Shown: positions 1-64,000 of the stretch, in pieces | Position numbering within the stretch: position 1 is the stretch's first letter | How the letters are laid out: every line of letters begins with the position of its first letter | Assembly (NCBI RefSeq): GCF_024919275.1 | Contig: NZ_JANWGH010000002.1 | Location: 62,001 to 126,000, forward strand | Origin: Algoriphagus limi | GTDB lineage: Bacteria; Bacteroidota; Bacteroidia; Cytophagales; Cyclobacteriaceae | Reading direction: 5' to 3' | DNA: 64,000 nucleotides | Translations under genes and position numbers: made by a program | The notes under the pieces: model-generated | Databases searched by the model: none | What the model saw: the letters and a program-made list of their open reading frames with translations, nothing else | Told to the model about the DNA's origin: nothing

Positions 1-642
1 ATTGATTTGCACACCTTTAGCATTTGCAAATAATGAAGGAACTTGCTCAGCTCCGTTTACATTCAGGTGTACTTTTCCGCTAGTTAATTTGGTCAAGGCG
101 TCCAAACCAGCTTGGAAATATTGCTCTTCTCCCTGAAGAACAAATCCCATATCTGGAGCGAGCGGATTGGAATCAAAGGCAGAAATGAAAATTGCCTTCG
201 GCTCGTCCGCAGGATTCGCCACTACCCCATAGGGCCGTTGGATGATATGAGGCCAAACTCCCCCTGCAGCCAACTTTTCAACCAAAGTAGATCGGTCAGT
301 TGATTTCAGGTCGATTTTACCAAGATTCTCATAACTGATTTCTTTGTCAGCTAGAATCTTGATCTCAAGAAGTTTGCGCTTTTCTCCACGTTTGATTTCG
401 ATGATTTCGCCGGATACTGGAGACAGGTATTGCACCTGGTCCATGGCTTTATCGAATAGGATGGGTGTACCTGCTTTGACAGTGTCCCCTTCATTGACAA
501 GAACTTTGGGTCGTTGCATACCCACAAAGTCTGTCGGCTTAATGGCAAAGGTTTGAGCCGGCTCAAAGTCAACCATTTCTTTGGCTGCTTTTCCTGCCAG
601 GTTGATGTCAAAGCCTTTCCTAAGCTTCACGTTTTTTGACAT
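1..642 (-). CDS. nqrA: Na+-translocating NADH:quinone reductase subunit A, N-terminal part (cut by window edge)
   Basis: The first 214 codons are present and the frame runs off the left edge; the family is usually about 450 residues. The N-terminus opens with MSKNVKLRKGFDI and continues through an FDKAMDQVQYLSPVSGEI-type stretch (about residues 63-80), as in NqrA, the cytoplasmic subunit of the Na+-NQR complex. That complex oxidises NADH, reduces quinone and exports Na+. The ATG at 642 is the natural start and lies about 40 nt downstream of a TAGATTTG -7 element. The other nqr genes would follow to the left, outside the window. A sodium pump fits a marine or saline life style, which is an inference. 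Confidence 0.9.
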   Translation of the reverse strand, partial: MSKNVKLRKGFDINLAGKAAKEMVDFEPAQTFAIKPTDFVGMQRPKVLVNEGDTVKAGTPILFDKAMDQVQYLSPVSGEIIEIKRGEKRKLLEIKILADKEISYENLGKIDLKSTDRSTLVEKLAAGGVWPHIIQRPYGVVANPADEPKAIFISAFDSNPLAPDMGFVLQGEEQYFQAGLDALTKLTSGKVHLNVNGAEQVPSLFANAKGVQIN

Positions 643-678
643 ATCTATTTCGTAACTATGGGCTTTTGAAAAACGCCC

Positions 679-686
679 CAAATCTA
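679..686 (-). promoter_or_regulatory. Putative -7 promoter element of nqrA
   Basis: The minus strand reads TAGATTTG, an exact match to the Bacteroidota TAnnTTTG -7 consensus, 37 nt upstream of the nqrA ATG. No convincing TTTG -33 box is seen at the expected distance, so this rests on the -7 motif and position. Confidence 0.4.
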
Positions 687-776
687 ATAAATAACCTTTT
701 TATTTTGAGGCGATTTGAATTTTAATCTTTCAACTTTCTCGTAAGCGGTAGGATTTTAACCTGAACCCCCTCAATT

Positions 777-1673
777 TCAGGCAGGAAGCGTATTTGCTTC
801 CATGGACTCTAGGTGATTTTTGACATCCTCCATCAACCACATTGGCGTGGAAGTCGCTCCGCAAATCCCCACTTTGTCTGATGGATAGAACCACTCAGGT
901 TGTATCTCTGTTTGATTTTCAACAAAAAAACTTCTGGGATTCTCTTCCAAACACACTTGATAAAGGGCTTTTCCATTGGAACTTTTCTTTCCGGAAACGA
1001 AAATGATTACGTCATTTTCTTTGGCAAATTGCCGAAGTTGAGGCTCTCGATTAGAAACCTGACGACAAATGGAATCATTTGCATTGAAATCCACTTCAGT
1101 CAATTCCCCCTTGGATGCTTTGATGCGATCCTGGATTTTTTGGGATAATTCATAGAAGCCTTTAGTGCTCTTGGTTGTTTGGCTGAAGAGGGTTACTGGA
1201 CGATTGAAATCAATTTTTTCCAAATCAGAATCCTCCATCACCACAATAGCTTTCTCCATGGTCTGACCAGTCAATCCTATGACTTCTGCATGGCCTTTTT
1301 TGCCATAAATAACCACCTGACCATTTTCCCGCTCCATTTTATCAAAAGCAGTTTTTACACGATGCTGTAGTTTCAGCACTACAGGACAGGAAGCATCAAT
1401 CAGCTCGATATTATTTTCGATGGCAGTTCTGTAGGTTTCAGGCGGTTCGCCGTGAGCCCTGATCAAAACCTTGCAATCACTCAATTCAGAAAGTTTATCC
1501 CGGTCAATGACCACAAGACCTTTGTCAGCCAGCCGCTTGACCTCCATATCATTGTGCACGATATCGCCCAGGCAATAGAGTTTGTCTGATTGCTCCATTT
1601 CATCCTCTGCCATTTTGATGGCAAATTCAACTCCGAAGCAATAGCCTGAATTTTTATCGATGGTTACTTGCAT
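777..1673 (-). CDS. ispH: 4-hydroxy-3-methylbut-2-enyl diphosphate reductase
   Basis: This 298-residue LytB/IspH protein carries out the last step of the MEP isoprenoid pathway, reducing HMBPP to IPP and DMAPP with a [4Fe-4S] cluster. The three cluster cysteines are visible at C12 (YCFGV), C96 (ASCPVV) and C203 (SICRQ). Substrate-site histidines are at H40 (DIVHN), H74 (AHGEPP) and H128 (KGHAE). The C-terminal loop reads GATSTP, close to the usual GASTP. The 5' end overlaps the 3' end of cmk by 20 nt, so the two are cotranscribed and probably translationally coupled. The cmk-ispH order is common in Bacteroidota. Length is normal. Confidence 0.95.
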   Translation of the reverse strand: MQVTIDKNSGYCFGVEFAIKMAEDEMEQSDKLYCLGDIVHNDMEVKRLADKGLVVIDRDKLSELSDCKVLIRAHGEPPETYRTAIENNIELIDASCPVVLKLQHRVKTAFDKMERENGQVVIYGKKGHAEVIGLTGQTMEKAIVVMEDSDLEKIDFNRPVTLFSQTTKSTKGFYELSQKIQDRIKASKGELTEVDFNANDSICRQVSNREPQLRQFAKENDVIIFVSGKKSSNGKALYQVCLEENPRSFFVENQTEIQPEWFYPSDKVGICGATSTPMWLMEDVKNHLESMEANTLPA

Positions 1674-2361
1674 AATTCTCTATTTGATTAATTCGCTGCT
1701 TTGCAAGGTCCACGATTTGTGCAACTTGCTCCGCAAAATTCAAATTACTGGTGTCTACTTCGACAGCATCCTCCACTTTCAAAAGAGGGCTTTCTTTTCG
1801 ACTACTGTCTATCCGGTCTCTTTCACCCAAATTGGCCTTAATATCTTCGAGGTCTACAATTTCGCCACGCTCGATGAGTTCCTTTTGCCTTCTGAAAGCC
1901 CGGGTATCAAGATCAGCAGTCATGAAAACCTTCAGCTCAGCATCCGGGAATACGACAGAACCGATATCTCGACCGTCCATGACGACACCTTTTTCTTTCC
2001 CTAAACGTTGCTGCTGGGCCACGAGTTCTTCCCGAATTTCCTTGACTTTAGCGAAATCACTTACTCGTTCGGATACACGCATACTTCGAATTTCTTGCTC
2101 TACATTCAGTCCATTCAAGTAGGTATCTTGTTGACCGGTATCAGGGTTCAGTTGAAAACTGATCTCCAAATCCTTCAGGCCCTTTTGAATATCCTTGGGA
2201 TTGGTAGCAGTGAGATAATTATTTAAAAAATGCAGCGTGGCTGCCCGATACATGGCCCCTGAATCGATATAGGTGTACCCTAATTCTTTGGCTACTGCTT
2301 TTGCAGTCGAGCTTTTTCCACAACCAGAATATCCGTCAATTGCAATGACTATTTTTCCCAT
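1654..2361 (-). CDS. cmk: Cytidylate kinase
   Basis: This 235-residue P-loop kinase phosphorylates CMP and dCMP in the cytoplasm. The Walker [10 protein letters not shown] is at residues 10-18, the NMP-binding DSGAMYRA at about 33-40, and [13 protein letters not shown] at about 129-141 is typical of Cmk. The ATG at 2361 is the first gene start downstream of a TATATTTG -7 element at 2399-2406. The gene overlaps ispH by 20 nt and is divergent from the adenine deaminase gene. Family and function are clear. Confidence 0.94.
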
Positions 2362-2398
2362 CCAAAAAGTGCGCTTGCCTCCTTTTATTTTTCTGGGG

Positions 2399-2406
2399 CA
2401 AATATA
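2399..2406 (-). promoter_or_regulatory. Putative -7 promoter element of cmk-ispH
   Basis: The minus strand reads TATATTTG, an exact TAnnTTTG match, 37 nt upstream of the cmk ATG in the divergent spacer with the adenine deaminase gene. The -33 box is not clear. Confidence 0.4.
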
Positions 2407-2480
2407 GTAGTTTTAAAGCAAATGAATTGGAGAGAGTCGGGAATTCCGCCTTTATTTCTCCTCCTTTTAAACTGATTTTC

Positions 2481-4103
2481 ATGCACATTCAAGGTCAATT
2501 AGTAGATATCCCTAACCAGAAAATTTATCCGGTTTCTATTACTGTTGAAAAGGGAAAAATTTCAGCTATTAAAGAAATCAACCCCATTCCAGATCTTCCT
2601 TTTTTACTTCCTGGATTTATTGATGCCCATGTGCATGTAGAATCATCCATGCTCGTTCCTTCGGAATTTGCAAGACTCGCAGTGGTCCATGGAACTGTAG
2701 CTACCGTATCGGATCCTCATGAAATTGCCAATGTCTGTGGGATTGAAGGAGTGGATTATATGATTGAAAATGGAAAGCAAGTCCCATTCAAATTTTATTT
2801 TGGAGCCCCTTCCTGCGTACCCGCTACACCTTTTGAAACAGCCGGTGGAGAAATCGACGCCTCTCATATCGAAGACCTGATGAGCAGACCAGAAATTGTC
2901 TATTTGGCTGAGATGATGAACTGGCCCGGTACAGTAAATCGGGATCCGTTGGTCATGGAAAAAATCCAAATCGCCCAGAAATATGGTAAACCAATAGACG
3001 GGCATGCGCCCGGACTAATAGGCGAATTGGCAGAGAAATATGTTAGTGCGGGCCCAAGTACAGACCACGAGTGCTTTACCTATGCCGAAGCTTTGGGGAA
3101 AATCAAACTCGGGATGAAAATCGCCATTCGGGAAGGTTCGGCGGCCAAAAACTTCGAAGCCTTAATCGATCTGATCGATGAATACCCTGAGATGATCATG
3201 TTTTGCTCAGATGATAAGCATCCCGACAATCTAGCTTTGGGGCATATCAATGAATTGGCAACTAGAGCAATTGCAAAGGGAAAGGATTTGTTTCAAGTGC
3301 TACAGGCAGCCTGCCTCAATCCGATCCATCATTATTCTTTAGAGGTGGGACAATTACGAATGGGTGATCCCGCAGATTTTATTTTAGTCAAAGACCTGAA
3401 AGATTTTCAAGTACAGGCTACCTATATAAATGGTGAAAAAGTTGCTGAAAACGGAAAGACGCTAATTGATCGTGTTGATAACCTAGTGATTAACAATTTT
3501 ACTAGTAGCTTAAAAAAGCCCGAGGATTTTAAAATCGAGGCTAAAGGCTCACAAGTCCGAGTGATTGAAGCGCTCGACGGACAGTTGATTACTCCAGAAA
3601 TTCAAGGAGATATTTTAAAAAAAAATGGTTTTGCAGAATCCAATCCTGAAAAAGATATCCTAAAAATCACGGTGGTCAATCGCTATCAAGATGCACCTCC
3701 GGCAGTAGCTTTTATCAAAAACTTTGGATTAAAAAACGGAGCCATTGCTTCTTCAGTAGGCCACGATTCTCATAATATCATCGCTGTGGGAGTGGATAAC
3801 GAAACCATTTGTCGAGCAGTGAATCTCTTGATCAAAGCAAATGGTGGGATTTCGGCAGTTTCGGGAGAAAAGGAGGAAGTACTTCCTTTGCCTGTTGGAG
3901 GTATTATGTCAGCAGAGAATGGCTATCAGGTCGCAGCAGAATACACCCGGATCGACCGAATGGCCAAGGAAATGGGCTCTACCCTAAACTCTCCCTTTAT
4001 GACCCTAAGCTTTATGGCCTTACTGGTAATTCCAGATTTGAAGTTGAGTGATAAGGGATTGTTTGATGGGAAAAAATTTGAATTTACAGAGGTATTTCAA
4101 TAA
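2481..4103 (+). CDS. ade: Adenine deaminase
   Basis: This metal-dependent amidohydrolase converts adenine to hypoxanthine plus ammonia in purine salvage. The open frame extends to 2427, but the ATG at 2481 gives the usual start ([10 protein letters not shown]) and a 540-residue protein of normal size. Visible motifs are the metal-binding DAHVHVESS near residue 53, SDPHEIANV, the CSDDKHPDN segment and the C-terminal [16 protein letters not shown] block typical of Ade. The product hypoxanthine would be the substrate of the hpt gene encoded at 14.4-14.9 kb, which is a functional link and not an operon. The gene ends in a bidirectional terminator shared with prfC. Confidence 0.93.
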
Positions 4104-4105
4104 AA

Positions 4106-4136
4106 ACCCTCCAAGGGATTGAAACCCTTGGAGGGT
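4106..4136. terminator. Bidirectional hairpin between ade and prfC
   Basis: A 12-bp perfect stem (ACCCTCCAAGGG / CCCTTGGAGGGT) with a 7-nt loop sits between the converging stops of ade and prfC. T-runs are short on both sides. Confidence 0.8.
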
Positions 4137-4141
4137 GAATA

Positions 4142-5722
4142 TCAAAACTCCGAAGTGAAGTGGAACTCGATCTCAGGATAATTGTCCTGAACCATTTGTA
4201 ACCAAGCTTTGGACTCGGCCATAAAAACCAGTTTGCCGTCTTTGTCATAGGCAATGTGTCGATTTTTTGACCGGACGAATTCATCCAATTGCTTTTTGTC
4301 CTTGCTGCTGATCCAGCAGGCTTTGTATAGATTCATCGGGTGGAATTCTACCGTTGCATTGTATTCATTTTTCAATCGGAATTGGATTACTTCAAACTGA
4401 AGCTGACCAACTGTACCAACCACTTTTCGTGAACCCATATCAAAAGTGAATAGCTGGGCCACCCCTTCTTCCATGAGCTGTTTCAGACCTTTCTCCAATT
4501 GTTTGGTCTTCATTGCATCTTTATTGACAACCTCTCGGAAGATCTCTGGTGAGAAACTCGGGATTCCAGTAAAGACCATATTCTCTCCGTCTGTCAGCGT
4601 ATCACCAATTTTCAGGTTGCCAGTATCATACAAACCAATAATATCTCCGGGGAAAGCTTCATCAATAATTTCTTTATCCTGAGCCATAAACTGCGTCACA
4701 TTTGAAAAGCGAAGTGGCTTAGGTCCTCCCACATGATTGTAGGGTTTATTTCGCTCAAATTTCCCAGAACAAATACGTAAAAAGGCAATGCGGTTTCGAT
4801 GGTTCGGATCCATATTCGCATGAATCTTAAATACAAAACCAGAAAACTTGGACTCATCAGGTTTTACTTCCCGTACATCCGTCATTCGGCTTTTAGGAGG
4901 TGGAGCGATTTGAATGAACGTATCCAGCATCTCGTTTACCCCAAAGTTATTTACTGCAGAACCGAAAAAGACCGGAGCAACTTTCCCATCCAAGTATTCC
5001 GCAACATCAAATTCAGGATATACTCCTTCGATCAATTCCACATCCTCACGCAGTTGGTCAGCAGGACTTTGTCCGATCAATTGATCCAATTCGGAATCTT
5101 CCAGATTTTCAAAAATCTTTCTATCATCACTCAACTTTCGCTGAGATGGGGTAAATAGATTGAGTTTTTGATCATACAAATTATAGACCCCTTTAAAGCT
5201 TTTTCCCATTCCGATAGGCCAAGAGAGTGGTCTCAATTGAATATTGAGTTTTTCCTCCACCTCATCAAGCAAATCGTAAGGGTCTCGTCCTTCTCGGTCC
5301 AGCTTATTGATAAAACAGATCACCGGTGTATTTCGCATCCGGCAGACCTCCATGAGTTTTTCGGTCTGAATCTCTACCCCTTTCACGCAGTCGATGACCA
5401 TGATTACCGAATCCACCGCAGTCAAAGTTCTGTAAGTATCCTCCGCAAAATCCTGGTGACCCGGAGTATCCAAAAGGTTGATCTTAATGCCCCTGTATTC
5501 AAACCCCATGACCGAAGTCGCCACAGAGATACCCCGTTGCTTTTCGATTTCCATCCAGTCGGACTTCGTAGCGGTATCGATTTTATTCGATTTTACCGCA
5601 CCTGCAGTCTGAATAGCCCCTCCGAAAAGAAGCAATTTCTCAGTCAAGGTAGTTTTACCCGCATCCGGGTGGGCAATGATAGCAAAGGTTCGGCGTTTTT
5701 TGATTTCCTCAGTCAAACTCAT
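4142..5722 (-). CDS. prfC: Peptide chain release factor 3
   Basis: This 526-residue translational GTPase recycles RF1/RF2 from the ribosome after termination. The G1 loop AHPDAGKTT is at residues 17-25, DTPGH (G3) at 85-89 and NKLD (G4) at 139-142. The [12 protein letters not shown] segment after G1 and the C-terminal half match RF3, not EF-G or TypA. Length is normal. The gene stands alone, convergent with ade and about 170 nt from the histidine kinase gene. Confidence 0.94.
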
Positions 5723-5895
5723 GGGTAGTAAAATTCAGGGGGCAAAGGTAAGGAAAATGGATTTACGATTTTTGAAATACGATTTACGATATCAACACCA
5801 TACCTCATTGTTACTTCCGAAGGTTCGGACTTAGGGAAAAAGCTTAGAATTCCATATTAACCTCGTAAAATCGCCAATCTGAATCTGTAAATCCC

Positions 5896-7131
5896 TTAGT
5901 ATTCCAAAATTCCTTCTGTCACAAATTGCTCAGCGCCTTCTACAGTGCTATGCAGGATAATTCTAAAAGTCGTTCCTACCCCAGGCTCAGATGACTTGAC
6001 AAAAATCCTTCCGCCATGATAGCCCTCAATGATACGTTTTGCTAAGGTTAAGCCTAGACCCCATCCTCGCTGACGAGTTGAAAAACCTGGATTAAAGACC
6101 TTTTTGAAATTTCGCTTTTCAATTCCTTTTCCAGTATCCGTGATATCAACGATTACGAACTTGTCACTGTCTTGAATGATATCGATGGTAATCGTCCCCT
6201 TCCCTTTCATGGCATCCACGGCATTTTTGCATATGTTTTCCACCACCCATTCAAAAAGTGGTTTATTCATCATCGCATCCAAATCCTGTGAATCCGCATT
6301 GATATGAAGTTCTACTTTGGTGGAAATGCGGGGACGAAGGTAATTAATCGTTTCTTCGATTGCCTGATAGAGATTTTCGGACTGAATGACCGGCTTGCTT
6401 CCAATACTACTGAATCGCTCTGTCACCATCCGCAACTTCACCACATCTTTATCCATTTCCTGGATAATCTCTTTATTTTCTTCCCAAACGGGAGAATTTC
6501 GCAAGTAATCAATCCAAGCCATCAGCGAGGCTATCGGCGTTCCTAATTGATGGGCTGTTTCTTTTGTCAAACCAGCCCAAACTCGATTTTGCTCCGCGAT
6601 TTTACTTTGGTTAAAAAGCGCATAGGCCAATACTCCAAAAATCATGATTACCGCCAATTGCACATAAGGGTAATACCGAAGATTGGTCAGCAGCTCTGAA
6701 TTCCTATAATAAATCTGTATATCCGCCTCCTCGAGCAAAATCGGTTCATATTCTGACTTCATCTCATCCAGCTCCTCATTCAGCGTTTTAGTCGAGTCTT
6801 GAGCAGTAGCATTTTTCCGAAACTGTATATTTCGAAACTCCAGAGGAATACCTTCTGCATCCACCATAATGATGGGAATGGAGTAATTTTGCTGAATGAT
6901 TTCCTGATTGATGAAGGATAAGTTATCTGCATTGCTGGCAGCATATTCCAAGGCGCTGGATAGAAGTTCAATTTGACGGCGCTCTCTTGATTTAAGTTCC
7001 TCCACCAACTGATTGGTATACCAAATTGACCCTGCTCCAATGAGCACAGAAAGCAATACCACCAGCCATTTTACTTGGCGTCGGTTTTGGTAGAAATCAA
7101 TGGAAGTCAAATCCTGAAAGCGATTTTTCAT
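5896..7131 (-). CDS. Membrane sensor histidine kinase (orphan)
   Basis: This 411-residue protein has a first membrane helix at about residues 21-39, a periplasmic sensing segment of about 110 residues and a second helix at about 153-173. A HisKA domain with phospho-acceptor H194 (ETAHQLGTPI) follows, then a C-terminal HATPase domain with NICKNAVDAM (N box), DTGKGIE (G1) and GWGLGLTLAKRI (G2). The AHQLGTPIASLMAW variant of the H box is common in Bacteroidota. No response regulator gene is adjacent, so its partner and signal are unknown. Downstream dps is divergent. Confidence 0.85.
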   Translation of the reverse strand: MKNRFQDLTSIDFYQNRRQVKWLVVLLSVLIGAGSIWYTNQLVEELKSRERRQIELLSSALEYAASNADNLSFINQEIIQQNYSIPIIMVDAEGIPLEFRNIQFRKNATAQDSTKTLNEELDEMKSEYEPILLEEADIQIYYRNSELLTNLRYYPYVQLAVIMIFGVLAYALFNQSKIAEQNRVWAGLTKETAHQLGTPIASLMAWIDYLRNSPVWEENKEIIQEMDKDVVKLRMVTERFSSIGSKPVIQSENLYQAIEETINYLRPRISTKVELHINADSQDLDAMMNKPLFEWVVENICKNAVDAMKGKGTITIDIIQDSDKFVIVDITDTGKGIEKRNFKKVFNPGFSTRQRGWGLGLTLAKRIIEGYHGGRIFVKSSEPGVGTTFRIILHSTVEGAEQFVTEGILEY

Positions 7132-7278
7132 GAAGAATTTTTCAGTTGCCTATCCCTATTTTAACTCCTCAAAACGATAGATAGTATCTGATAGGGATTG
7201 ATATTTTCAGTTGGCTTCTGAGGGTATTTTTTAGTAAATTTATACTATTAATTGAAACACAAAAACGAGAAGAAAATC

Positions 7279-7749
7279 ATGAAAACGAACGATATCGGAT
7301 TAGAAGTAAAAGACACCATTGTATTGGTAGAAAAGCTCAATAAGCTTTTGGCAAATTATCAAGTCTATTACCAAAACCTACGAAACTTCCATTGGAATGT
7401 CAGTGGACCAAATTTCTTTGAATTGCATGCGAAATTTGAGGAATTGTATTCCACAGCCAATGAAAGCGTAGATGAGGTAGCAGAACGGATCTTGACCCTT
7501 GGGGGAAGACCTTTCTCTTCTTATGGAGAATACATCGAAAATTCTTCCATTCATGAAGCCAAAGAAGTGCATGATTCCAAAGAGATGGTTTCCATCACTC
7601 GGGATAACATCAACACGCTTTTGGATTTGGAAAGAGAAGCTTTAGAAACCGCCTCCGAGCAAGGAGATGAGGGTACAGTAACACTAATGAGTGATTATAT
7701 AACCGCTAAGGAAAAGATAGTCTGGATGCTATCAGCTTATTTGAGATAA
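7279..7749 (+). CDS. dps: Dps-family ferritin-like DNA protection protein
   Basis: This 156-residue four-helix-bundle protein would form a dodecamer that oxidises and stores iron and shields DNA during starvation or peroxide stress. The ferroxidase ligands keep Dps spacing: H in NFHWNV, H twelve residues later in ELHAK, E four further on, then D and E in VDEVAERI. The ATG at 7279 (MKTNDIGLE) is chosen over an upstream TTG at 7252. The gene stands alone and ends in a strong hairpin terminator. It is divergent from the histidine kinase gene. Confidence 0.9.
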   Translation: MKTNDIGLEVKDTIVLVEKLNKLLANYQVYYQNLRNFHWNVSGPNFFELHAKFEELYSTANESVDEVAERILTLGGRPFSSYGEYIENSSIHEAKEVHDSKEMVSITRDNINTLLDLEREALETASEQGDEGTVTLMSDYITAKEKIVWMLSAYLR

Positions 7750-7789
7750 AAAATGAAGCCGGGTCATGTTGATCCGGCTTCATTTTTTT
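7748..7789. terminator. Bidirectional terminator between dps and the ABC permease gene
   Basis: The stem AATGAAGCCGG / CCGGCTTCATT with an 11-nt loop is flanked by A-runs and T-runs on both sides, so it can end transcripts from either direction. Confidence 0.88.
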
Positions 7790-9095
7790 AGTAGCTACTT
7801 TTTATCCATCGCCAAAGCGTTTTATAACTCGGCTTGGTTCCATGCATCAGGATTCCTATTCGATAGATTTTTGCCGCCAGCCAAGTCGTACCCAAGAATC
7901 CTAAAATCAACAATCCCATTGATAGTCCCAATTCCCAAAAAGGAACTCCATAACTGATTCTTCCCATCATGGCAATGGGCGAAGTAAACGGAATAATGGA
8001 TAGCCAGAAAGACGTGGTGCTATTTGGGTCTTGTAGGACAAAGACAAATAATCCCATATAAGCTACAATCAAAGGAATAGTCACCGGAAGCATAAATTGC
8101 TGCGCATCGGATGGAGCCTCCACAGCCGAACCAATTCCTGCGAATAATGCACCATACAATAGGTAACCTCCCAAAAAGTAAAAAACAAAAGAAGCCACCA
8201 ATGTCACAAAATCAATTCCGTTGATCACAGCCAAAATCTCACCCATTTCAGTATCAGGAACAGCTTGAGTCATTTCTCCCTGGGCTAATTCCATAGCCTG
8301 CTGCTGGGGCATCTGCATTCCCAAAATCCCCGTCACCAAAGTCGTCAAGGTACCAATCAACACGATCCAAATAAGAAGTTGGGTGAGACCAACTGCTGCA
8401 ATTCCTACGATTTTCCCCATCATTAATTGAAATGGACGCAAGGAAGAAACCAAAATCTCTACAATACGGCTGGATTTTTCTTCGATTACACCTTGCATGA
8501 TTTGATTGCCATAAATGAAGATGAACATATAGATCAGAATCCCGGCAATAAACCCAATGGCATAATTGACAGTCGCATCAGAAACCCGCTCTCCACCACC
8601 TTCATCCAAAGTGATTGCTTTTACATCTACAGAGGTTCGGATTTGAGATAAGATTTCTGGATCAATCCCCGATTCGAAAAGTCGTTGGTCTTCGATTTTC
8701 TTTTTGAGACTGCTTCTTAAATAGGAGATTAGATTCATGTTGGGATTTTCCTCCCCATAGTAAGTTATCCCTTCCGGTTTTTCCAGATTGATTTTCGGGA
8801 TATACAAAAAGCCGTATCTATCCCCATTTTTCACCAGGTCCTTTGCCTCATCCACACTCCGGCTTGAAAAGGAAAAAGCATATTGTTCTGAGCTTTCGAG
8901 AAAAAACAGGTCATTTTCATCCACCACCTCAATAATCCGGAGCGCTTGATTCTCCTTTTCCTCTACGGCAATCCAAATGAAAATTGCCATGATAGCCGGG
9001 AAAATCAAAGGGGTTAAGAGTGTCGCAAGTAAAAAGGATTTTTTCTTGACCCGGGAAAGATATTCCCGCTGTATGACTAGCCAAATCTTATTCAT
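7788..9095 (-). CDS. ABC-2 type transporter permease (NatB-like)
   Basis: This 435-residue membrane protein has one N-terminal helix (about residues 20-43), a large extracytoplasmic domain to about residue 175, and about six hydrophobic segments in the C-terminal half, the layout of NatB/YhaP-type ABC-2 permeases. It begins MNKIWLVIQREYLSRVKKKSF, typical of the family. The 5' end overlaps the ATPase gene by 8 nt, so the two form one exporter. The family includes Na+ and drug or peptide exporters; the substrate cannot be read from sequence. Confidence 0.85.
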   Translation of the reverse strand: MNKIWLVIQREYLSRVKKKSFLLATLLTPLIFPAIMAIFIWIAVEEKENQALRIIEVVDENDLFFLESSEQYAFSFSSRSVDEAKDLVKNGDRYGFLYIPKINLEKPEGITYYGEENPNMNLISYLRSSLKKKIEDQRLFESGIDPEILSQIRTSVDVKAITLDEGGGERVSDATVNYAIGFIAGILIYMFIFIYGNQIMQGVIEEKSSRIVEILVSSLRPFQLMMGKIVGIAAVGLTQLLIWIVLIGTLTTLVTGILGMQMPQQQAMELAQGEMTQAVPDTEMGEILAVINGIDFVTLVASFVFYFLGGYLLYGALFAGIGSAVEAPSDAQQFMLPVTIPLIVAYMGLFVFVLQDPNSTTSFWLSIIPFTSPIAMMGRISYGVPFWELGLSMGLLILGFLGTTWLAAKIYRIGILMHGTKPSYKTLWRWIKSSY

Positions 9096-9981
9096 GTTCG
9101 CCTGATTTTACTTGGTGGATAAAAATCTCTTCCATACTTGGGACTTGCTCCTGAAATCTTGACACCTGTCCATAAGTCATTAATTCAGCCAGCAACTCAT
9201 TCGGAGTTTTTCCATCCAATGATTTTGAAAAGTGCCATTGACCTTCCTCTTCTACAGCCTTCCAACTAACCGGCAAAGGAGACTCGACTTTCTCCAAGGA
9301 AACATGAAAGATATCCGGCCGAAAAGAATTCTTAACCTCTCGAATACTGCCATCAAGAATTTTGCGAGACTTATTGATCATGGCCACCTGATCGCAAAGT
9401 AACTCAACTGATTCCATCCGGTGCGTACTCAAAATAACCGTGATCCCTTTTTGCTTAAGTTCCAGAATTTGGTCTTTTATAATTTCTGCATTGACCGGAT
9501 CAAATCCTGAAAAAGGCTCATCCAAAATCAATAAGGCTGGTTCATGGAGAATGGTGGAAATAAACTGGACTTTCTGGGCCATTCCTTTGGAAAGATCTTC
9601 CACCTTTTTCTCCCTCCAGCTTCCCATATCCATTTTTTCCAGCCAATGATTAATTCGCTTTTTGGCTTCTGTCTGACTCAGTCCCTTTAGCCGTGCAAAA
9701 TAAAGCATCTGATCCCAGACCTTCATTTTTTTATAAAGCCCTCTTTCTTCAGGTAAATATCCAATCTTGGAAATATGACTAGGTGAAAGCTTTCTCCCCT
9801 CAATTTGAATCGAACCGGAATCAGCATCGATAATTTGATTAATGATTCGGATCAAGGTTGATTTTCCCGCTCCGTTTGGTCCCAGCAATCCAAAAATCAC
9901 TCCTTTTGGGACAAAAAGATCAACATCCGTCAGAGCCCTATTGGGCCCATAGGACTTATTTAATTTCTCAATTTCTAACAT
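9088..9981 (-). CDS. ABC transporter ATP-binding protein (NatA-like)
   Basis: This 297-residue ATPase powers the overlapping ABC-2 permease. Walker A GPNGAGKST is at residues 34-42, the signature LSKGMAQKVQ at about 130-139, Walker B LLILDEP at about 150-156 and the H-loop histidine at 187 (STHRME). A C-terminal extension of about 80 residues after the H-loop is typical of the NatA/YhaQ group. The upstream exported-protein gene is only 7 nt away on the same strand, so all three may be one transcript. Confidence 0.9.
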   Translation of the reverse strand: MLEIEKLNKSYGPNRALTDVDLFVPKGVIFGLLGPNGAGKSTLIRIINQIIDADSGSIQIEGRKLSPSHISKIGYLPEERGLYKKMKVWDQMLYFARLKGLSQTEAKKRINHWLEKMDMGSWREKKVEDLSKGMAQKVQFISTILHEPALLILDEPFSGFDPVNAEIIKDQILELKQKGITVILSTHRMESVELLCDQVAMINKSRKILDGSIREVKNSFRPDIFHVSLEKVESPLPVSWKAVEEEGQWHFSKSLDGKTPNELLAELMTYGQVSRFQEQVPSMEEIFIHQVKSGEHE

Positions 9982-9988
9982 GTATTTT

Positions 9989-10876
9989 TTATTCGACTTT
10001 GAGCGAACCTACCCCTACGTCGATGGTCAAACTTAGAAGTTTGGGATCATCCGGCGCATATCCTTTGGTTACAAAAGTCTCCTTGTCCAGTGATTTCAAA
10101 TAATTCGGCAAAGAAGTCCTACACATCGGGGTGGTCTTCATTTTGATTTTGATAGGATAATTATCAGAGGGTAATTTTAAATATAAAGATCCAGCCCCAA
10201 CTGCCGCGATTACCTGGCAGGAAGAAGACATTCCATCGCTAAAATTCAAATCAATCTTCCCATAATTCACCTCAAAGATCATCTGATTAGCGTTGGAGAA
10301 GTTGGCATTTTGGATTTCCACAGTTCCCATATTCAAGGTGACCAAAAGTGTATCCATCTGGATTTGATTGGGTTCTGGGATTCCATAATGCACTAAAACG
10401 TCTGCGCTAGCACTATGGACTTTCAGCTGCCCAATGGGAAGTTGGGAAAGGTCAAAGTCTGCCATCCCGATACCTAAGTTAAAATTCAGATGATAAAGGT
10501 AATTCGAAGCCAAACCCACATCCCAAGAATGTCCAAAATCATCTTTAGAAGGAGAAAAAAGTTTGGTAGTAATGCTCCTTCCTAAATTATCAGACTCAAT
10601 ATTCTTATGAGAAAGGGAAGTATAAAGGGTTTGGTTTTCAACTTTATGGTCAAAAACCGGCAGAATATTTACCTCTTCCAAATGCCCATGGATATAGACT
10701 GGATCGGAATTTCTCATCCGTTTCAGGTGAGTGGTGCTTTTATAAGTGGAGAAATCCAGTTGGACAACTTCGAAGCCATCTCTCTCTGGAGCTCGGAATT
10801 CTTTGACCAATTGTGCCTGACTGACGCCTATCCCACTGAAAACACCCAGAAGAAGCAGACAGAATTTTTGCAGCAT
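9989..10876 (-). CDS. Exported protein of unknown function
   Basis: This 295-residue protein starts with a signal peptide (LLLLGVFSGIGVSQAQ, cleavage near residue 21). The rest is rich in short beta-type repeats with Gly-containing turns, for example VGAGSLYLKLP and a C-terminal IDVGVGSLKVE. This resembles the stacked-strand toast-rack or LiaF C-terminal style of fold, but I do not recognise a family with confidence. It sits 7 nt upstream of the ABC ATPase gene and probably shares its transcript, which hints at a link with envelope export. It could equally be an unrelated periplasmic protein. Confidence 0.6.
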   Translation of the reverse strand: MLQKFCLLLLGVFSGIGVSQAQLVKEFRAPERDGFEVVQLDFSTYKSTTHLKRMRNSDPVYIHGHLEEVNILPVFDHKVENQTLYTSLSHKNIESDNLGRSITTKLFSPSKDDFGHSWDVGLASNYLYHLNFNLGIGMADFDLSQLPIGQLKVHSASADVLVHYGIPEPNQIQMDTLLVTLNMGTVEIQNANFSNANQMIFEVNYGKIDLNFSDGMSSSCQVIAAVGAGSLYLKLPSDNYPIKIKMKTTPMCRTSLPNYLKSLDKETFVTKGYAPDDPKLLSLTIDVGVGSLKVE

Positions 10877-10920
10877 ACGGATAGGTTACGACTTGGAATC
10901 TCAAAAGGTTTTTAAAAATA

Positions 10921-10948
10921 TAAAAAAAGCCAGAATTGCATCTGGCTT
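10921..10948 (-). terminator. Terminator downstream of dnaJ
   Basis: On the minus strand the stem AAGCCAGA / TCTGGCTT with a 6-nt loop is followed by a T7 run, a few nucleotides after the dnaJ stop. Confidence 0.85.
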
Positions 10949-10955
10949 GTGATTT

Positions 10956-12062
10956 TTAGAAGAACTCCTTCATTTTATCAAAAAAGGATTTTTCCGACTT
11001 CCCGGGATCCGGTTTGAAATTCGGAGAATCCCTTAAAGCTTCTAAAGCTTGTTTTTCTTCCTTGGTCAACTGAGTCGGTGTCCATACGTTTACCATAATC
11101 AACTGGTCCCCTCGGGAATAGCCATTAATATCTTTAATGCCTTTTCCTTTTAGGCGAAGCATTTTTCCACTTTGAGTTCCCGGATCAATTTTAATCTTCA
11201 CCCGACCGTCAATGGTTGGAACTTCCACTGAAGCACCCAATGCAGCATCGACAAAAGAAACATATAAATCATAAATCACATTGTTTCCATCACGCTGCAA
11301 AGTCTTGTCTTCGATCTCTTCAATTACTATGAGCAGGTCTCCAGGAATTCCACCAGGAATTTCATTTCCTTTTCCTGACATGCTGAGCTGCATACCTTCG
11401 GCAACTCCTCCAGGAATATTGATTGTGATTACTTCTTCTTTAACGATCAATCCTCGAGAATCTGCTTCAGCTGGTTTTTTATCTACAATTTGACCACTAC
11501 CTCCACAGACTGCACAGGTACTAGCAGATACCATCTGACCCAGCATGGTGTTTACAACCTTCTTCACCTGTCCGGTACCTTGACAGGTAGAACAAGTTTT
11601 GAAAGTCACACCCGGTGCGACGACATGGCGTTTTACTTTGATTTTCTTCTCAACACCATTGGAGATTTCCTGAAGGTTGAGTTTTAATTTTACCCGAAGA
11701 TTAGTGCCCTTTTTGGTTCGTCGGCCTCCGCCTCCTCCGCCAAAGAAAGAACTAAAACCTCCCCCACCGAAAATATCTCCAAACTGAGCGAAGATATCTT
11801 CCATGTTCATACCACCTCCGCCGAAGCCACCGTTTCCTCCTAAGCCTTGATGGCCAAATTGGTCATAACGCTGACGCTTTTCCGGATTACTTAAAACTTC
11901 GTAAGCTTCAGCAGCTTCTTTAAATTTTTCTTCCGCTTCGGGGTTATCAGGGTTTTTATCAGGATGGTACTGAATAGCCAATTTCCGATAGGCCTTCTTT
12001 ATTTCTTCGGCCGTAGCAGATTTACTGACACCTAGTACTTCGTAATAATCTTTCTTTGCCAT
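10956..12062 (-). CDS. dnaJ: Chaperone DnaJ with a reduced zinc domain
   Basis: This 368-residue Hsp40 co-chaperone stimulates DnaK. The J domain has HPD at residues 33-35, and a Gly/Phe-rich linker spans about 73-113. The cysteine-rich region has only two CxxCxGxG repeats, CSTCQGTG (157-164) and CAVCGGSG (183-190), where class I DnaJ has four. By alignment these are repeats II and III. The places of repeats I and IV read [10 protein letters not shown] and KPAEADSRG. The C-terminal substrate domain is intact. The gene follows grpE by 5 nt in a grpE-dnaJ operon and ends in a terminator. Confidence 0.93.
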
Positions 12063-12067
12063 ATTAA

Positions 12068-12640
12068 TTAAGCTCCAGTTACGACCTTAGCGTAGCGCAC
12101 CACTTTGTCACCCAAGGTGTAGCCTTTTTCCACTACGTCGATCACTTTTCCTTTCATATCTTCACTTGGGGATGGAATTTGAGTAATTGCCTCCTGCATG
12201 TCAGCATCAAATGGCTTTCCAATTAAGTCATCCATTGCCTTTAGCCCCTTAGATTCCAAAATCTTAACCAGTTTATGGAAAATAAGCTGGTTTCCATCTC
12301 GAACCTTTTGAGCATCTCCCTCATTTTCGCTGGCTTTGAATGCCCGCTCAAAATCGTCCACTACCGGAAGCAAGTCTCTCAAAACTTCCTCAGAAGCAGT
12401 TTTGATCAAATCCAATCGCTCTTTTGCATTCCGCTTTCGGAAATTTTCGAAATCTGAATACAGACGCAGGTATTTATCTTTCATTTCTGCCAACTCGCCT
12501 TCCAATTTGGCGATTGGATCTACTTTTTCTTGTGCCACTTGCTCCTGATCAGATTCTTGTTCTTTGGAATTCTCTTGATTTTGCTCTTGTTGATCGAGCA
12601 CCTCTTCATTTTCGCGTAATTCTTCTTTATTATTTTCCAT
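12068..12640 (-). CDS. grpE: Nucleotide exchange factor GrpE
   Basis: This 190-residue protein is the ADP-release factor of DnaK. It has an acidic, Gln/Glu-rich N-terminal tail (residues 1-40), a long predicted helical segment with the [12 protein letters not shown] motif at about 65-76, and a C-terminal beta domain with the [14 protein letters not shown] signature. It is immediately upstream of dnaJ. dnaK is not in the window. Confidence 0.92.
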
Positions 12641-12716
12641 AGATCTAGTTCAATAGCTGGTCCAGCCTCTAGTCACAATATTTTTGCCATCAGAATATTT
12701 CTGACAATCTGACACC

Positions 12717-13712
12717 TCAACTTGACTGAATGGCCTGCCAAATCATGTCCTTCAGCTTTTCAAGATTAAATTGTGTCACAGATGAAATAAAAACGTAAGG
12801 GATTCCTTCCGGTATTTCAGATTTCATTTCATTCATCAACTCCTCATCCAATAGGTCAGATTTGGAAATGGCTAGCAGTCGCTTTTTGTCCAGAAGCTCA
12901 GGATTGTATTTTTCTAATTCTCCCAACAAAATCTGGTACTCCTTAGAAATAAGCTCAGTATCTGCAGGAATCAGAAATAGTAAAATTGAGTTTCGCTCAA
13001 TATGTCTAAGAAATCGTATCCCAAGCCCTTTACCTTCCGCGGCTCCTTCTATAATTCCCGGAATATCTGCCATTACAAAGGATCGGTCGTCTCGATAGCT
13101 TACAACTCCAAGGTTAGGAACAAGAGTAGTAAAAGGGTAATCTCCAATTTCTGGTTTGGCTGCCGAAAGAGCGGACAAAAGCGTGGATTTCCCAGCATTT
13201 GGGAAGCCTACCAAACCCACATCTGCCAAGAGCTTGAGCTCCAAAATGATCCATTCTTCAATCCCTGACTCACCAGGTTGGGCATAGTGAGGAGCTTGAT
13301 TGGTTGATGTTTTAAAATGGTGATTACCAAGACCACCTCTACCACCTTTGGTCAAGACAACCTCTTGACCATCTTCCGTAATCTCGAAGCGCTTTTCACC
13401 GGTTTCTGCATCTTTGGCAACCGTTCCCAATGGGACATCAAGGATTACATCCTGCCCATTGGCTCCCGTCCTTCTACCACCTTCACCAGGTTTTCCCTGT
13501 TCCGCGATCACGTGTTTCTTGTATTTCAAGTGAAGGAGGGTCCACAATTGTGCATTCCCCCGAAGGATGATATGACCTCCCCGGCCACCATCTCCCCCAT
13601 CAGGTCCACCTTTTGGCACATGCTTTTCTCTTCTAAAATGAAGGGAACCAGCACCACCTGCCCCTGATCGGGAACAAAATTTTACGTAATCGATGAAATT
13701 TGACTCTGCCAT
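12717..13712 (-). CDS. obg: GTPase Obg/CgtA
   Basis: This protein has an N-terminal glycine-rich Obg domain (about residues 5-160, with [15 protein letters not shown] and [11 protein letters not shown]) and a GTPase domain with GFPNAGKST (G1), DIPGIIEGA (G3) and SKSD (G4). It acts in 50S ribosome assembly and stress control. The ATG at 13712 ([12 protein letters not shown]) matches the family start; the frame is open to 13757, but those upstream codons lie in a terminator-like hairpin. The protein is 331 residues and lacks the extra C-terminal domain seen in some homologues. Confidence 0.93.
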
Positions 13713-13718
13713 AGAAAC

Positions 13719-13744
13719 AAAAAAGCTAAGCATTTGGCTTAGCT
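13719..13744 (-). terminator. Hairpin plus T-run between adk and obg
   Basis: On the minus strand AGCTAAGC-CAAAT-GCTTAGCT is followed by a T-run. It ends only about 6 nt before the obg ATG, so it could act as the adk terminator and also as an attenuator or as a block on the obg ribosome-binding region. Confidence 0.75.
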
Positions 13745-13777
13745 CATTTTGGTGCAAAAGTAAGGAAAATCAACTAC

Positions 13778-14350
13778 TTAATAACTATCCACTACTTCAC
13801 TGATGGCATCAAAGATTTCATCAATCTCTCCTACCCCATTGATTTTGGTGAACTTTCCCTGCTTTTCATAATAAGTCGCAACCGGCAAAGTTTCATCCAA
13901 GTAAACTTTAATTCGAGTTTGGATTTTTTGATCATCCTGGTCATCTACTCGACCGGATGTTTTTCCTCGCAGTTTGATTCGCTCTTTTAAGATATCCTCA
14001 GGAACATCCAAAGCGATCATCCCTGCTATTTCCATTTGATGGCTATCCAACATTTTATCCAAGGCCTCAGCTTGTGCAGTAGTTCTTGGAAATCCATCAA
14101 AAATAAATCCATGACTATTTTTGGTAGCTGCGATTTTATCTTCAACCATTCCGATAACAACTTCATCGGGAACCAACCTGCCTTCGTCCATGTATTTCTG
14201 GGCAAGTTTTCCAAGCTCCGTTCCTTCTCCTAAGTGCTTTCGGAAAAGGTCACCGGTGGATAGGTGTGTCAGCCCATATTTCTTAATCAACTTTTCGCTT
14301 TGAGTACCTTTGCCTGCACCCGGAGGGCCAAATAAGACGATATTACGCAT
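13778..14350 (-). CDS. adk: Adenylate kinase
   Basis: This 190-residue enzyme interconverts AMP, ADP and ATP. The P-loop GPPGAGKGT is at residues 8-16, with STGDLFR and the FDGFPRTTAQAE segment as in Adk. It is the short form without the extended zinc-binding LID. It follows hpt by 12 nt on the same strand, which groups purine metabolism genes. A hairpin terminator lies 34 nt after its stop. Confidence 0.95.
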   Translation of the reverse strand: MRNIVLFGPPGAGKGTQSEKLIKKYGLTHLSTGDLFRKHLGEGTELGKLAQKYMDEGRLVPDEVVIGMVEDKIAATKNSHGFIFDGFPRTTAQAEALDKMLDSHQMEIAGMIALDVPEDILKERIKLRGKTSGRVDDQDDQKIQTRIKVYLDETLPVATYYEKQGKFTKINGVGEIDEIFDAISEVVDSY

Positions 14351-14362
14351 CCGTATTTAGAT

Positions 14363-14902
14363 TTATTGAGAATTCACTAATTGATATAGTTCAGGTAGAT
14401 TACGACCTAGGTCATTGTAATCCAACCCATAACCGACGACAAATTTATTGGGAATTTCAAAACCGACATAATCAAGCGGGTATTTAAAGCGAAAAGCATC
14501 CGGTTTGTATAAAAATGTAGCAATCTTCACATCAGCCGGTTGATACTTTTTGATTTCCTTCAATAGGTAATCCATACTTATTCCAGTATCCACAATGTCC
14601 TCTACTATAACGACTGTTTTTCCCGACAAGTCATCATGAAATCCTGCAACCTGCTTGACCACTCCAGTTGTTTGAGTTCCCTCGTAAGAAGAAATTCTTA
14701 AAAAAGAGATTTCGAGAGGTAATTCAATTGCCCTGCAAAGGTCAGAAAGAAACATGTATGAGCCTTTCAAAATCCCGAGTAAAACCAGCTTTTTCCCTTG
14801 AAAATCCTGAGTGATTTGTGCACCTAATACCTTTACCCTTTCCTGAATTTTGGATTCAGAAATGAATGGTTCAAACTCTTTATCATGGATGAATTGATTC
14901 AT
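14363..14902 (-). CDS. hpt: Hypoxanthine phosphoribosyltransferase
   Basis: This 179-residue type I PRTase salvages hypoxanthine and guanine to nucleotides. The PRPP-binding loop VVIVEDIVDTGIS is at residues 97-109, and the LLGILKGSYMFL segment lies upstream as in Hpt. Two nucleotides separate it from the peptidase gene upstream and 12 nt from adk downstream. It would use the hypoxanthine made by the adenine deaminase of this window. Confidence 0.92.
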   Translation of the reverse strand: MNQFIHDKEFEPFISESKIQERVKVLGAQITQDFQGKKLVLLGILKGSYMFLSDLCRAIELPLEISFLRISSYEGTQTTGVVKQVAGFHDDLSGKTVVIVEDIVDTGISMDYLLKEIKKYQPADVKIATFLYKPDAFRFKYPLDYVGFEIPNKFVVGYGLDYNDLGRNLPELYQLVNSQ

Positions 14903-14904
14903 TT

Positions 14905-15813
14905 TTACAGGTTTTTCATTAGGTATTGATGCATTTCAATCATTAAGTTCAGGTCAAGCAGCGAGACTTTTTCATCCGGGCTATGGACATTTTCTTCAGC
15001 TGCTCCCACAAAGCACCAATCGATGGCATAAGATGAAAATTGAACTTCACGTCCGTCACTCCCTCCATATGCCTCCACTTCCAATTGGAAGGGAATTTCG
15101 CTTTTTTGGGCCAAATCAAGGATTCGATTCAGAAATTTTTTTCTAGGAATGTATTTGTCCCGAAGAGAAATCACTACACCCTCATGTGGTCTCACTCCTT
15201 CAGTGGCCCAGGTAATATCAGCGATCAAAGCTTGTTGAATCGGATAATTTTCTTGAATGAACCTCAATAAAAAAGGCATACTACCCCCTCCATGCTCTTC
15301 ATAGGTAGAAAATATCACCCAGCCATCTTCTAAAGTTTCACATACTTTCAAAGCTGTAAAAACGCCTAACCTATTATCTAAATAAGCAGCTTGAATAGAT
15401 TCCTCGCCTAGACGAACATTTTGTTCGAATGAGAGATAAGTTCCTCGATCAATGGCTCGGGGAAAGTCATGAAATAGCTGATCGTCTTCGACTTTCAATC
15501 GACATCGAATATCTCCCAAACTATCTTTCCCCACCAAAAAAGCTCCATCTATATATTCTGGACCACCCACAGGAATTAATTGATTTTCATATCTTGTCAT
15601 AAAACCAATGGTGTCTATATGGGCGAATAATGCCGTTGATGGCTTTCCAAATTTCAAAAGAATGCAATCGTGAAATTCCTCTCCCGAATATATAATTGGG
15701 CGAACCTTCCAGTGTTTTTGCCGTTTTTGGATGTATTCAAGTAGAAATTGAGAAAGTTCTCCTTCGTCTCCAGAGACGCTTTGTGAATTTAAAAGGTCAA
15801 ACAAAATTTTCAT
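14905..15813 (-). CDS. M42-like zinc aminopeptidase
   Basis: This 302-residue protein resembles the M42/M20 di-zinc peptidases. Likely metal ligands are the H and D of AHIDTIGF, the D of YLDNRLG, the acidic pair in YEEHGG, the D of IADITWATEG and the H of EENVHSPDE. The usual EExG motif reads EEHG. It is somewhat shorter than typical M42 members (about 340-360). The exact substrate is unknown; other members trim peptides from proteasome or tricorn products. It is upstream of and nearly joined to hpt. Confidence 0.8.
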   Translation of the reverse strand: MKILFDLLNSQSVSGDEGELSQFLLEYIQKRQKHWKVRPIIYSGEEFHDCILLKFGKPSTALFAHIDTIGFMTRYENQLIPVGGPEYIDGAFLVGKDSLGDIRCRLKVEDDQLFHDFPRAIDRGTYLSFEQNVRLGEESIQAAYLDNRLGVFTALKVCETLEDGWVIFSTYEEHGGGSMPFLLRFIQENYPIQQALIADITWATEGVRPHEGVVISLRDKYIPRKKFLNRILDLAQKSEIPFQLEVEAYGGSDGREVQFSSYAIDWCFVGAAEENVHSPDEKVSLLDLNLMIEMHQYLMKNL

Positions 15814-15907
15814 TCTGGCATAAATTATGTTAGATTTTGGAAGATTATTTAAAAAATGCGGTGGAAAATTTTAATTGTACAATCGACAATTAAATAATTC
15901 ATCTAGA

Positions 15908-15937
15908 TTTGCAGTAAGTTAAAAGTTTATAAATTTG
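15908..15937 (+). promoter_or_regulatory. Promoter of the first OmpA gene
   Basis: TTTG at 15908-15911 and TAAATTTG at 15930-15937 with an 18-nt spacer match the Bacteroidota -33/-7 consensus. The start would be near 15943, giving a leader of about 40 nt. Confidence 0.65.
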
Positions 15938-15984
15938 TACTCACATCAATCAAACACTTAAAATTTGGACAAAAATTTTTTGTT

Positions 15985-17271
15985 ATGAAAAAACTAATAC
16001 TCTCATCCCTGCTTGCCGGAGCTCTTGCTATCGGTACAAACGCACAAGACTTCGATAAGTGGTCTCTTGAAGTTGGAGGTGGTTTTAACAAGCCAATGGC
16101 TCCATTATCAGGAGGTTTCTTATCTCCTACACTAAATCTCGGCCACATTGAGTTTGGTGCTCGTTACATGTTCAATGAAAAATTCGGCGTTAAGTTGGAT
16201 TATGGATTTGGTTCCATGCGAGAAGCTAGAGGTGGCGATTCTCAAAGCCCAGCTTTCGACACTAAATACAACAGATTAAATCTACAAGCTGTTGCTAACC
16301 TTGGTCGAATCATGAATTTTGAGTCATTCACTCGTTCTTTCGGCCTATTGCTACACGGTGGTGCTGGTATTGGTTTGGTGAACCCTGAAATGAATACCTT
16401 TAATGATTTCGATGACAATGTATACACCATCATGTTCGGTGTTACTCCACAATTGAAATTATCTAAAAACATTGCTCTTGTTGGTGACATTTCAACTATC
16501 CTAAACGGACGTCAGACTGTTACTTGGGATGGTTATGAATTTATCAACCCTTCTGTTGACAACGGATTCTATGGAGCTAATGGAACTTGGTGGACTGGTA
16601 CTATCGGTCTTAACTTCTACCTAGGATCTAACGATGAGCATGCCGATTGGTACATCGCTGCTGACAAGTATGCTACTAAAGAAGAATTAGCATCTCAGAT
16701 CAATGGCATCAAAGATATGCTTAAGGATTCCGACGGAGACGGTGTTCCTGATTACCTAGATAAAGAACCTAACACTCCTGCTGGAGCTCGAGTTAACTCC
16801 GCTGGTACTACTTTAGATTCTGACGGTGATGGAACTCCTGATCACATGGATAACTGTCCATTCCAGCCAGGACCAGCTTCTACAAACGGATGCCCAGTTG
16901 TTGAAGAAAGAGAAGAAGTTGATTACTTGAAGAAAGCTATCAACGATGGCTATGTAAACGTTTACTATGCATTCGATAGCGACAAACCACTTGGTTATTC
17001 AGTGAGCGCTGCAAATTATGTAGCAAACTTCTTGAAGAGAAATCCAGGTGTTAGCGTAGAAATCAAAGGATATGCTGACGAATTAGGCCCTGAAGATTAC
17101 AACATGAAGTTATCTGAAAGAAGAGCGAAAGCAGTTTATGACCTAATGGTTGCAGCTGGTGTAGATGCTTCCAGACTTTCTTACAAAGGCTATGGAGAAG
17201 ATACTAGCGTAGACAAATCTTCTGCTGATGCAAGACAAATGGCTAGAAGAGCTTCATTCGAAGTGAAATAA
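15985..17271 (+). CDS. OmpA-family outer membrane protein (paralogue 1)
   Basis: This 428-residue protein has a signal peptide (cleavage after about residue 20, NAQ), an N-terminal eight-stranded-barrel-like domain (to about 220), and a calcium-binding thrombospondin type 3 stretch with DSDGDGVPDYLDKEPNTPAG and DSDGDGTPDHMDNCP. The C-terminal OmpA peptidoglycan-binding domain carries GYADELGPEDYN and LSERRAKAVYDLM. It would anchor the outer membrane to the cell wall. A strong consensus promoter precedes it and a strong terminator follows, so it is probably an abundant single-gene transcript. Confidence 0.92.
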   Translation: MKKLILSSLLAGALAIGTNAQDFDKWSLEVGGGFNKPMAPLSGGFLSPTLNLGHIEFGARYMFNEKFGVKLDYGFGSMREARGGDSQSPAFDTKYNRLNLQAVANLGRIMNFESFTRSFGLLLHGGAGIGLVNPEMNTFNDFDDNVYTIMFGVTPQLKLSKNIALVGDISTILNGRQTVTWDGYEFINPSVDNGFYGANGTWWTGTIGLNFYLGSNDEHADWYIAADKYATKEELASQINGIKDMLKDSDGDGVPDYLDKEPNTPAGARVNSAGTTLDSDGDGTPDHMDNCPFQPGPASTNGCPVVEEREEVDYLKKAINDGYVNVYYAFDSDKPLGYSVSAANYVANFLKRNPGVSVEIKGYADELGPEDYNMKLSERRAKAVYDLMVAAGVDASRLSYKGYGEDTSVDKSSADARQMARRASFEVK

Positions 17272-17290
17272 AAATCAATTAAGATAAATT

Positions 17291-17323
17291 AAATCCCGTT
17301 CTAACCGAACGGGATTTTTTTTT
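17291..17323 (+). terminator. Terminator after OmpA paralogue 1
   Basis: An 11-bp perfect stem AAATCCCGTTC / GAACGGGATTT with a 5-nt loop runs into a T9 tract. Confidence 0.95.
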
Positions 17324-17351
17324 GCTTGATGATAGGATAAAATAAAATCAA

Positions 17352-17359
17352 TACTTTTG
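17352..17359 (+). promoter_or_regulatory. Putative -7 element of OmpA paralogue 2
   Basis: TACTTTTG matches TAnnTTTG, 32 nt upstream of the ATG. Possible TTG -33 boxes lie farther away than usual. Confidence 0.4.
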
Positions 17360-17391
17360 AATCATCATCCTTTCAATCAAGTACTCTTATT

Positions 17392-18684
17392 ATGAAAAAA
17401 TTATTGCTAACTGCTTTTTTGTCAATAGGTATAGCCCAATTTATCTATGCTCAAAAGGAATTCAACCAATGGTCAATAGAAGCGAGTGCCGGCTTCAATA
17501 AATCAATGGGGCCTTTATCTCCTGGTTACTTATCTCCGACATTAAATATTGGTCATTTAGATTTTGGAGCCAGATATATGATGAATGAATACTTTGGCTT
17601 AAAAGGAGATTTTGGTTTTGGCAACTTTAAAGAAGTAAAAGGAGTGAGCCCAGAATTCACTACTAATTACATTAGAGGAAATGCGCAAATGGTTTTGAAT
17701 GCTGGACGCATGCTAAATTTTGAAAATATCTCCAGAAGATTGGGGATGTTGGCTCATTTCGGTGTTGGGTTTGGAAGATTGAGTTATGAAGAAACTATAT
17801 ACAACCAAGAATCCGATTATGTTTACAATATAATTTCTGGGGTTACAACACAATACAAACTTTCCAATCGTTTGGCTTTAACTGGAGATATTTCTTATAT
17901 CCATAATGGTAGACAAACGTACACTTTCGATGGGAATAGCTATAATGCGCCAGTTCAACCAAACCCTCCAACTAATCCATTTATTCATGCACCTGGTGGA
18001 TGGTGGACCGGAACTATCGGGTTAAACTTTTACTTGGGTTCCCAAGAAGAGCATGCTGATTGGCACATTGCAGCTGATAAATATGCCACAAAAGAAGAGC
18101 TAGCGTCTCAAATCGGAGAAATTAAGGACATGCTAAAAGATTCCGATGGAGATGGAATTCCTGACTATCTGGATAAAGAACCAAATACTCCAGCGGGTGC
18201 TAGAGTGAATTCATCAGGTGTAACCCTTGACTCCGATGGGGACGGCATGTCAGATCATGAAGACAATTGTCCTTTCTTACCAGGGCCAAGCTCCAATGGA
18301 GGTTGTCCAATTGAAGAAATCGCTGAGCCTATTGAATACATTAGAAAGGCAATTGATGAGCAATATCTGAATGTTTACTTCGCATTCGATTCATCAAAAC
18401 CCCTTCAATATTCAGTTTCTTCCGTTCAATTTGTTTCTAATTTCTTGAAAAAAAATCCAGGAACTTCGCTAGAAGTTAAAGGATATGCAGATGAACTGGG
18501 GTCAGAAGACTACAACATCAAACTTTCTGAAAAAAGAGCTAAAGCGGTTTACGATTTACTCATCGCTTCAGGAATTGATTCTAGCAGACTTAGTTTTAAA
18601 GGTTATGGAGAAGACACAAGTGTAGATAAAGAATCCCAAGATGCTAGACAATTTGCCAGAAGAGTTTCCTTTGAGGTGAAATAA
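17392..18684 (+). CDS. OmpA-family outer membrane protein (paralogue 2)
   Basis: This 430-residue protein is a tandem paralogue of the gene just upstream, with the same order: signal peptide, barrel-like domain, two DSDGDG type 3 repeats, then an OmpA C-terminal domain (GYADELGSEDYN, LSEKRAKAVYDLL). The linker and C-terminal halves are nearly identical (both contain HIAADKYATKEELASQI-type sequence), while the barrel loops differ. It has its own promoter element and terminator, so the copies can be expressed separately. The codon choice is more A/T-ending than in copy 1. Confidence 0.92.
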   Translation: MKKLLLTAFLSIGIAQFIYAQKEFNQWSIEASAGFNKSMGPLSPGYLSPTLNIGHLDFGARYMMNEYFGLKGDFGFGNFKEVKGVSPEFTTNYIRGNAQMVLNAGRMLNFENISRRLGMLAHFGVGFGRLSYEETIYNQESDYVYNIISGVTTQYKLSNRLALTGDISYIHNGRQTYTFDGNSYNAPVQPNPPTNPFIHAPGGWWTGTIGLNFYLGSQEEHADWHIAADKYATKEELASQIGEIKDMLKDSDGDGIPDYLDKEPNTPAGARVNSSGVTLDSDGDGMSDHEDNCPFLPGPSSNGGCPIEEIAEPIEYIRKAIDEQYLNVYFAFDSSKPLQYSVSSVQFVSNFLKKNPGTSLEVKGYADELGSEDYNIKLSEKRAKAVYDLLIASGIDSSRLSFKGYGEDTSVDKESQDARQFARRVSFEVK

Positions 18685-18705
18685 TTCTTTGATACTATGA
18701 TTTTG

Positions 18706-18739
18706 GAAAAACCCAGCTTATCTGAAGCTGGGTTTTTTC
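18706..18739 (+). terminator. Terminator after OmpA paralogue 2
   Basis: A perfect stem AAAAACCCAGCTT / AAGCTGGGTTTTT with a 5-nt loop ends in a T-run. Confidence 0.93.
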
Positions 18740-18754
18740 TATTAAATTCGTCTT

Positions 18755-19399
18755 ATGTTTGTTTTAGCCAACACACCATCTATTGCCAATCAGTTTTTGG
18801 CAGAACTTAGGGATGTCTCAATTCAAAAAGATCAAATGCGGTTCAGAACCAATCTTCAACGATTGGGAAAAATACTTGCCTATGAGATCTCGAAAAACCT
18901 TTCCTATAAAATTCAAGAAATTGAGACTCCCTTAATGAAGACAAATGTGCTTCAACTGGATGAAAAATTGGTATTAATTGCAGTAATGAGGGCGTCACTT
19001 CCATTCTATCAAGGCTTTTTGGATTTTTTTGATTCTGCTGAAAATGGATTTATTGGTGCATTTCGAGCTGAAGAATCCAAAGACTCTATTGAAGTCCATT
19101 TAGGCTATTGTGCTAGTCCTTCTTTGGAAGGAAAGACGCTAATTTTGGCTGACCCCATGCTTGCAACTGGTAAATCTTTCATTACCTCTATTGAAAATCT
19201 TTTGAAAAACGGAACCCCGAAAAAGATTCACATTGCTTGTGCGGTAGCCGCTCCTGAAGGGATCGATTATATAAAATCTAACCTTACAATCCCTCACCAG
19301 TTTTGGATAGGAGCATTGGATCATGGATTAAATGAGCATTCCTATATTTTACCGGGGTTAGGCGATGCAGGAGATCTGGCTTTTGGCCCTAAACTATAA
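18755..19399 (+). CDS. upp: Uracil phosphoribosyltransferase
   Basis: This 214-residue PRTase makes UMP from uracil and PRPP. The PRPP loop LILADPMLATGKS and the C-terminal uracil-binding PGLGDAGDLAFG are both present, which identifies Upp. Length is normal. The exchanger gene starts 6 nt after the stop, so transcription probably continues into it. Confidence 0.93.
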   Translation: MFVLANTPSIANQFLAELRDVSIQKDQMRFRTNLQRLGKILAYEISKNLSYKIQEIETPLMKTNVLQLDEKLVLIAVMRASLPFYQGFLDFFDSAENGFIGAFRAEESKDSIEVHLGYCASPSLEGKTLILADPMLATGKSFITSIENLLKNGTPKKIHIACAVAAPEGIDYIKSNLTIPHQFWIGALDHGLNEHSYILPGLGDAGDLAFGPKL

Positions 19400-19405
19400 A
19401 AAATC

Positions 19406-20347
19406 ATGTCTGAGTATTTTCTCTTAGCTGTTGGTTTGGGCGTACTATTGCTCGGCGGAAAATTCCTTGTAGACGGAGCTTCGGGGATTGCTGTCAAACT
19501 TGGAATGAGTGCTGGCTTAATTGGTTTGACCATTGTAGCTTTTGGTACCTCTGCCCCAGAACTCCTGGTAAGTGTGAATGCTGCTCTCAAAGGAAACAGT
19601 GAGATTTCCATTGGAAATGTTGTAGGTTCAAATATTGCCAATATAGGTCTAGTTCTAGGATTAAGTGGGCTTTTTTATCCTACAAAAATCAACAGAAGGC
19701 ACATACGTTTTGAATACCTCATTACACTTTTGGTCACAGGTCTCTTTTTTATTTTAAGCTTGAACGGAAGTGTAGAGCGATGGGAAGGAATCCTTTTGTT
19801 TGTCCTTTTTATAGTCTTCAATTTTTATCTTTTCTGGTTGGAAAAAAAAGGAGCCGCAAAGCAATTCAAAGAAGTAGAAGAAGAAATCGAACAGGTAAAA
19901 AAGCTCTCTTGGTGGATGGCGCTAGGACTATTCTTTGGAGGAATCGTAGGCTTGTATTTTGGTTCAGAACTCTTGGTTGAAAATGCGGTACTGATCTCCA
20001 GAAATTACGGGGTTTCAGAACGGATTATTGGAGTAACCATCATTGCTATTGGAACAAGTCTCCCGGAATTAATCACATCTGTAATGGCTGCAATAGCCAA
20101 AGAAACTGATATGGCTCTCGGAAATATTCTTGGAAGTAATATCATGAACATCCTTTCTATCATAGGATTGACTGCCATTATCGAACCAATAGGAGTTGCT
20201 GAGGCGTTCCTCAAGGTGGATTTTTGGTGGATGCTTGGGATTACGGTTCTGCTCTTTCCTTTGATGAGAACCAAAATGCAAATTTCGAAATTTGAAGGTT
20301 CAATTTTACTCATAGCCTACGCTGCATACATGTTCTTCCTACTATGA
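19406..20347 (+). CDS. Ca2+/Na+ exchanger family membrane protein (YrbG-like)
   Basis: This 313-residue CaCA-family antiporter has about ten hydrophobic helices in two halves. Each half has the ion-binding repeat: GTSAPELLVSVNAAL with GNVVGSNIANIG in the first, and GTSLPELITSVMAAI with GNILGSNIMNI in the second. A charged cytoplasmic loop (about residues 150-170) divides the halves. The ATGA at its end overlaps the start of the next small membrane protein, suggesting coupled expression. Confidence 0.9.
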   Translation: MSEYFLLAVGLGVLLLGGKFLVDGASGIAVKLGMSAGLIGLTIVAFGTSAPELLVSVNAALKGNSEISIGNVVGSNIANIGLVLGLSGLFYPTKINRRHIRFEYLITLLVTGLFFILSLNGSVERWEGILLFVLFIVFNFYLFWLEKKGAAKQFKEVEEEIEQVKKLSWWMALGLFFGGIVGLYFGSELLVENAVLISRNYGVSERIIGVTIIAIGTSLPELITSVMAAIAKETDMALGNILGSNIMNILSIIGLTAIIEPIGVAEAFLKVDFWWMLGITVLLFPLMRTKMQISKFEGSILLIAYAAYMFFLL

Positions 20348-20802
20348 ATGAATCATTGATCAGTTTAATCGGGATTTATTTTTTAGGCTATTTCAAATTT
20401 ATTGCTGGACCTATTCTGGTTCCTGCAGCAGGGTTTGGAGTAGGAACAACCATTTTTATAACTGTATCCAGCATGATGTCAAGCGTTTTTATTTTCACCT
20501 TGATCGGTAAAAAATTCAAGAAAAAACTCCTGCTTAGATTTCGGAAGAAAAAACCCGTATTTACTTCCCGAAATAGAAAAATTGTGACTGTTTGGAAAAA
20601 GTATGGTGAAATTGGAATTGCTTTCCTCACTCCTTTGATTTTGACGCCTATTGGAGGAACATTGATATTAGTTTCATTTGGTAGCAAAAAACGTAGAATC
20701 TACTTCCACATGTTCTGGAGCGCTCTTTTTTGGGCAACAATTTTTAGCTTTTCGATTGACAAACTCCTTCAAATTCCGATTTTAAACAGTCTATTAGGGT
20801 AA
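20344..20802 (+). CDS. Small membrane protein, unknown function
   Basis: This 152-residue protein has about four hydrophobic segments with a strongly basic loop in the middle (KKFKKKLLLRFRKKKP). The segment WKKYGEIGIAFLTPLILTPIGG resembles the small multidrug export/DedA-like membrane families, but the match is weak and I do not assign it. Its ATG overlaps the exchanger stop by 4 nt, so the two are coupled. Its 3' end overlaps the convergent sdaA gene by 9 nt. Confidence 0.7.
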   Translation: MNESLISLIGIYFLGYFKFIAGPILVPAAGFGVGTTIFITVSSMMSSVFIFTLIGKKFKKKLLLRFRKKKPVFTSRNRKIVTVWKKYGEIGIAFLTPLILTPIGGTLILVSFGSKKRRIYFHMFWSALFWATIFSFSIDKLLQIPILNSLLG

Positions 20803-21699
20803 TTCCTCATCAGGTAGAATTTCAATATCTTGGATTAAAACCCGCTTAGATATTTCCTGGCCAGTCAAAGTTGCTGCCAAGCCTCCCAGAGCCGTCTCTT
20901 TATATCGGCTTTCCATAGAAGCTCCAATTTCTCCCATTGCCTCCACACACTCATCCACTGGAATCACTGCACTCACGCTGGCTAAGGCTATTTGTGCAGA
21001 GCTAAACGCAATACTTGCAGCACTTGCGTTTCTAACAACACAAGGAACTTCCACTAAGCCCGCAACCGGATCACAGACCAAACCCAACATACATTGAATA
21101 GTAATCGCAACTGCATTAAATACCTGGTCAATGGTTCCACCCAAACAAAAAACAATTGCTCCTGCCGCCATTGCAGCAGCAGAGCCCGTTTCAGCCTGAC
21201 AGCCTCCAACTGCACCTGCCAAACTTGCTTTTTGCTCAATAATCAAAGCAATCCCAGCTCCAACCAACAAACCTTTGATAATCTGATCATCTGATAGGGC
21301 ATGAATTTCCTGAAGTGTTACCATAGTTCCTGGAAGGATTCCAGAAGCACCTGCAGTAGGTGCTGCCACTACTCTTCCCATGCATGAATTTACCTCTTTC
21401 GCCGCCAAAGCTCTTGAAATCAGCTTTTGAAATTCAGGAGACAAAACAGTAAGCGGATGATTGAAAACTTTTTTTGCACCATTATCAATCATTCCAGATC
21501 GAGACTTCATATCCTTTTCAAGTCCAGTATGGACAGCATCCTTCATGACTTGATATGCATGCAAAAGGCCTTCTTGGATTTTTTCTGGAGTAGCTCCTTT
21601 TTGCTCACATTCATATGCAACGACGGATTCATCTAGACTCTCTCCGTGAGATTCACAATAGGACTTCCAATCCTTGAAACTGGTAAATAAAAAACACAT
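20794..21699 (-). CDS. sdaA: L-serine ammonia-lyase, iron-sulfur, alpha-chain type
   Basis: This 301-residue protein matches the alpha chain of the [4Fe-4S] L-serine dehydratase, which converts serine to pyruvate and ammonia. Conserved cysteines appear in GGCQAETGSA, GLVCDPVAG and VPCVVRNA, with SCMGRVVAAPTAGASG upstream. It has no N-terminal beta or ACT domain, so it is the split form; a beta-chain gene is not in the window. The gene stands alone. Confidence 0.88.
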   Translation of the reverse strand: MCFLFTSFKDWKSYCESHGESLDESVVAYECEQKGATPEKIQEGLLHAYQVMKDAVHTGLEKDMKSRSGMIDNGAKKVFNHPLTVLSPEFQKLISRALAAKEVNSCMGRVVAAPTAGASGILPGTMVTLQEIHALSDDQIIKGLLVGAGIALIIEQKASLAGAVGGCQAETGSAAAMAAGAIVFCLGGTIDQVFNAVAITIQCMLGLVCDPVAGLVEVPCVVRNASAASIAFSSAQIALASVSAVIPVDECVEAMGEIGASMESRYKETALGGLAATLTGQEISKRVLIQDIEILPDEELP

Positions 21700-21834
21700 G
21701 GCTATTTGGGTTTATAAATTCAAGCTAATCTTATCCGAAAATTCAATTAGCCGTACTTTTTATCACGAGTCTAAACTCTTACTTTTAAATTTCAGTTAAA
21801 TACTTTAACCAAAAATAGGTTAATATTTCCTCAT

Positions 21835-22569
21835 ATGAAGTTTCTAAAATCATTATTGCTCTTAGGGATCGCTGGCGCCTTAATTTTACAGGAAGCTCAT
21901 GCCCAGCGTGAAGATGCTGGAAACTACGACTATGACAAAGAATTTGTTTTTGGCTTAAATAAAAATACCAACGGAGGACTTATTGGAGGCTTCTCATTTA
22001 AGCTTGGGACAAGGATAACAGATGATCAGTTTAGTTTCTTTGCTCTTGAACTTTCAAATGTCAAAAATCCAAAAGAAGTCAGATATAATACCGTTTTAGG
22101 CAATAGCTACATTTTTGGAAAATCGAATTACCTCTATTCCATCCGCCCACAATATGGTCGTGAAGTGATTTTATTCAAAAAGGCACCAAACCAAGGAGTC
22201 CAAGTTTCTGCCTTAGCGGCTGTAGGGCCAAGTATTGGATTAATCGCACCCTATTATATAGAATATGCCATCAATCGATTGGAGACTGTACGAGAGCAAT
22301 ATGATCACGAAATCCATCAAAGTCGATTCAATATTTTAGGAACCGGTCGTTTGTTTGAAGGACTGGGACAATCCCAGTTGGCAATAGGAGCAAATGCTAA
22401 AGCTGCGGTCAACCTAGAATTTGGTGTATTTCGAAGCAACGTGACCGGCTTGGAACTTGGATACATGATTGAGGGTTTCAACAAAGAAATTCCACTGATC
22501 CCTACAACGGAAAATAGACAGGTTTTTCAATCCGTTTATTTTACTTTCTACTATGGGTTCAGAAAATAG
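21835..22569 (+). CDS. Exported, probably outer-membrane barrel-like protein
   Basis: This 244-residue protein has a signal peptide ending near HAQ (residues 22-24) and then alternating hydrophobic/polar strands with aromatic ends, closing in VYFTFYYGFRK, which looks like a barrel-terminating strand. No enzyme motif is visible. It resembles conserved Bacteroidota exported proteins without a known role. It is 54 nt upstream of lipA on the same strand. Confidence 0.65.
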   Translation: MKFLKSLLLLGIAGALILQEAHAQREDAGNYDYDKEFVFGLNKNTNGGLIGGFSFKLGTRITDDQFSFFALELSNVKNPKEVRYNTVLGNSYIFGKSNYLYSIRPQYGREVILFKKAPNQGVQVSALAAVGPSIGLIAPYYIEYAINRLETVREQYDHEIHQSRFNILGTGRLFEGLGQSQLAIGANAKAAVNLEFGVFRSNVTGLELGYMIEGFNKEIPLIPTTENRQVFQSVYFTFYYGFRK

Positions 22570-22623
22570 AGAACTGGTTTTTCCCAGAATATCACCTAAT
22601 TTTGACCTGAAAAATCTACAGAT

Positions 22624-23502
22624 ATGATAGAATTACCCGTAATATCCGAAGAAGCAACTCGAAGAAAAAAGCCAGATTGGTTGAGAGTGAAACTTCCTGT
22701 GGGTAAAGAATACGCCAAAGTCCGCAAATTGGTGGACCAGCATAAACTCCACACCATCTGCGAAAGCGGAAATTGTCCCAATATGGGTGAGTGTTGGGGA
22801 GCTGGCACAGCTACTTTTATGATTTTGGGAAATGTTTGTACTCGTTCTTGTTCGTTTTGTGCGGTGGCTACAGGAAGACCACCTGAGTATGATGAAGATG
22901 AGCCAAGAAGAGTGGCAGAAGCAATCAAACTCATGGGTGTAAAACATGCGGTAATCACCTCCGTAAACCGTGACGAATTGAAGGATAGAGGCGCGGAAAT
23001 TTGGTATCAAACTGTAGTAAAGACTAAAGAACTTTCTCCAGAGACAACTATAGAAACGCTAATCCCTGATGTAAAAGCAAATTGGGATGCACTGTATAGA
23101 ATGATCAGCGGTGGACAAGAAGTGGTTTCTCATAATATGGAAACAGTAGAAAGCCTTTATCGACGAGTTCGACCGCAAGCCAAATATGCCCGCTCACTTG
23201 AGCAAATCAAGCTTACAAAGGAATATGGTAAGCGAACCAAAACCGGAATCATGCTGGGACTTGGAGAAACGAAAGAGGAGGTCTACAAGGCAATGGATGA
23301 CTTGGTAGCACACGGATGTGACATCTTGACTTTGGGGCAGTATTTACAGCCTACCAAAATGCACATTGAAGTGGCGGAATTTATTCATCCAGACCTATTT
23401 GAGCATTATCGAGAAGAAGGGTTAAAACGAGGATTAAAATATGTAGAGTCTGGACCATTAGTTCGCTCTTCATACCACGCCGAACGTCACGTAAACGTAT
23501 AA
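22624..23502 (+). CDS. lipA: Lipoyl synthase
   Basis: This 292-residue radical SAM enzyme inserts two sulfurs into octanoyl groups on lipoyl domains. The auxiliary cluster cysteines C46, C51 and C57 ([12 protein letters not shown]) and the radical SAM cysteines C72, C76 and C79 (CTRSCSFC) are all present. The end of the protein has the conserved [11 protein letters not shown] serine. Length is normal. Confidence 0.96.
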
Positions 23503-23541
23503 ATGAGAAAGCCATCTATCCAGATGGCTTTCTCATTTATT
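23501..23541 (+). terminator. Terminator after lipA
   Basis: A long stem AATGAGAAAGCCATCT / AGATGGCTTTCTCATT with a 4-nt loop begins at the lipA stop codon. The T-rich tail is moderate. Confidence 0.88.
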
Positions 23542-23602
23542 TTCATTTCTTTCTTGATTTGAAAACCTTTAATCCAAGTCAGCAATCTCCTATTCTTAAA
23601 AT

Positions 23603-23628
23603 GAAAAAAGCTACTAATCAGTAGCTTT
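23603..23628 (-). terminator. Terminator overlapping the panB stop
   Basis: On the minus strand the stem AAAGCTAC / GTAGCTTT with a 6-nt loop is followed by a T-run. The panB stop codon lies in the loop. Confidence 0.8.
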
Positions 23629-24439
23629 CAGAGTCGTTCGGGAATTTCCGATCTTTTACGTCTTTTATATAATTTTGAAACGCCTCGGTCATGATAGACT
23701 GCAAATCAGCGTATTGACGTAAAAATCTAGGCTTAAATTCTTGAGTAATTCCAAGCATATCATGCATCACCAAAACCTGACCATCTACATCAGGCCCTGC
23801 ACCAATTCCAATCACGGGAATACGTACACTTTCAGCAACTTTTTTGGCTAAAGAAGCAGGGATTTTTTCAAGAACAATCGCAAAGCAGCCGCATTCCTCG
23901 AGCAACTTAGCGTCTTCCAATAATTTTTGAGCTTCAGCCTCCTCCTTTGCACGGACGGTGTATGTTCCAAATTTATAGATGGACTGTGGAGTCAATCCCA
24001 AATGTCCCATCACCGGCACACCAGCACTCAAAATTCGACTGACTGACTCTTTAATTTCGGAGCCTCCTTCTACTTTCACTGCATGAGCTCCTGATTCCTT
24101 CATAATCCGAATAGCTGATCGTAATGCTTCAGAGCTATTGCCTTGATAATGTCCAAATGGAATATCCACCACAATAAATGCCCGACGAACAGCCCGAACC
24201 ACAGATGAAGCATGATAGATCATCTGATCCAAAGTAATAGGTAAAGTGGTTTCGTGACCAGCCATTACATTGGAGGCTGAATCCCCTACTAACACTATAT
24301 CAATCCCTGCCCGGTCCACAATAGTTGACATAGAATAATCATAGGCCGTCAACATGGATATTTTTTCACCCCTATCTTTCATTTCCTGAAGGATATGGGT
24401 AGTCACCCGTTTAATTGATGAGGTTGCGTGAACAGACAT
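23618..24439 (-). CDS. panB: 3-methyl-2-oxobutanoate hydroxymethyltransferase
   Basis: This 273-residue enzyme starts pantothenate and CoA synthesis by making ketopantoate. The [28 protein letters not shown] and VKVEGG segments are PanB signatures, and [14 protein letters not shown] near residue 210 is also typical. It is 5 nt downstream of the PyrR-like gene on the same strand. Confidence 0.95.
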
Positions 24440-24444
24440 ATTTT

Positions 24445-24936
24445 TTAGAGAAGGTGTACTGAAAATTGCGGACCGGAAAGATCTACGCGAATATGTTCAT
24501 TGAGTGTGGTAGCGAGTTCATAACCGGTATAATCAGGTCTCAGGGGAAAAAGCCCATGTTCCCGATTTACTAATACTGCCAATTCCATTTTACTGATATC
24601 CTCTTCCAGAAATGGCTTCATGGCATACGCCACAGTTCTACCGGTATTGAGTACATCATCGACCAAAATCAAGGTCTTACCAGTTAATTCCAGTTCTTTT
24701 GAAAGTGTGATTTTGGACTGGGAGACATTGGATTTGTCAAGTTGTACTTCCAACTCCTCTACAGAAAGATCCGAAATCGCTTTTAGCTCTTTTGAAAGAA
24801 GCTCCGATAGGATCAAACCCATACCTGAAATTCCAGCAAACACAACTCCTGAAGTATGGAGGTTTCGCTCATAAATCTCATAAGCCATTCGGGTGACTTT
24901 CTGCCGGATCTGTTTGTCATTGAGAACTTCGCTCAT
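24445..24936 (-). CDS. PyrR-like phosphoribosyltransferase family protein
   Basis: This 163-residue type I PRTase has the PRPP loop [13 protein letters not shown] at residues 89-101 and the [17 protein letters not shown] segment that resembles PyrR. PyrR proteins have uracil PRTase activity and may regulate pyr mRNA; no pyr genes are nearby, so a regulatory role is unsupported here. It is 5 nt upstream of panB. Confidence 0.75.
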
Positions 24937-24992
24937 GGGTAATTATTAAGTTTGAAAATTAGGCCTATTTGATTTGCTATCAAAATCCTTAA

Positions 24993-25919
24993 CTATCGAT
25001 GGGTATCTTCTTCGTTTAAAATATTCAAATAACTGTTGTAACGACTTGGATGAATTAAACCTTCTTCCAGTTTTTGTAAAACCACACATCCTGGTTCATT
25101 TACATGGCGACAATTATGGAATTTACATTGCCCCAGATAAGCTCGCATTTCTGGAATGTAATGTGAAAGCTCATTCTCCTCAATATCCAAAATCCCAAAC
25201 TCCTTAATTCCAGGTGTGTCAATGATATCACCACCTTCCGGCAATTCAAAAAGTTCGGCAAAAGTTGTTGTATGCACACCTTTACTGCTAAACTTTGAAA
25301 CTTGTTTGGTAGGTTGGGCTGCTTGAGGCACCAACTTATTTAGTAAAGTAGATTTCCCAACACCAGAATGACCTGACACCAGGGTGGATTTACCTTTCAG
25401 TAAATCCCGAAACTTTTGAGACAAATCACTATCCTGCTCTGCAGAAATTTCAATCACCGGATACCCTAGAGGCTCATAGATATCATGTAACTCCTTCAGC
25501 CATTTCTTCCCTTTCTCAGTATCTCCATAAAGGTCCATTTTGTTGACCACCAATAACGCCGGAATTCGGAAACTCTCGGTACTGACCAAAAAGCGATCAA
25601 TAAAACCCAAAGAGGTTCTAGGCTGCTCCATGGTTACTAGAAGCATAGCTTGATCTAAATTACTGGCAATGATATGTGAAAAATGCTGCTTTCGGGTGGA
25701 CTTTCGAATGACGTAATTTTCCCTGGGAAGAATAGAGCTAATCACCGCCGTCGACTGCCCTTCCTCCTCATCCATTTCTACCCAGTCTCCAACTGCAATC
25801 GGGTTTGTTAATTTCAAATCGTCTTGCTTGAATTTCCCTTTCAGCCTGGCCTGAATATATTTTTCATCAACCTTGACGGTATACCAACTTCCAGTAGATT
25901 TTATGACCCTGCCTTTCAT
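24993..25919 (-). CDS. rsgA: Ribosome small subunit-dependent GTPase A
   Basis: This 308-residue circularly permuted GTPase aids 30S maturation. It has an N-terminal OB-fold (about residues 1-70) and then G motifs in permuted order: NKMD at 126-129, GHSGVGKST at 183-191 and DTPG at 234-237. The zinc site C265, C270, H272 and C278 follows. Its ATG is 1 nt after the stop of waaA, so they are cotranscribed. Confidence 0.95.
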   Translation of the reverse strand: MKGRVIKSTGSWYTVKVDEKYIQARLKGKFKQDDLKLTNPIAVGDWVEMDEEEGQSTAVISSILPRENYVIRKSTRKQHFSHIIASNLDQAMLLVTMEQPRTSLGFIDRFLVSTESFRIPALLVVNKMDLYGDTEKGKKWLKELHDIYEPLGYPVIEISAEQDSDLSQKFRDLLKGKSTLVSGHSGVGKSTLLNKLVPQAAQPTKQVSKFSSKGVHTTTFAELFELPEGGDIIDTPGIKEFGILDIEENELSHYIPEMRAYLGQCKFHNCRHVNEPGCVVLQKLEEGLIHPSRYNSYLNILNEEDTHR

Positions 25920-25920
25920 T

Positions 25921-27156
25921 TCACTGCAATTTACGGGTTAATTCATAGATTTTTTCGGCCGCACCCAGATTGGATTGAACCCAATCCCGAGCTGCTTTTT
26001 GGGAATGGGAATGAAAATCTAAAGAAGATAATCGTTCAAAAACACCTGCCAATTCCTTTTGATCCTTCACTTCAAAACCACAACCTTTTTCTATCGCTTC
26101 CAAGGCTTCAGGGAATTTCCCGGCTTTTTTTACTTTCCCAAATACTACAGGAACCCCAAATCCAATGGGCTCTAAAATATTATGAAGACCTGAACCAAAA
26201 GCCCCTCCTACATAAGCTATGTAAGCAAATTGGTAGAGAGAGGAAAGCATCCCAATCGTGTTGATAAATAAAACTGAAGAAGACTTTGTTGAGTCCCAAC
26301 TGGTATAGAATTGAGAAGGAAGGTTGATTTTTGCTTTCCATTTTTCCAAAGGTTCTGGATTCATACTATGAGGAGCAATCAGCCAACAATAATCAGGGAG
26401 AGAATTGATAAGTGGAATAAGAATCTCCATGTCTTCTTCCCAAACAGACCCAAGTACAATTGTTTTTTTGTTTCCTATCCAAGATTTTATCCTAGGGAAA
26501 TCTTGAGGAGAATTTGCTATAGCAGCTACTCGATCAAATCTGGTGTCCCCAACTCTTGTGAAGTCCGTAAACCCAATTTTGTAAAGCAATTCACCGCTTT
26601 TCTCATTTTGTGTGAATATGTGATCGAAAAAGAATAAAGGCTTCCGGAAAAACCCCTTCCTTTTGAAATACACTTGATCCTCCCTAAAACTGGCAGAAAT
26701 CAAGTAAAGAGGGATTTTACGATGGGAAATCTCATTTAAGAATTGATACCAAAGATCATACTTGACAAAAAAAACAAGGTTTGGACGAACAATATCCAGA
26801 AACTTTCGGACATGACTAACTCTATCTAATGGCAAATAAACCACTCCATCTAAATCCTGATCTTTTCGCTTAACAACTGGGTCGTATCCTGAAGGCGAAA
26901 AAAAAGTAACCAAAATATTGGTCTCGGGTTGTTTTCGCTTCCATAAATGGATCAAAGGTTTTGCCTGCTCAAACTCCCCTAAGGAAGCGACATGAATCCA
27001 AACCAATTCCCCTTCATGAGATTCCCTAAATTTTTGGAGATTTGTATACAAACCCTTTCTCCCTTTGACAAAAGAAGCCAGCCTTGGTGAAAAAAAAGCC
27101 GCAAGTGGCAGAAGCCCATCAAGTATCCAGAGCACCAATCGGTAAATCCAAACCAT
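25921..27156 (-). CDS. waaA: 3-deoxy-D-manno-octulosonic acid transferase
   Basis: This 411-residue GT-B glycosyltransferase adds Kdo to lipid A at the inner membrane. An N-terminal hydrophobic anchor is followed by GELVWIHVASLGEFEQAKPL, VTFFSPSGY, LVFFVKYDLWYQFL and, in the C-terminal half, AYVGGAFGSGLHNILEP, all WaaA/KdtA signatures. It is the first gene of a waaA-rsgA transcript. Confidence 0.92.
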   Translation of the reverse strand: MVWIYRLVLWILDGLLPLAAFFSPRLASFVKGRKGLYTNLQKFRESHEGELVWIHVASLGEFEQAKPLIHLWKRKQPETNILVTFFSPSGYDPVVKRKDQDLDGVVYLPLDRVSHVRKFLDIVRPNLVFFVKYDLWYQFLNEISHRKIPLYLISASFREDQVYFKRKGFFRKPLFFFDHIFTQNEKSGELLYKIGFTDFTRVGDTRFDRVAAIANSPQDFPRIKSWIGNKKTIVLGSVWEEDMEILIPLINSLPDYCWLIAPHSMNPEPLEKWKAKINLPSQFYTSWDSTKSSSVLFINTIGMLSSLYQFAYIAYVGGAFGSGLHNILEPIGFGVPVVFGKVKKAGKFPEALEAIEKGCGFEVKDQKELAGVFERLSSLDFHSHSQKAARDWVQSNLGAAEKIYELTRKLQ

Positions 27157-27324
27157 GGCTAAAATTAGCTTTTATCAAGGGAACAACGACCCTACTTATG
27201 TATTAAAAAGTTAAAGCTCAGATTTTTTTCAAAAAATGAGCGTACAATTTGTTGATTCAGCTCAAAAATTTCTATTTTCAAAGTTACCGTTTTAGACTAG
27301 TCCCACGCGAATCGAAATTTTAGA

Positions 27325-27810
27325 ATGATTAAAGTATTATTTGTCTGTTTAGGTAATATCTGCAGATCTCCTTTGGCCGAAGCCATTTTCAATGACAAAG
27401 TCAAGAAGCTCGGCATTGGGCCTTACTTCAAAAGTGATAGCGCAGGGACTTCTGATTACCACATAGGAGAATTACCTGATGAGCGAACCATTAAATGTGC
27501 TCAAGTGAACAATATCAAAATCAACCATCGGGGTAGACAAGTTAACCGGATTGATTTCAGAGAGTTTGATTACATCCTAGCCATGGACCATCAAAATCTT
27601 CAAAACCTAAACCTTATGAAATCAAAGTATGGTTTTGAGCAAAAGGAGATTTTTTTGATTCGGGATTTTGTGGAAGGAAGCCAAGGAAATCCTGTACCAG
27701 ATCCATATTACGGTGGAGAGGAAGGTTTTCATGAAATTTACAGAATCCTTGATGAAGCAATCGATCATTTTTTAAATACTATTCAGGAGCGTCATCAAAT
27801 TTATGCTTGA
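27325..27810 (+). CDS. Low molecular weight protein tyrosine phosphatase
   Basis: This 161-residue phosphatase has the catalytic CX5RS loop CLGNICRS at residues 8-15 and the general-acid loop DPYYGG with D126. It overlaps the downstream fructosamine-kinase homologue by 8 nt. As I recall, some bacterial low-Mr PTPases next to such kinases remove phosphate from ribulosamine 5-phosphate adducts on proteins, so a deglycation role is possible besides phosphotyrosine hydrolysis. Confidence 0.9.
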   Translation: MIKVLFVCLGNICRSPLAEAIFNDKVKKLGIGPYFKSDSAGTSDYHIGELPDERTIKCAQVNNIKINHRGRQVNRIDFREFDYILAMDHQNLQNLNLMKSKYGFEQKEIFLIRDFVEGSQGNPVPDPYYGGEEGFHEIYRILDEAIDHFLNTIQERHQIYA

Positions 27811-28675
27811 CCTAAATGGGATCTATGAACAAGTGCTTTTCGAAAGCCTAGGTCCCATGGCAGAATTTAAATCTGCCAATCTTATAGCAGCAGGTAATCA
27901 TAATCAAGGTATCAGAATTGGCAGTTCAGAAGGAATTTTTTTTCTCAAACTGAATTTTGATCATGAAAAAGATATTCTGGTTCGGGAGGCCCAAGGTTTA
28001 GATTTACTCCGAAAATCAACCTTTTTAAAAGTCCCGGAAGTATATGGATATGGAAGAGTCGAAGACTACAATTACCTGCTTACGGAGTTTATTCCTGGAG
28101 GTAGAAAGGCCTCAAATTATTGGGAAAATCTAGGAATCGGGCTTGCCCACCTACATCTCACCCAACAGGAATACTTTGGTTTAGATCAGGATAATTTTAT
28201 CGCATCTCTCTACCAAAAGAACTTACATTCGGACAATTGGCTTGACTTTTTTATTGAACAGCGCTTAGAACCACTTCTTGGAAAAGCCTATTTTGACCGA
28301 CTTATACCTTTGGATTTTCTTAAAAAATTCCAGGAAATCTACCCCAAACTTCAAGATATTTTCCCTGAAGAGTCCCCTTCCCTAGTTCATGGTGATTTGT
28401 GGTCAGGGAATGTCATCATTCATGAAGATGGACAACCTTGCTTGATAGATCCAGCTGTTTATTTTGGCCATCGCGAAATGGATTTGGCTTTCAGCAGACT
28501 TTTTGGAGGGTTTGACTCCCAATTTTATGAAGCCTATGAATCTGTACTTCCAATGGCGCCAGGTTTTGAAAACCGAATAGGTGTGTATAATCTTTATCCG
28601 CTTTTAGTTCATCTTAATTTATTTGGAACAGCTTACCTTCCCGGAATAGAAAAGATCGTCAATCGCTTTCAATAA
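27803..28675 (+). CDS. Fructosamine/ketosamine 3-kinase family protein
   Basis: This 290-residue aminoglycoside-phosphotransferase-fold kinase has the catalytic HGDLWSGN at residues 196-203 and the metal-binding LIDPAVYFGHREMDLAF (D216). These features mark the FN3K family, which phosphorylates sugar-amine adducts on proteins so that they fall off. It overlaps the phosphatase gene by 8 nt and the GNAT gene by 1 nt, forming a tight three-gene operon. Confidence 0.88.
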   Translation: MLDLNGIYEQVLFESLGPMAEFKSANLIAAGNHNQGIRIGSSEGIFFLKLNFDHEKDILVREAQGLDLLRKSTFLKVPEVYGYGRVEDYNYLLTEFIPGGRKASNYWENLGIGLAHLHLTQQEYFGLDQDNFIASLYQKNLHSDNWLDFFIEQRLEPLLGKAYFDRLIPLDFLKKFQEIYPKLQDIFPEESPSLVHGDLWSGNVIIHEDGQPCLIDPAVYFGHREMDLAFSRLFGGFDSQFYEAYESVLPMAPGFENRIGVYNLYPLLVHLNLFGTAYLPGIEKIVNRFQ

Positions 28676-29172
28676 TGAGCCTAGAAATCCGTCCTTACCA
28701 AACTGCCGACTCTGAAGCTATTTGGGCGATCATTAATGACTCCATAGCAAACACTTCTCACAATTATGACTATTTCCCAAAAACACTGGAAGAAGTGCAG
28801 AAAAACTTTGATGATAAAATAAAGGAAGGTTACCCCATATTGGTAGGGACTTTATTGGGCAAAGTCTGCGGTTACGCCACTTATGGTAAATTCCGGGCAA
28901 AACCCGGATATAATCGAAGCCTCGAACACACCATCTATCTGAATTCGGAAGCCCAAGGACAAGGATTTGGTACTGAATTGATGAAACACCTAATCACTAT
29001 TGCCAAATCCCAAGGATATCACGTTATGATTGCTGGGATGGACTCTGAAAATACAGGAAGTTACCGCTTTCATGAACGTTTGGGCTTCAAGGAAGTAGCT
29101 AGAATTCCAGAAGTTGCATTTAAATTCGACAAGTGGTTAACCCTGGTCTTTATGCAACTTATTTTAGAATAA
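28675..29172 (+). CDS. GNAT-family N-acetyltransferase (phosphinothricin acetyltransferase-like)
   Basis: This 165-residue protein has the acetyl-CoA binding segment AQGQGFGTELMKHLI (about residues 97-111) and an EHTIYLNSE strand like the PAT/Bar subgroup. Its ATG overlaps the stop of the upstream kinase gene (TAATG). The substrate is not predictable. Confidence 0.85.
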   Translation: MSLEIRPYQTADSEAIWAIINDSIANTSHNYDYFPKTLEEVQKNFDDKIKEGYPILVGTLLGKVCGYATYGKFRAKPGYNRSLEHTIYLNSEAQGQGFGTELMKHLITIAKSQGYHVMIAGMDSENTGSYRFHERLGFKEVARIPEVAFKFDKWLTLVFMQLILE

Positions 29173-29197
29173 AACTCTTCAATCGATATTAAAGGGA

Positions 29198-30304
29198 CTA
29201 AGCTAACTTAACTTTTTCGCCCGTTCGAACGGCTTCATAAATGGCATCAATAATCACCATATCCCGTAATCCCTCCTCTCCATCCACAGGAATGAACGGC
29301 TTTTTCCCATCTAAAATAATTTGGGCCATTTCATCCATTTGAGTCGTTTGATGAGTAATATGCTCAGCCTCAATAGGGCCTTGATTCGTCCATGCCTGAA
29401 TGGGGCCATAGCCCGTCGAAGGTTGCATTTCAGCAAATCCTTTTGTTCCGTTTAAGAAAAATTTATCCAAATTATTCAGCGAATAAGTAGAAAGACAAGA
29501 GGCTACCGCCCCTGAAGGAAAGCCCATTTGGAAGGTGATAGTCTCATCCACCCCTTCTTTAAATTTGACGGGATCAGTTTTCACCTCCTGAGCAGTCACC
29601 CAAGTTGGTTCTTCTCCTAACATGTAGCGTGCTCCATTTACTGAATAAATACCAATGTCCATCATTGATCCACCTCCTGATAATTCCTTTTTCAGCCTCC
29701 ACTGATTAGGATCACCAATAATGAATCCACTTAAGCCCTGAAAAAATAGAGTTTTCCCAAATTGCCCAGCTCTTTGCCTTTTTACTACTTCCAAAGTCTT
29801 GGCTTCAAAGTGCATCCTATAACCAATCAGCAAATGAACTCCAGCCTTTTTACAGGCATCAACCATTTCTTTTCCTTCGGCGGCATTAAGAGCCATAGGT
29901 TTCTCACAAATGACGTGCTTCCCAGCTTGGGCTACTCGAATAGAATAAGGCTTGTGCAATGAATTAGGAGTAATTACATAGACCGCATCGATATCCGGAT
30001 TATCCTTGATTTGGTCAAAATTCTCATAGTTGTAGCAATTCTTGGCGGGTATATCATACTTCTCTTTCCAGCTTTCGATTTTTGAAGGCGTACCACTTAT
30101 CACCCCTACCAATTTCGCCCGCTTGCAATCCTGCATGGCTTCAGCAACCCGAGTTCCATAGCTTCCAAGTCCCATTATGGCTACCCGAAGAACTTTATCT
30201 TCTTTTGGAAAAACAGATCCAGAAAAACTTTCAGCGAATGGTAAATTGACCGCAGCCAAGGTAGTGAGGCCTGCTTTCTGAATAAATTGTCTTCGAGTTT
30301 GCAT
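29198..30304 (-). CDS. Gfo/Idh/MocA-family oxidoreductase, Tat-type leader
   Basis: This 368-residue protein starts with a twin-arginine-like signal (TRRQFIQKAGLTT). A Rossmann NAD(P) domain follows (MGLGSYGTRVAEAM, about residues 44-57), then HVICEKPMALN and a C-terminal alpha/beta domain with GGSMMDIGIYSVNGARYML. It is probably periplasmic, like glucose-fructose oxidoreductase. The sugar substrate is unknown. Confidence 0.87.
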   Translation of the reverse strand: MQTRRQFIQKAGLTTLAAVNLPFAESFSGSVFPKEDKVLRVAIMGLGSYGTRVAEAMQDCKRAKLVGVISGTPSKIESWKEKYDIPAKNCYNYENFDQIKDNPDIDAVYVITPNSLHKPYSIRVAQAGKHVICEKPMALNAAEGKEMVDACKKAGVHLLIGYRMHFEAKTLEVVKRQRAGQFGKTLFFQGLSGFIIGDPNQWRLKKELSGGGSMMDIGIYSVNGARYMLGEEPTWVTAQEVKTDPVKFKEGVDETITFQMGFPSGAVASCLSTYSLNNLDKFFLNGTKGFAEMQPSTGYGPIQAWTNQGPIEAEHITHQTTQMDEMAQIILDGKKPFIPVDGEEGLRDMVIIDAIYEAVRTGEKVKLA

Positions 30305-30335
30305 GGGTTGGAGATTATGTTGGTTCTATAAGTTA

Positions 30336-31622
30336 CTAAACTTTTTCTTGCTGTGTGATTTTCCTACGCACGGCCTGAAAGGTGTTTCTTGTGGTCTGTT
30401 CTAACAAAAGGTCATAGCCTTCGAGATAAGGTTCAAAATCCACTCTTTTGTGATTTAATATGGTCAACAACTCCAGCCCTTTATTGAATCTGATTTCAAA
30501 GTCATTTTTTAAATTTTTGAGCAATCGCTCCAGTTTAAAAAGTTCATCATCAATCACTACAGAGACGCTAATTGCAGATAATTGAAGCATATTGACTCGA
30601 AGCTTTAAATTCTTCAATTGATCATAAATCTGATGGATATGGTCTTCCCCAATGAAGGTAAAATCGGTCACTTTAAACGTGATCAATATTTGATTTCTCT
30701 TGAGAATAAATGCCGGGATTTCATGATTTGGTGCCAGTCCATGAATCTTTGTTCCAGAAGCATCCGGATTTAAAAAAGACTTCACAAAGAGTGGTATTCC
30801 TTTATTTGCAAGTGGTTTGATGGTTTTTGGATGAATTACAGATGCTCCAAAGTAGGTCATCTCAGCAGCCTCCTTATAGCCCAATTCATCAAATTTTTGG
30901 GTTCCTGAAAATATCTTTGGATCAGCATTCAAAACTCCAGGCACATCCTTCCAAATAGTCACAGAGCCGGCATCAAGCGAGGAAGCTAAAATAGCGGCGG
31001 TAAAATCTGACCCCTCCCTTCCTAATGTGGTGCTTCGACCTTTATTATCACTTCCAATAAATCCTTGAGTAACAACAGGAAACTGATCTAAAACAGGGTT
31101 AAGAATTCGCTGACTTTGTTTTCGAGTCTTTTCCCAATCCACCTGCGCAAAGCGAAAATCTGAAGAAGTCCGAATCAAATCCCTAGCATCCTGCCAAACC
31201 ACCAACAATCCTTGACTGCATAAATATTCAGCAATTATTCGAGTAGAAATCAATTCTCCAAAGGATACAATCCGATCGTAAGATTCATCATAATTACTAG
31301 GATTGATCTGAGTTTGAAGCTGATTCTCGAGTTGAATAAATAAATTATCAATACGTGGAAATATGGTATGGTCCTTTGGAAAAAGTTCTTCACAAAGTTC
31401 AATATGATAATTTCTAAGAATTGCACATTCTTTAGAATAATCCAAATTATCCATTTTCAAGCGAATCAGACTTTCAAGGGCATTTGTGGTTTTCCCCATA
31501 GCAGAAACCACTAAAACCATCCGATTTCGCAATCGATTACGCAAAATTTCAGCTAAGTTTTTGACAGAATCAGCATCTTTTACAGATGCACCGCCAAATT
31601 TGAAAATGATTGTTTTTGTCAT
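30336..31622 (-). CDS. Monofunctional aspartate kinase
   Basis: This 428-residue enzyme has the aspartokinase N-terminus ([16 protein letters not shown]), the [13 protein letters not shown] and [11 protein letters not shown] motifs, and a C-terminal ACT-type region. It makes aspartyl phosphate for lysine, threonine and methionine. It is separate from the bifunctional ThrA in this window, so the two are likely differently regulated. It is divergent from fbp across 57 nt. Confidence 0.9.
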
Positions 31623-31679
31623 TCGATTTTCTTCCTAATTTCGAGAAGATATAAACCCAAATATTGTACTTTTCTAATA

Positions 31680-32717
31680 ATGAAAATTAATCCTTACCAA
31701 CCTGACCAAACAGGCATGGCCTATTCGGTTGGGACCACCTTAGATCGCTTTATCAAACTCAAACAAAGCGATTTTCCCTTTGCTTCAGGCGAACTATCCC
31801 AATTACTCCGAGACATTGCACTTGCCGCAAAGATCGTCAATCGCGAAACCAATCGAGCTGGCCTAGCAAATATCGGAGGAGCCTTTGGCCAAACCAATGT
31901 GCAAGGGGAAGAACAGCAAAAACTGGACGTCATCGCGAACATCCGATTTATGCGAGCATTAAGTAAAGGTGGCGAAGTCTGTGCCATAGTTTCTGAAGAA
32001 GAGGATGCGGTGGTGGATTTGCAGAATAATTCTGGAAAATATGTAGTAGCCATCGATCCCTTGGATGGAAGTTCCAACATTGATGTGAATATCAGTATAG
32101 GGACGATTTTTTCTATCTATAGACGAAAAACCCCGATTGGCAGCCCAATTCAACAAGAAGACATCATGCAGCCAGGCTCGGAACAGGTGGCGGCAGGATA
32201 TGTGCTCTATGGCTCTTCCACGATGCTTGTTTACACCACTGGTTTCGGAGTCAACGGATTTACCTACGAGACTAGCTTAGGAGAATTTTTCCTTTCCCAT
32301 CCACAAATTCAAGCTCCAAAATCTGGGAGCATTTATTCGATTAACGAAGGATTGGAAAAGGATTGGCAAGATGGAATAAAAAGCTATGTAGACCAATGTA
32401 AGGAAAATCGATTCGCCGCCCGATATATTGGTTCCTTGGTAGCTGATTTTCATCGAAACCTTCTCAAAGGAGGAATCTATTTATATCCTGCTACCAAGAA
32501 AAATCCTAGTGGGAAACTGCGCCTTTTATATGAAGCAAATGCCCTTGCTTTTATTGCCGAACAGGCTGGTGCCAAAGCAAGTGATGGACAAGAAAGGATT
32601 CTTGACATTGTCCCGGAGTCTCTACATCAGCGCACACCGCTTTTGATTGGATCTACTGAATTAGTTGAGGATGCCATGAATTATATCCAATTAGCCAAAG
32701 AGCAAGAAACTGTTTGA
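31680..32717 (+). CDS. fbp: Class I fructose-1,6-bisphosphatase
   Basis: This 345-residue gluconeogenic enzyme has the metal-site motif [24 protein letters not shown], a VSEEED segment upstream, and the substrate-site [20 protein letters not shown] near residue 280. Length is normal. The gene stands alone, divergent from the aspartokinase gene. Confidence 0.95.
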
Positions 32718-32782
32718 ATGAATTCTCAATTCCGATTGCCATAGATATAGTAAATTGCGATTCATTTAGAAAAAACTAAACC

Positions 32783-33943
32783 ATGAAAAAATCGCTAAAT
32801 CTATTTCTTTTGGCTGTTACAGCTTTGCTTCTTTTTTCCTGTTCCCAAAAGGAGGAAATTGAAGCCCCCAAGCCGATTGATCCGACTTTTGCTACGCAAA
32901 CTGAGAAACATTTGATCAAGATTGACACCCTTTTCACCGAATTGGAAAGTCCATGGGGAATGACTTGGCTTTCTGATGGAAAAATGTTGGTTACAGAGAG
33001 AAAAGGGGAAATTCTGATTTTCGAAAATGATCAATTTACCGGACAAAAGGTTCAGGGTCTTCCTGAAGTTCACGAAGTAAACCAAGCAGGTCTTCTTGAT
33101 GTCGCAGCCCATCCAAATTATGAAGAAAATGGCTGGATTTACATCGCATACGCAAAACCTTTCCCTGATAACAAAGGAGCTTTAACCATTATGCGATTTA
33201 AGCTGGATGAAAATAATCAAGCAGTGAACCGGGAAGAATTAATAGTAGCACTACCAGAATGGGAAGGCGGACGACACTTTGGAAGCCGAATCGTTTTTGA
33301 CAATGATGGCTATCTCTATTTTTCAAATGGAGACAAAGGAAACAAGCCTGAAAATGCACAAGACCTGACCAGTCCTCATGGGAAAATCCATCGAATTCAT
33401 GATGATGGTCGGATTCCTAGTGACAACCCTTTTGTGAATGACCCCAATGCCTTTGCTTCCATTTGGTCATACGGAAATCGAAATCCTCAAGGATTGTATT
33501 ACGACAAAGTCAATAATAGACTTTGGGAAACAGAACATGGTCCTATGGGTGGTGATGAATTGAACTTGATTGAAAAAGGCAAGAATTACGGTTGGCCGGT
33601 AATCACTTATGGAATCAACTATAATGGAACGCCAATTACAGACATCACCGAAAAAGAAGGAATGGAGCAACCTGTCACCTACTATGTTCCCTCAATTGCA
33701 ACTTGTGGCATGACCATAGTCACCTCGGATCGATATCCCGCCTGGAAAGGAGATATTTTAATTGGGGCTTTGGCTAAAATGCATATCAACCGAGTGGATA
33801 TGGAAGGAACTGAAGCTCTTTCTCAGGAAATCATGTTCCAAGATTTAGGACGGGTTAGACAGGTTTCCGAAAGCCCTGATGGCTACTTATATGCAATAAC
33901 GGAAGGAACTGGTCTTCTTGTGAAATTACTTCCAGTACAATAA
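32783..33943 (+). CDS. PQQ-dependent sugar dehydrogenase family lipoprotein
   Basis: This 386-residue protein has a lipoprotein signal peptide with C20 (LLLFSC) and a six-bladed beta-propeller of the soluble aldose sugar dehydrogenase (Yli) type: LESPWGMTWLSDGKMLVTER, GLLDVAAHPNY, YSYGNRNPQGL-like and WETEHGPMGGDELNLI segments. It probably oxidises aldoses in the periplasm with PQQ; PQQ synthesis genes are not in the window. Confidence 0.9.
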   Translation: MKKSLNLFLLAVTALLLFSCSQKEEIEAPKPIDPTFATQTEKHLIKIDTLFTELESPWGMTWLSDGKMLVTERKGEILIFENDQFTGQKVQGLPEVHEVNQAGLLDVAAHPNYEENGWIYIAYAKPFPDNKGALTIMRFKLDENNQAVNREELIVALPEWEGGRHFGSRIVFDNDGYLYFSNGDKGNKPENAQDLTSPHGKIHRIHDDGRIPSDNPFVNDPNAFASIWSYGNRNPQGLYYDKVNNRLWETEHGPMGGDELNLIEKGKNYGWPVITYGINYNGTPITDITEKEGMEQPVTYYVPSIATCGMTIVTSDRYPAWKGDILIGALAKMHINRVDMEGTEALSQEIMFQDLGRVRQVSESPDGYLYAITEGTGLLVKLLPVQ

Positions 33944-33950
33944 AAATTAG

Positions 33951-33983
33951 GAAAGCTCTTCGTTTTGAAGAGCTTTCTTTTTT
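33951..33983 (+). terminator. Terminator after the sugar dehydrogenase gene
   Basis: An 11-bp stem GAAAGCTCTTC / GAAGAGCTTTC with a 5-nt loop is followed by a T-run on the plus strand. The convergent gpsA ends in it. Confidence 0.88.
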
Positions 33984-35046
33984 ATACAAAGTCTACATCC
34001 ACATTGAATGGATATTTCATAAGGAATTGGAGCGCCTCTTCTATTTCAAGTTCTTCAAATAAAACCCGATATAAGTTCTCCGTGATCGGAGCACGAAGGT
34101 CTGCTGATTCCAAAAATCCTTTGATAATTTTTATAGTATTTATCCCCTCGGCAACTTCCTCCATATCCGCTAAAATCTCACTTAATTTTTCTCCTTTGGC
34201 TAGTCGGTAACCGACAGTAAAGTTTCGGGAATTGACGGAGTTACAAGTAGTGACAAGATCCCCTACCCCCGCTAAGCCAAAGATCGACTTAACACTTCCT
34301 CCCAAGGCTTTGCTCAAATGCACCATCTCAACCATTCCTCTGGAAATTAGCAATCCCTTGGCATTCTCACCCAAGCCTAAGCCTGCCAAAGCTCCAGCGG
34401 CGATGGCAATGATATTCTTTAAAACCCCACTGAGTTCGACACCGATGATGTCTGAATTTCCATAAACCTGAAATTTCTCAGATCGAAGTAAGCGCTGTCC
34501 TTCCAAAATTACTTCATTGAATTTTGATGCGATTACGGTAGCAGCAGGTTGAGAAAGACCCAATTCTTTAGAAATATTTGGGCCTGCCAGACAGCCAACT
34601 CGAACAGCAACCGTCTCTTTTTGGAGCACTTCACTCATTGTTAGAATTCGTCTACGATTTATACTCTTCAACGAATCCAAATCCTTTCCTTCGGGCAAAT
34701 CCAAACAAAGGCCTTTGGTACCATGGATCACAAGGTGATAAGGTTGTAGGAAAGGGGAAAACCTTCTAGCTACTTCCTGAAAACCAGAACTGGGAACCAT
34801 AAAAAAGATCGTATGGCAGGAATTACAGAGTTTTTCTGGATCATGGGTAGCTCGGATGGATGGGTTAAATTCCCGATTCTGTGCGCGATGAAATTGGTTA
34901 ATTTCCTGAACTACCTCCTCCTTCCGGGCATAAACCAATACTTGGTTTTTTTCAGCCAACATATTTGCTATGACCGTACCAAAGCTTCCTACGCCAACTA
35001 CTCCTACTACAGCGTCTTTAGAAAAGTTTTTCAAGCCCATAGCCAT
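33982..35046 (-). CDS. gpsA: Glycerol-3-phosphate dehydrogenase [NAD(P)+]
   Basis: This 354-residue enzyme makes glycerol 3-phosphate from DHAP. The Rossmann GVGSFGTVIANML is at about residues 18-30, with the catalytic-lysine region ELSGVLKNIIAIAAG near 205 and RNFTVGYRLAKG downstream. Its start overlaps the acyltransferase gene by 29 nt. The product is the acceptor of that acyltransferase, so the pair starts phospholipid synthesis. Confidence 0.94.
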   Translation of the reverse strand: MAMGLKNFSKDAVVGVVGVGSFGTVIANMLAEKNQVLVYARKEEVVQEINQFHRAQNREFNPSIRATHDPEKLCNSCHTIFFMVPSSGFQEVARRFSPFLQPYHLVIHGTKGLCLDLPEGKDLDSLKSINRRRILTMSEVLQKETVAVRVGCLAGPNISKELGLSQPAATVIASKFNEVILEGQRLLRSEKFQVYGNSDIIGVELSGVLKNIIAIAAGALAGLGLGENAKGLLISRGMVEMVHLSKALGGSVKSIFGLAGVGDLVTTCNSVNSRNFTVGYRLAKGEKLSEILADMEEVAEGINTIKIIKGFLESADLRAPITENLYRVLFEELEIEEALQFLMKYPFNVDVDFV

Positions 35047-36715
35047 GTAATCTATTGTGATAAAAGTAGAGCAAACTGATGTCCTCGGTAACGATTTGAC
35101 CCTGTTTATTTTGAATCAAAGGCCTCTTTGCATGATACATACCCACATTATCCAACCCGTGAGCGATGATCTCGTCCATTCCCTGTTTCATATGGGGAGC
35201 AATTTTAATTTTCCCCTCTTCCCGCAAACGCATAATTTGATCATACACTCGTTGACAGGCATCTTTAAATTCCTGGTAGTCGATGAAAATATCTTCTTCG
35301 GGCAAGCGAATCAAATCGAATAAATCCAATTTGGAGTTTCTTGCTTGAATCATCTCAAAAGCCGTAAATGCCACTAAATGAGAGCTAAACACGCGATTGA
35401 TTCGATGGAATTCCTCCACGATCCGCTTCCCAAGCATTTGTGTATATTCTTCCTCCCGCTGATGATCCACATTCACTTCACCGTTTGACATGAAGTAATG
35501 CTTCGGATTGATGACACGGCCATGTTGATCGAGGCTATCCCCATTTTCATCTACATAATTGCCAAGCACATCCATCGCCTTCCCAACGGAAACAGAAATA
35601 TCTGACCCCTTGGTAAAAAACTTTATCAAAAACTTTGAGATTTTGTAAGAGGTCGAAAATTCATCATTTTCCTTGTAATAGCGCTCCTGTCCTGTGATAC
35701 TCAAATAGTCTCGGATAAGACTAGGAGCCTCCAGCACGAAATGATAATTGATTGTGACAGGGACTATAAAAACCTTCCCATTGATTTCATCTAAGCCATG
35801 CTGGTAATTACTTCGCTGAGCTTCAATGGCTGTACTCAGGAGCCCTAACTTCAATTTGCTCTCGATCATTCCACTTCTACTTCGGGTACCTCCCGGAAAA
35901 AATAGGGAATGACAGCCAAAGCGGATCGCTTCTTTGGAGTAGGTTTTGAGAGTTTCCAGATAAACCAAGTTTTTCTTCCGGCGATCCACCTTGTAGGCCC
36001 CTAAAGCATCCATGAAGTAAGCGAAGATCGAGATATTAAAGAGGTTCAAACCTGCCCCATAGATGAAAGGAGGCAGACCCAAGACTGAAATAATCCAGCC
36101 AATCAAAATACTATCTAAATTTGAGAAGTGTGTCGGAACCATGACAATCGTGCCTTTGGTCGCTAAATCACGGAGCTGATCTGTTTCTCCAGTAATCTGT
36201 ATCTTATCCTGAAGAGAATATTGGTTGGAGAAAATAGATTTGAAGCCTTTAACCCTAGCTGCATTCAGCAGCCTAGCAAATCCAAAGGTTACAACACTTC
36301 GGATAAATTTATAATGCTGATGCTTGAAATTACTGGCAATTTCCTCCGAATAGCGGGAAGTGATAGATTCAAGAATTTGCTGGTACTCTTGAATTCGTTG
36401 TGCATCATTCAGCTTGTTTTCGCTATTGACATGCAAAAGGGAAGCCTTTACTTTTCCCCAAAACTCTGCTTCATCATCCGGGTCAACTACCCAAGGGTTC
36501 TGCTTAATTCTAAGCTTTTCCCGATACAAGGTCGTTTCCAGCTCCTCTTTTAAAATCTCCGCAGAATTACCTGTTTGATTTAAAATTCTACGCTGTGCCT
36601 TCTCCGATACTTTTTTTACAAAATCCTTCCTTTCCCTGGCCAATTTGACCACAGGCCACTCATCCTTACTGGGAAGGATAGGTTCATACCGGTGCTTAAT
36701 ATATTTTTCCTCCAA
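35018..36715 (-). CDS. plsB: Glycerol-3-phosphate acyltransferase, PlsB-like
   Basis: This 565-residue protein has the HX4D acyltransferase motif THFSNLD (H196, D201) and FFPGGTRSRSG at about 272-282, as in PlsB. It is shorter than E. coli PlsB (about 807) and lacks its long C-terminus. The start is TTG at 36715, because an in-frame TAA lies 18 nt upstream and no ATG occurs near the N-terminus. It overlaps gpsA by 29 nt. Confidence 0.85.
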   Translation of the reverse strand: MEEKYIKHRYEPILPSKDEWPVVKLARERKDFVKKVSEKAQRRILNQTGNSAEILKEELETTLYREKLRIKQNPWVVDPDDEAEFWGKVKASLLHVNSENKLNDAQRIQEYQQILESITSRYSEEIASNFKHQHYKFIRSVVTFGFARLLNAARVKGFKSIFSNQYSLQDKIQITGETDQLRDLATKGTIVMVPTHFSNLDSILIGWIISVLGLPPFIYGAGLNLFNISIFAYFMDALGAYKVDRRKKNLVYLETLKTYSKEAIRFGCHSLFFPGGTRSRSGMIESKLKLGLLSTAIEAQRSNYQHGLDEINGKVFIVPVTINYHFVLEAPSLIRDYLSITGQERYYKENDEFSTSYKISKFLIKFFTKGSDISVSVGKAMDVLGNYVDENGDSLDQHGRVINPKHYFMSNGEVNVDHQREEEYTQMLGKRIVEEFHRINRVFSSHLVAFTAFEMIQARNSKLDLFDLIRLPEEDIFIDYQEFKDACQRVYDQIMRLREEGKIKIAPHMKQGMDEIIAHGLDNVGMYHAKRPLIQNKQGQIVTEDISLLYFYHNRLHGYGLEKLF

Positions 36716-36791
36716 GTGGACTATTGCATTTTAAAATGAGAAGGCAAAGATAAAGAATTACAATTTCCGAGAACTTGATTAGGCCGCTTGT

Positions 36792-37271
36792 CTATCGCTT
36801 TGACCGAACAAACAAGGCTACCACTAGGGTGGTGATTAGTCCCATCATCACAGCTCCAATCACAGAAATTAGCATGTAATTTTTCAAACTGAAATAGGCC
36901 TCCGCCTCTGTTTGCTCCATTATCCCATTGGAAACGGAATATTCGATCACATTGGTAAAATAGTCAGGAGTGATGATAGTGCTGATGATATACTGATTCA
37001 AAGGGCTCAAAATCGCTACAATCAAGGTAATGATTAAACCAGTCATAAATCCTTGTTTATAAGTCATCTGCCCTCCATAAAAATTTTTCTTTTTATCCAG
37101 TAAAGCTAAAACATAGACCATAATTGCAGGTATTGCATATAGATTGGTGTAGGAAGCATGGTCAGCAATACCTTCATCATGCCAGCCCATAGATTTTTCA
37201 AACATCATCCAGAGAAGGGTCATCACCAAAAAAACGATGGCCCATTTGATTTCAATTCCGAGATTTTTCAT
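36792..37271 (-). CDS. DUF4199 membrane protein
   Basis: This 159-residue protein has four predicted membrane helices and the layout of DUF4199, a family largely confined to Bacteroidota. Seen directly are an N-terminal IKWAIVFLVMTLLWM helix, a TYKQGFMTGLIITLIVAILSPLNQYI segment and a C-terminal helix ending in VRSKR. No function is known. It stands alone between plsB and the polyprenyl synthase gene. Confidence 0.82.
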   Translation of the reverse strand: MKNLGIEIKWAIVFLVMTLLWMMFEKSMGWHDEGIADHASYTNLYAIPAIMVYVLALLDKKKNFYGGQMTYKQGFMTGLIITLIVAILSPLNQYIISTIITPDYFTNVIEYSVSNGIMEQTEAEAYFSLKNYMLISVIGAVMMGLITTLVVALFVRSKR

Positions 37272-37417
37272 AGTGCAGGGGGGCTTGGGTTTTGAATTAA
37301 TTGATCAAAATACACAAAATCCCGAAACGAAACCTTCTATTTCAAGTTTGTGAGTTATGAAGTAAGAATCGCTTGTCCTAGAGTGAAAGCCTGTTATTTT
37401 TACGCCAGCAATTTCTG

Positions 37418-38392
37418 ATGAAACCTGACCTCAAAAAAATACAAGTCCCTATCGCTTCCGAAATGCTCGTTTTCGAGCAGAAGTTTCGGGATTTCATGAA
37501 GAGTAAAGTCAAGCTCCTCGATCACATCACCAATTACATTGTTAAGCGAAAAGGGAAGCAAATGCGCCCCATGTTCGTCTTTCTGACAGCAGGTATTTGT
37601 GGAAAAATAAATGATTCCACCCATCGAGGTGCCGCCTTGATCGAATTGCTCCATACGGCAACCTTGGTGCATGACGATGTGGTCGACGATGCCAATTATC
37701 GCAGAGGCTTTTTTTCGGTAAATGCCCTTTGGAAAAACAAAATCGCGGTTTTAGTCGGAGATTACCTTCTTTCCCGTGGTTTGTTATTATCGGTCGACAA
37801 TGGAGATTTCCACCTTTTGCAAATAGTCTCCAATGCCGTCAAGGAAATGTCTGAAGGAGAGCTTTTGCAAAGTTACAAAGCCCGAAAATTGGATGTGGAC
37901 GAGTCAGTTTACTATGAAATTATAAGACAAAAAACCGCCAGCTTGATTGCATCCTGCTGTGCAGTGGGAGCTGCTAGCGTCAATGGAGATTTGGAGACAG
38001 TCAGCAAAATGCGGGATTTCGGTGAAAAAGTGGGGATGGCTTTCCAGATCAAAGATGATTTGTTTGACTATGGAGAAGATGAAATCGGAAAGCCAGTAGG
38101 TATTGACATCAAAGAGAAAAAGATGACCTTACCGCTTATCTATGCGCTTCGGAATGCCGATTGGTTGGAAAAAAGAAGAATCATCAGTTTGATCAAAAAT
38201 AAATCTGAGGACAAAAAAGCCGTAGCAGAGGTCATAGACTTCGTGAAAAGTAGTGGTGGGTTAGAATACGCAAAAGAAAAAATGAACAGCTTTTATCAGG
38301 AAGCCTTAAGTCTTTTGGATGAATTCCCCGAATCGGACTACAAAACCTCATTACGAGATTTGGTGAGTTATTCAATTGAGCGAAAGAAGTAA
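37418..38392 (+). CDS. Polyprenyl diphosphate synthase
   Basis: This 324-residue trans-isoprenyl synthase has the two Asp motifs DDVVD (86-90) and DDLFD (213-217). The first-motif surroundings LLHTATLVHDDVVDDA are those of long-chain (octaprenyl or similar) synthases that make the quinone side chain. Exact chain length cannot be read. It would use the IPP and DMAPP from ispH. Confidence 0.9.
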   Translation: MKPDLKKIQVPIASEMLVFEQKFRDFMKSKVKLLDHITNYIVKRKGKQMRPMFVFLTAGICGKINDSTHRGAALIELLHTATLVHDDVVDDANYRRGFFSVNALWKNKIAVLVGDYLLSRGLLLSVDNGDFHLLQIVSNAVKEMSEGELLQSYKARKLDVDESVYYEIIRQKTASLIASCCAVGAASVNGDLETVSKMRDFGEKVGMAFQIKDDLFDYGEDEIGKPVGIDIKEKKMTLPLIYALRNADWLEKRRIISLIKNKSEDKKAVAEVIDFVKSSGGLEYAKEKMNSFYQEALSLLDEFPESDYKTSLRDLVSYSIERKK

Positions 38393-38399
38393 GCTGATA

Positions 38400-39695
38400 C
38401 TAAAGTTTCTCCAAAAAAGCCTTAAACTCCCCAAATTCCTTCCCCAGTGGGATCACCTTTTTATCTCCCTCTAAAAAGGCAGCCAATCGATCCGGTAAAA
38501 CCAGTGTTTCACCTAAGGCTTCTTCCACTACATCTTTGAATTTACCAGGATGGGCCGTTTCCAAAAAGACTCCCACATATCCTGGATTTTTTGCCATAAA
38601 ATCCTTCAGGCCCAAATATCCCACAGCTCCGTGAGGATCTAAGATATAACCCTGCTCTTTGACTTTTTGAATAGCCCTCACTGTCTCCTCATCGGTGTAG
38701 AAATATCCCTTTACTTTTTCTCGAAATAATGACTCATCCTCACCAAACAATGCCTTCAAGCGAGGAAAATTACTCGGGTTCCCCACGTCCATGGAATTGG
38801 ATAAGGTTTGAATGGAAGGTTGTGCTAAAAACTCAGCACCTTTAAGGTATTCCGGAACAACCTTATTCAAGTTTGTAGCAGCTACAAAATGATCAATCGG
38901 CAGGCCCATTCGCGCTGCTAAAATGCCAGCTCCAATATTTCCAAAATTGCCGCTTGGAACAGAAAAAACGACCTTTTTCCCATTTTTAGGCAATCTTGAA
39001 TAAGCGTAGAAATAGTATAGACACTGAGGAATCCATCGAGCAATATTGATGGAATTAGCAGAAGTTAAAAGCAACTTTTGATTCAATTCTTCATCCAAAA
39101 AAGCCTGTTTGACCAAGGTTTGACAATCATCAAATACTCCCTCAACTTCCAAAGCAGTAATATTCTGTCCCAAAGTAGTAAACTGCTTTTCCTGTAGTGG
39201 ACTTACCTTCCCTCTTGGAAAAAGAATAATAACTTCTACCCCTTTTACTCCAAGAAATCCATTGGCAACTGCACTACCCGTATCCCCTGAAGTAGCAACA
39301 AGGACATAGATCTTTTGATCCTTGTCCTGCACCAACATGCTCATCAATTTGGAGCAAAAGCGTGCTCCAAAATCCTTAAATGCTAAGGTTGGGCCATGAA
39401 AAAGTTCCAAACTGTAAACATCTTCCTCCACTTTGACAATTGGCGCATCAAAAGCAAGGGTATGATCTACCAATTCTTGAATCTGACTTTCGTTGAGATC
39501 TTCCGAGAATAAAGCGCTAATTACTTCGTAGCCTATTTCCCGAAAACTCATTTCCGACATTCGGTTAATTAGCTCAGGGGACAAAGCGGGAATTCGCTCC
39601 GGCATATATAAGCCGTTATCAGGAGCAAGTCCCTTAATTACTGCCTCAGAAAGAGAAACTTTGTGTGAAGGGTTATTTGTGCTGTAGTACTTCAT
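38400..39695 (-). CDS. thrC: Threonine synthase
   Basis: This 431-residue PLP enzyme converts phosphohomoserine to threonine. The PLP lysine is K107 in LAFKDFGARF, with SGDTGSAVANG and SVPSGNFGNIGAG downstream. It is the last gene of thrABC, 4 nt from thrB. No terminator hairpin is visible after it. Confidence 0.95.
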   Translation of the reverse strand: MKYYSTNNPSHKVSLSEAVIKGLAPDNGLYMPERIPALSPELINRMSEMSFREIGYEVISALFSEDLNESQIQELVDHTLAFDAPIVKVEEDVYSLELFHGPTLAFKDFGARFCSKLMSMLVQDKDQKIYVLVATSGDTGSAVANGFLGVKGVEVIILFPRGKVSPLQEKQFTTLGQNITALEVEGVFDDCQTLVKQAFLDEELNQKLLLTSANSINIARWIPQCLYYFYAYSRLPKNGKKVVFSVPSGNFGNIGAGILAARMGLPIDHFVAATNLNKVVPEYLKGAEFLAQPSIQTLSNSMDVGNPSNFPRLKALFGEDESLFREKVKGYFYTDEETVRAIQKVKEQGYILDPHGAVGYLGLKDFMAKNPGYVGVFLETAHPGKFKDVVEEALGETLVLPDRLAAFLEGDKKVIPLGKEFGEFKAFLEKL

Positions 39696-39699
39696 AAAA

Positions 39700-40632
39700 T
39701 TAACTTTCTAAAACATGCCCCCCAGCAGTATTGATTGCTGAAAAGTAAACATCAACTCCCAATCCAATTGACTGATAAACTTCTTTAGCCGCTTCCGCAA
39801 TTTGAGATGCTTTTTCTTTTCCTCTTGACAAACAAAACAAAGTTGGACCACTGCCCGAAATCCCCATTCCAAGTGCTCCTGCACCTTTAATTGCTTCTCG
39901 AACCTCATAAAACCCAGGAATTAAAACCGCCCGATACGGCTCCGCAATTACATCCCTCAAGGAGCGAGAAATCAATTCGTAATCTTCTTCATACAAGCCT
40001 GCCACCAAACCTGCGACATTTCCTGATTGGATTGTCGCATGTTTCAATGGGATACTTTCCCTCAAAACGGATCTTGAATCAGCAGTATTCAACTCAAAAT
40101 GAGGATGTAAAAGAGTGCAATAAAGGTCTTTTGGCACATGGAGTTTGATCACATCAAGCGGATGATAATCTCGGATTAAAACAAATCCTCCCAATAAACT
40201 TGGCCCAACATTATCTGCATGCCCGGCTCCACAAGCTGCCTTTTCTGCCGCCATAGCAAAGGGTAACAAATCCTTTTTTTCAAATGGATTTCCAAGCAAA
40301 TGATTGGCAGCTACCAAAGCCGCTACCGCACTTGCTGCACTCGAACCCATTCCCGAACCCAAAGGAAGACCCTTTTCCAAAAAAATCTCCATTCCAACAT
40401 TTCGTCCCAACTCATCAAGCAAAGCCTGAATGGCCACCGAACAGGTATTTTTCAATGGATCCTTCGGGAGTTTCCCTCCATCTCCTTGGATGGAAGTCAC
40501 AACCAAACCGGGAGATTCTTTTTCGTGCAAAGTCACCCAATCCCCCATTCCTTCAATGGCAAAACCTAGAATGTCAAAACCGCAGGAAACATTGGCTACA
40601 GTTGCCGGGGCAAATGCTTGAACAGATTTCAT
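39700..40632 (-). CDS. thrB: Homoserine kinase
   Basis: This 310-residue GHMP kinase has the ATP-binding LPLGSGMGSSAAS at residues 89-101, an N-terminal APATVANVSCGFD and a C-terminal GMGISGSGPTLFCL. It phosphorylates homoserine for ThrC. Its ATG overlaps the thrA stop (TAATG), so translation is coupled. Confidence 0.95.
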   Translation of the reverse strand: MKSVQAFAPATVANVSCGFDILGFAIEGMGDWVTLHEKESPGLVVTSIQGDGGKLPKDPLKNTCSVAIQALLDELGRNVGMEIFLEKGLPLGSGMGSSAASAVAALVAANHLLGNPFEKKDLLPFAMAAEKAACGAGHADNVGPSLLGGFVLIRDYHPLDVIKLHVPKDLYCTLLHPHFELNTADSRSVLRESIPLKHATIQSGNVAGLVAGLYEEDYELISRSLRDVIAEPYRAVLIPGFYEVREAIKGAGALGMGISGSGPTLFCLSRGKEKASQIAEAAKEVYQSIGLGVDVYFSAINTAGGHVLES

Positions 40633-43079
40633 TATTCCCGAGTATAGTTACCGATTCGAATTACATCTGCAAAAACTCCAGCAGCAGTCACATCAGCTCC
40701 AGCTCCCGGTCCTCGGATAATCATCGGCCTATCCAAATACCGCTCAGTGGTCAATAGAATCATATTGTCGCTACCACTTAAGCTGCTAAAGGGATGGGAA
40801 TTCGGAAGGGAATTCAAGCCGACTTTTGCCTTTCCATTTTCAAGAGTTGCCATAAATCGAAGCTTCTCTCCTTTTGCTTCTGCTTCTTCCAATAGCTTCT
40901 TGAAATAGGTATCATGATGTTTGAGTTTTTCAAAAAACTCATGCACGGAAGCTGCATCCCGACAATCCTCGGGAACCATACTTTGAATTGAAATATCATC
41001 AAATTCAAGCTTCTGCTCGGCTTCTCTTCCCAAGATCAAAATCTTGCGGGCCACATCCATTCCACTCAAATCATCTCGAGGGTCAGGTTCTGTATATCCT
41101 TTTTCCCGAGCAACCCGGACTACTTCAGAGAAGGGATCTCCTTTTTCCAATTCAGAAAAAATGAAATTCATCGAACCGCTTAATACGGCCTCTATTCGAA
41201 TAACCCGATCTCCGGAAAGCATCAAATCCTGCAAGGTGTTGATCACAGGAAGTCCTGCTGCCACATTAGTTTCATATAGGAATCTTACCCCTCGTTTCTT
41301 TGCAAGACGCTTAAGGGATAGATATTGCTCCATAGAGCCCGAGTTCGCTTTTTTATTTGGAGTAACGATAGCGACTTTTGCTTCTAAAATTCTGGAATAG
41401 GCATCTGCCACCTCCTGACTTGCCGTGCAATCCACGAAAACCGAGTTGGAGAAGTTCATGTCCTCCATTTGCTGAATGAATTTTCCCAAATCCATTTTTT
41501 GATCAGCATCAGAAAGTTCATAGCCTTCTTTAAGATTGAAGCCATCCTCATGAAATGCCATGTATCGGCTATTGGCTAAGCCATGAATCTGAATATCCAA
41601 CTCGCTATCATCCCGAAGCTTTAGCTGCTGATTGGCTATCATCTTGATCAATGCCTTTCCTATCAAGCCTGTACCAACTAGGAATACGTGAAGAACTTTG
41701 TTTTCTGATAAGAAAAAGGCTTCGTGCAAGGCATTTAGTGCCTTTTGAAGGTCAGCTTGAGGAATTACTGCTGAAATATTAAGCTCTGAACTTCCCTGAG
41801 CAATCGCCGCAACGTTGATATTATTTCTTCCTAAAGCCCGAAACATTCTGCCAGATGCACCTGGATTATGCTTCATATTTTCCCCAACCACTGCGATAGT
41901 AGAGAATCCATGAAGTAATGAAACCTCATCCATCTCACCAGATTTGATTTCATAGTAAAACTCCTGCTCCACCACTTCCTTCGCTAGATAGGACTCGGTG
42001 GTTTTGATTGCCAAGCATACACTATGTTCCGAGGATGCTTGCGAGATCAGGACTATATTAACTTTGGCTTCAGCCAATGCTTTGAAAATCCTACTTCCCG
42101 CTGTTCCATCTAATAGAGCAGCCCCCTGCACAGTGACAATGGAAATATTGGACATGGAACTGATCCCCTTGATCAATGCTTCTTTGGTCACCTCCCCATT
42201 GATCAAGGTTCCTGGATTGGCAGGATCAAAGGTATTTTTGATACGAATCGGAATACTACGCTTCATCGCCGGCTGCATGGTTGCCGGGAAAATTACCTTC
42301 GCACCAAAGTGGGAAAGCTCCATCGCCTCATTATAGCTGAGTTGGGGAATGGTAAAAGCAGTGTAAACCAGATTGGGGTCAGAGGTCAAAACCCCTGAAA
42401 CATCTGTCCAAATCTCCAAATCCTCCGCCTCCAAAGCGGAAGCAAAAATTGCTGCAGTATAATCCGAACCCGATCTCCCGAGGGTGGTTGTTTCCCCCTT
42501 TTCTGTGGCCGCGATAAAACCGGTAATCACTTTGATTCCATCATGGTTAAGAAAATATTCTCGGATGAGCGCATTAGTTTTCTCAAAATCCACCCGTGCC
42601 TGTCCAAATCGATCATTGGTACGGATGACTTCTCGGGCATCCAAAAATTTCGTTTTAAGACCTTTAGCAGCTAAGGCTTCTGCCAAAATAAATGCTGAAA
42701 GACGCTCCCCAAAGCTTACCACATAATCCAACGTACGAGGAGAGTTTTCCTTGATAAGAAAAATCCCGTGAAACAGGTCTTCTAGCTCATTGAACCTAAC
42801 TTTAACATAGGTCATGACGGTAGATTGATTCTGTACAGAAATGAGCTGCCGAACCATATCCAAGTGCTTTTCTTCCAGACTTTGTAGTAAATCCCGGTAC
42901 ACCTGATCCCCTTCCCGAGCCATTCGGGCGATGCTGAGCAGGGTCTCCGTCACTCCTCCAAAAGCAGAAAAAACAACAGCCAAATCCTGTCTTTTTAGCT
43001 TTTCCTGAATGATGGAAAAAACTTTTTGGATCGTATCTGGATTCGCTATGGACGAACCTCCAAACTTGATAATTTTCAT
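40632..43079 (-). CDS. thrA: Bifunctional aspartate kinase / homoserine dehydrogenase I
   Basis: This 815-residue fusion has an aspartokinase domain (about residues 1-285, KFGGSSIANPD at the start and GRSGSDYTAAIFA), two ACT regulatory modules (about 310-455) and a homoserine dehydrogenase domain (from VFLVGTGLIGKAL, about 465, to the end) with YETNVAAGLPVI and DDLSGMDVARKI. It catalyses the first and third steps to threonine. It heads the thrABC operon and is preceded by a leader with a Thr-rich peptide. Confidence 0.95.
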   Translation of the reverse strand: MKIIKFGGSSIANPDTIQKVFSIIQEKLKRQDLAVVFSAFGGVTETLLSIARMAREGDQVYRDLLQSLEEKHLDMVRQLISVQNQSTVMTYVKVRFNELEDLFHGIFLIKENSPRTLDYVVSFGERLSAFILAEALAAKGLKTKFLDAREVIRTNDRFGQARVDFEKTNALIREYFLNHDGIKVITGFIAATEKGETTTLGRSGSDYTAAIFASALEAEDLEIWTDVSGVLTSDPNLVYTAFTIPQLSYNEAMELSHFGAKVIFPATMQPAMKRSIPIRIKNTFDPANPGTLINGEVTKEALIKGISSMSNISIVTVQGAALLDGTAGSRIFKALAEAKVNIVLISQASSEHSVCLAIKTTESYLAKEVVEQEFYYEIKSGEMDEVSLLHGFSTIAVVGENMKHNPGASGRMFRALGRNNINVAAIAQGSSELNISAVIPQADLQKALNALHEAFFLSENKVLHVFLVGTGLIGKALIKMIANQQLKLRDDSELDIQIHGLANSRYMAFHEDGFNLKEGYELSDADQKMDLGKFIQQMEDMNFSNSVFVDCTASQEVADAYSRILEAKVAIVTPNKKANSGSMEQYLSLKRLAKKRGVRFLYETNVAAGLPVINTLQDLMLSGDRVIRIEAVLSGSMNFIFSELEKGDPFSEVVRVAREKGYTEPDPRDDLSGMDVARKILILGREAEQKLEFDDISIQSMVPEDCRDAASVHEFFEKLKHHDTYFKKLLEEAEAKGEKLRFMATLENGKAKVGLNSLPNSHPFSSLSGSDNMILLTTERYLDRPMIIRGPGAGADVTAAGVFADVIRIGNYTRE

Positions 43080-43102
43080 AGTTAATGGGTGGGTTTAATG
43101 AG

Positions 43103-43160
43103 AAAAAAGGCAAAAGCCTAAAGGGGCGGAATTCAATTAGCTAGCACGGGATCACCCCGT
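43103..43160 (-). promoter_or_regulatory. thr leader hairpins, possible attenuator
   Basis: After the leader peptide the minus strand has ACGGG-GTGAT-CCCGT (43146-43160, covering the peptide's last codons and stop), then a short hairpin AGGC-TTTT-GCCT (43108-43119) running into a T-run, 24-29 nt before thrA. The second stem has only 4 bp, so terminator strength is doubtful. The CCCC at 43123-43126 could alternatively pair with GGGG at 43155-43158. Confidence 0.4.
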
Positions 43161-43187
43161 AATGGTAGTCCAACCAGTCGTCATCAT
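43152..43187 (-). CDS. thrL: Threonine-rich leader peptide of the thr operon
   Basis: An 11-codon frame starting at tandem ATGs encodes MMTTGWTTITG and stops at TGA. Five of 11 residues are Thr and one is Ile, the two amino acids that control attenuation of thr operons, as in E. coli ThrL. It lies between a consensus promoter and thrA. It is not homologous to ThrL; the similarity is functional logic. A longer overlapping frame from 43215 (24 codons, Asp/Tyr-rich) competes, so expression is not proved. Confidence 0.6.
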   Translation of the reverse strand: MMTTGWTTITG

Positions 43188-43202
43188 AAAAATCACAGGC
43201 AT

Positions 43203-43218
43203 TTCCATGCTCATGGAA
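43203..43218 (-). promoter_or_regulatory. Hairpin in the thr leader, upstream of the leader peptide
   Basis: The perfect inverted repeat TTCCATG-AG-CATGGAA lies 16 nt before the leader-peptide ATG and could act as a pause or folding nucleus of the leader RNA. Confidence 0.35.
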
Positions 43219-43280
43219 GCCTTATCGAAAAAATAAAAAAAGGTGTTGTTGGAATTTTTCATCTTTTTCACACGACTCTA

Positions 43281-43312
43281 CAAGTTTAATCAGCTATTTC
43301 CTTTTTGCCAAA
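43281..43312 (-). promoter_or_regulatory. Promoter of the thrABC leader
   Basis: On the minus strand TTTG (43312-43309), a 20-nt spacer and TAAACTTG (43288-43281) match the Bacteroidota -33/-7 consensus with one mismatch. Transcription would start near 43276, giving a leader of nearly 200 nt before thrA, long enough for regulation. Confidence 0.55.
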
Positions 43313-43363
43313 CCTCAAGCCTTTTTTGTTACAATTTGTTAGAAAAAGCATCGATTTGATGAA

Positions 43364-43410
43364 ATTTTAAAAAAATAAAGCCCAAAAATTTTAAAATCAT
43401 TGGGCTTTAC
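43364..43410 (-). terminator. Terminator after the GreA/B-like gene
   Basis: On the minus strand the stem AAAGCCCAA / TTGGGCTTT with an A/T-rich loop is followed by a T-run. It separates the GreA/B-like gene from the thr promoter. Confidence 0.82.
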
Positions 43411-43444
43411 TTCTGAATATCTCCTTATTACTGAATAGAGAGAT

Positions 43445-43900
43445 CTAAGCGATCAATTCCAATTGGTGAGACTTGCCTTTAAAAAGAACTGAGTCCCCAT
43501 TACTCTTTCCAAAAATCTGCTGGGCTAAAGGAGAGGCAGGACTTATCAAATAAATCTCTCCTTCAGGAAGAGCTAATTTCCCCAATGCAACAGAAATTAG
43601 GAAGTGATCATCTCCGATTTTCACCAAACTTCCTTCCCGGACCTTTTCTCCGATTCCCTTGATGCTTTGAATTCGGTAAAGCTCCTCAAGCAAAGCTGAA
43701 TTGGATTTGATCTGCCCTTCAACTTGTCGAAGGTCCTGAGTAAGCATTTCTCTTCCCGTCTCAAACTTATCCCCAGCACTACTTTTATCATCCTCCAAAA
43801 TCCCTTCCGAAATAGCTTTTCGTTCCTCTTGAAGCTGGGATAGCCTATCTTTCAAAAAGGACACCGCCATTTGAAAAATCTCCTCTTTGTTCAAATTCAT
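43445..43900 (-). CDS. GreA/GreB-like transcription factor family protein
   Basis: The ATG at 43900 (MNLNKEEIFQMAV) gives 151 residues: an N-terminal charged coiled-coil hairpin (to about 90) with SSAGDKFETGREML, then a C-terminal FKBP-like half (GSLVKIGDDHFLISVALG, ISPASPLAQQIFGKSNGD). This layout is that of Gre factors and relatives that enter the RNA polymerase secondary channel. Homologues in Bacteroidota are, as I recall, often mislabelled 3-oxoacyl-ACP synthase. It follows the NTF2-like gene by 1 nt. Confidence 0.72.
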   Translation of the reverse strand: MNLNKEEIFQMAVSFLKDRLSQLQEERKAISEGILEDDKSSAGDKFETGREMLTQDLRQVEGQIKSNSALLEELYRIQSIKGIGEKVREGSLVKIGDDHFLISVALGKLALPEGEIYLISPASPLAQQIFGKSNGDSVLFKGKSHQLELIA

Positions 43901-43901
43901 A

Positions 43902-44360
43902 CTAGCAGCCCTCTTTGCGCCGGGTATCGATGATATAAGCAATTTTCCAACCTTCCTCTGTACGCACCAATTGGAAGGAATTCACTCCGCAATGACTGAA
44001 GTTGCCATTGACATAAAATTCGTAAGGTGTCCAAGCGGCAGCCATATCCCCATCCACCTTAATTTGATAATCCAGAATTCGCTCATCTAGCTGGACATCC
44101 TCTGGAGTCTGGGAAATTCTAGATACAAAATCAGCCACTGAATTGCTACCGACTTTGCTTCCGTTTTCTCCAGCTATTACAGTTTGCATTGGAGCTTCCT
44201 GTAAAAAAGTAGCAGCAACCATTTGACCATCCTTTGCTCGCATTCCGTCAAATAACTGCTCAATCACTGCCTGAACTTCTTTATCAGAACTTTGAGCCTG
44301 AACCTGAAAGGAGAAAAGCATTAGGGAAATCAATCCCAAAAAGGCAAGCCTGTTTTTCAT
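43902..44360 (-). CDS. Exported NTF2/SnoaL-like protein
   Basis: The ATG at 44360 (MKNRLAFLGL) lies 1 nt after the SDR stop and gives a clean signal peptide ending VQAQ near residue 23; an alternative start at 44375 would overlap the SDR gene. The mature part of about 130 residues has the alpha+beta cone-like pattern of the NTF2/SnoaL superfamily (VIEQLFDGMRAKDGQ, WTPYEFYVNG, GWKIAYIIDTRR). A ligand or enzyme role cannot be read. Confidence 0.72.
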   Translation of the reverse strand: MKNRLAFLGLISLMLFSFQVQAQSSDKEVQAVIEQLFDGMRAKDGQMVAATFLQEAPMQTVIAGENGSKVGSNSVADFVSRISQTPEDVQLDERILDYQIKVDGDMAAAWTPYEFYVNGNFSHCGVNSFQLVRTEEGWKIAYIIDTRRKEGC

Positions 44361-44361
44361 A

Positions 44362-45039
44362 TTATACTTCGCCATAGAGTTTAAATGTCATATTTCTAAG
44401 TGCTTGATTATTGACAGCATAATGCATTGCTTCTGCAATTTCTTCTGGCCTTACCCACTTGGAAAAGTCAGAATCCGGCATTGATTCTCTATTCGGTGGA
44501 GTATCGATGATGCTTGGCACAAAAACATGGGATCGAATGGAAGTCTCTTTAGTAAGTCCAGCAACAATCTCCGCCAAATTCATCACCATCCCCTTACTCA
44601 TTGCATAAGCGACAGCCCAGGAAGCATCTCCTAATTCAAGGGCAGGTCTTGCACCTACGAAGAGGAATGTACCCTTACTCTGCTTTTTCATAACAGGAAG
44701 AAACCCCTTAACAAGGTGAAATGCACTGAAAAAATTAAGTTGAATCATTTTTTCCAGATCCTCCTGAGAAGTCTCTTCGATAGTTCCTGTGGCGAAACCA
44801 CCAACCAGCATTGCCATCGCATCCAAATCCTGATATTGTAATTGGTATTCTTTTACAAATTCTGCAACGGCTTCTTCATTAGTCACATCCACTTCATAGC
44901 TATCATCTGCTTCTTCCACTTCCTCGTCCATTCCCGGGTTGAGTAAAGCAATCACTTTATATCCTTCTCGTTTGAATTTCCCAACAACTGCTGATCCTAG
45001 ATTTCCTGCTGCACCAGTGATGATAATATTTCGTGTCAT
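44362..45039 (-). CDS. Short-chain dehydrogenase/reductase
   Basis: This 225-residue Rossmann enzyme has the TGAAGNLGSAVV dinucleotide loop (residues 8-19) and the YAMSKG active-site Tyr-Lys pair. The substrate is unknown. It is the first gene of a three-gene minus-strand group with the NTF2-like and GreA/B-like genes. Confidence 0.85.
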   Translation of the reverse strand: MTRNIIITGAAGNLGSAVVGKFKREGYKVIALLNPGMDEEVEEADDSYEVDVTNEEAVAEFVKEYQLQYQDLDAMAMLVGGFATGTIEETSQEDLEKMIQLNFFSAFHLVKGFLPVMKKQSKGTFLFVGARPALELGDASWAVAYAMSKGMVMNLAEIVAGLTKETSIRSHVFVPSIIDTPPNRESMPDSDFSKWVRPEEIAEAMHYAVNNQALRNMTFKLYGEV

Positions 45040-45123
45040 TTCAATTTTATCGGTTGATAATTCCTAAAATTAGCTGTTATTTTTCGAATCCTTGAGGAAT
45101 ACACCAAAAACTCTATAAGTGAA

Positions 45124-45462
45124 ATGAGCGATGAAAAAGTGAATTATTTTGACTTGGTATATCAAGTTGTCAAGGAAATCCCTCCCGGTCGGGTCTGCAC
45201 TTATGGAACAATAGCCCATTATTTAGGACTCAAAAGCGGTGCGAGAATGGTAGGGTATGCCATGAATGCCGCCCATACACTTCCTGATGTTCCCGCCCAT
45301 CGTGTAGTCAATCGAATTGGAGTTTTGACAGGAAAGTACCATTTCCAAACCCCTACGCTGATGCAAGAGCTATTGGAAGCGGAGGGAGTAATTGTGCAAA
45401 ATGATAAGGTTCAGAATTTCGACAAGCTATTTTGGGACCCTGAGAAAGAATTGGGTTTTTAG
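45124..45462 (+). CDS. Alkyltransferase-like protein (MGMT family, no catalytic Cys)
   Basis: This 112-residue protein has the DNA-binding winged-helix domain of O6-alkylguanine transferases: IPPGRVCTYGTIAHYLG, the Arg-finger helix SGARMVGYAMNAA (R41) and the active-site loop PAHRV at residues 57-61. The usual catalytic Cys is Ala58, so it cannot accept alkyl groups. Such ATL proteins bind alkylated bases and hand them to nucleotide excision repair. Its 3' end overlaps the symporter gene by 4 nt, convergently. Confidence 0.88.
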   Translation: MSDEKVNYFDLVYQVVKEIPPGRVCTYGTIAHYLGLKSGARMVGYAMNAAHTLPDVPAHRVVNRIGVLTGKYHFQTPTLMQELLEAEGVIVQNDKVQNFDKLFWDPEKELGF

Positions 45463-46904
45463 GATTTTTTACGGAACAAATACAGCCCCAAAAACATCAG
45501 CAAGCCATTAAGAATTAAGGCCTCAAAACCGAACTTATAACCCCAAAACCAATCTTCCGAATTGGAACTGATGATAAAAGTAAGTGTCGGAGCTGCCACT
45601 GCCAAGTATGGCACAATTCGATCTTTTACATTCCACTTAGTAAATAACCCAAAGGAATAAAGCCCCAAAAGTGGCCCATAAGTGTAGCCAGCTACCACAA
45701 ATACTGAATTGATTACACTTTGATCATTGATCCAGTGGAAAATCAAAATAGCTACAAACATCACGAGTGTAAAAGCGAGATGCACTTTTTTGCGAATTGC
45801 AACCCTCTTTTCCTGAGGGTATTTTCGCTCGATTTCCAAAAAGTCAATACAAAAAGAAGTTGTCAAGGCGGTCAAAGTGGAATCTGCACTGGAATAGGCC
45901 GCAGCCGTGATTCCCAATACAAAAATGATCCCTGCAAAGGCTGAAAAATGCTGGGTAGCAAGCATTGGAAAAAGTTCATCTGTTCTTGCTGGAATAGAAA
46001 TTCCATTCGTCTCGGCATAGAGATAAAGCATAACCCCAAGACCTAAAAAAAGAAGATTCACAATCACCAAAATGATGGTAAACCAAAACATGTTTTTCTG
46101 AGCATCCCCAATATTTCGACAGGTAAGATTCTTCTGCATCATGTCTTGGTCCAGACCTGTCATAACAATGGTGATGAAAGCCCCGGAGATAAATTGCTTG
46201 AAGAAATTGGTGCCGGCTTTCCAATCCCAATTGAAAATATCGGATCGAGGATCTTCCGAAACTCGCTGGAAATAATCCATTACTCCTGAAAACCCCAATT
46301 CATCCCCTACCAACTTTATACAAACGACCACGGAGGCAAGCATGAAGAATGTCTGCAAAGTATCCGTCCAAACGACAGTTTTGATTCCTCCTCTATGGGT
46401 ATAGATCCAAATCAGTGCAACCGTAATCAAAACTGACACCCAAAACGGAATTCCCAAGGAATCAAATAAAATCAACTGAAGAACGGAAGCGACTAGAAAA
46501 ACGCGGAGAGAGGAACCCAAGGTCCTTGAAAGGATAAAAAAGAAAGCGCCTGTTTTATAGGACCAAAATCCAAATCTATCCTCTAGATAAGAATAAATGG
46601 ATACTAGATTTAGTCGGTAATACAGCGGCAGAAGAACCTTAGCAATGGTGAAATATCCCAGCGTATAACCCAAAACAACCTGGAAATAGTAGAAGTTACT
46701 GTTCCCAACTTCACCAGGAACGGATATAAAAGTCACACCCGACAAAGAAGCCCCAATCATTCCAAATGCAACCAAAAACCAAGGAGATTGTCGGTCACCC
46801 GTAAAAAAGGTTTCAGCCGTTACCTTTCGTGAGGTGAACCATGAAATCAAAAAAAGCAGCAAAAAGTAAAATGAAATAACAATTAGGACGATTTGCGGAT
46901 TCAT
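45459..46904 (-). CDS. Sodium:solute symporter family protein
   Basis: The ATG at 46904 (MNPQIVLIVISF) begins at the first membrane helix; an open frame to 46940 adds 12 unlikely residues. The 481-residue protein has about 13 helices and SSS-family motifs: SWFTSRKVTAETFFTGDRQSPWF, GASLSGVTFISVPGEVG and YSSADSTLTALTTSF. It would import a solute with Na+, which fits the Na+ gradient made by Na+-NQR. The substrate is unknown. Confidence 0.85.
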   Translation of the reverse strand: MNPQIVLIVISFYFLLLFLISWFTSRKVTAETFFTGDRQSPWFLVAFGMIGASLSGVTFISVPGEVGNSNFYYFQVVLGYTLGYFTIAKVLLPLYYRLNLVSIYSYLEDRFGFWSYKTGAFFFILSRTLGSSLRVFLVASVLQLILFDSLGIPFWVSVLITVALIWIYTHRGGIKTVVWTDTLQTFFMLASVVVCIKLVGDELGFSGVMDYFQRVSEDPRSDIFNWDWKAGTNFFKQFISGAFITIVMTGLDQDMMQKNLTCRNIGDAQKNMFWFTIILVIVNLLFLGLGVMLYLYAETNGISIPARTDELFPMLATQHFSAFAGIIFVLGITAAAYSSADSTLTALTTSFCIDFLEIERKYPQEKRVAIRKKVHLAFTLVMFVAILIFHWINDQSVINSVFVVAGYTYGPLLGLYSFGLFTKWNVKDRIVPYLAVAAPTLTFIISSNSEDWFWGYKFGFEALILNGLLMFLGLYLFRKKS

Positions 46905-46958
46905 AAAAGAGAAGGGATGTGAATCGCTAAAATTGACCATAATTCTTAATTTTGCAAC

Positions 46959-47252
46959 ATGATCGATATGAGGACATCATTTCCTGAGTTGGAAGAAGAA
47001 GAGATTATATTAGAGGAGCTGTTGGATCTCGAGGAACATGACTTGGTCGTATTCAATGATGACGTCAACACCTTCGACCATGTCATCAATATTCTGGTAA
47101 AGGTTTGTAAACACACCAGAGAACAGGCCGAACAATGTACCCTTATCATTCATTACAAAGGGAAATGCGCCGTCAAAAAGGGAAGTTTCGAAGAACTGAA
47201 ACCCATGTGCGAGGCCATACTTGATGCCGGAATCCAAGCTACCATCACCTAA
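46959..47252 (+). CDS. clpS: ATP-dependent Clp protease adaptor ClpS
   Basis: This 97-residue adaptor delivers N-degron substrates to ClpAP. It has an acidic N-terminal tail and the ClpS core: HDLVVFNDDVNTFDHVI, VCKHTREQAEQCTLIIHYKGKC and the C-terminal GIQATI. recR starts 12 nt after its stop and is probably cotranscribed. Confidence 0.93.
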   Translation: MIDMRTSFPELEEEEIILEELLDLEEHDLVVFNDDVNTFDHVINILVKVCKHTREQAEQCTLIIHYKGKCAVKKGSFEELKPMCEAILDAGIQATIT

Positions 47253-47264
47253 TTCAACAAATCT

Positions 47265-47885
47265 GTGAATCTTCCCTCCAAATTGATTGAAGATGCTGTA
47301 ACGGAAATATCCCGTCTTCCAGGCATAGGAAAGAAAACAGCATTAAGACTTGCCTTACACCTCCTAAAACAACACGAAGCGCATACTGAAGCTTTGGCGC
47401 TTGCCATTACCAGAATGCGACAGGAGGTAAAGTATTGCAAAACCTGCCATACTATTTCGGACGAGGAAGAATGTAGCATTTGTAAAAGTCATAGACGGGA
47501 CGGGACCATTATTTGTGTGGTGGAAGATATTCGGGATGTTTTAGCAATTGAGAATACCAATCAGTTTAATGGAAAATATCATGTTCTTGGGGGTGTGATT
47601 TCTCCTATTCAGGGAATTGGTCCGGAAGAGTTACACATCGAATCTTTGATCAATCGAATTGATTCAGCTAAAGAAGGGGAACCTGTCAAAGAAATAATCT
47701 TGGCTCTTAGTGCGACGATGGAAGGAGATACCACAGCATTTTACCTTTCCAAAAGACTGAAAGACAAAGGAGTTGATATCAGCACTATTGCCCGCGGAAT
47801 CCCTGTAGGTGGAGAATTGGAGTTTACAGATGAGGTGACATTAGGCAGAAGTATTATGACTCGGGTTAATTACTCAGGTCAATAA
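47265..47885 (+). CDS. recR: Recombination protein RecR
   Basis: This 206-residue protein acts with RecFO in gap repair. It has an N-terminal helix-hairpin-helix (LPGIGKKTALRLALHLL), a Cys4 zinc finger (CKTCHTISDEEECSIC) and a Toprim domain (CVVEDIRDVLAIENT). The start is GTG at 47265: the clpS stop TAA is in frame 15 nt upstream and no ATG lies between. Confidence 0.94.
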   Translation: MNLPSKLIEDAVTEISRLPGIGKKTALRLALHLLKQHEAHTEALALAITRMRQEVKYCKTCHTISDEEECSICKSHRRDGTIICVVEDIRDVLAIENTNQFNGKYHVLGGVISPIQGIGPEELHIESLINRIDSAKEGEPVKEIILALSATMEGDTTAFYLSKRLKDKGVDISTIARGIPVGGELEFTDEVTLGRSIMTRVNYSGQ

Positions 47886-47915
47886 TTTTTTATTGGTTGA
47901 AACCAATCCCTGTTC

Positions 47916-47923
47916 TATATTTG
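47916..47923 (+). promoter_or_regulatory. -7 promoter element of tRNA-Ala
   Basis: TATATTTG matches TAnnTTTG exactly. A TTGG about 19 nt upstream may be the -33 box. The transcript would start a few bases before the mature tRNA end. Confidence 0.6.
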
Positions 47924-47934
47924 CAATCCATTTA

Positions 47935-48011
47935 GGGGAATTAGCTCAGTTGGCTAGAGCGCTACACTGGCAGTGTAGAGGTCATCGGTTCGAATCCGTT
48001 ATTCTCCACCA
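47935..48011 (+). tRNA. tRNA-Ala (anticodon GGC)
   Basis: The sequence folds as a full cloverleaf with encoded CCA. The acceptor stem GGGGAAT pairs with ATTCTCC and has G3:U70, the alanine identity pair. The D-stem is GCTC/GAGC, the anticodon stem CTACA/TGTAG carries loop CTGGCAG with anticodon GGC, and the T-loop is TTCGAAT. It has its own promoter and terminator. Confidence 0.96.
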
Positions 48012-48045
48012 AAGGCTTGCTTTGACTGCAAGCCTTTTCTTTTTT
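48011..48045 (+). terminator. Terminator of tRNA-Ala
   Basis: The stem AAAGGCTTGC / GCAAGCCTTT with a 7-nt loop runs into a T-run directly at the tRNA CCA end. The same hairpin recurs twice more within 600 bp. Confidence 0.92.
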
Positions 48046-48093
48046 AAAGCATTTCTTCAGCCCTATTACAATTACTAATAGCGTGGTAGAGCG

Positions 48094-48111
48094 TCCCGAC
48101 ACCTGTCGGGA
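48094..48111 (+). repeat. Palindrome P1, copy a
   Basis: TCCCGACACCTGTCGGGA is an 8+8 bp perfect inverted repeat with a 2-nt centre. It lies where the anticodon arm belongs in tRNA copy 2, with tRNA sequence directly on both sides. Confidence 0.85.
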
Positions 48112-48125
48112 AGGTCATCGGTTCG

Positions 48126-48142
48126 CCCCGAATAATTTCGGG
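48126..48142 (+). repeat. Palindrome P2, copy a
   Basis: CCCGAA-TAAT-TTCGGG interrupts the T-arm of tRNA copy 2 and replaces its 3' half. Confidence 0.75.
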
Positions 48143-48190
48143 ACTCCACCAAAGGCTTGCTTTGACTACAAGCCTTTTTTATTTTTAGTT

Positions 48191-48442
48191 ATGTACTTTG
48201 TATATATTCTTTACAGCTCAAAAACCGACAAATTCTATATCGGATCAACTGATAATCCCGAAGCAAGGCTCAAGCATCATAATTCAGCATCGACCCCATC
48301 AACTAAAGCTGGAGCACCTCTCTGGGAAATCAAATACTTAGAAAAACTTTCAGATAGATCCTCTGCCCTAAAGCGTGAGCTTGAAATCAAAAAAAAGAAA
48401 AGTAAAAAATATATCGAGTGGCTGATTAACTCAGCTGGCTAG
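48191..48442 (+). CDS. GIY-YIG nuclease family protein ending in tRNA sequence
   Basis: This 83-residue single-domain GIY-YIG protein has FVYILYSSK, FYIGSTDNPEARLKHHN (with the catalytic Arg), WEIKYLE and a basic C-terminal helix (KRELEIKKKKSKKY). The ATG at 48191 is chosen because the frame upstream reads through the decayed tRNA. The final codons for INSAG and the TAG stop (48428-48442) lie in the D-arm sequence of the third tRNA copy. It starts a few nt after the terminator of copy 2. Such small GIY-YIG proteins are frequent in Bacteroidota; their role is unknown, and nuclease action is inferred from the fold. Confidence 0.85.
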   Translation: MYFVYILYSSKTDKFYIGSTDNPEARLKHHNSASTPSTKAGAPLWEIKYLEKLSDRSSALKRELEIKKKKSKKYIEWLINSAG

Positions 48443-48446
48443 AGCG

Positions 48447-48464
48447 TCCCGACACCTGTCAGGA
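48447..48464 (+). repeat. Palindrome P1, copy b
   Basis: TCCCGACACCTGTCAGGA differs from copy a by one base and sits at the same place, directly after AGAGCG of the D-arm. Confidence 0.85.
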
Positions 48465-48468
48465 AGGT

Positions 48469-48486
48469 CCCCGAATTACTTCGGGG
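48469..48486 (+). repeat. Palindrome P2, copy b
   Basis: CCCCGAA-TTAC-TTCGGGG is a 7-bp inverted repeat inserted in the variable-loop region of tRNA copy 3. Confidence 0.78.
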
Positions 48487-48506
48487 CAGGCTATCGGTTC
48501 GAATCC

Positions 48507-48527
48507 CTGCCATTGCCGGCAGGCAGG
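48507..48527 (+). repeat. Palindrome P3
   Basis: CTGCC-ATTGCC-GGCAG followed by GCAGG is a GC-rich inverted repeat inserted between GAATCC and GTTATTCTCC of the T-arm and acceptor of tRNA copy 3. Confidence 0.7.
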
Positions 48528-48700
48528 CGTTATTCTCCACCAAAGGCTTGCTTTGACTGCAAGCCTTTTCTTTTTCCTTTCCTTACCTCTTGAAGTATCC
48601 TTTATTTTAGGCTCAAAACTTCAAATCCAGGGATTTGGGAATCGCTTTTTCATCTTGAAAAGACAGAATAGGAATCGTATCTTGTTGGAAAGCTTTTCCT

Positions 48701-49126
48701 ATGAAAATAAGGGTTTTACAATTTAGCCTTTTGTTCTTTTCAGTCTTCGGACTTTTCTCTTCATGTGCCTGTAATCCAGAAGATCTTATCAAAGTGGCTT
48801 TTACTGGAATCGAAGCCATCATTGGAGATGGGTTTATTCCCTCTGACGAAATCAGAGCTTTAGGGGAATTTGAAAATATGCAAGTCAATTTGACCAATAC
48901 ACCAACTGAAAAAATCATAATCCTCCGTCTAGAAAATGGAGATCCCAAAAAGCTTTCAAACCAACCTGAAATATTAGCCAGAAAATGTGCTGAGATCTAC
49001 CTACGCGATTTTGACAATGCGCAGGAATACGATCAAATCATTATTCAATTTGTACAAACTGACCCTTATCAACCGGAAAATTATGCCATCCAAGAGCATG
49101 AATTCCAAGTGAGTGATTTCTTCTAA
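48701..49126 (+). CDS. Small lipoprotein, unknown function
   Basis: This 141-residue protein has a lipoprotein signal peptide with the lipobox Cys at about residue 22 (GLFSSC). The mature part is acidic with no recognised motif. It is 18 nt upstream of a small membrane protein on the same strand. I do not recognise a family. Confidence 0.65.
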   Translation: MKIRVLQFSLLFFSVFGLFSSCACNPEDLIKVAFTGIEAIIGDGFIPSDEIRALGEFENMQVNLTNTPTEKIIILRLENGDPKKLSNQPEILARKCAEIYLRDFDNAQEYDQIIIQFVQTDPYQPENYAIQEHEFQVSDFF

Positions 49127-49144
49127 CCCTAAACCCTTTACACT

Positions 49145-49405
49145 ATGAATTTTCCTGATGAGTTCAAAAAACCACCCCTAACCTTGGGTGACTGGATTAT
49201 CAATTTGATCATTTCAAAAATCCCCCTGATTGGCTTTATCGTATTGATCGTCTGGGCAATTGACAAGTCCACCGAACCGAACAAGGCAAATTGGGCGAAA
49301 TCTGAGTTGATTATCCGTTTGATTGGATTGGCAATCGGAATAATCATCATTTCGATTGTGGGCCTAAGCTTTTTTACCCATTTCTCAGATCAAATGGATT
49401 GGTAA
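49145..49405 (+). CDS. Small two-helix membrane protein, unknown
   Basis: This 86-residue protein has two hydrophobic helices (about residues 24-43 and 58-78) separated by a charged loop (DKSTEPNKANWAKSE). No family is recognised. It is probably cotranscribed with the lipoprotein gene. Confidence 0.6.
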   Translation: MNFPDEFKKPPLTLGDWIINLIISKIPLIGFIVLIVWAIDKSTEPNKANWAKSELIIRLIGLAIGIIIISIVGLSFFTHFSDQMDW

Positions 49406-49414
49406 AAAACCTTT

Positions 49415-50092
49415 TTATAAAATCCCGCTTCCATCTTCCACTTCCTCCACCGCTCTTTCTAAGAATTGGAGGAAGGGATGCATGGTTCGGAATCCTTGAA
49501 ATGCCTCATTGATGAAATTCCCAGAATCAACGTCCCTATCTTTAATTGGGCTGGAAACGACAAAGCTTTTCATTCGAAGGAATTCGATATAAGGATGGTC
49601 AGCTTCATATTCCCTAGGAGAGGTTTTCAGCTTTTCCCCTTCAATTGTTGGGAATAACTTCTTAAAGTCTGGCTGGGAAAGAATCTGCTCTAATTCTGCT
49701 CCGGAATAATCAATTTCTTTTCGGATTTTTTTGAGGGTATCAGACATAGGCATCCAAATCCCTCCACCTATGAAAGATTTTCCGGGTTGAATATGTAAAT
49801 ACCAACCTGGCCCTTCGGATTTCTTTCCTTTTGGAGAAAAATAGGCTGCAAAATTTGTCTTATAGGGATCTTTATTGGCAGAAAATCGCACATCTCGATT
49901 TTGTCGAAACACACAACCCTTTGCCTGAAATGAGGAAAAAACCGGATTTATTTCAGAAAGATTTTTGAGCATTACTTCCACATCTGCCAAAAATTCCTTC
50001 CTGGTTTCCTGATACCAAGGCTTATTCGCATCCATCCAATCTTTATGATTGTTTTGCGCAAGCTCAGAAAGGAATTTCAAGTATGGCCTCAT
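49415..50092 (-). CDS. DUF2461 family protein
   Basis: This 225-residue protein matches the DUF2461/TIGR02453 pattern: FLSELAQNNHKDWMDANKPWYQ at the start, then FRQNRDVRFSANKDPYKTNFAAYFSP and GPGWYLHIQPGKSFIGGGIW. The family is widespread and its function is unknown. It stands alone. Confidence 0.88.
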   Translation of the reverse strand: MRPYLKFLSELAQNNHKDWMDANKPWYQETRKEFLADVEVMLKNLSEINPVFSSFQAKGCVFRQNRDVRFSANKDPYKTNFAAYFSPKGKKSEGPGWYLHIQPGKSFIGGGIWMPMSDTLKKIRKEIDYSGAELEQILSQPDFKKLFPTIEGEKLKTSPREYEADHPYIEFLRMKSFVVSSPIKDRDVDSGNFINEAFQGFRTMHPFLQFLERAVEEVEDGSGIL

Positions 50093-50147
50093 AATTTTAT
50101 CGATTTAATGGATCCTTATTTCCTTAACTAGCTGAAGAAAAGAGAGT

Positions 50148-51443
50148 TTAAATAAAATCCACCAAGGTTTCTAATTTCATTCCTCGGCTTCCTTTGATAA
50201 GAATGAGATAATCTTCCAATTTACTGTCCTGAATCCAGTTTCTAAATGAAAAAGGATCGGGAAAATACAAGGCCTTTGGGGCTTTTTCCAATGCCGAAAC
50301 GATAAGCTTTCCCGTAAAGCAGACCTTGTCAATTGGATACTCACTCACAATTTCCCCAAGCTTTCGGTGTTCCTCTTCTGCGTGCTCACCCAATTCAAAC
50401 ATATCTCCCAAAATGATCATTTTATGCTTTTTACCAGTCATCTTCCCAAAAGTTCGGATCGCTACCTCCATGCTAGAAGGATTGGCATTGTAAGCATCCA
50501 AAATGATCAAGTTGCTGCGCTTTTCTATCATTTGAGAACGCATATTTTCAGGCTTGTAATTGACTACAGCCTCTACCGCATCTTGCATCGCCACTCCAAA
50601 ATATTTCCCTATAGTCAAAGCCGTGGCAATATTACCAAAGTTATATCCCCCGATCAGAGATGTCAAATGCTCTCCTTCCACACCTTCAACCGAAAATTTC
50701 ACATAAGGATCAGCTCCTAAAAAGTTTACTTCACAGAAATCTCCTTTTGCAGGATAAAGAATTGGATCCGAGAATCGCTTGATCATATTCGAGAGAATAG
50801 GATCCTGAGAATTGATAAAAACGGTACCCTTGTTTTCCCGGAGATGCTGATAGAGTTCTGTTTTTGTCTTCAAAACCCCTTCTGGTCCACCCATTCCTTC
50901 CAGATGAGCCTTTCCGATATTGGTGATAAATCCATGTGTCGGCTCGGCGATTTCACATAGTTCCTGAATATCGCCTTGCTTATTGGCTCCCATTTCAATG
51001 ATGGCAATCTCATGTTCGGCATTTAATTGGAGCAAAGTCAAGGGAACTCCGATATGATTGTTGAGATTTCCTTTGGTGGCTAGGGTTTTGAATTTTTTAC
51101 TCAATACCGCATTAAGCAGTTCTTTTGATGTAGTCTTTCCATTAGAACCTGTCAAACCAATGACCGGAATATCAAACTGATGCCGATGGTAGTTGGCGAG
51201 CTTCTGCAAGCAAACCAAAGCATCCTGACAAATGAAATAGCGTTCATCCTCTTCTACAAAATAATTCTCCTCATCGACTACAACAGCAGATGCACCCATT
51301 TCCAAAGCTTTGGCAGCAAACTCATTGGCGTTGAAATTGGGACCTTTTAAGGCAAAAAATAAGTTGTCCTTTTGAATTTGACGGGTATCGGTACTAACTC
51401 CAGTGCTATTCAGAAATGCTTGGTAAAGCGTAACAATATTCAT
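50148..51443 (-). CDS. murF: UDP-N-acetylmuramoyl-tripeptide--D-alanyl-D-alanine ligase
   Basis: The ATG at 51443 (MNIVTLYQAF) is preferred over an upstream TTG and gives 431 residues. Mur ligase features are the N-terminal STDTRQIQKDNLFFALKG, the ATP loop GLTGSNGKTT at about 96-105, EMGANKQGDI and LDAYNANPSSM. It adds D-Ala-D-Ala to the peptidoglycan precursor. It is separate from any dcw cluster. Confidence 0.94.
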   Translation of the reverse strand: MNIVTLYQAFLNSTGVSTDTRQIQKDNLFFALKGPNFNANEFAAKALEMGASAVVVDEENYFVEEDERYFICQDALVCLQKLANYHRHQFDIPVIGLTGSNGKTTSKELLNAVLSKKFKTLATKGNLNNHIGVPLTLLQLNAEHEIAIIEMGANKQGDIQELCEIAEPTHGFITNIGKAHLEGMGGPEGVLKTKTELYQHLRENKGTVFINSQDPILSNMIKRFSDPILYPAKGDFCEVNFLGADPYVKFSVEGVEGEHLTSLIGGYNFGNIATALTIGKYFGVAMQDAVEAVVNYKPENMRSQMIEKRSNLIILDAYNANPSSMEVAIRTFGKMTGKKHKMIILGDMFELGEHAEEEHRKLGEIVSEYPIDKVCFTGKLIVSALEKAPKALYFPDPFSFRNWIQDSKLEDYLILIKGSRGMKLETLVDFI

Positions 51444-51536
51444 GGTTCCAATCAATTTTCCCCAAAATAAACCAATCTAACGCATCTTGGAAGTACAGAC
51501 ATCGTTTTATATTTAATTTTGGTTTTCAAATCACGC

Positions 51537-53603
51537 ATGCGAAGCACTCTATTTCTACTTCTTTTTCTACATTCTGTGCTTGCTTTCGGGCAAACTACTT
51601 TTTCCCTGAGTGATTCACCTTCCATTCTAGAAAATGGCCAAACTCTTCCTGCTGCTTGGAGCGGAGGAATCAATTCAGCACAAATTCAAACCATCGATCT
51701 AAACGGGGATGAAATTGAAGAGTGGATCATTTGGGATATCAATTCCAGACAATTGAGTGTGTTTGAAAAGTCAGGGGAAAGCTTTACTCTCCGTCCCGAA
51801 TGGGCTTATTATTTCCCAAGCGATATCAGTGGTTTTCTTGTTTTAGCGGACTTTGACCTAGATGGAAAAAAAGACCTTTTCACCTCCACAGCTTTAGGAA
51901 TCAAGGTCTATAAAAACACATCTACACAGAATGAAATTTCCTGGGAATTGGAGCGAAATTTTCTCCCTTTGGATAATGGATCAAATATCCAAGCAAATAA
52001 TTTGGATACGCCACTAATCAGAGATTTGGATCGGGATGGGGATTTGGACCTTGCGATCTTCAATTTTGCTTCAGGTGATTATTTAGAGTTTTATGAAAAT
52101 ACTTCGGTAGACCGAACAGGAACTCCTGACTTAGATGGTTTTGCTTTTCCCAAAACCCATTGGGGGAATTTTGAATTTTGTGCCTGTGGAGACATTTCCT
52201 TCGGAAAAACCTGTAGTGGTTTAGATTTAAGCCAAAATCCAAGTGAAAATCTACGAATTCAGCATGCAGGAGGACATTCCATTCTTTATCAGGATTTTAC
52301 AGGAGATGGTATTCCTGATATGTTACTGGGCAGAGATGAATGTCAGATTCTCTATTTTCTCCCTAATAAAGGTACAGAAGAAGAACCACTCTTTGATGAA
52401 TTTTCGAATAGCTTGCTCGACTTTGGTCCCCTTCCCCAATTTCCTTCCTTTCATAATGCTTCCTGGGTGGATGATCAGCTCGTGATAAGCCTCAATTCCA
52501 ACGAAACAGCAACTATTTACGGAATTGATTACGAATCCTCAGTCTTTCTTTTCAATGGAAATACCACCCCGTTTTTGCAGGATCAGGTTTTGGATCTGGG
52601 AGAAAACAGCCGGCCTTTTTTCAAAGGAAATCAAAACGGTGGAGAATTGTGGATCACTTCCAATGTGACCCGTGAAGGAGAAGTTTTGGGTGAATTGGCT
52701 TCTTTTTCTTTTCAAAATGGTGAATTTGATTTGAGCTCCCGAAATCAAGAACTCCGAGAGTTGAATTTGACAGAAATTCAATATTTGGAATACTCAGACC
52801 TCCAAAACAACTCGCATAAACTAATCAGTGGAATTCGATTTGAGGGGAACATTCCCGAGCAAGTACTGTTCAGATTTTTGGAAGGAACTTGGCAAGAAGC
52901 TTCACTAACAGGATATGAACCTAATCGGGGAGATTTCCTTCAATTTTTTTCCTTTGAAAATCAGGAATACCTCTTGGTTGCCCGGCAAAATGGAGGACTG
53001 GATCTTTATGAAATGAATTGGGATTCTTTCTCAGCCCAACTAGAGGAAAGGGATTTTTTGGGTTTTCAGGATAATCCCGCAAATCGGAATCTGAGCATTT
53101 CAGTACAACAAGGAGAGCAACCTAATCTATATGCAGTCGATCAACGAGGGATTGTTGTATTTATCGAAAACTTCATGGAAAACAGCCAGCGAGGAGAAGT
53201 TAAAATACGGATTGGTAACCTAGATTTCCCGACTCGATTAGGCAGAAATACTTGGATAGCACTCGTTCCGAATCTGCTCGGCGAAAATCCAGATTTGATT
53301 TTGGGAACAAGAGGAGGAGGCTTGATCTACCTATCTGCTGGATCTTCTTCCTCACCTCCAAGCGACTCAATTCAGGTTTTGGTGTATCCAAATCCCAGTG
53401 ATGGCCACATAAAAGTAATCTCTAATCAAAATGGAAAAGGAAGATTGATTTCAGCCATGGGGCAGGTTCTCCTTTCTGATATTTCTATTAATGCAGGACA
53501 AGAACTGGAAATTCAAGCTGGATTTTTGACTCCGGGCCTATATATTTTTCAATTAGAGGCTGCGAACCGAAGCATGATTTCCAAAAAAATCTGGATTCGG
53601 TAA
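51537..53603 (+). CDS. Secreted repeat protein with type IX sorting domain
   Basis: The ATG at 51537 gives a signal peptide (LFLLLFLHSVLAFGQ) and 688 residues. The middle has FG-GAP/VCBS-type Ca-binding segments (DLNGDEIEEW, DFDLDGKKDLF, DLDRDGDLDLAIF) and is likely a beta-propeller. The C-terminal 80 residues (VLVYPNPSDGHIKVISN to the end IWIR) are a T9SS type A sorting domain, so it is probably exported and anchored to the cell surface. The function is unknown. Confidence 0.85.
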   Translation: MRSTLFLLLFLHSVLAFGQTTFSLSDSPSILENGQTLPAAWSGGINSAQIQTIDLNGDEIEEWIIWDINSRQLSVFEKSGESFTLRPEWAYYFPSDISGFLVLADFDLDGKKDLFTSTALGIKVYKNTSTQNEISWELERNFLPLDNGSNIQANNLDTPLIRDLDRDGDLDLAIFNFASGDYLEFYENTSVDRTGTPDLDGFAFPKTHWGNFEFCACGDISFGKTCSGLDLSQNPSENLRIQHAGGHSILYQDFTGDGIPDMLLGRDECQILYFLPNKGTEEEPLFDEFSNSLLDFGPLPQFPSFHNASWVDDQLVISLNSNETATIYGIDYESSVFLFNGNTTPFLQDQVLDLGENSRPFFKGNQNGGELWITSNVTREGEVLGELASFSFQNGEFDLSSRNQELRELNLTEIQYLEYSDLQNNSHKLISGIRFEGNIPEQVLFRFLEGTWQEASLTGYEPNRGDFLQFFSFENQEYLLVARQNGGLDLYEMNWDSFSAQLEERDFLGFQDNPANRNLSISVQQGEQPNLYAVDQRGIVVFIENFMENSQRGEVKIRIGNLDFPTRLGRNTWIALVPNLLGENPDLILGTRGGGLIYLSAGSSSSPPSDSIQVLVYPNPSDGHIKVISNQNGKGRLISAMGQVLLSDISINAGQELEIQAGFLTPGLYIFQLEAANRSMISKKIWIR

Positions 53604-53666
53604 TTATCGCTGGATTTTGTTCGGATGGTTTAAATACACTAGCTTTCGTTTTAGAAATCAACGATT

Positions 53667-55373
53667 ATGAGAAAATTATATATCCTTGCCCTAGTGGCAT
53701 TTTTCGGGTTTTCCTGTGCCTCAGGCCCCGAAAATCCTGCTGACTCTGTTTTTATCAACGGAATCATTTATACAGTTGACGAATCCAATCCCAAAGTGGA
53801 AGCAGTTGCTGTCAAAAACGGAATGATTCAGGCAGTGGGAACCACTGCCGAAATCCAGGAATTGGTTGGAGAAAATACTGAAGTCATTGATTTAGCTGGA
53901 AAAACCATGACTCCGGGTTTTATCGAGTCTCATGCCCACTTGATGGGCATCGGGTACAACAAGCTGGAGCTTGATCTGATGTATGTCAAAACCTATGATG
54001 AATTAGTGGAAAAAGTAGCCAAGGCTGTCGCAAAAGCCAAGCCCGGAGACTGGATTACGGGTCGTGGATGGCATCAGGACAAGTGGATCCAAAAACCTGA
54101 GAAAATGGTCAAAGGCTTCCAAACAAATGATGCTTTGAATGAAGTTTCTCCAGACAATCCGGTATTTCTTCGCCATGCATCAGGGCATGCTACTTTTGCC
54201 AATTCGAAAGCACTGGAACTAGCAGGCATTTCGAATTTACAAGGTGAACGTCCCGGAGAAGTAGAAGGAGGTGAAATAATCGTGGATGAGTTGGGAAACC
54301 CTACAGGCGTTTTGACCGAAAGAGCATCAAGCCTTGTGGCACGATTAGTTCCTGAAGAAACCCCTGAGCGAGCAGAAGAGGCCTTAACCTTAGCCCTTCA
54401 AGAATTAGCAGAAAAGGGAATCACTTCTTTTCATGATGCAGGATCAGGTCAGGATGTGATCGATTTGGTTCAAAAATTCAAAGATGAAGGCAAACTCACC
54501 GCTCGAATGTATATTATGCTTACAGGGCGTCAGCCGGAGCTTTTGGAAGAGTGGTACAAGAAAGGCCCGATGATCGATTCAGAAGATCACTTGCTAACAG
54601 TCCGCTCCATCAAACTAAACTGCGACGGGGCCTTAGGACCTAGAGGAGCTTGGTTACTGGAAGACTATGCGGACAGACCAGGTCATCGCGGACATGAGAC
54701 ACTTCCTATGTCTGTCGTAACAGAAGTATCGGAAAAAGCCTTGCCGCTAGGTTTTCAGGTTTGTTCACATGCAATAGGTGACAGGGCAAACCAGGAAATT
54801 TTAGATCGCTACGAAGCAGCTTTTGCCAAAAATCCAGAAATCCAAGATCATCGATTCCGCATCGAGCATGCCCAGCATTTACATCCAGATGATATTCCAA
54901 GATTCGGGGAACTGGGAGTGATAGCGGCCATGCAGGCCATTCATTTGAGTTCGGATCGTCCTTGGGCCATTGATAGATTGGGTGAAAAGCGAATCATTGA
55001 CGGAGCGTATGTTTGGCAGAAACTATTTCAGACAGGCGCTCGAATTGCAAACGGAACAGATGCTCCTGTAGAACCGGTGGATGCAATTCCTTCATTTTAT
55101 GCTTCTGTAACCCGCAAAACCTTGGAAGGTCTTCCAGAAGGAGGCTATGAAGGCGATCAAAAAATGACTCGTGAGCAGGCATTGAAGTCTTATACCCTAG
55201 ACGGAGCTTTTGCCGAGTTTGAGGAAGACTTCAAAGGATCTATCGAAGTTGGAAAAGCAGCTGACTTCACCGTTTTCGATCAAAATATTATGGAAGTACC
55301 TGAGGATGAAATTTTGAAAACTCAGGTGGAAATGACTATAGTAGGAGGAAAAATTATTTTCAGCAATCAGTAG
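53667..55373 (+). CDS. Amidohydrolase family lipoprotein (YtcJ-like)
   Basis: This 568-residue protein has a lipoprotein signal with C17 (FGFSC) and a metal-dependent hydrolase fold: GFIESHAHLMG (HxH), GRGWHQDKW, NCDGALGPRGAWL, CSHAIGDRANQ, EHAQHLHPDDI and NGTDAPVEPVD. The layout matches exoenzyme regulatory AepA/YtcJ-like amidohydrolases. The substrate is unknown; the location is periplasmic or at the outer membrane. Confidence 0.9.
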   Translation: MRKLYILALVAFFGFSCASGPENPADSVFINGIIYTVDESNPKVEAVAVKNGMIQAVGTTAEIQELVGENTEVIDLAGKTMTPGFIESHAHLMGIGYNKLELDLMYVKTYDELVEKVAKAVAKAKPGDWITGRGWHQDKWIQKPEKMVKGFQTNDALNEVSPDNPVFLRHASGHATFANSKALELAGISNLQGERPGEVEGGEIIVDELGNPTGVLTERASSLVARLVPEETPERAEEALTLALQELAEKGITSFHDAGSGQDVIDLVQKFKDEGKLTARMYIMLTGRQPELLEEWYKKGPMIDSEDHLLTVRSIKLNCDGALGPRGAWLLEDYADRPGHRGHETLPMSVVTEVSEKALPLGFQVCSHAIGDRANQEILDRYEAAFAKNPEIQDHRFRIEHAQHLHPDDIPRFGELGVIAAMQAIHLSSDRPWAIDRLGEKRIIDGAYVWQKLFQTGARIANGTDAPVEPVDAIPSFYASVTRKTLEGLPEGGYEGDQKMTREQALKSYTLDGAFAEFEEDFKGSIEVGKAADFTVFDQNIMEVPEDEILKTQVEMTIVGGKIIFSNQ

Positions 55374-55393
55374 ATAGCAAGTTCTAAAAATTT

Positions 55394-55432
55394 AGACCTG
55401 CCAAGTTTTCGAAACTTGGTAGGTCTTTTTTG
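55394..55432 (+). terminator. Terminator after the amidohydrolase gene
   Basis: A 15-bp stem AGACCTGCCAAGTTT / AAACTTGGTAGGTCT (one G-T pair) with a tiny loop ends in a T-run. Confidence 0.9.
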
Positions 55433-55562
55433 TATAGTCTCAATAGTCACTTCAAGAATACGAAAGCTGTAATTATCCTAATCATTATCCTCTACTCCAA
55501 GTAAATCAAATCGGAGTTTCTAGCATTTTTCCCTATTTTCCCATCCTAGAAAACAGATAATT

Positions 55563-58502
55563 ATGCTAAGAAAACATTTACTCGCGTTCTGGGCACTTTT
55601 CCTTGTTGCCAGTTTGGCAATCGCCCAAGACACCAAACCCATCACCTGGAAAGATATCCCTACCTGGAAATACATGCCAGGCTCAGCTTTCCGACTTTCT
55701 CCTGACGGGCAGTGGATGGCTTATGGACTCGTCCAACTCGAAGGTGACGGTGAAATCATTCTCCAAAAAGTAGGAGATGAATCCAGTAAGAAAACTTTCA
55801 AAATTGGTTCGACCAACTTCCCATCTATGCAATTTAGTGAGGATGGAAAATGGTTTGCCTACACCGAATACCCAACCTTTGCCCAGAAGAAGGCCAATGA
55901 AAAAAGCAAGGGAAAGCCTTTGAAGAACAAGGCTATTCTAGTAAAACTCGGAACTGATGACAAGAAGGAATTCGAAAATGTCAGCAACTATTCATTCAAT
56001 GGAGAAGCCTCTACCCATCTGGTCATCAACCTTTCAAAAGAAGGAAATGGAAATGGTGGAGATGCCCGCGGTTCGGATTTATTGATCTACCACCTTGCCT
56101 CTGAGAAAACTCAAAATGTGGGGAATGTGGCAGATTTCGCTTTCAACAAAGCAGGAACTTATCTAGCCTATACAGTCGACGCAGCCAATCAATCAGGGAA
56201 TGGTTTGTATTTGATGAATCTATCAGCCAATAGCATGCAGATCTTAGATTCAGATAAGGCTTCCTATAGATCACTTGCATGGACGGAAAAAGGCGATGCT
56301 TTTGCCGCTTTAAAAATGGTCAAAGACAAGAAATACAAACAAGACAAAGGACAGGTTGTGGGTGTGAAAAATCTTGCTGCTCCTCAGGTCACGGTTTATA
56401 ATCCTGAAAAAGACTCCGTCAATTTTGATCAGGCTTACACCATTTCTCCAAACAGAAGACCGATGTGGTCCGAAGATTTGACTCGCTTATTTTATGGCAT
56501 CCATCCTTTGGTTTTAGCAGAGAAAAAGGAGGAGAAAAAAGAAGTAGATCAAGACTCAGTAAAAAAGGCCGAAGCCGAAGCCATGAAGAAAATCATGGCT
56601 GACACAACCATCAAATCCATTTCAGATTTACAAAAAGCTATCGCCAAATTGGACTCTGGTAAAGTAAATGGCAAAAAAGAAAACGATGCGAAAAAGCCTG
56701 ATATGACCATCTGGCACTGGAATGATACCCGCTTGCAATCCAGACAACAGGTCATGCAGAATCAGGACAAAAATTATAGTTTCTGGTCCATGTATGATGT
56801 CAATGCTGGCAAACATATCCAATTGCAGGATAGCAGCATGAGAGACTTGAATATTTTGGATAAGCAGCGTTTTGCGTTAGGATCGGATTTTCAGGCTTAT
56901 GAATTGGATGGAAATCTAAACGGTCAAAGTTACCGGGATTTTTACATCGTAGATCTGAAGACTGGAGAGCGAAAAGAGCTTTTCAAAAAATTCTATCTCC
57001 CTTCTTTTGGCTCTTTCCCAAGAGAATCTCCTGATGGAACGAAGTTGATTTATGGTCAAGATGGACATTTCTACATCTATGATATTCCTTCAGGGCAAAG
57101 CAAAAATATCACCGAAGGAATGCCTGTGTCTTTCGTCAATGTGGAAGACGATCATAATGTAGAAAAGCCATTATACAGCGCTTTGGGCTGGAGTTCAGAC
57201 AGTAAATACGTCCTTCTTCGAGACGGATGGGATATTTGGCAAGTTCCAGTGGCTTCTGCTAAAGAAAGCCCTGTTAATTTGACTGTAAATGGAAGAGATG
57301 ATCAAATCCGCTATCAGTATCGATTCACCTTGGATCCTGAGGAAAAAGGTATCGATCTGAGCAAACCTGCCTATATCCGCATGTATGGGGAATGGACGAA
57401 AAAATCCGGAATTGCACAGCTTTCTCCAGCGAAAAAAGGTGGAATGACAGCGGGAGCCAAGGTATTGATTTGGGATGACGCTAATTTCGGAACCCTATCA
57501 AAAGCCAAGAATGCGGAAACTTATTTCCTATACAAAGAGAAATTCAATGAGCCTACCCAAGTTTACTTGACGGACGCCTCAATTACTTCCCTTCAGCAGG
57601 TAACGGAAAATGCTCCTGACGCGAAAAAATATGCTTGGTCTGAAGGTACCATGCTAGTAGACTATGTCTCTGACAAAGGGGATAAACTTCAAGGTACGCT
57701 TTTCTTACCAGCCGGATACGAGGAGGGCAAAAAGTACCCAACCGTTGTGTACTATTACGAAAAGCTTTCCCAAACCCGTCACAATTGGTCTAATCCTGGC
57801 TACAGCGGAACAGGTTGGAATCCAAACGTGTATACTTCTAATGGTTTCGCAGTCTTTATTCCAGATATCGTATATAAGTTGGATGATCCGGGCATGTCCT
57901 CAGTTTGGTGTGTAATCCCTGCGGTAAAAGAAGCTATCAAAACAGGTGTCATCGATGAAAACAACATCGGTATTCATGGCCACTCTTGGGGAGGTTATCA
58001 AACTTCCTTCCTGATCACGCAAACTGATATGTTCAAGGCCGCTGCGGCAGGAGCTCCATTGACCAATATGATTTCCATGTACGATTTGATCTATTGGAAT
58101 TCAGGCAGTGGAAATATGTCCATCTTTGAAGCTTCACAGGGTAGATTCCGAGGAGGACCTTGGGAAAACTGGGAAGCTTATGAGCGAAACAGCCCTGTTT
58201 ACCATGTGAAAAATGTCAAGACTCCTCTTTTGATGCTTCATAATGATAAAGACGGAGCGGTGGACTTTACGCAGGGGATCGAGTATTATTCTGCCCTGAG
58301 AAGATTGAAAAAGCCAGTGGTTTTGGTTCAATACAAAGGGGAAAACCACGGTTTGAGTAAGCTGGAAAACCGAAAGGACTATAGCGTTCGAATGATGGAG
58401 TTTTTCAATCATCATTTAAAGGGAGAAGCTGCTCCTGAATGGTTGGAGAAAGGAGTGGAATTACTTGACCTAGATGATCATTTGAAGGAAAGGGCATTCT
58501 GA
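55563..58502 (+). CDS. S9 family serine peptidase (prolyl oligopeptidase type)
   Basis: This 979-residue exported peptidase has a signal peptide ending AIAQ (about residue 21), an N-terminal beta-propeller-like region and a C-terminal alpha/beta-hydrolase domain. The triad is readable: S808 in GHSWGG, D897 in NDKDGAV and H929 in GENHGL. A Lys/Glu-rich insert lies near 320-380. It likely cleaves peptides in the periplasm for nutrition. The gene stands alone and has a strong terminator. Confidence 0.92.
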   Translation: MLRKHLLAFWALFLVASLAIAQDTKPITWKDIPTWKYMPGSAFRLSPDGQWMAYGLVQLEGDGEIILQKVGDESSKKTFKIGSTNFPSMQFSEDGKWFAYTEYPTFAQKKANEKSKGKPLKNKAILVKLGTDDKKEFENVSNYSFNGEASTHLVINLSKEGNGNGGDARGSDLLIYHLASEKTQNVGNVADFAFNKAGTYLAYTVDAANQSGNGLYLMNLSANSMQILDSDKASYRSLAWTEKGDAFAALKMVKDKKYKQDKGQVVGVKNLAAPQVTVYNPEKDSVNFDQAYTISPNRRPMWSEDLTRLFYGIHPLVLAEKKEEKKEVDQDSVKKAEAEAMKKIMADTTIKSISDLQKAIAKLDSGKVNGKKENDAKKPDMTIWHWNDTRLQSRQQVMQNQDKNYSFWSMYDVNAGKHIQLQDSSMRDLNILDKQRFALGSDFQAYELDGNLNGQSYRDFYIVDLKTGERKELFKKFYLPSFGSFPRESPDGTKLIYGQDGHFYIYDIPSGQSKNITEGMPVSFVNVEDDHNVEKPLYSALGWSSDSKYVLLRDGWDIWQVPVASAKESPVNLTVNGRDDQIRYQYRFTLDPEEKGIDLSKPAYIRMYGEWTKKSGIAQLSPAKKGGMTAGAKVLIWDDANFGTLSKAKNAETYFLYKEKFNEPTQVYLTDASITSLQQVTENAPDAKKYAWSEGTMLVDYVSDKGDKLQGTLFLPAGYEEGKKYPTVVYYYEKLSQTRHNWSNPGYSGTGWNPNVYTSNGFAVFIPDIVYKLDDPGMSSVWCVIPAVKEAIKTGVIDENNIGIHGHSWGGYQTSFLITQTDMFKAAAAGAPLTNMISMYDLIYWNSGSGNMSIFEASQGRFRGGPWENWEAYERNSPVYHVKNVKTPLLMLHNDKDGAVDFTQGIEYYSALRRLKKPVVLVQYKGENHGLSKLENRKDYSVRMMEFFNHHLKGEAAPEWLEKGVELLDLDDHLKERAF

Positions 58503-58521
58503 TAAAAAGATTAAAAAATGA

Positions 58522-58554
58522 AAATCCCCCGAAGTAAAATCGGGGGATTTTTTT
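58522..58554. terminator. Terminator after the S9 peptidase gene
   Basis: The stem AAATCCCCCG / CGGGGGATTT with a 9-nt loop is followed by a T-run on the plus strand. It may also serve the converging DsrE-like gene. Confidence 0.9.
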
Positions 58555-58576
58555 ATGGAGGCGCATAATACTATTG

Positions 58577-59155
58577 CTAATTACTAATATTTAAATAAGT
58601 GTATCCTTGCTGGTCTAAGCTTACAAAGGAAAATTTTGCTGATATCGCGGGGTGGACCAAGTCAGAGATATCTTCTTCTTTGATATTCATAAATCCCATA
58701 CTTTGCCCACAAACATAAAATTCTACCCCAACCTCCTTTAATTTTTGTAGCGCTTCCAAATTGGGATTGCTTTTCCCAAACTTCTCCTGATACTTCTCAT
58801 CATTCAAGATCGCCTGGACCAGTCCTCCATGAATGACTGCAGCGATGTGAAGTTTTTCAGATGGGACACCTGTAGCAATCCCCAAATTATAGGTTCTTGC
58901 TACTTCGAGAAAGGTCTGATGAATAGCCGTAGTATCCCGAATTCTTCCATACAAATCCAAAACTACCTTATACTCCAAAGTAGAATCATACATCAATGCT
59001 GGATCCTGAATAGGCATAACTCCAACAAATGGATGAAAATCCAAAACAGGATAAGTGATGTGATCTTTGATATGGGCTGGAATTTCATCCTGAGCCAAGG
59101 CTTCCAGAGAAAAACTCATGAATAGCACCAAGCAAGCAAAGCCTAACTTTTTCAT
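58577..59155 (-). CDS. Exported DsrE-family protein
   Basis: This 192-residue protein has a signal peptide (SFSLEALAQ) and a DsrE/F-like fold: KVVLDLYGRIRD, KLHIAAVIHGGLVQAIL and VEFYVCGQSMGFMNI, where the Cys of FYVCGQS is at the position used in sulfur relay proteins. Export to the periplasm suggests a role other than cytoplasmic tRNA thiolation. The exact function is unknown. Confidence 0.8.
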   Translation of the reverse strand: MKKLGFACLVLFMSFSLEALAQDEIPAHIKDHITYPVLDFHPFVGVMPIQDPALMYDSTLEYKVVLDLYGRIRDTTAIHQTFLEVARTYNLGIATGVPSEKLHIAAVIHGGLVQAILNDEKYQEKFGKSNPNLEALQKLKEVGVEFYVCGQSMGFMNIKEEDISDLVHPAISAKFSFVSLDQQGYTYLNISN

Positions 59156-59231
59156 AAAATTTGAATTTATAGCATGTTAAAAGGTAGGTAGATTTAGCTG
59201 AAAATCATATAGCTAGCTTGGACCGGCTAGT

Positions 59232-60026
59232 TTAATTTAAGTGATGATCCCAAGTAGGATCCTCCTCTATAGTCCCTTCCTGTTTGAGAAAGTCTTGATA
59301 AGCCTCCTTGAATTCCCGTTTGTACTTTTCATTAATTCCCAATGGATAAAGACGAAAAATTGGATACTTCTCCAACAATGCAGAAAAAGCTTCTTTGAAA
59401 TCATCGAACTCTTCAATGTAATTCACCCCAAACATTTTCTCAAAGTCATAATCAGGCTCAAAGTCAAAATACCCACTCTCATCCGTAGTAAAGAAAAAAC
59501 GATCCTGATTACCCTTTTTGAAACGATAAAAATTAATGGTACCACCTTCTGCTCCTATTTCACAGATTCGCTCAAAATCCAAATTGAATTCCACATCCTC
59601 CAGCACTCCCATCAATACCATTTCGGTATCTTCTTTAATTCTTGAAGAAGGAAAATAATCTCTTCCAGCTTTTTGGACACGCTCCCACGCCACATCTGCA
59701 TCTGTGGTGATCGTGATGACCTCAGTTCGGATTCCCAAAGATTTTGCTTTATTACAAAGAGAAAAAAGGCCTTCATCATACCCATCAGTGTAGTATTCGA
59801 CGACCACTTCATTCCCATCCATTAAGGCCATAAATGCTTCGCTGCAGGACTCATTAATTGCTTGCAATTCTTTATCTCCATCGTCCATAGCTTCATAAGT
59901 TCCAAAGAGCTCTCTAGCTTTTCTTGAAATATTGAAGATGCAAACCTCTTTTTTTCCGGCATATTCCCGCTCTATGTAGCTACTTTTTCCGACCCCGCTC
60001 GGACCAATGATAAATGTGATTTTCAT
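59232..60026 (-). CDS. P-loop NTPase/kinase-like protein, unknown role
   Basis: The ATG at 60026 gives 264 residues and a Walker A GPSGVGKSS at residues 8-16. The N-terminal half resembles small nucleotide- or guanylate-kinase-like P-loop proteins (VVVEYYTDGYDEGLF, VITITTDADVAWERV). The C-terminal half is acidic and unassigned. The start lies 5 nt after the stop of the small conserved gene upstream, so the two form an operon. I do not assign a function. Confidence 0.7.
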   Translation of the reverse strand: MKITFIIGPSGVGKSSYIEREYAGKKEVCIFNISRKARELFGTYEAMDDGDKELQAINESCSEAFMALMDGNEVVVEYYTDGYDEGLFSLCNKAKSLGIRTEVITITTDADVAWERVQKAGRDYFPSSRIKEDTEMVLMGVLEDVEFNLDFERICEIGAEGGTINFYRFKKGNQDRFFFTTDESGYFDFEPDYDFEKMFGVNYIEEFDDFKEAFSALLEKYPIFRLYPLGINEKYKREFKEAYQDFLKQEGTIEEDPTWDHHLN

Positions 60027-60031
60027 GATTT

Positions 60032-60358
60032 TTATTTTCGGTTTTTTGCATAGTCCCACATTACTCCCCAGATATCATGATAGGCATCAAGCTTATCTCG
60101 TTGATTTGGAGTCTTCGCGATAGCATTTTTAAAGTTGAGATAATCAATGTCCCATACCAGCCTGGAAATGATTTCTACAGCCTTTTCTTTACTCACAAAA
60201 ACCCGAAAACCATAATCCGCCTCCGGAGTAGCAATGATCTCCTCACTTGGAAAAAGTGATTCCAAATCTTTCTTTACCCGAGCCCGAAACAATACCTGAT
60301 CGGGCATATCTCGATGTTGTACTATGGATATAAACCCATTTTTACTTGCGATCCACAT
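60032..60358 (-). CDS. Small conserved protein, unknown function
   Basis: This 108-residue protein begins MWIASKNGFISIVQHRD and contains RARVKKDLESLFP, ATPEADYGFRVFVSKE and WDIDYLNFKN. I recall similar small proteins of about 100 residues in diverse bacteria, with no known role. It is upstream of and tightly linked to the P-loop protein gene. Confidence 0.72.
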   Translation of the reverse strand: MWIASKNGFISIVQHRDMPDQVLFRARVKKDLESLFPSEEIIATPEADYGFRVFVSKEKAVEIISRLVWDIDYLNFKNAIAKTPNQRDKLDAYHDIWGVMWDYAKNRK

Positions 60359-60582
60359 AATTGAAAATGAATTGATTACAAGAATAAAATTAAGCTATTG
60401 ATAATTTAAAAAATAGTTTTTGACTGTAATTGTCGCTAATAATTTGAGCTTCTTCTACTCATTTTCCCAATCCAAAACCCCTCGTACCATTGATAAAAAT
60501 TAAAGCATAATTCCAATTCAAGAATTTTAAATTGTAACTCTTAAATGGTAAGCAAACACTTACCAGCCCAGCCTACAAACCT

Positions 60583-62967
60583 ATGATAACCCCAAAATTC
60601 ACATTTCGGCTTTTTTTAGCCGGGTTTACCTGCTTTCTGTTTTTTAGCCTACCTGCCTTTTCGCAAGGGAAATTGCAGGGAAAAATCCAGGACCAAAATT
60701 CCAAACAAGCCCTTTCTTTTGCTTCTGTAGCAGTTTACTCTCCTTCCGACAGCCTTGTTGGAGGGGGGATTACTGAAGAAAATGGGAGCTTTTCCATTGA
60801 TCTGCCTTTTGGGAAGTTCTACGCATTGGTAGAATTCATGGGATTTGAGTCCTTTAAAAGCGAGCTCTTTGAGCTTTCCCGATCTGGAAGTCAAGTGGAT
60901 TTAGGTACCATTTTTCTCCAATCTTCTGCTGAAGACTTGGAGGAAGTTCTCGTTCAGGGGGAAAAAACCTTGATGGAGCTTTCTTTGGATAAGCGAATTT
61001 TTAACGTAGGTAAAGACTTGGCCAATGCCGGAGGAACAGCTACGGATATTTTGATGAATTTGCCTTCTGTAGCCGTGGATCCTGAGGGTAATGTTCGGCT
61101 TAGAGGGTCCTCGAATGTTCGGATTTTGATTGACGGAAAACCTTCCGGATTGGTCAGTTTCAAGGGCTCCTCAGGATTGCGTCAGCTCCCGGCCAATCTC
61201 GTCGAGCGAGTAGAAGTCATTACCAATCCCTCTGCCCGCTATGAAGCGGAAGGTATGGCCGGCGTGATCAACATTATCCTAAAAAAGGACAATAAACAGG
61301 GATTCAATGGTTCCTTTGAGGTAATCGCAGGCACTCCCTTAAATCTGGGATTCTCTGCCAATCTGAACTACCGGAAAAATCGAATCAACTGGTTCATCAA
61401 TTATGGTTTTGCCCGACGCTATCAGCCTTATGTCAGTGAGCAATATCAGGAGGTCTACGAAGATGGAAATACCCTGATTTTAAATCAGGCAAACTCCGGG
61501 GAACTTCGGGGCTGGAATAATAATATTCGTGGAGGTTTGGACTATTTCTTCTCCGAACAAAGCGTTTTGACGCTTTCCTACCTATGGCGTAGAACTGACG
61601 GTAGAAGAATCACCGATATCCGCTATGATGACTATTTAAATTCTTTGGATAATTTTCTAGGCTACTCCCTGCGAAGACAAGACGAAAAAGAAAAAGAGCC
61701 CAACTCGGAAATAGCAGTAAATTATAAGCGGAGCTTTGCAGAAAAAGGGCATGAACTAACGGCTACCTTTACCTATCTGAATTATTGGGAAAATTCAGAT
61801 CAACTCTTCACTGAGTTTCGCTTTGATGAAAATGGGCAAGCCATTCCCGAAGAGGATTTGGTGCAGACTTCTCTAAATGATGAATTCGAAAATCAATACC
61901 TGCTTCAAGTAGACTACACCAAGCCAATAGGAACGGAAGGAAAATTTGAAACAGGAATTCGAACCAGTTTTCGGGAAATGGAAAACGACTTTATCGTTTC
62001 TCAAGAAAATGAAAGTGGAGAATTAGTACCACTACCAGGATTGGATAATATTTTCCTCTACAATGAAAATATTCTGGCAGCTTATGGAATTCTGGGGAAT
62101 AAAACCGGGAATTGGAGCTACCAAGCAGGCCTTCGAGCCGAACACACCGACGTGGAGACGATTTTAGCCGAAACCAACGAGCGGAATCCTCGGAAATACA
62201 CCAATCTATTTCCAAGTGCACATTTGACATACAATATTTCGGAAGAAAATGCTTTTCAACTCAGCTATTCCCGAAGGGTAAGAAGACCTGTTTACAATGA
62301 CCTTAGCCCCTATGTTACTTTTTCTGATCAGCGGAATTTTTTCAGTGGCAATCCAGATTTAGATCCTGAATTTACGGATGCATTCGAACTTGGTCACATC
62401 AAATATTTCGAAAAAGGAACCCTATTTTCAACGGCATATTTTCGGAATACAGTCGACAAAATCGAACGGATACGAACTGTCAATGAAGAGGGTTTTGCTA
62501 ACACCCTGCCCTACAATTTGACAGGAGAGCAATCATTCGGCTTAGAATTCAGCGCAGACTATCGACCCGTGAATTGGTGGAAACTGGATTTGAATCTGAA
62601 TTTCTTCCATGCAGATATTGACGGAAGTAATATTCAAGCAGATTTTCAGGCGAAAACCACTTCTTTTCTGGCAAGGCAAACTTCCAGATTTACCCTAGAA
62701 GGAGGATGGGACTTGCAGCTTAGAACCAATTATGATGCAAGACAAAAAACGGCTCAAGGCGTAAGGAAAGGCATTTTCTTTATGGATCTTTCTGCAAGCA
62801 AACAAATCCTGGAAGAGCGTGGCCGATTGATCCTAACGGTAAATGATATTCTCAATTCCAGAAGAAATCGATTCATTACCGAAGGAGTAAACTTCTACAC
62901 CGAAGGAGACTCCCAATTCATCCGAAGACAGATCAATTTGACTTTCTCCTTCCGAGTCAAACAATAA
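60583..62967 (+). CDS. TonB-dependent outer membrane receptor
   Basis: This 794-residue protein has a signal peptide, an N-terminal CarboxypepD-regulatory-like domain (KLQGKIQDQNSKQALSFASV, about 29-115), a plug domain (NAGGTATDILMNLPSV, VRLRGSSNVRILIDGKPSG, VERVEVITNPSARYEAEGMAGVINI) and a large barrel ending SFRVKQ. It belongs to the outer-membrane beta-barrel receptor group common in Bacteroidota. The ligand is unknown. It is 76 nt upstream of the DUF5916 gene on the same strand. Confidence 0.9.
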   Translation: MITPKFTFRLFLAGFTCFLFFSLPAFSQGKLQGKIQDQNSKQALSFASVAVYSPSDSLVGGGITEENGSFSIDLPFGKFYALVEFMGFESFKSELFELSRSGSQVDLGTIFLQSSAEDLEEVLVQGEKTLMELSLDKRIFNVGKDLANAGGTATDILMNLPSVAVDPEGNVRLRGSSNVRILIDGKPSGLVSFKGSSGLRQLPANLVERVEVITNPSARYEAEGMAGVINIILKKDNKQGFNGSFEVIAGTPLNLGFSANLNYRKNRINWFINYGFARRYQPYVSEQYQEVYEDGNTLILNQANSGELRGWNNNIRGGLDYFFSEQSVLTLSYLWRRTDGRRITDIRYDDYLNSLDNFLGYSLRRQDEKEKEPNSEIAVNYKRSFAEKGHELTATFTYLNYWENSDQLFTEFRFDENGQAIPEEDLVQTSLNDEFENQYLLQVDYTKPIGTEGKFETGIRTSFREMENDFIVSQENESGELVPLPGLDNIFLYNENILAAYGILGNKTGNWSYQAGLRAEHTDVETILAETNERNPRKYTNLFPSAHLTYNISEENAFQLSYSRRVRRPVYNDLSPYVTFSDQRNFFSGNPDLDPEFTDAFELGHIKYFEKGTLFSTAYFRNTVDKIERIRTVNEEGFANTLPYNLTGEQSFGLEFSADYRPVNWWKLDLNLNFFHADIDGSNIQADFQAKTTSFLARQTSRFTLEGGWDLQLRTNYDARQKTAQGVRKGIFFMDLSASKQILEERGRLILTVNDILNSRRNRFITEGVNFYTEGDSQFIRRQINLTFSFRVKQ

Positions 62968-63043
62968 TCCATTCATCCAGCCTTTGCTATAAAAGTCACA
63001 TAAATCAGCTCCCAAAAACCCTAATTTTGAGGGCTTTATCCCC

Positions 63044-64000
63044 ATGACTCGATTACACCCACTTTCCTTTCTTCTTGGCTTTTTGCTTGTTTTCTCTGCG
63101 AAAGCTCAAAAAATCAATGATGCATACCGCTTGTCTATCCAAAAAGCAAGTTCGGAAATCATTATCGATGGAGTTCTTGATGAACAAGCTTGGCTAGACG
63201 CCGAAGTGGCAACTGACTTTTTTATGATTACCCCAATGGACACGAGTTTCGCTCAGGTCAAAACTGATGTCCGAATGACTTATGACGACCAAAACTTATA
63301 CCTAATCGTAGTCAATCACCATGCAGTCGATGGCCCTTACATGGTTGAATCCTTGCGTAGAGATTTCAGTTTTGGGAAAAATGACAACTTTCTTCTTTTC
63401 ATGGACCCTTTTGATGATCAGACAAATGGGTTTTCCTTTGGGGCGAATGCAGCCGGTGCCCAATGGGACGGTATCATGTACAATGGGGGAAGCGTAGATT
63501 TAAGCTGGGATAACAAATGGACTTCCAAAGTCCGAAACTATGAGGACAAATGGATTTTTGAGGCAGCTATCCCTTTCAAGTCCATTCGATACAAAAAGGG
63601 CATTACCGAGTGGGGGGTGAACTTTTCAAGACTTGACCTCAAGACCACCGAGAAATCAGGCTGGGCTCCAGTACCTCGACAGTTCCCTTCAGCATCCTTA
63701 GCCTACACTGGAATTCTTGTTTGGGATAATCCACCTCCTGACCCGGGAGCCAATATTTCAGTCATTCCCTATTTATTGGGAGGGGTCTCCAAGGATTTTG
63801 AAAATAATGGGGAAACTTCCTATCGAAGAGAAATCGGGATGGATGCCAAAATCTCCCTGACTTCTTCCCTGAACTTGGACCTCACTGTCAATCCGGATTT
63901 TTCCCAAGTGGAAGTAGACCGACAAGTGACCAATTTAGATCGATTTGAACTCTTTTTCCCAGAAAGAAGGCAATTCTTTCTGGAAAATGGAGACCTCTTC
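63044..64000 (+). CDS. DUF5916 protein with N-terminal CBM9-like domain, cut by window edge
   Basis: The ATG at 63044 opens a frame of 319 codons that runs off the right edge. A signal peptide (FLLGFLLVFSAKAQ) is followed by a CBM9-like sandwich (IDGVLDEQAWLDAEVATDF, VRMTYDDQNLYLIV, FEAAIPFKSIRY) to about residue 220, then the DUF5916 start (LDLTVNPDFSQVEVDRQVTNL, FFPERRQFFLENGDLF). The family is an outer-membrane-type protein of unknown role in Bacteroidota. Linkage to the TonB receptor suggests a shared uptake function. Confidence 0.88.
   Translation, partial: MTRLHPLSFLLGFLLVFSAKAQKINDAYRLSIQKASSEIIIDGVLDEQAWLDAEVATDFFMITPMDTSFAQVKTDVRMTYDDQNLYLIVVNHHAVDGPYMVESLRRDFSFGKNDNFLLFMDPFDDQTNGFSFGANAAGAQWDGIMYNGGSVDLSWDNKWTSKVRNYEDKWIFEAAIPFKSIRYKKGITEWGVNFSRLDLKTTEKSGWAPVPRQFPSASLAYTGILVWDNPPPDPGANISVIPYLLGGVSKDFENNGETSYRREIGMDAKISLTSSLNLDLTVNPDFSQVEVDRQVTNLDRFELFFPERRQFFLENGDLF

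Follow-up and report, generated by a model that had tools for sequence, protein, structure and literature searches.

A GIY-YIG nuclease gene among palindrome-bearing tRNA-Ala copies in Algoriphagus: a candidate tRNA-gene-specific homing element

The tRNA-Ala locus beside recR

A small nuclease gene of Algoriphagus is found between broken copies of a tRNA-Ala gene and ends its own reading frame in tRNA sequence. The question raised by this locus is what such a gene does among tRNA copies and how it came to lie there. The window, i.e. the whole stretch of 64,000 nucleotides analysed in this study, belongs to an Algoriphagus genome of 3.77 Mb (G000), and all the features of the locus lie on the forward strand. 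The left neighbour is recR (47265-47885), a host gene taken from the ORF list which is present in 72/72 genus genomes and serves as the marker of the orthologous locus. It is followed by an intact tRNA-Ala(GGC) at 47935-48011 (anticodon arm 47962-47978), called by ARAGORN and scoring 65.4 bits with the Rfam tRNA model, and by the terminator hairpin of this tRNA at 48011-48037. The two disrupted copies and all three hairpins were delimited from the sequence and the repeat alignment. Copy 2 occupies 48080-48150 and its terminator hairpin (48151-48178) lies directly 5' of the nuclease gene; copy 3 occupies 48425-48541, with its hairpin at 48542-48568. The nuclease ORF of 83 amino acids extends from 48191 to 48442. 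A putative lipoprotein gene (48701-49126), seen in the ORF list and the flank comparison, is the right neighbour, and it also occurs in a relative (G017) whose corresponding locus lacks the nuclease.

The window repeat search has shown the tRNA-Ala 3' end and terminator three times, at 47997-48044, 48137-48184 and 48528-48575, as the initial annotation had stated; over these 48 nt copy 3 is identical to the intact unit and copy 2 has 79% identity. Its further observation that the GIY-YIG gene is the only listed ORF of at least 50 amino acids between copies 2 and 3 was also reproduced, together with the tRNA-derived ending of this gene: the last five codons and the stop, ATT AAC TCA GCT GGC and TAG (48425-48442), align with the 5' part and the D-arm of the tRNA. 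Copies 2 and 3 are broken as described there; however, they are not merely decayed, since the anticodon arm of 17 nt (CTACACTGGCAGTGTAG) is swapped for an 18-nt palindrome in both of them. In copy 2 this palindrome (48094-48111) forms an 8-bp stem with a 2-nt centre, and in copy 3 the same structure is found at the anticodon-arm position with one mismatch (48447-48464). More palindromes occur in the variable/T-arm region of the copies, at 48126-48142 in copy 2 and at 48469-48486 and 48507-48526 in copy 3. Neither copy was called as a tRNA by ARAGORN, nor by Rfam at E 0.1, and for this reason second copies were sought by alignment to the local tRNA. The pattern TCCCGA..TCGGGA is found twice in the window against 0.03 expected, and one of the two is that of copy 2. 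The other palindrome of this pattern (40957-40974) lies in an apparent coding region, far from any tRNA, and is unrelated to the recR/tRNA-Ala locus.

Mobile DNA in general favours tRNA genes as docking sites, mostly in the case of large elements with integrases. A large tRNA-targeting island was rejected for this locus, as the GIY-YIG gene is the sole ORF of at least 50 amino acids between the repeats, no integrase is present and the unit measures about 0.4 kb. A Y1 HUH transposase is likewise absent from the unit, the GIY-YIG gene being the only one between the repeats.

The 83-residue protein was found to match Pfam PF01541 (E 1.8e-16), and Y5, Y16, R26 and E63, corresponding to the catalytic Tyr, Tyr, Arg and Glu, are invariant in 30 sequences. 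Its structure model is a compact GIY-YIG domain (pLDDT 92.6). No Foldseek match to this model reached E 0.001; Slx1 (E 1.6e-3), UPF0213 BH0048 (E 4.1e-3) and I-TevI form the top of the list with a probability of 0.87-1.00, and by sequence the nearest protein is UPF0213 EF2693 (E 1.7e-4). Domain match, fold and catalytic residues all fit, and the protein belongs to the GIY-YIG superfamily. Slx1 is a eukaryotic structure-specific nuclease subunit, the function of UPF0213 is not established, and among Slx1, UPF0213 and I-TevI two are known as DNA enzymes. Purifying selection on the gene is suggested by dN/dS values of 0.21, 0.06 and 0.11, from the three comparisons (of eight) that gave a finite dS, two of these three at high dS; the dS ratios of distant pairs were dropped because of saturation. 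When the window protein was compared by tblastn with 50,697 phage records, no homologue appeared at E 0.01; sequence homology to phage SegB was accordingly not found, and a phage origin was rejected as nothing in this collection matched. The PHROG homing endonuclease models gave two weak matches (E 2e-4 and 5e-4) over 33-34 residues. A defence-system reading was also rejected, the PADLOC matches being partial and weak.

Nuclease genes, tRNA genes and palindromes across genomes

The window's genome has four GIY-YIG genes (E 0.01), and all of them lie beside a same-strand tRNA (Ala, Leu-CAA, Leu-UAA and Met). A nuclease match at 1e-6 was obtained in 66/72 genomes of the genus, and in the class-wide sample 135/296 genomes have a match, with tRNA linkage checked for part of them only. 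For this purpose 108 class-wide loci were taken from the top of the E-value-ordered match list (28 given by the tool and 80 chosen), usually with a single locus from each array and with partial matches mostly skipped. An ARAGORN tRNA lies within 300 nt on the same strand in 86 of these 108 top-ranking loci, and on the opposite strand in 1/108; it is placed upstream in 73 cases and downstream of or overlapping the nuclease gene in 16. The 86 linked loci represent 15 amino-acid species, which bears out the earlier suggestion that homologues recur beside different tRNA species. The remaining 22/108 have no called tRNA nearby (3 at contig edges, 19 none). Linkage was found in 36/41 of the matches without any tRNA-coded residue and in 50/67 of the others; hence, the tRNA-like tail of the query is not the source of the association. 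In 17/108 class-wide loci, two or more nuclease matches share a strand and lie within 700 nt of sequence. A tandem array of nuclease units with a period of 379 nt was seen beside tRNA-Asn at L138 (G170:C9:624695-626348), in a genome with at least 16 matches.

In the named sample, which holds more distant proteins, 51/76 loci are tRNA-linked, 6 are at contig edges and 19 have none, Shewanella L124 and Oscillospiraceae L112 and L113 being among these 19. The nuclease is also held by Patescibacteria and Chlorobi/Ignavibacteria. In the tRNA-linked GIY-YIG genes of Patescibacteria (CPR; L083, L089, L109, L110, L114, L116 and L121), the called tRNA is mostly downstream. Palindromes are borne by the ARAGORN-called tRNAs of at least L107, L115 and L260, which are probably non-functional; because a few called tRNAs carry palindromes in this way, 'intact' tRNAs are slightly overcounted.

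Most commonly, the called tRNA is upstream and a copy overlaps or follows the 3' end of the nuclease gene, and in a minority of loci the copy is upstream and the called tRNA follows or overlaps the gene. Against control regions beside another tRNA species, the 3' region matches its own upstream tRNA above all controls in 39/66 class loci and falls in the top 5% in 47/66, 4 further class loci being too short. When the class and named loci with an upstream tRNA are taken together, a clear downstream copy is present in 66/95 and none is clear in 29/95. The stop codon of the nuclease gene lies inside the downstream copy in 44 of these 66 loci; the copy starts after the stop in 20, and in 2 the stop falls in an unaligned block. 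Where the called tRNA is downstream, the stop lies inside it in 20/33 loci. Both counts agree with the earlier proposal that the homologues often take their stops from tRNA sequence. Among the 64 tRNA-located stops, 21 start at nt 20-21 (D-loop), 16 at nt 7-8 (U8-A9-G10) and 14 at nt 36-38. Stop codons present in the tRNA often end the nuclease frame, at U8-A9-G10 or in the D-loop. In the loci which were read, the sequence flanking the palindrome of a second copy matches the local tRNA on either side.

The relation between nuclease and tRNA species was analysed on a tree of 125 of 170 rows (named and class samples; 87 columns; 42/122 inner branches open). The trees exclude loci that lack a named called tRNA or a stop, and those whose ORF is below 65 or above 130 amino acids. 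The tRNA-species label changes at least 46 times over the 125 proteins, against a shuffled mean of 90.9, and 0/200 shuffles were as low. The Val, Met, Asn, Asp, Pro and Ser groups each span several families, with changes between species. Statistically, related nucleases tend to share one tRNA species.

The survey of palindromes covered the 128 loci of the class and named samples that have a called tRNA, and took in replacement blocks from 10 nt upwards. An anchored second copy was obtained in 103/128 loci, and 91 replacement blocks were found in 70 loci. Stems of at least 6 bp are present in 61/83 of the intra-tRNA blocks (52/128 loci), against 2.5 blocks expected from shuffling; this count was made without flank, and an earlier stem listing had included 4 nt of it. 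In tRNA-Asn, nt 26-35 are replaced in 7 loci from 7 families, each time by a different 15-16-nt sequence, six of these being clear palindromes and one imperfect; other Asn loci have other sites. In tRNA-Asp, nt 39-50 are lost in four loci and different sites are affected in four more. Pure insertions are found in three Arg loci (after nt 22) and in three Ser loci (at roughly nt 36). Double hairpins are among the several palindrome types. For the same tRNA amino acid, nuclease relatedness predicts the palindrome site (Spearman 0.54, p 0.001), and 69% of the close nuclease pairs have their sites within 4 nt of each other against 22.5% when permuted. A wider rule, by which the palindrome site follows the nuclease whatever the tRNA, failed: the correlation of site with nuclease distance is not significant over all locus pairs (Spearman 0.07, p 0.10) and there is none between different tRNAs (Spearman 0.003, p 0.48).

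The 18-nt Ala palindromes of the genus vary yet stay paired. In 30 distinct ones 94.8% of the cells are paired, and 31 cells show changes on both sides against 10.8 when shuffled (0/500 as high). These 30 were chosen by their ends from 45 distinct 18-mers, the other 15 being judged chance matches to the loose pattern, and the two covarying pairs played no part in the choice. Such paired variation could also be taken as a sign of a toxin-antitoxin-like system, in which the protein would cut the tRNA itself and a palindrome-bearing tRNA-like transcript would act as a decoy without the cut site. The tRNA-species specificity of the nuclease clades and the set place of the palindrome in the fold of some tRNAs point in the same direction. 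This reading is nevertheless considered very improbable, as many second copies are truncated or absent, unlike a needed antidote, the fold is closest to Slx1, then to UPF0213 and I-TevI, and the layout and the arrays fit homing at the DNA level.

Across the 296 genomes, the median number of TCCCGA palindromes per genome is 10 with a nuclease match and 2 without (control pattern, 2 vs 2), these counts including the palindromes beside the nuclease genes themselves. The within-family permutation gave p 2e-4, and of 28 mixed families the number was higher in 22 and lower in 4. Similarly, at the recR locus palindromes are found in 23/26 flanks with the nuclease and in 18/38 without (p 0.001). This excess, between genomes as well as at one locus, speaks against two independent things, namely a tRNA-homing GIY-YIG gene and short mobile hairpins which are tolerated only in the spare tRNA copy. 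Rickettsia palindromic elements and mitochondrial hairpin elements are the models for such independent hairpins. They would account for the TCCCGA palindromes beside tRNAs without a nuclease match (L034, L040, L041 and L047), for those on many contigs of G008 (among the matches listed) and for the presence of several palindrome types, double hairpins included. On the other hand, the sites often involve the same nucleotides of a given tRNA across families and track nuclease relatedness within a tRNA species, and palindrome sites without a gene can be ghosts, as the comparison of a Lys-Pro-Arg-Lys cluster of G000 with that of G032 suggests. Independent hairpins are regarded as unlikely.

The G000 cluster (L048, G000:C4 around 74138-74630) has palindrome-bearing Lys copies and no nuclease, and the similar cluster of G032 (L033) has one; L048 is likely the ghost of a lost element. 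Palindromes were also observed in arrays of tRNA-Met. At L036 (G000:C1:344366-345067) many TCCCGA palindromes occur in serial copies, and the array of G017 (G017:C6:298933-300568) has ten palindromes within 1.6 kb among the matches listed. Further, G008 has 102 TCCCGA..TCGGGA palindromes on many contigs, many with the same centre (among the matches listed), e.g. three spaced 119 nt apart at C26:196492-196748. The G008 palindromes may be a separate repeat family.

Presence, absence and transfer at the recR locus

Flanks of recR were obtained from 70/72 genus genomes, of which 64 were judged and six were dropped as too short. The nuclease gene or its remains were found at the recR/tRNA-Ala locus in 26/64 flanks and none in 38/64 (tblastn E 0.01), some of the 26 matches being decayed, with stops or as partial matches. 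On the recR tree the presence of the nuclease changes 17 times, against 20.3 when shuffled and a minimum of 15, and the distribution at this locus is hence near random. Patchiness alone does not separate gain from loss.

Alleles without the nuclease exist at the recR locus, and with them the empty sites in close relatives which the earlier reading had called for. In G017, whose recR protein is 99% identical to that of the window, there is no nuclease at the locus and both the left and right flanks match; the locus has an intact tRNA, preceded by one palindrome copy, and the intact tRNA of the window is, by eye, the same as this one. A single clean tRNA is present at L170, where the left flank, tRNA and terminator are nearly those of L168, which has three tandem nuclease/copy units; the right flanks of the two do not align where compared. 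A different nuclease is found at the recR locus of another species (L191), in the reverse arrangement and with the palindrome in the D-loop.

The comparison of the window with A. marincola (G023) gave a pS of 0.76 for recR and 0.17 for the nuclease. The block of high similarity begins near 48150, where the tRNA 3' end gives way to the terminator, and ends near 48541 in the acceptor part of copy 3; 48150-48541 is taken as the approximate mobile unit. Outside the block the two loci align poorly or not at all, the tRNA itself excepted, and this includes the terminator that follows the intact tRNA. The unit of the window has diverged from that of A. marincola far less than the neighbouring recR, which indicates horizontal movement of the unit in one clear species pair and accords with the mobility proposed in the initial annotation. 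Over the genus, 9/28 pS pairs were computable; in 5 of them the nuclease is younger than recR by the margin applied, and in none is it older, recR being near saturation; strong discordance is confined to the single pair of the window and A. marincola.

These data also bear on a passive history, in which a tandem tRNA duplication trapped a UPF0213-like GIY-YIG gene that was then inherited vertically with the tRNA and lost many times. Patchiness, which leaves gain and loss undistinguished, is compatible with it, and so are the use of the same recR locus by close relatives across one genus and a tree that follows tRNA species, as vertical linkage also would give. A nuclease much younger than recR in the window/A. 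marincola pair is not expected from such a history, nor are the tRNA-species changes forced by the starred branches of the tree and the occurrence of the nuclease in Patescibacteria and Chlorobi/Ignavibacteria. Hence, passive inheritance appears quite improbable, and homing is kept as the preferred reading.

Proposed homing cycle and relation to known systems

We consider it likely that the unit is a tRNA-gene-specific homing element which, by a presumed cutting activity, works like phage SegB and the fungal mitochondrial mobile ORFs (mORFs). It would be a minimal selfish element of about 0.4 kb, consisting of a one-domain GIY-YIG gene whose 3' end is fused to tRNA sequence and which homes into one tRNA gene. 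The nuclease would cut the matching tRNA gene in an element-free chromosome, and repair from the donor through the tRNA sequence on both sides would copy the nuclease gene in, leaving the tRNA doubled around it, as is seen in the present layout. One tRNA copy would stay complete and serve the cell. In the other copy the stretch around the presumed cut site is often replaced by a palindrome, which may mark the cut site in the copy to be spared or may be the recognition site of the enzyme itself. The same activity on linked repeats could produce the tandem arrays which were observed. The chief difficulty for the homing view is that the presumed target persists in the intact tRNA next to the nuclease. 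Most of what the initial annotation chiefly predicted was borne out, and it missed the palindromes at set positions, the tRNA-tied subfamilies and the downstream position of the intact tRNA in some relatives.

More tentatively, and with somewhat less than even confidence, these loci may represent an undescribed large class of chromosomal bacterial selfish elements, made up only of a one-domain GIY-YIG nuclease together with a copy of the target tRNA that bears a palindrome. Each clade would have one position in one tRNA as its address, and the palindrome would be a working part, either as a shield of the donor copy or as the site on which a dimeric or hairpin-reading enzyme acts; stop triplets of the tRNA would be reused for ending the gene. 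If true, they would be among the smallest selfish elements, doubling an essential tRNA gene and using its stop triplets, and they would be common in Bacteroidota. They would also explain the clusters of odd tRNA copies in this phylum and offer a direct system for studying how a nuclease coexists with its own essential target.

Among known systems, the UPF0213/YhbQ-type and Slx1 GIY-YIG domains resemble the present protein in fold and size, and distant relatives without a called tRNA nearby include those of Shewanella L124 and Oscillospiraceae L112 and L113. Rickettsia palindromic elements are short palindromes which enter functional RNA genes, and in REP/RAYT systems palindromes are tied to a nuclease gene. 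Unlike in both of these, the site of the palindrome is here a recurrent one for a given tRNA and nuclease clade; the enzyme is a GIY-YIG nuclease, whereas that of REP/RAYT is a Y1 transposase. In the open-licence literature, which was the scope of the search, no account of a chromosomal, tRNA-specific, palindrome-marked GIY-YIG family was found.

SegB, as presented in the retrieved part of its description (PMC13096335), is a free-standing GIY-YIG homing endonuclease of phages T4/T6 which in vitro cuts the DNA of its own phage within tRNA genes. Segmental amplification in phage T6, with tRNA and its own gene in tandem, needs the nuclease activity of SegB (PMC13096335, same part). The likeness lies in a GIY-YIG gene placed among tRNA genes of many isotypes, and the cutting of its own phage's tRNA genes in vitro is a parallel to the difficulty of the intact target (PMC13096335, same part). 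Unlike phage-borne SegB, the window element is chromosomal, has one domain and belongs to clades tied to tRNA species; a palindrome-marked tRNA copy and a tRNA-built stop codon were not found described for SegB in that part of the source (PMC13096335).

The analogy with fungal mitochondria drawn in the earlier reading is documented. In the retrieved portion of the corresponding article (PMC3630166), mORFs with duplication of a gene 3' end are described from Allomyces atp6 and Glomus atp6/atp9/cox2/nad3; a horizontal origin is argued for them, and the atp9 case is GIY-YIG. The words 'palindrome' and 'hairpin' are absent from the main text of this article (PMC3630166). As in the present elements, an endonuclease ORF lies in a host gene of which a complete version is kept, with the displaced end beyond the ORF (PMC3630166, as retrieved). 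The host gene end thus occurs twice and flanks the nuclease ORF, a feature shared by the window and by the class loci with 3' regions in the top 5% (47/66). Differences concern the hosts, which are mitochondrial protein genes in the case of the mORFs, and the inserted end, which is visibly foreign there, whereas both tRNA copies look host-like here (PMC3630166, as retrieved). The chromosomal tRNA-linked family may be filed as a variant of the free-standing homing elements, nearest in its presumed action to SegB and the fungal mORFs.
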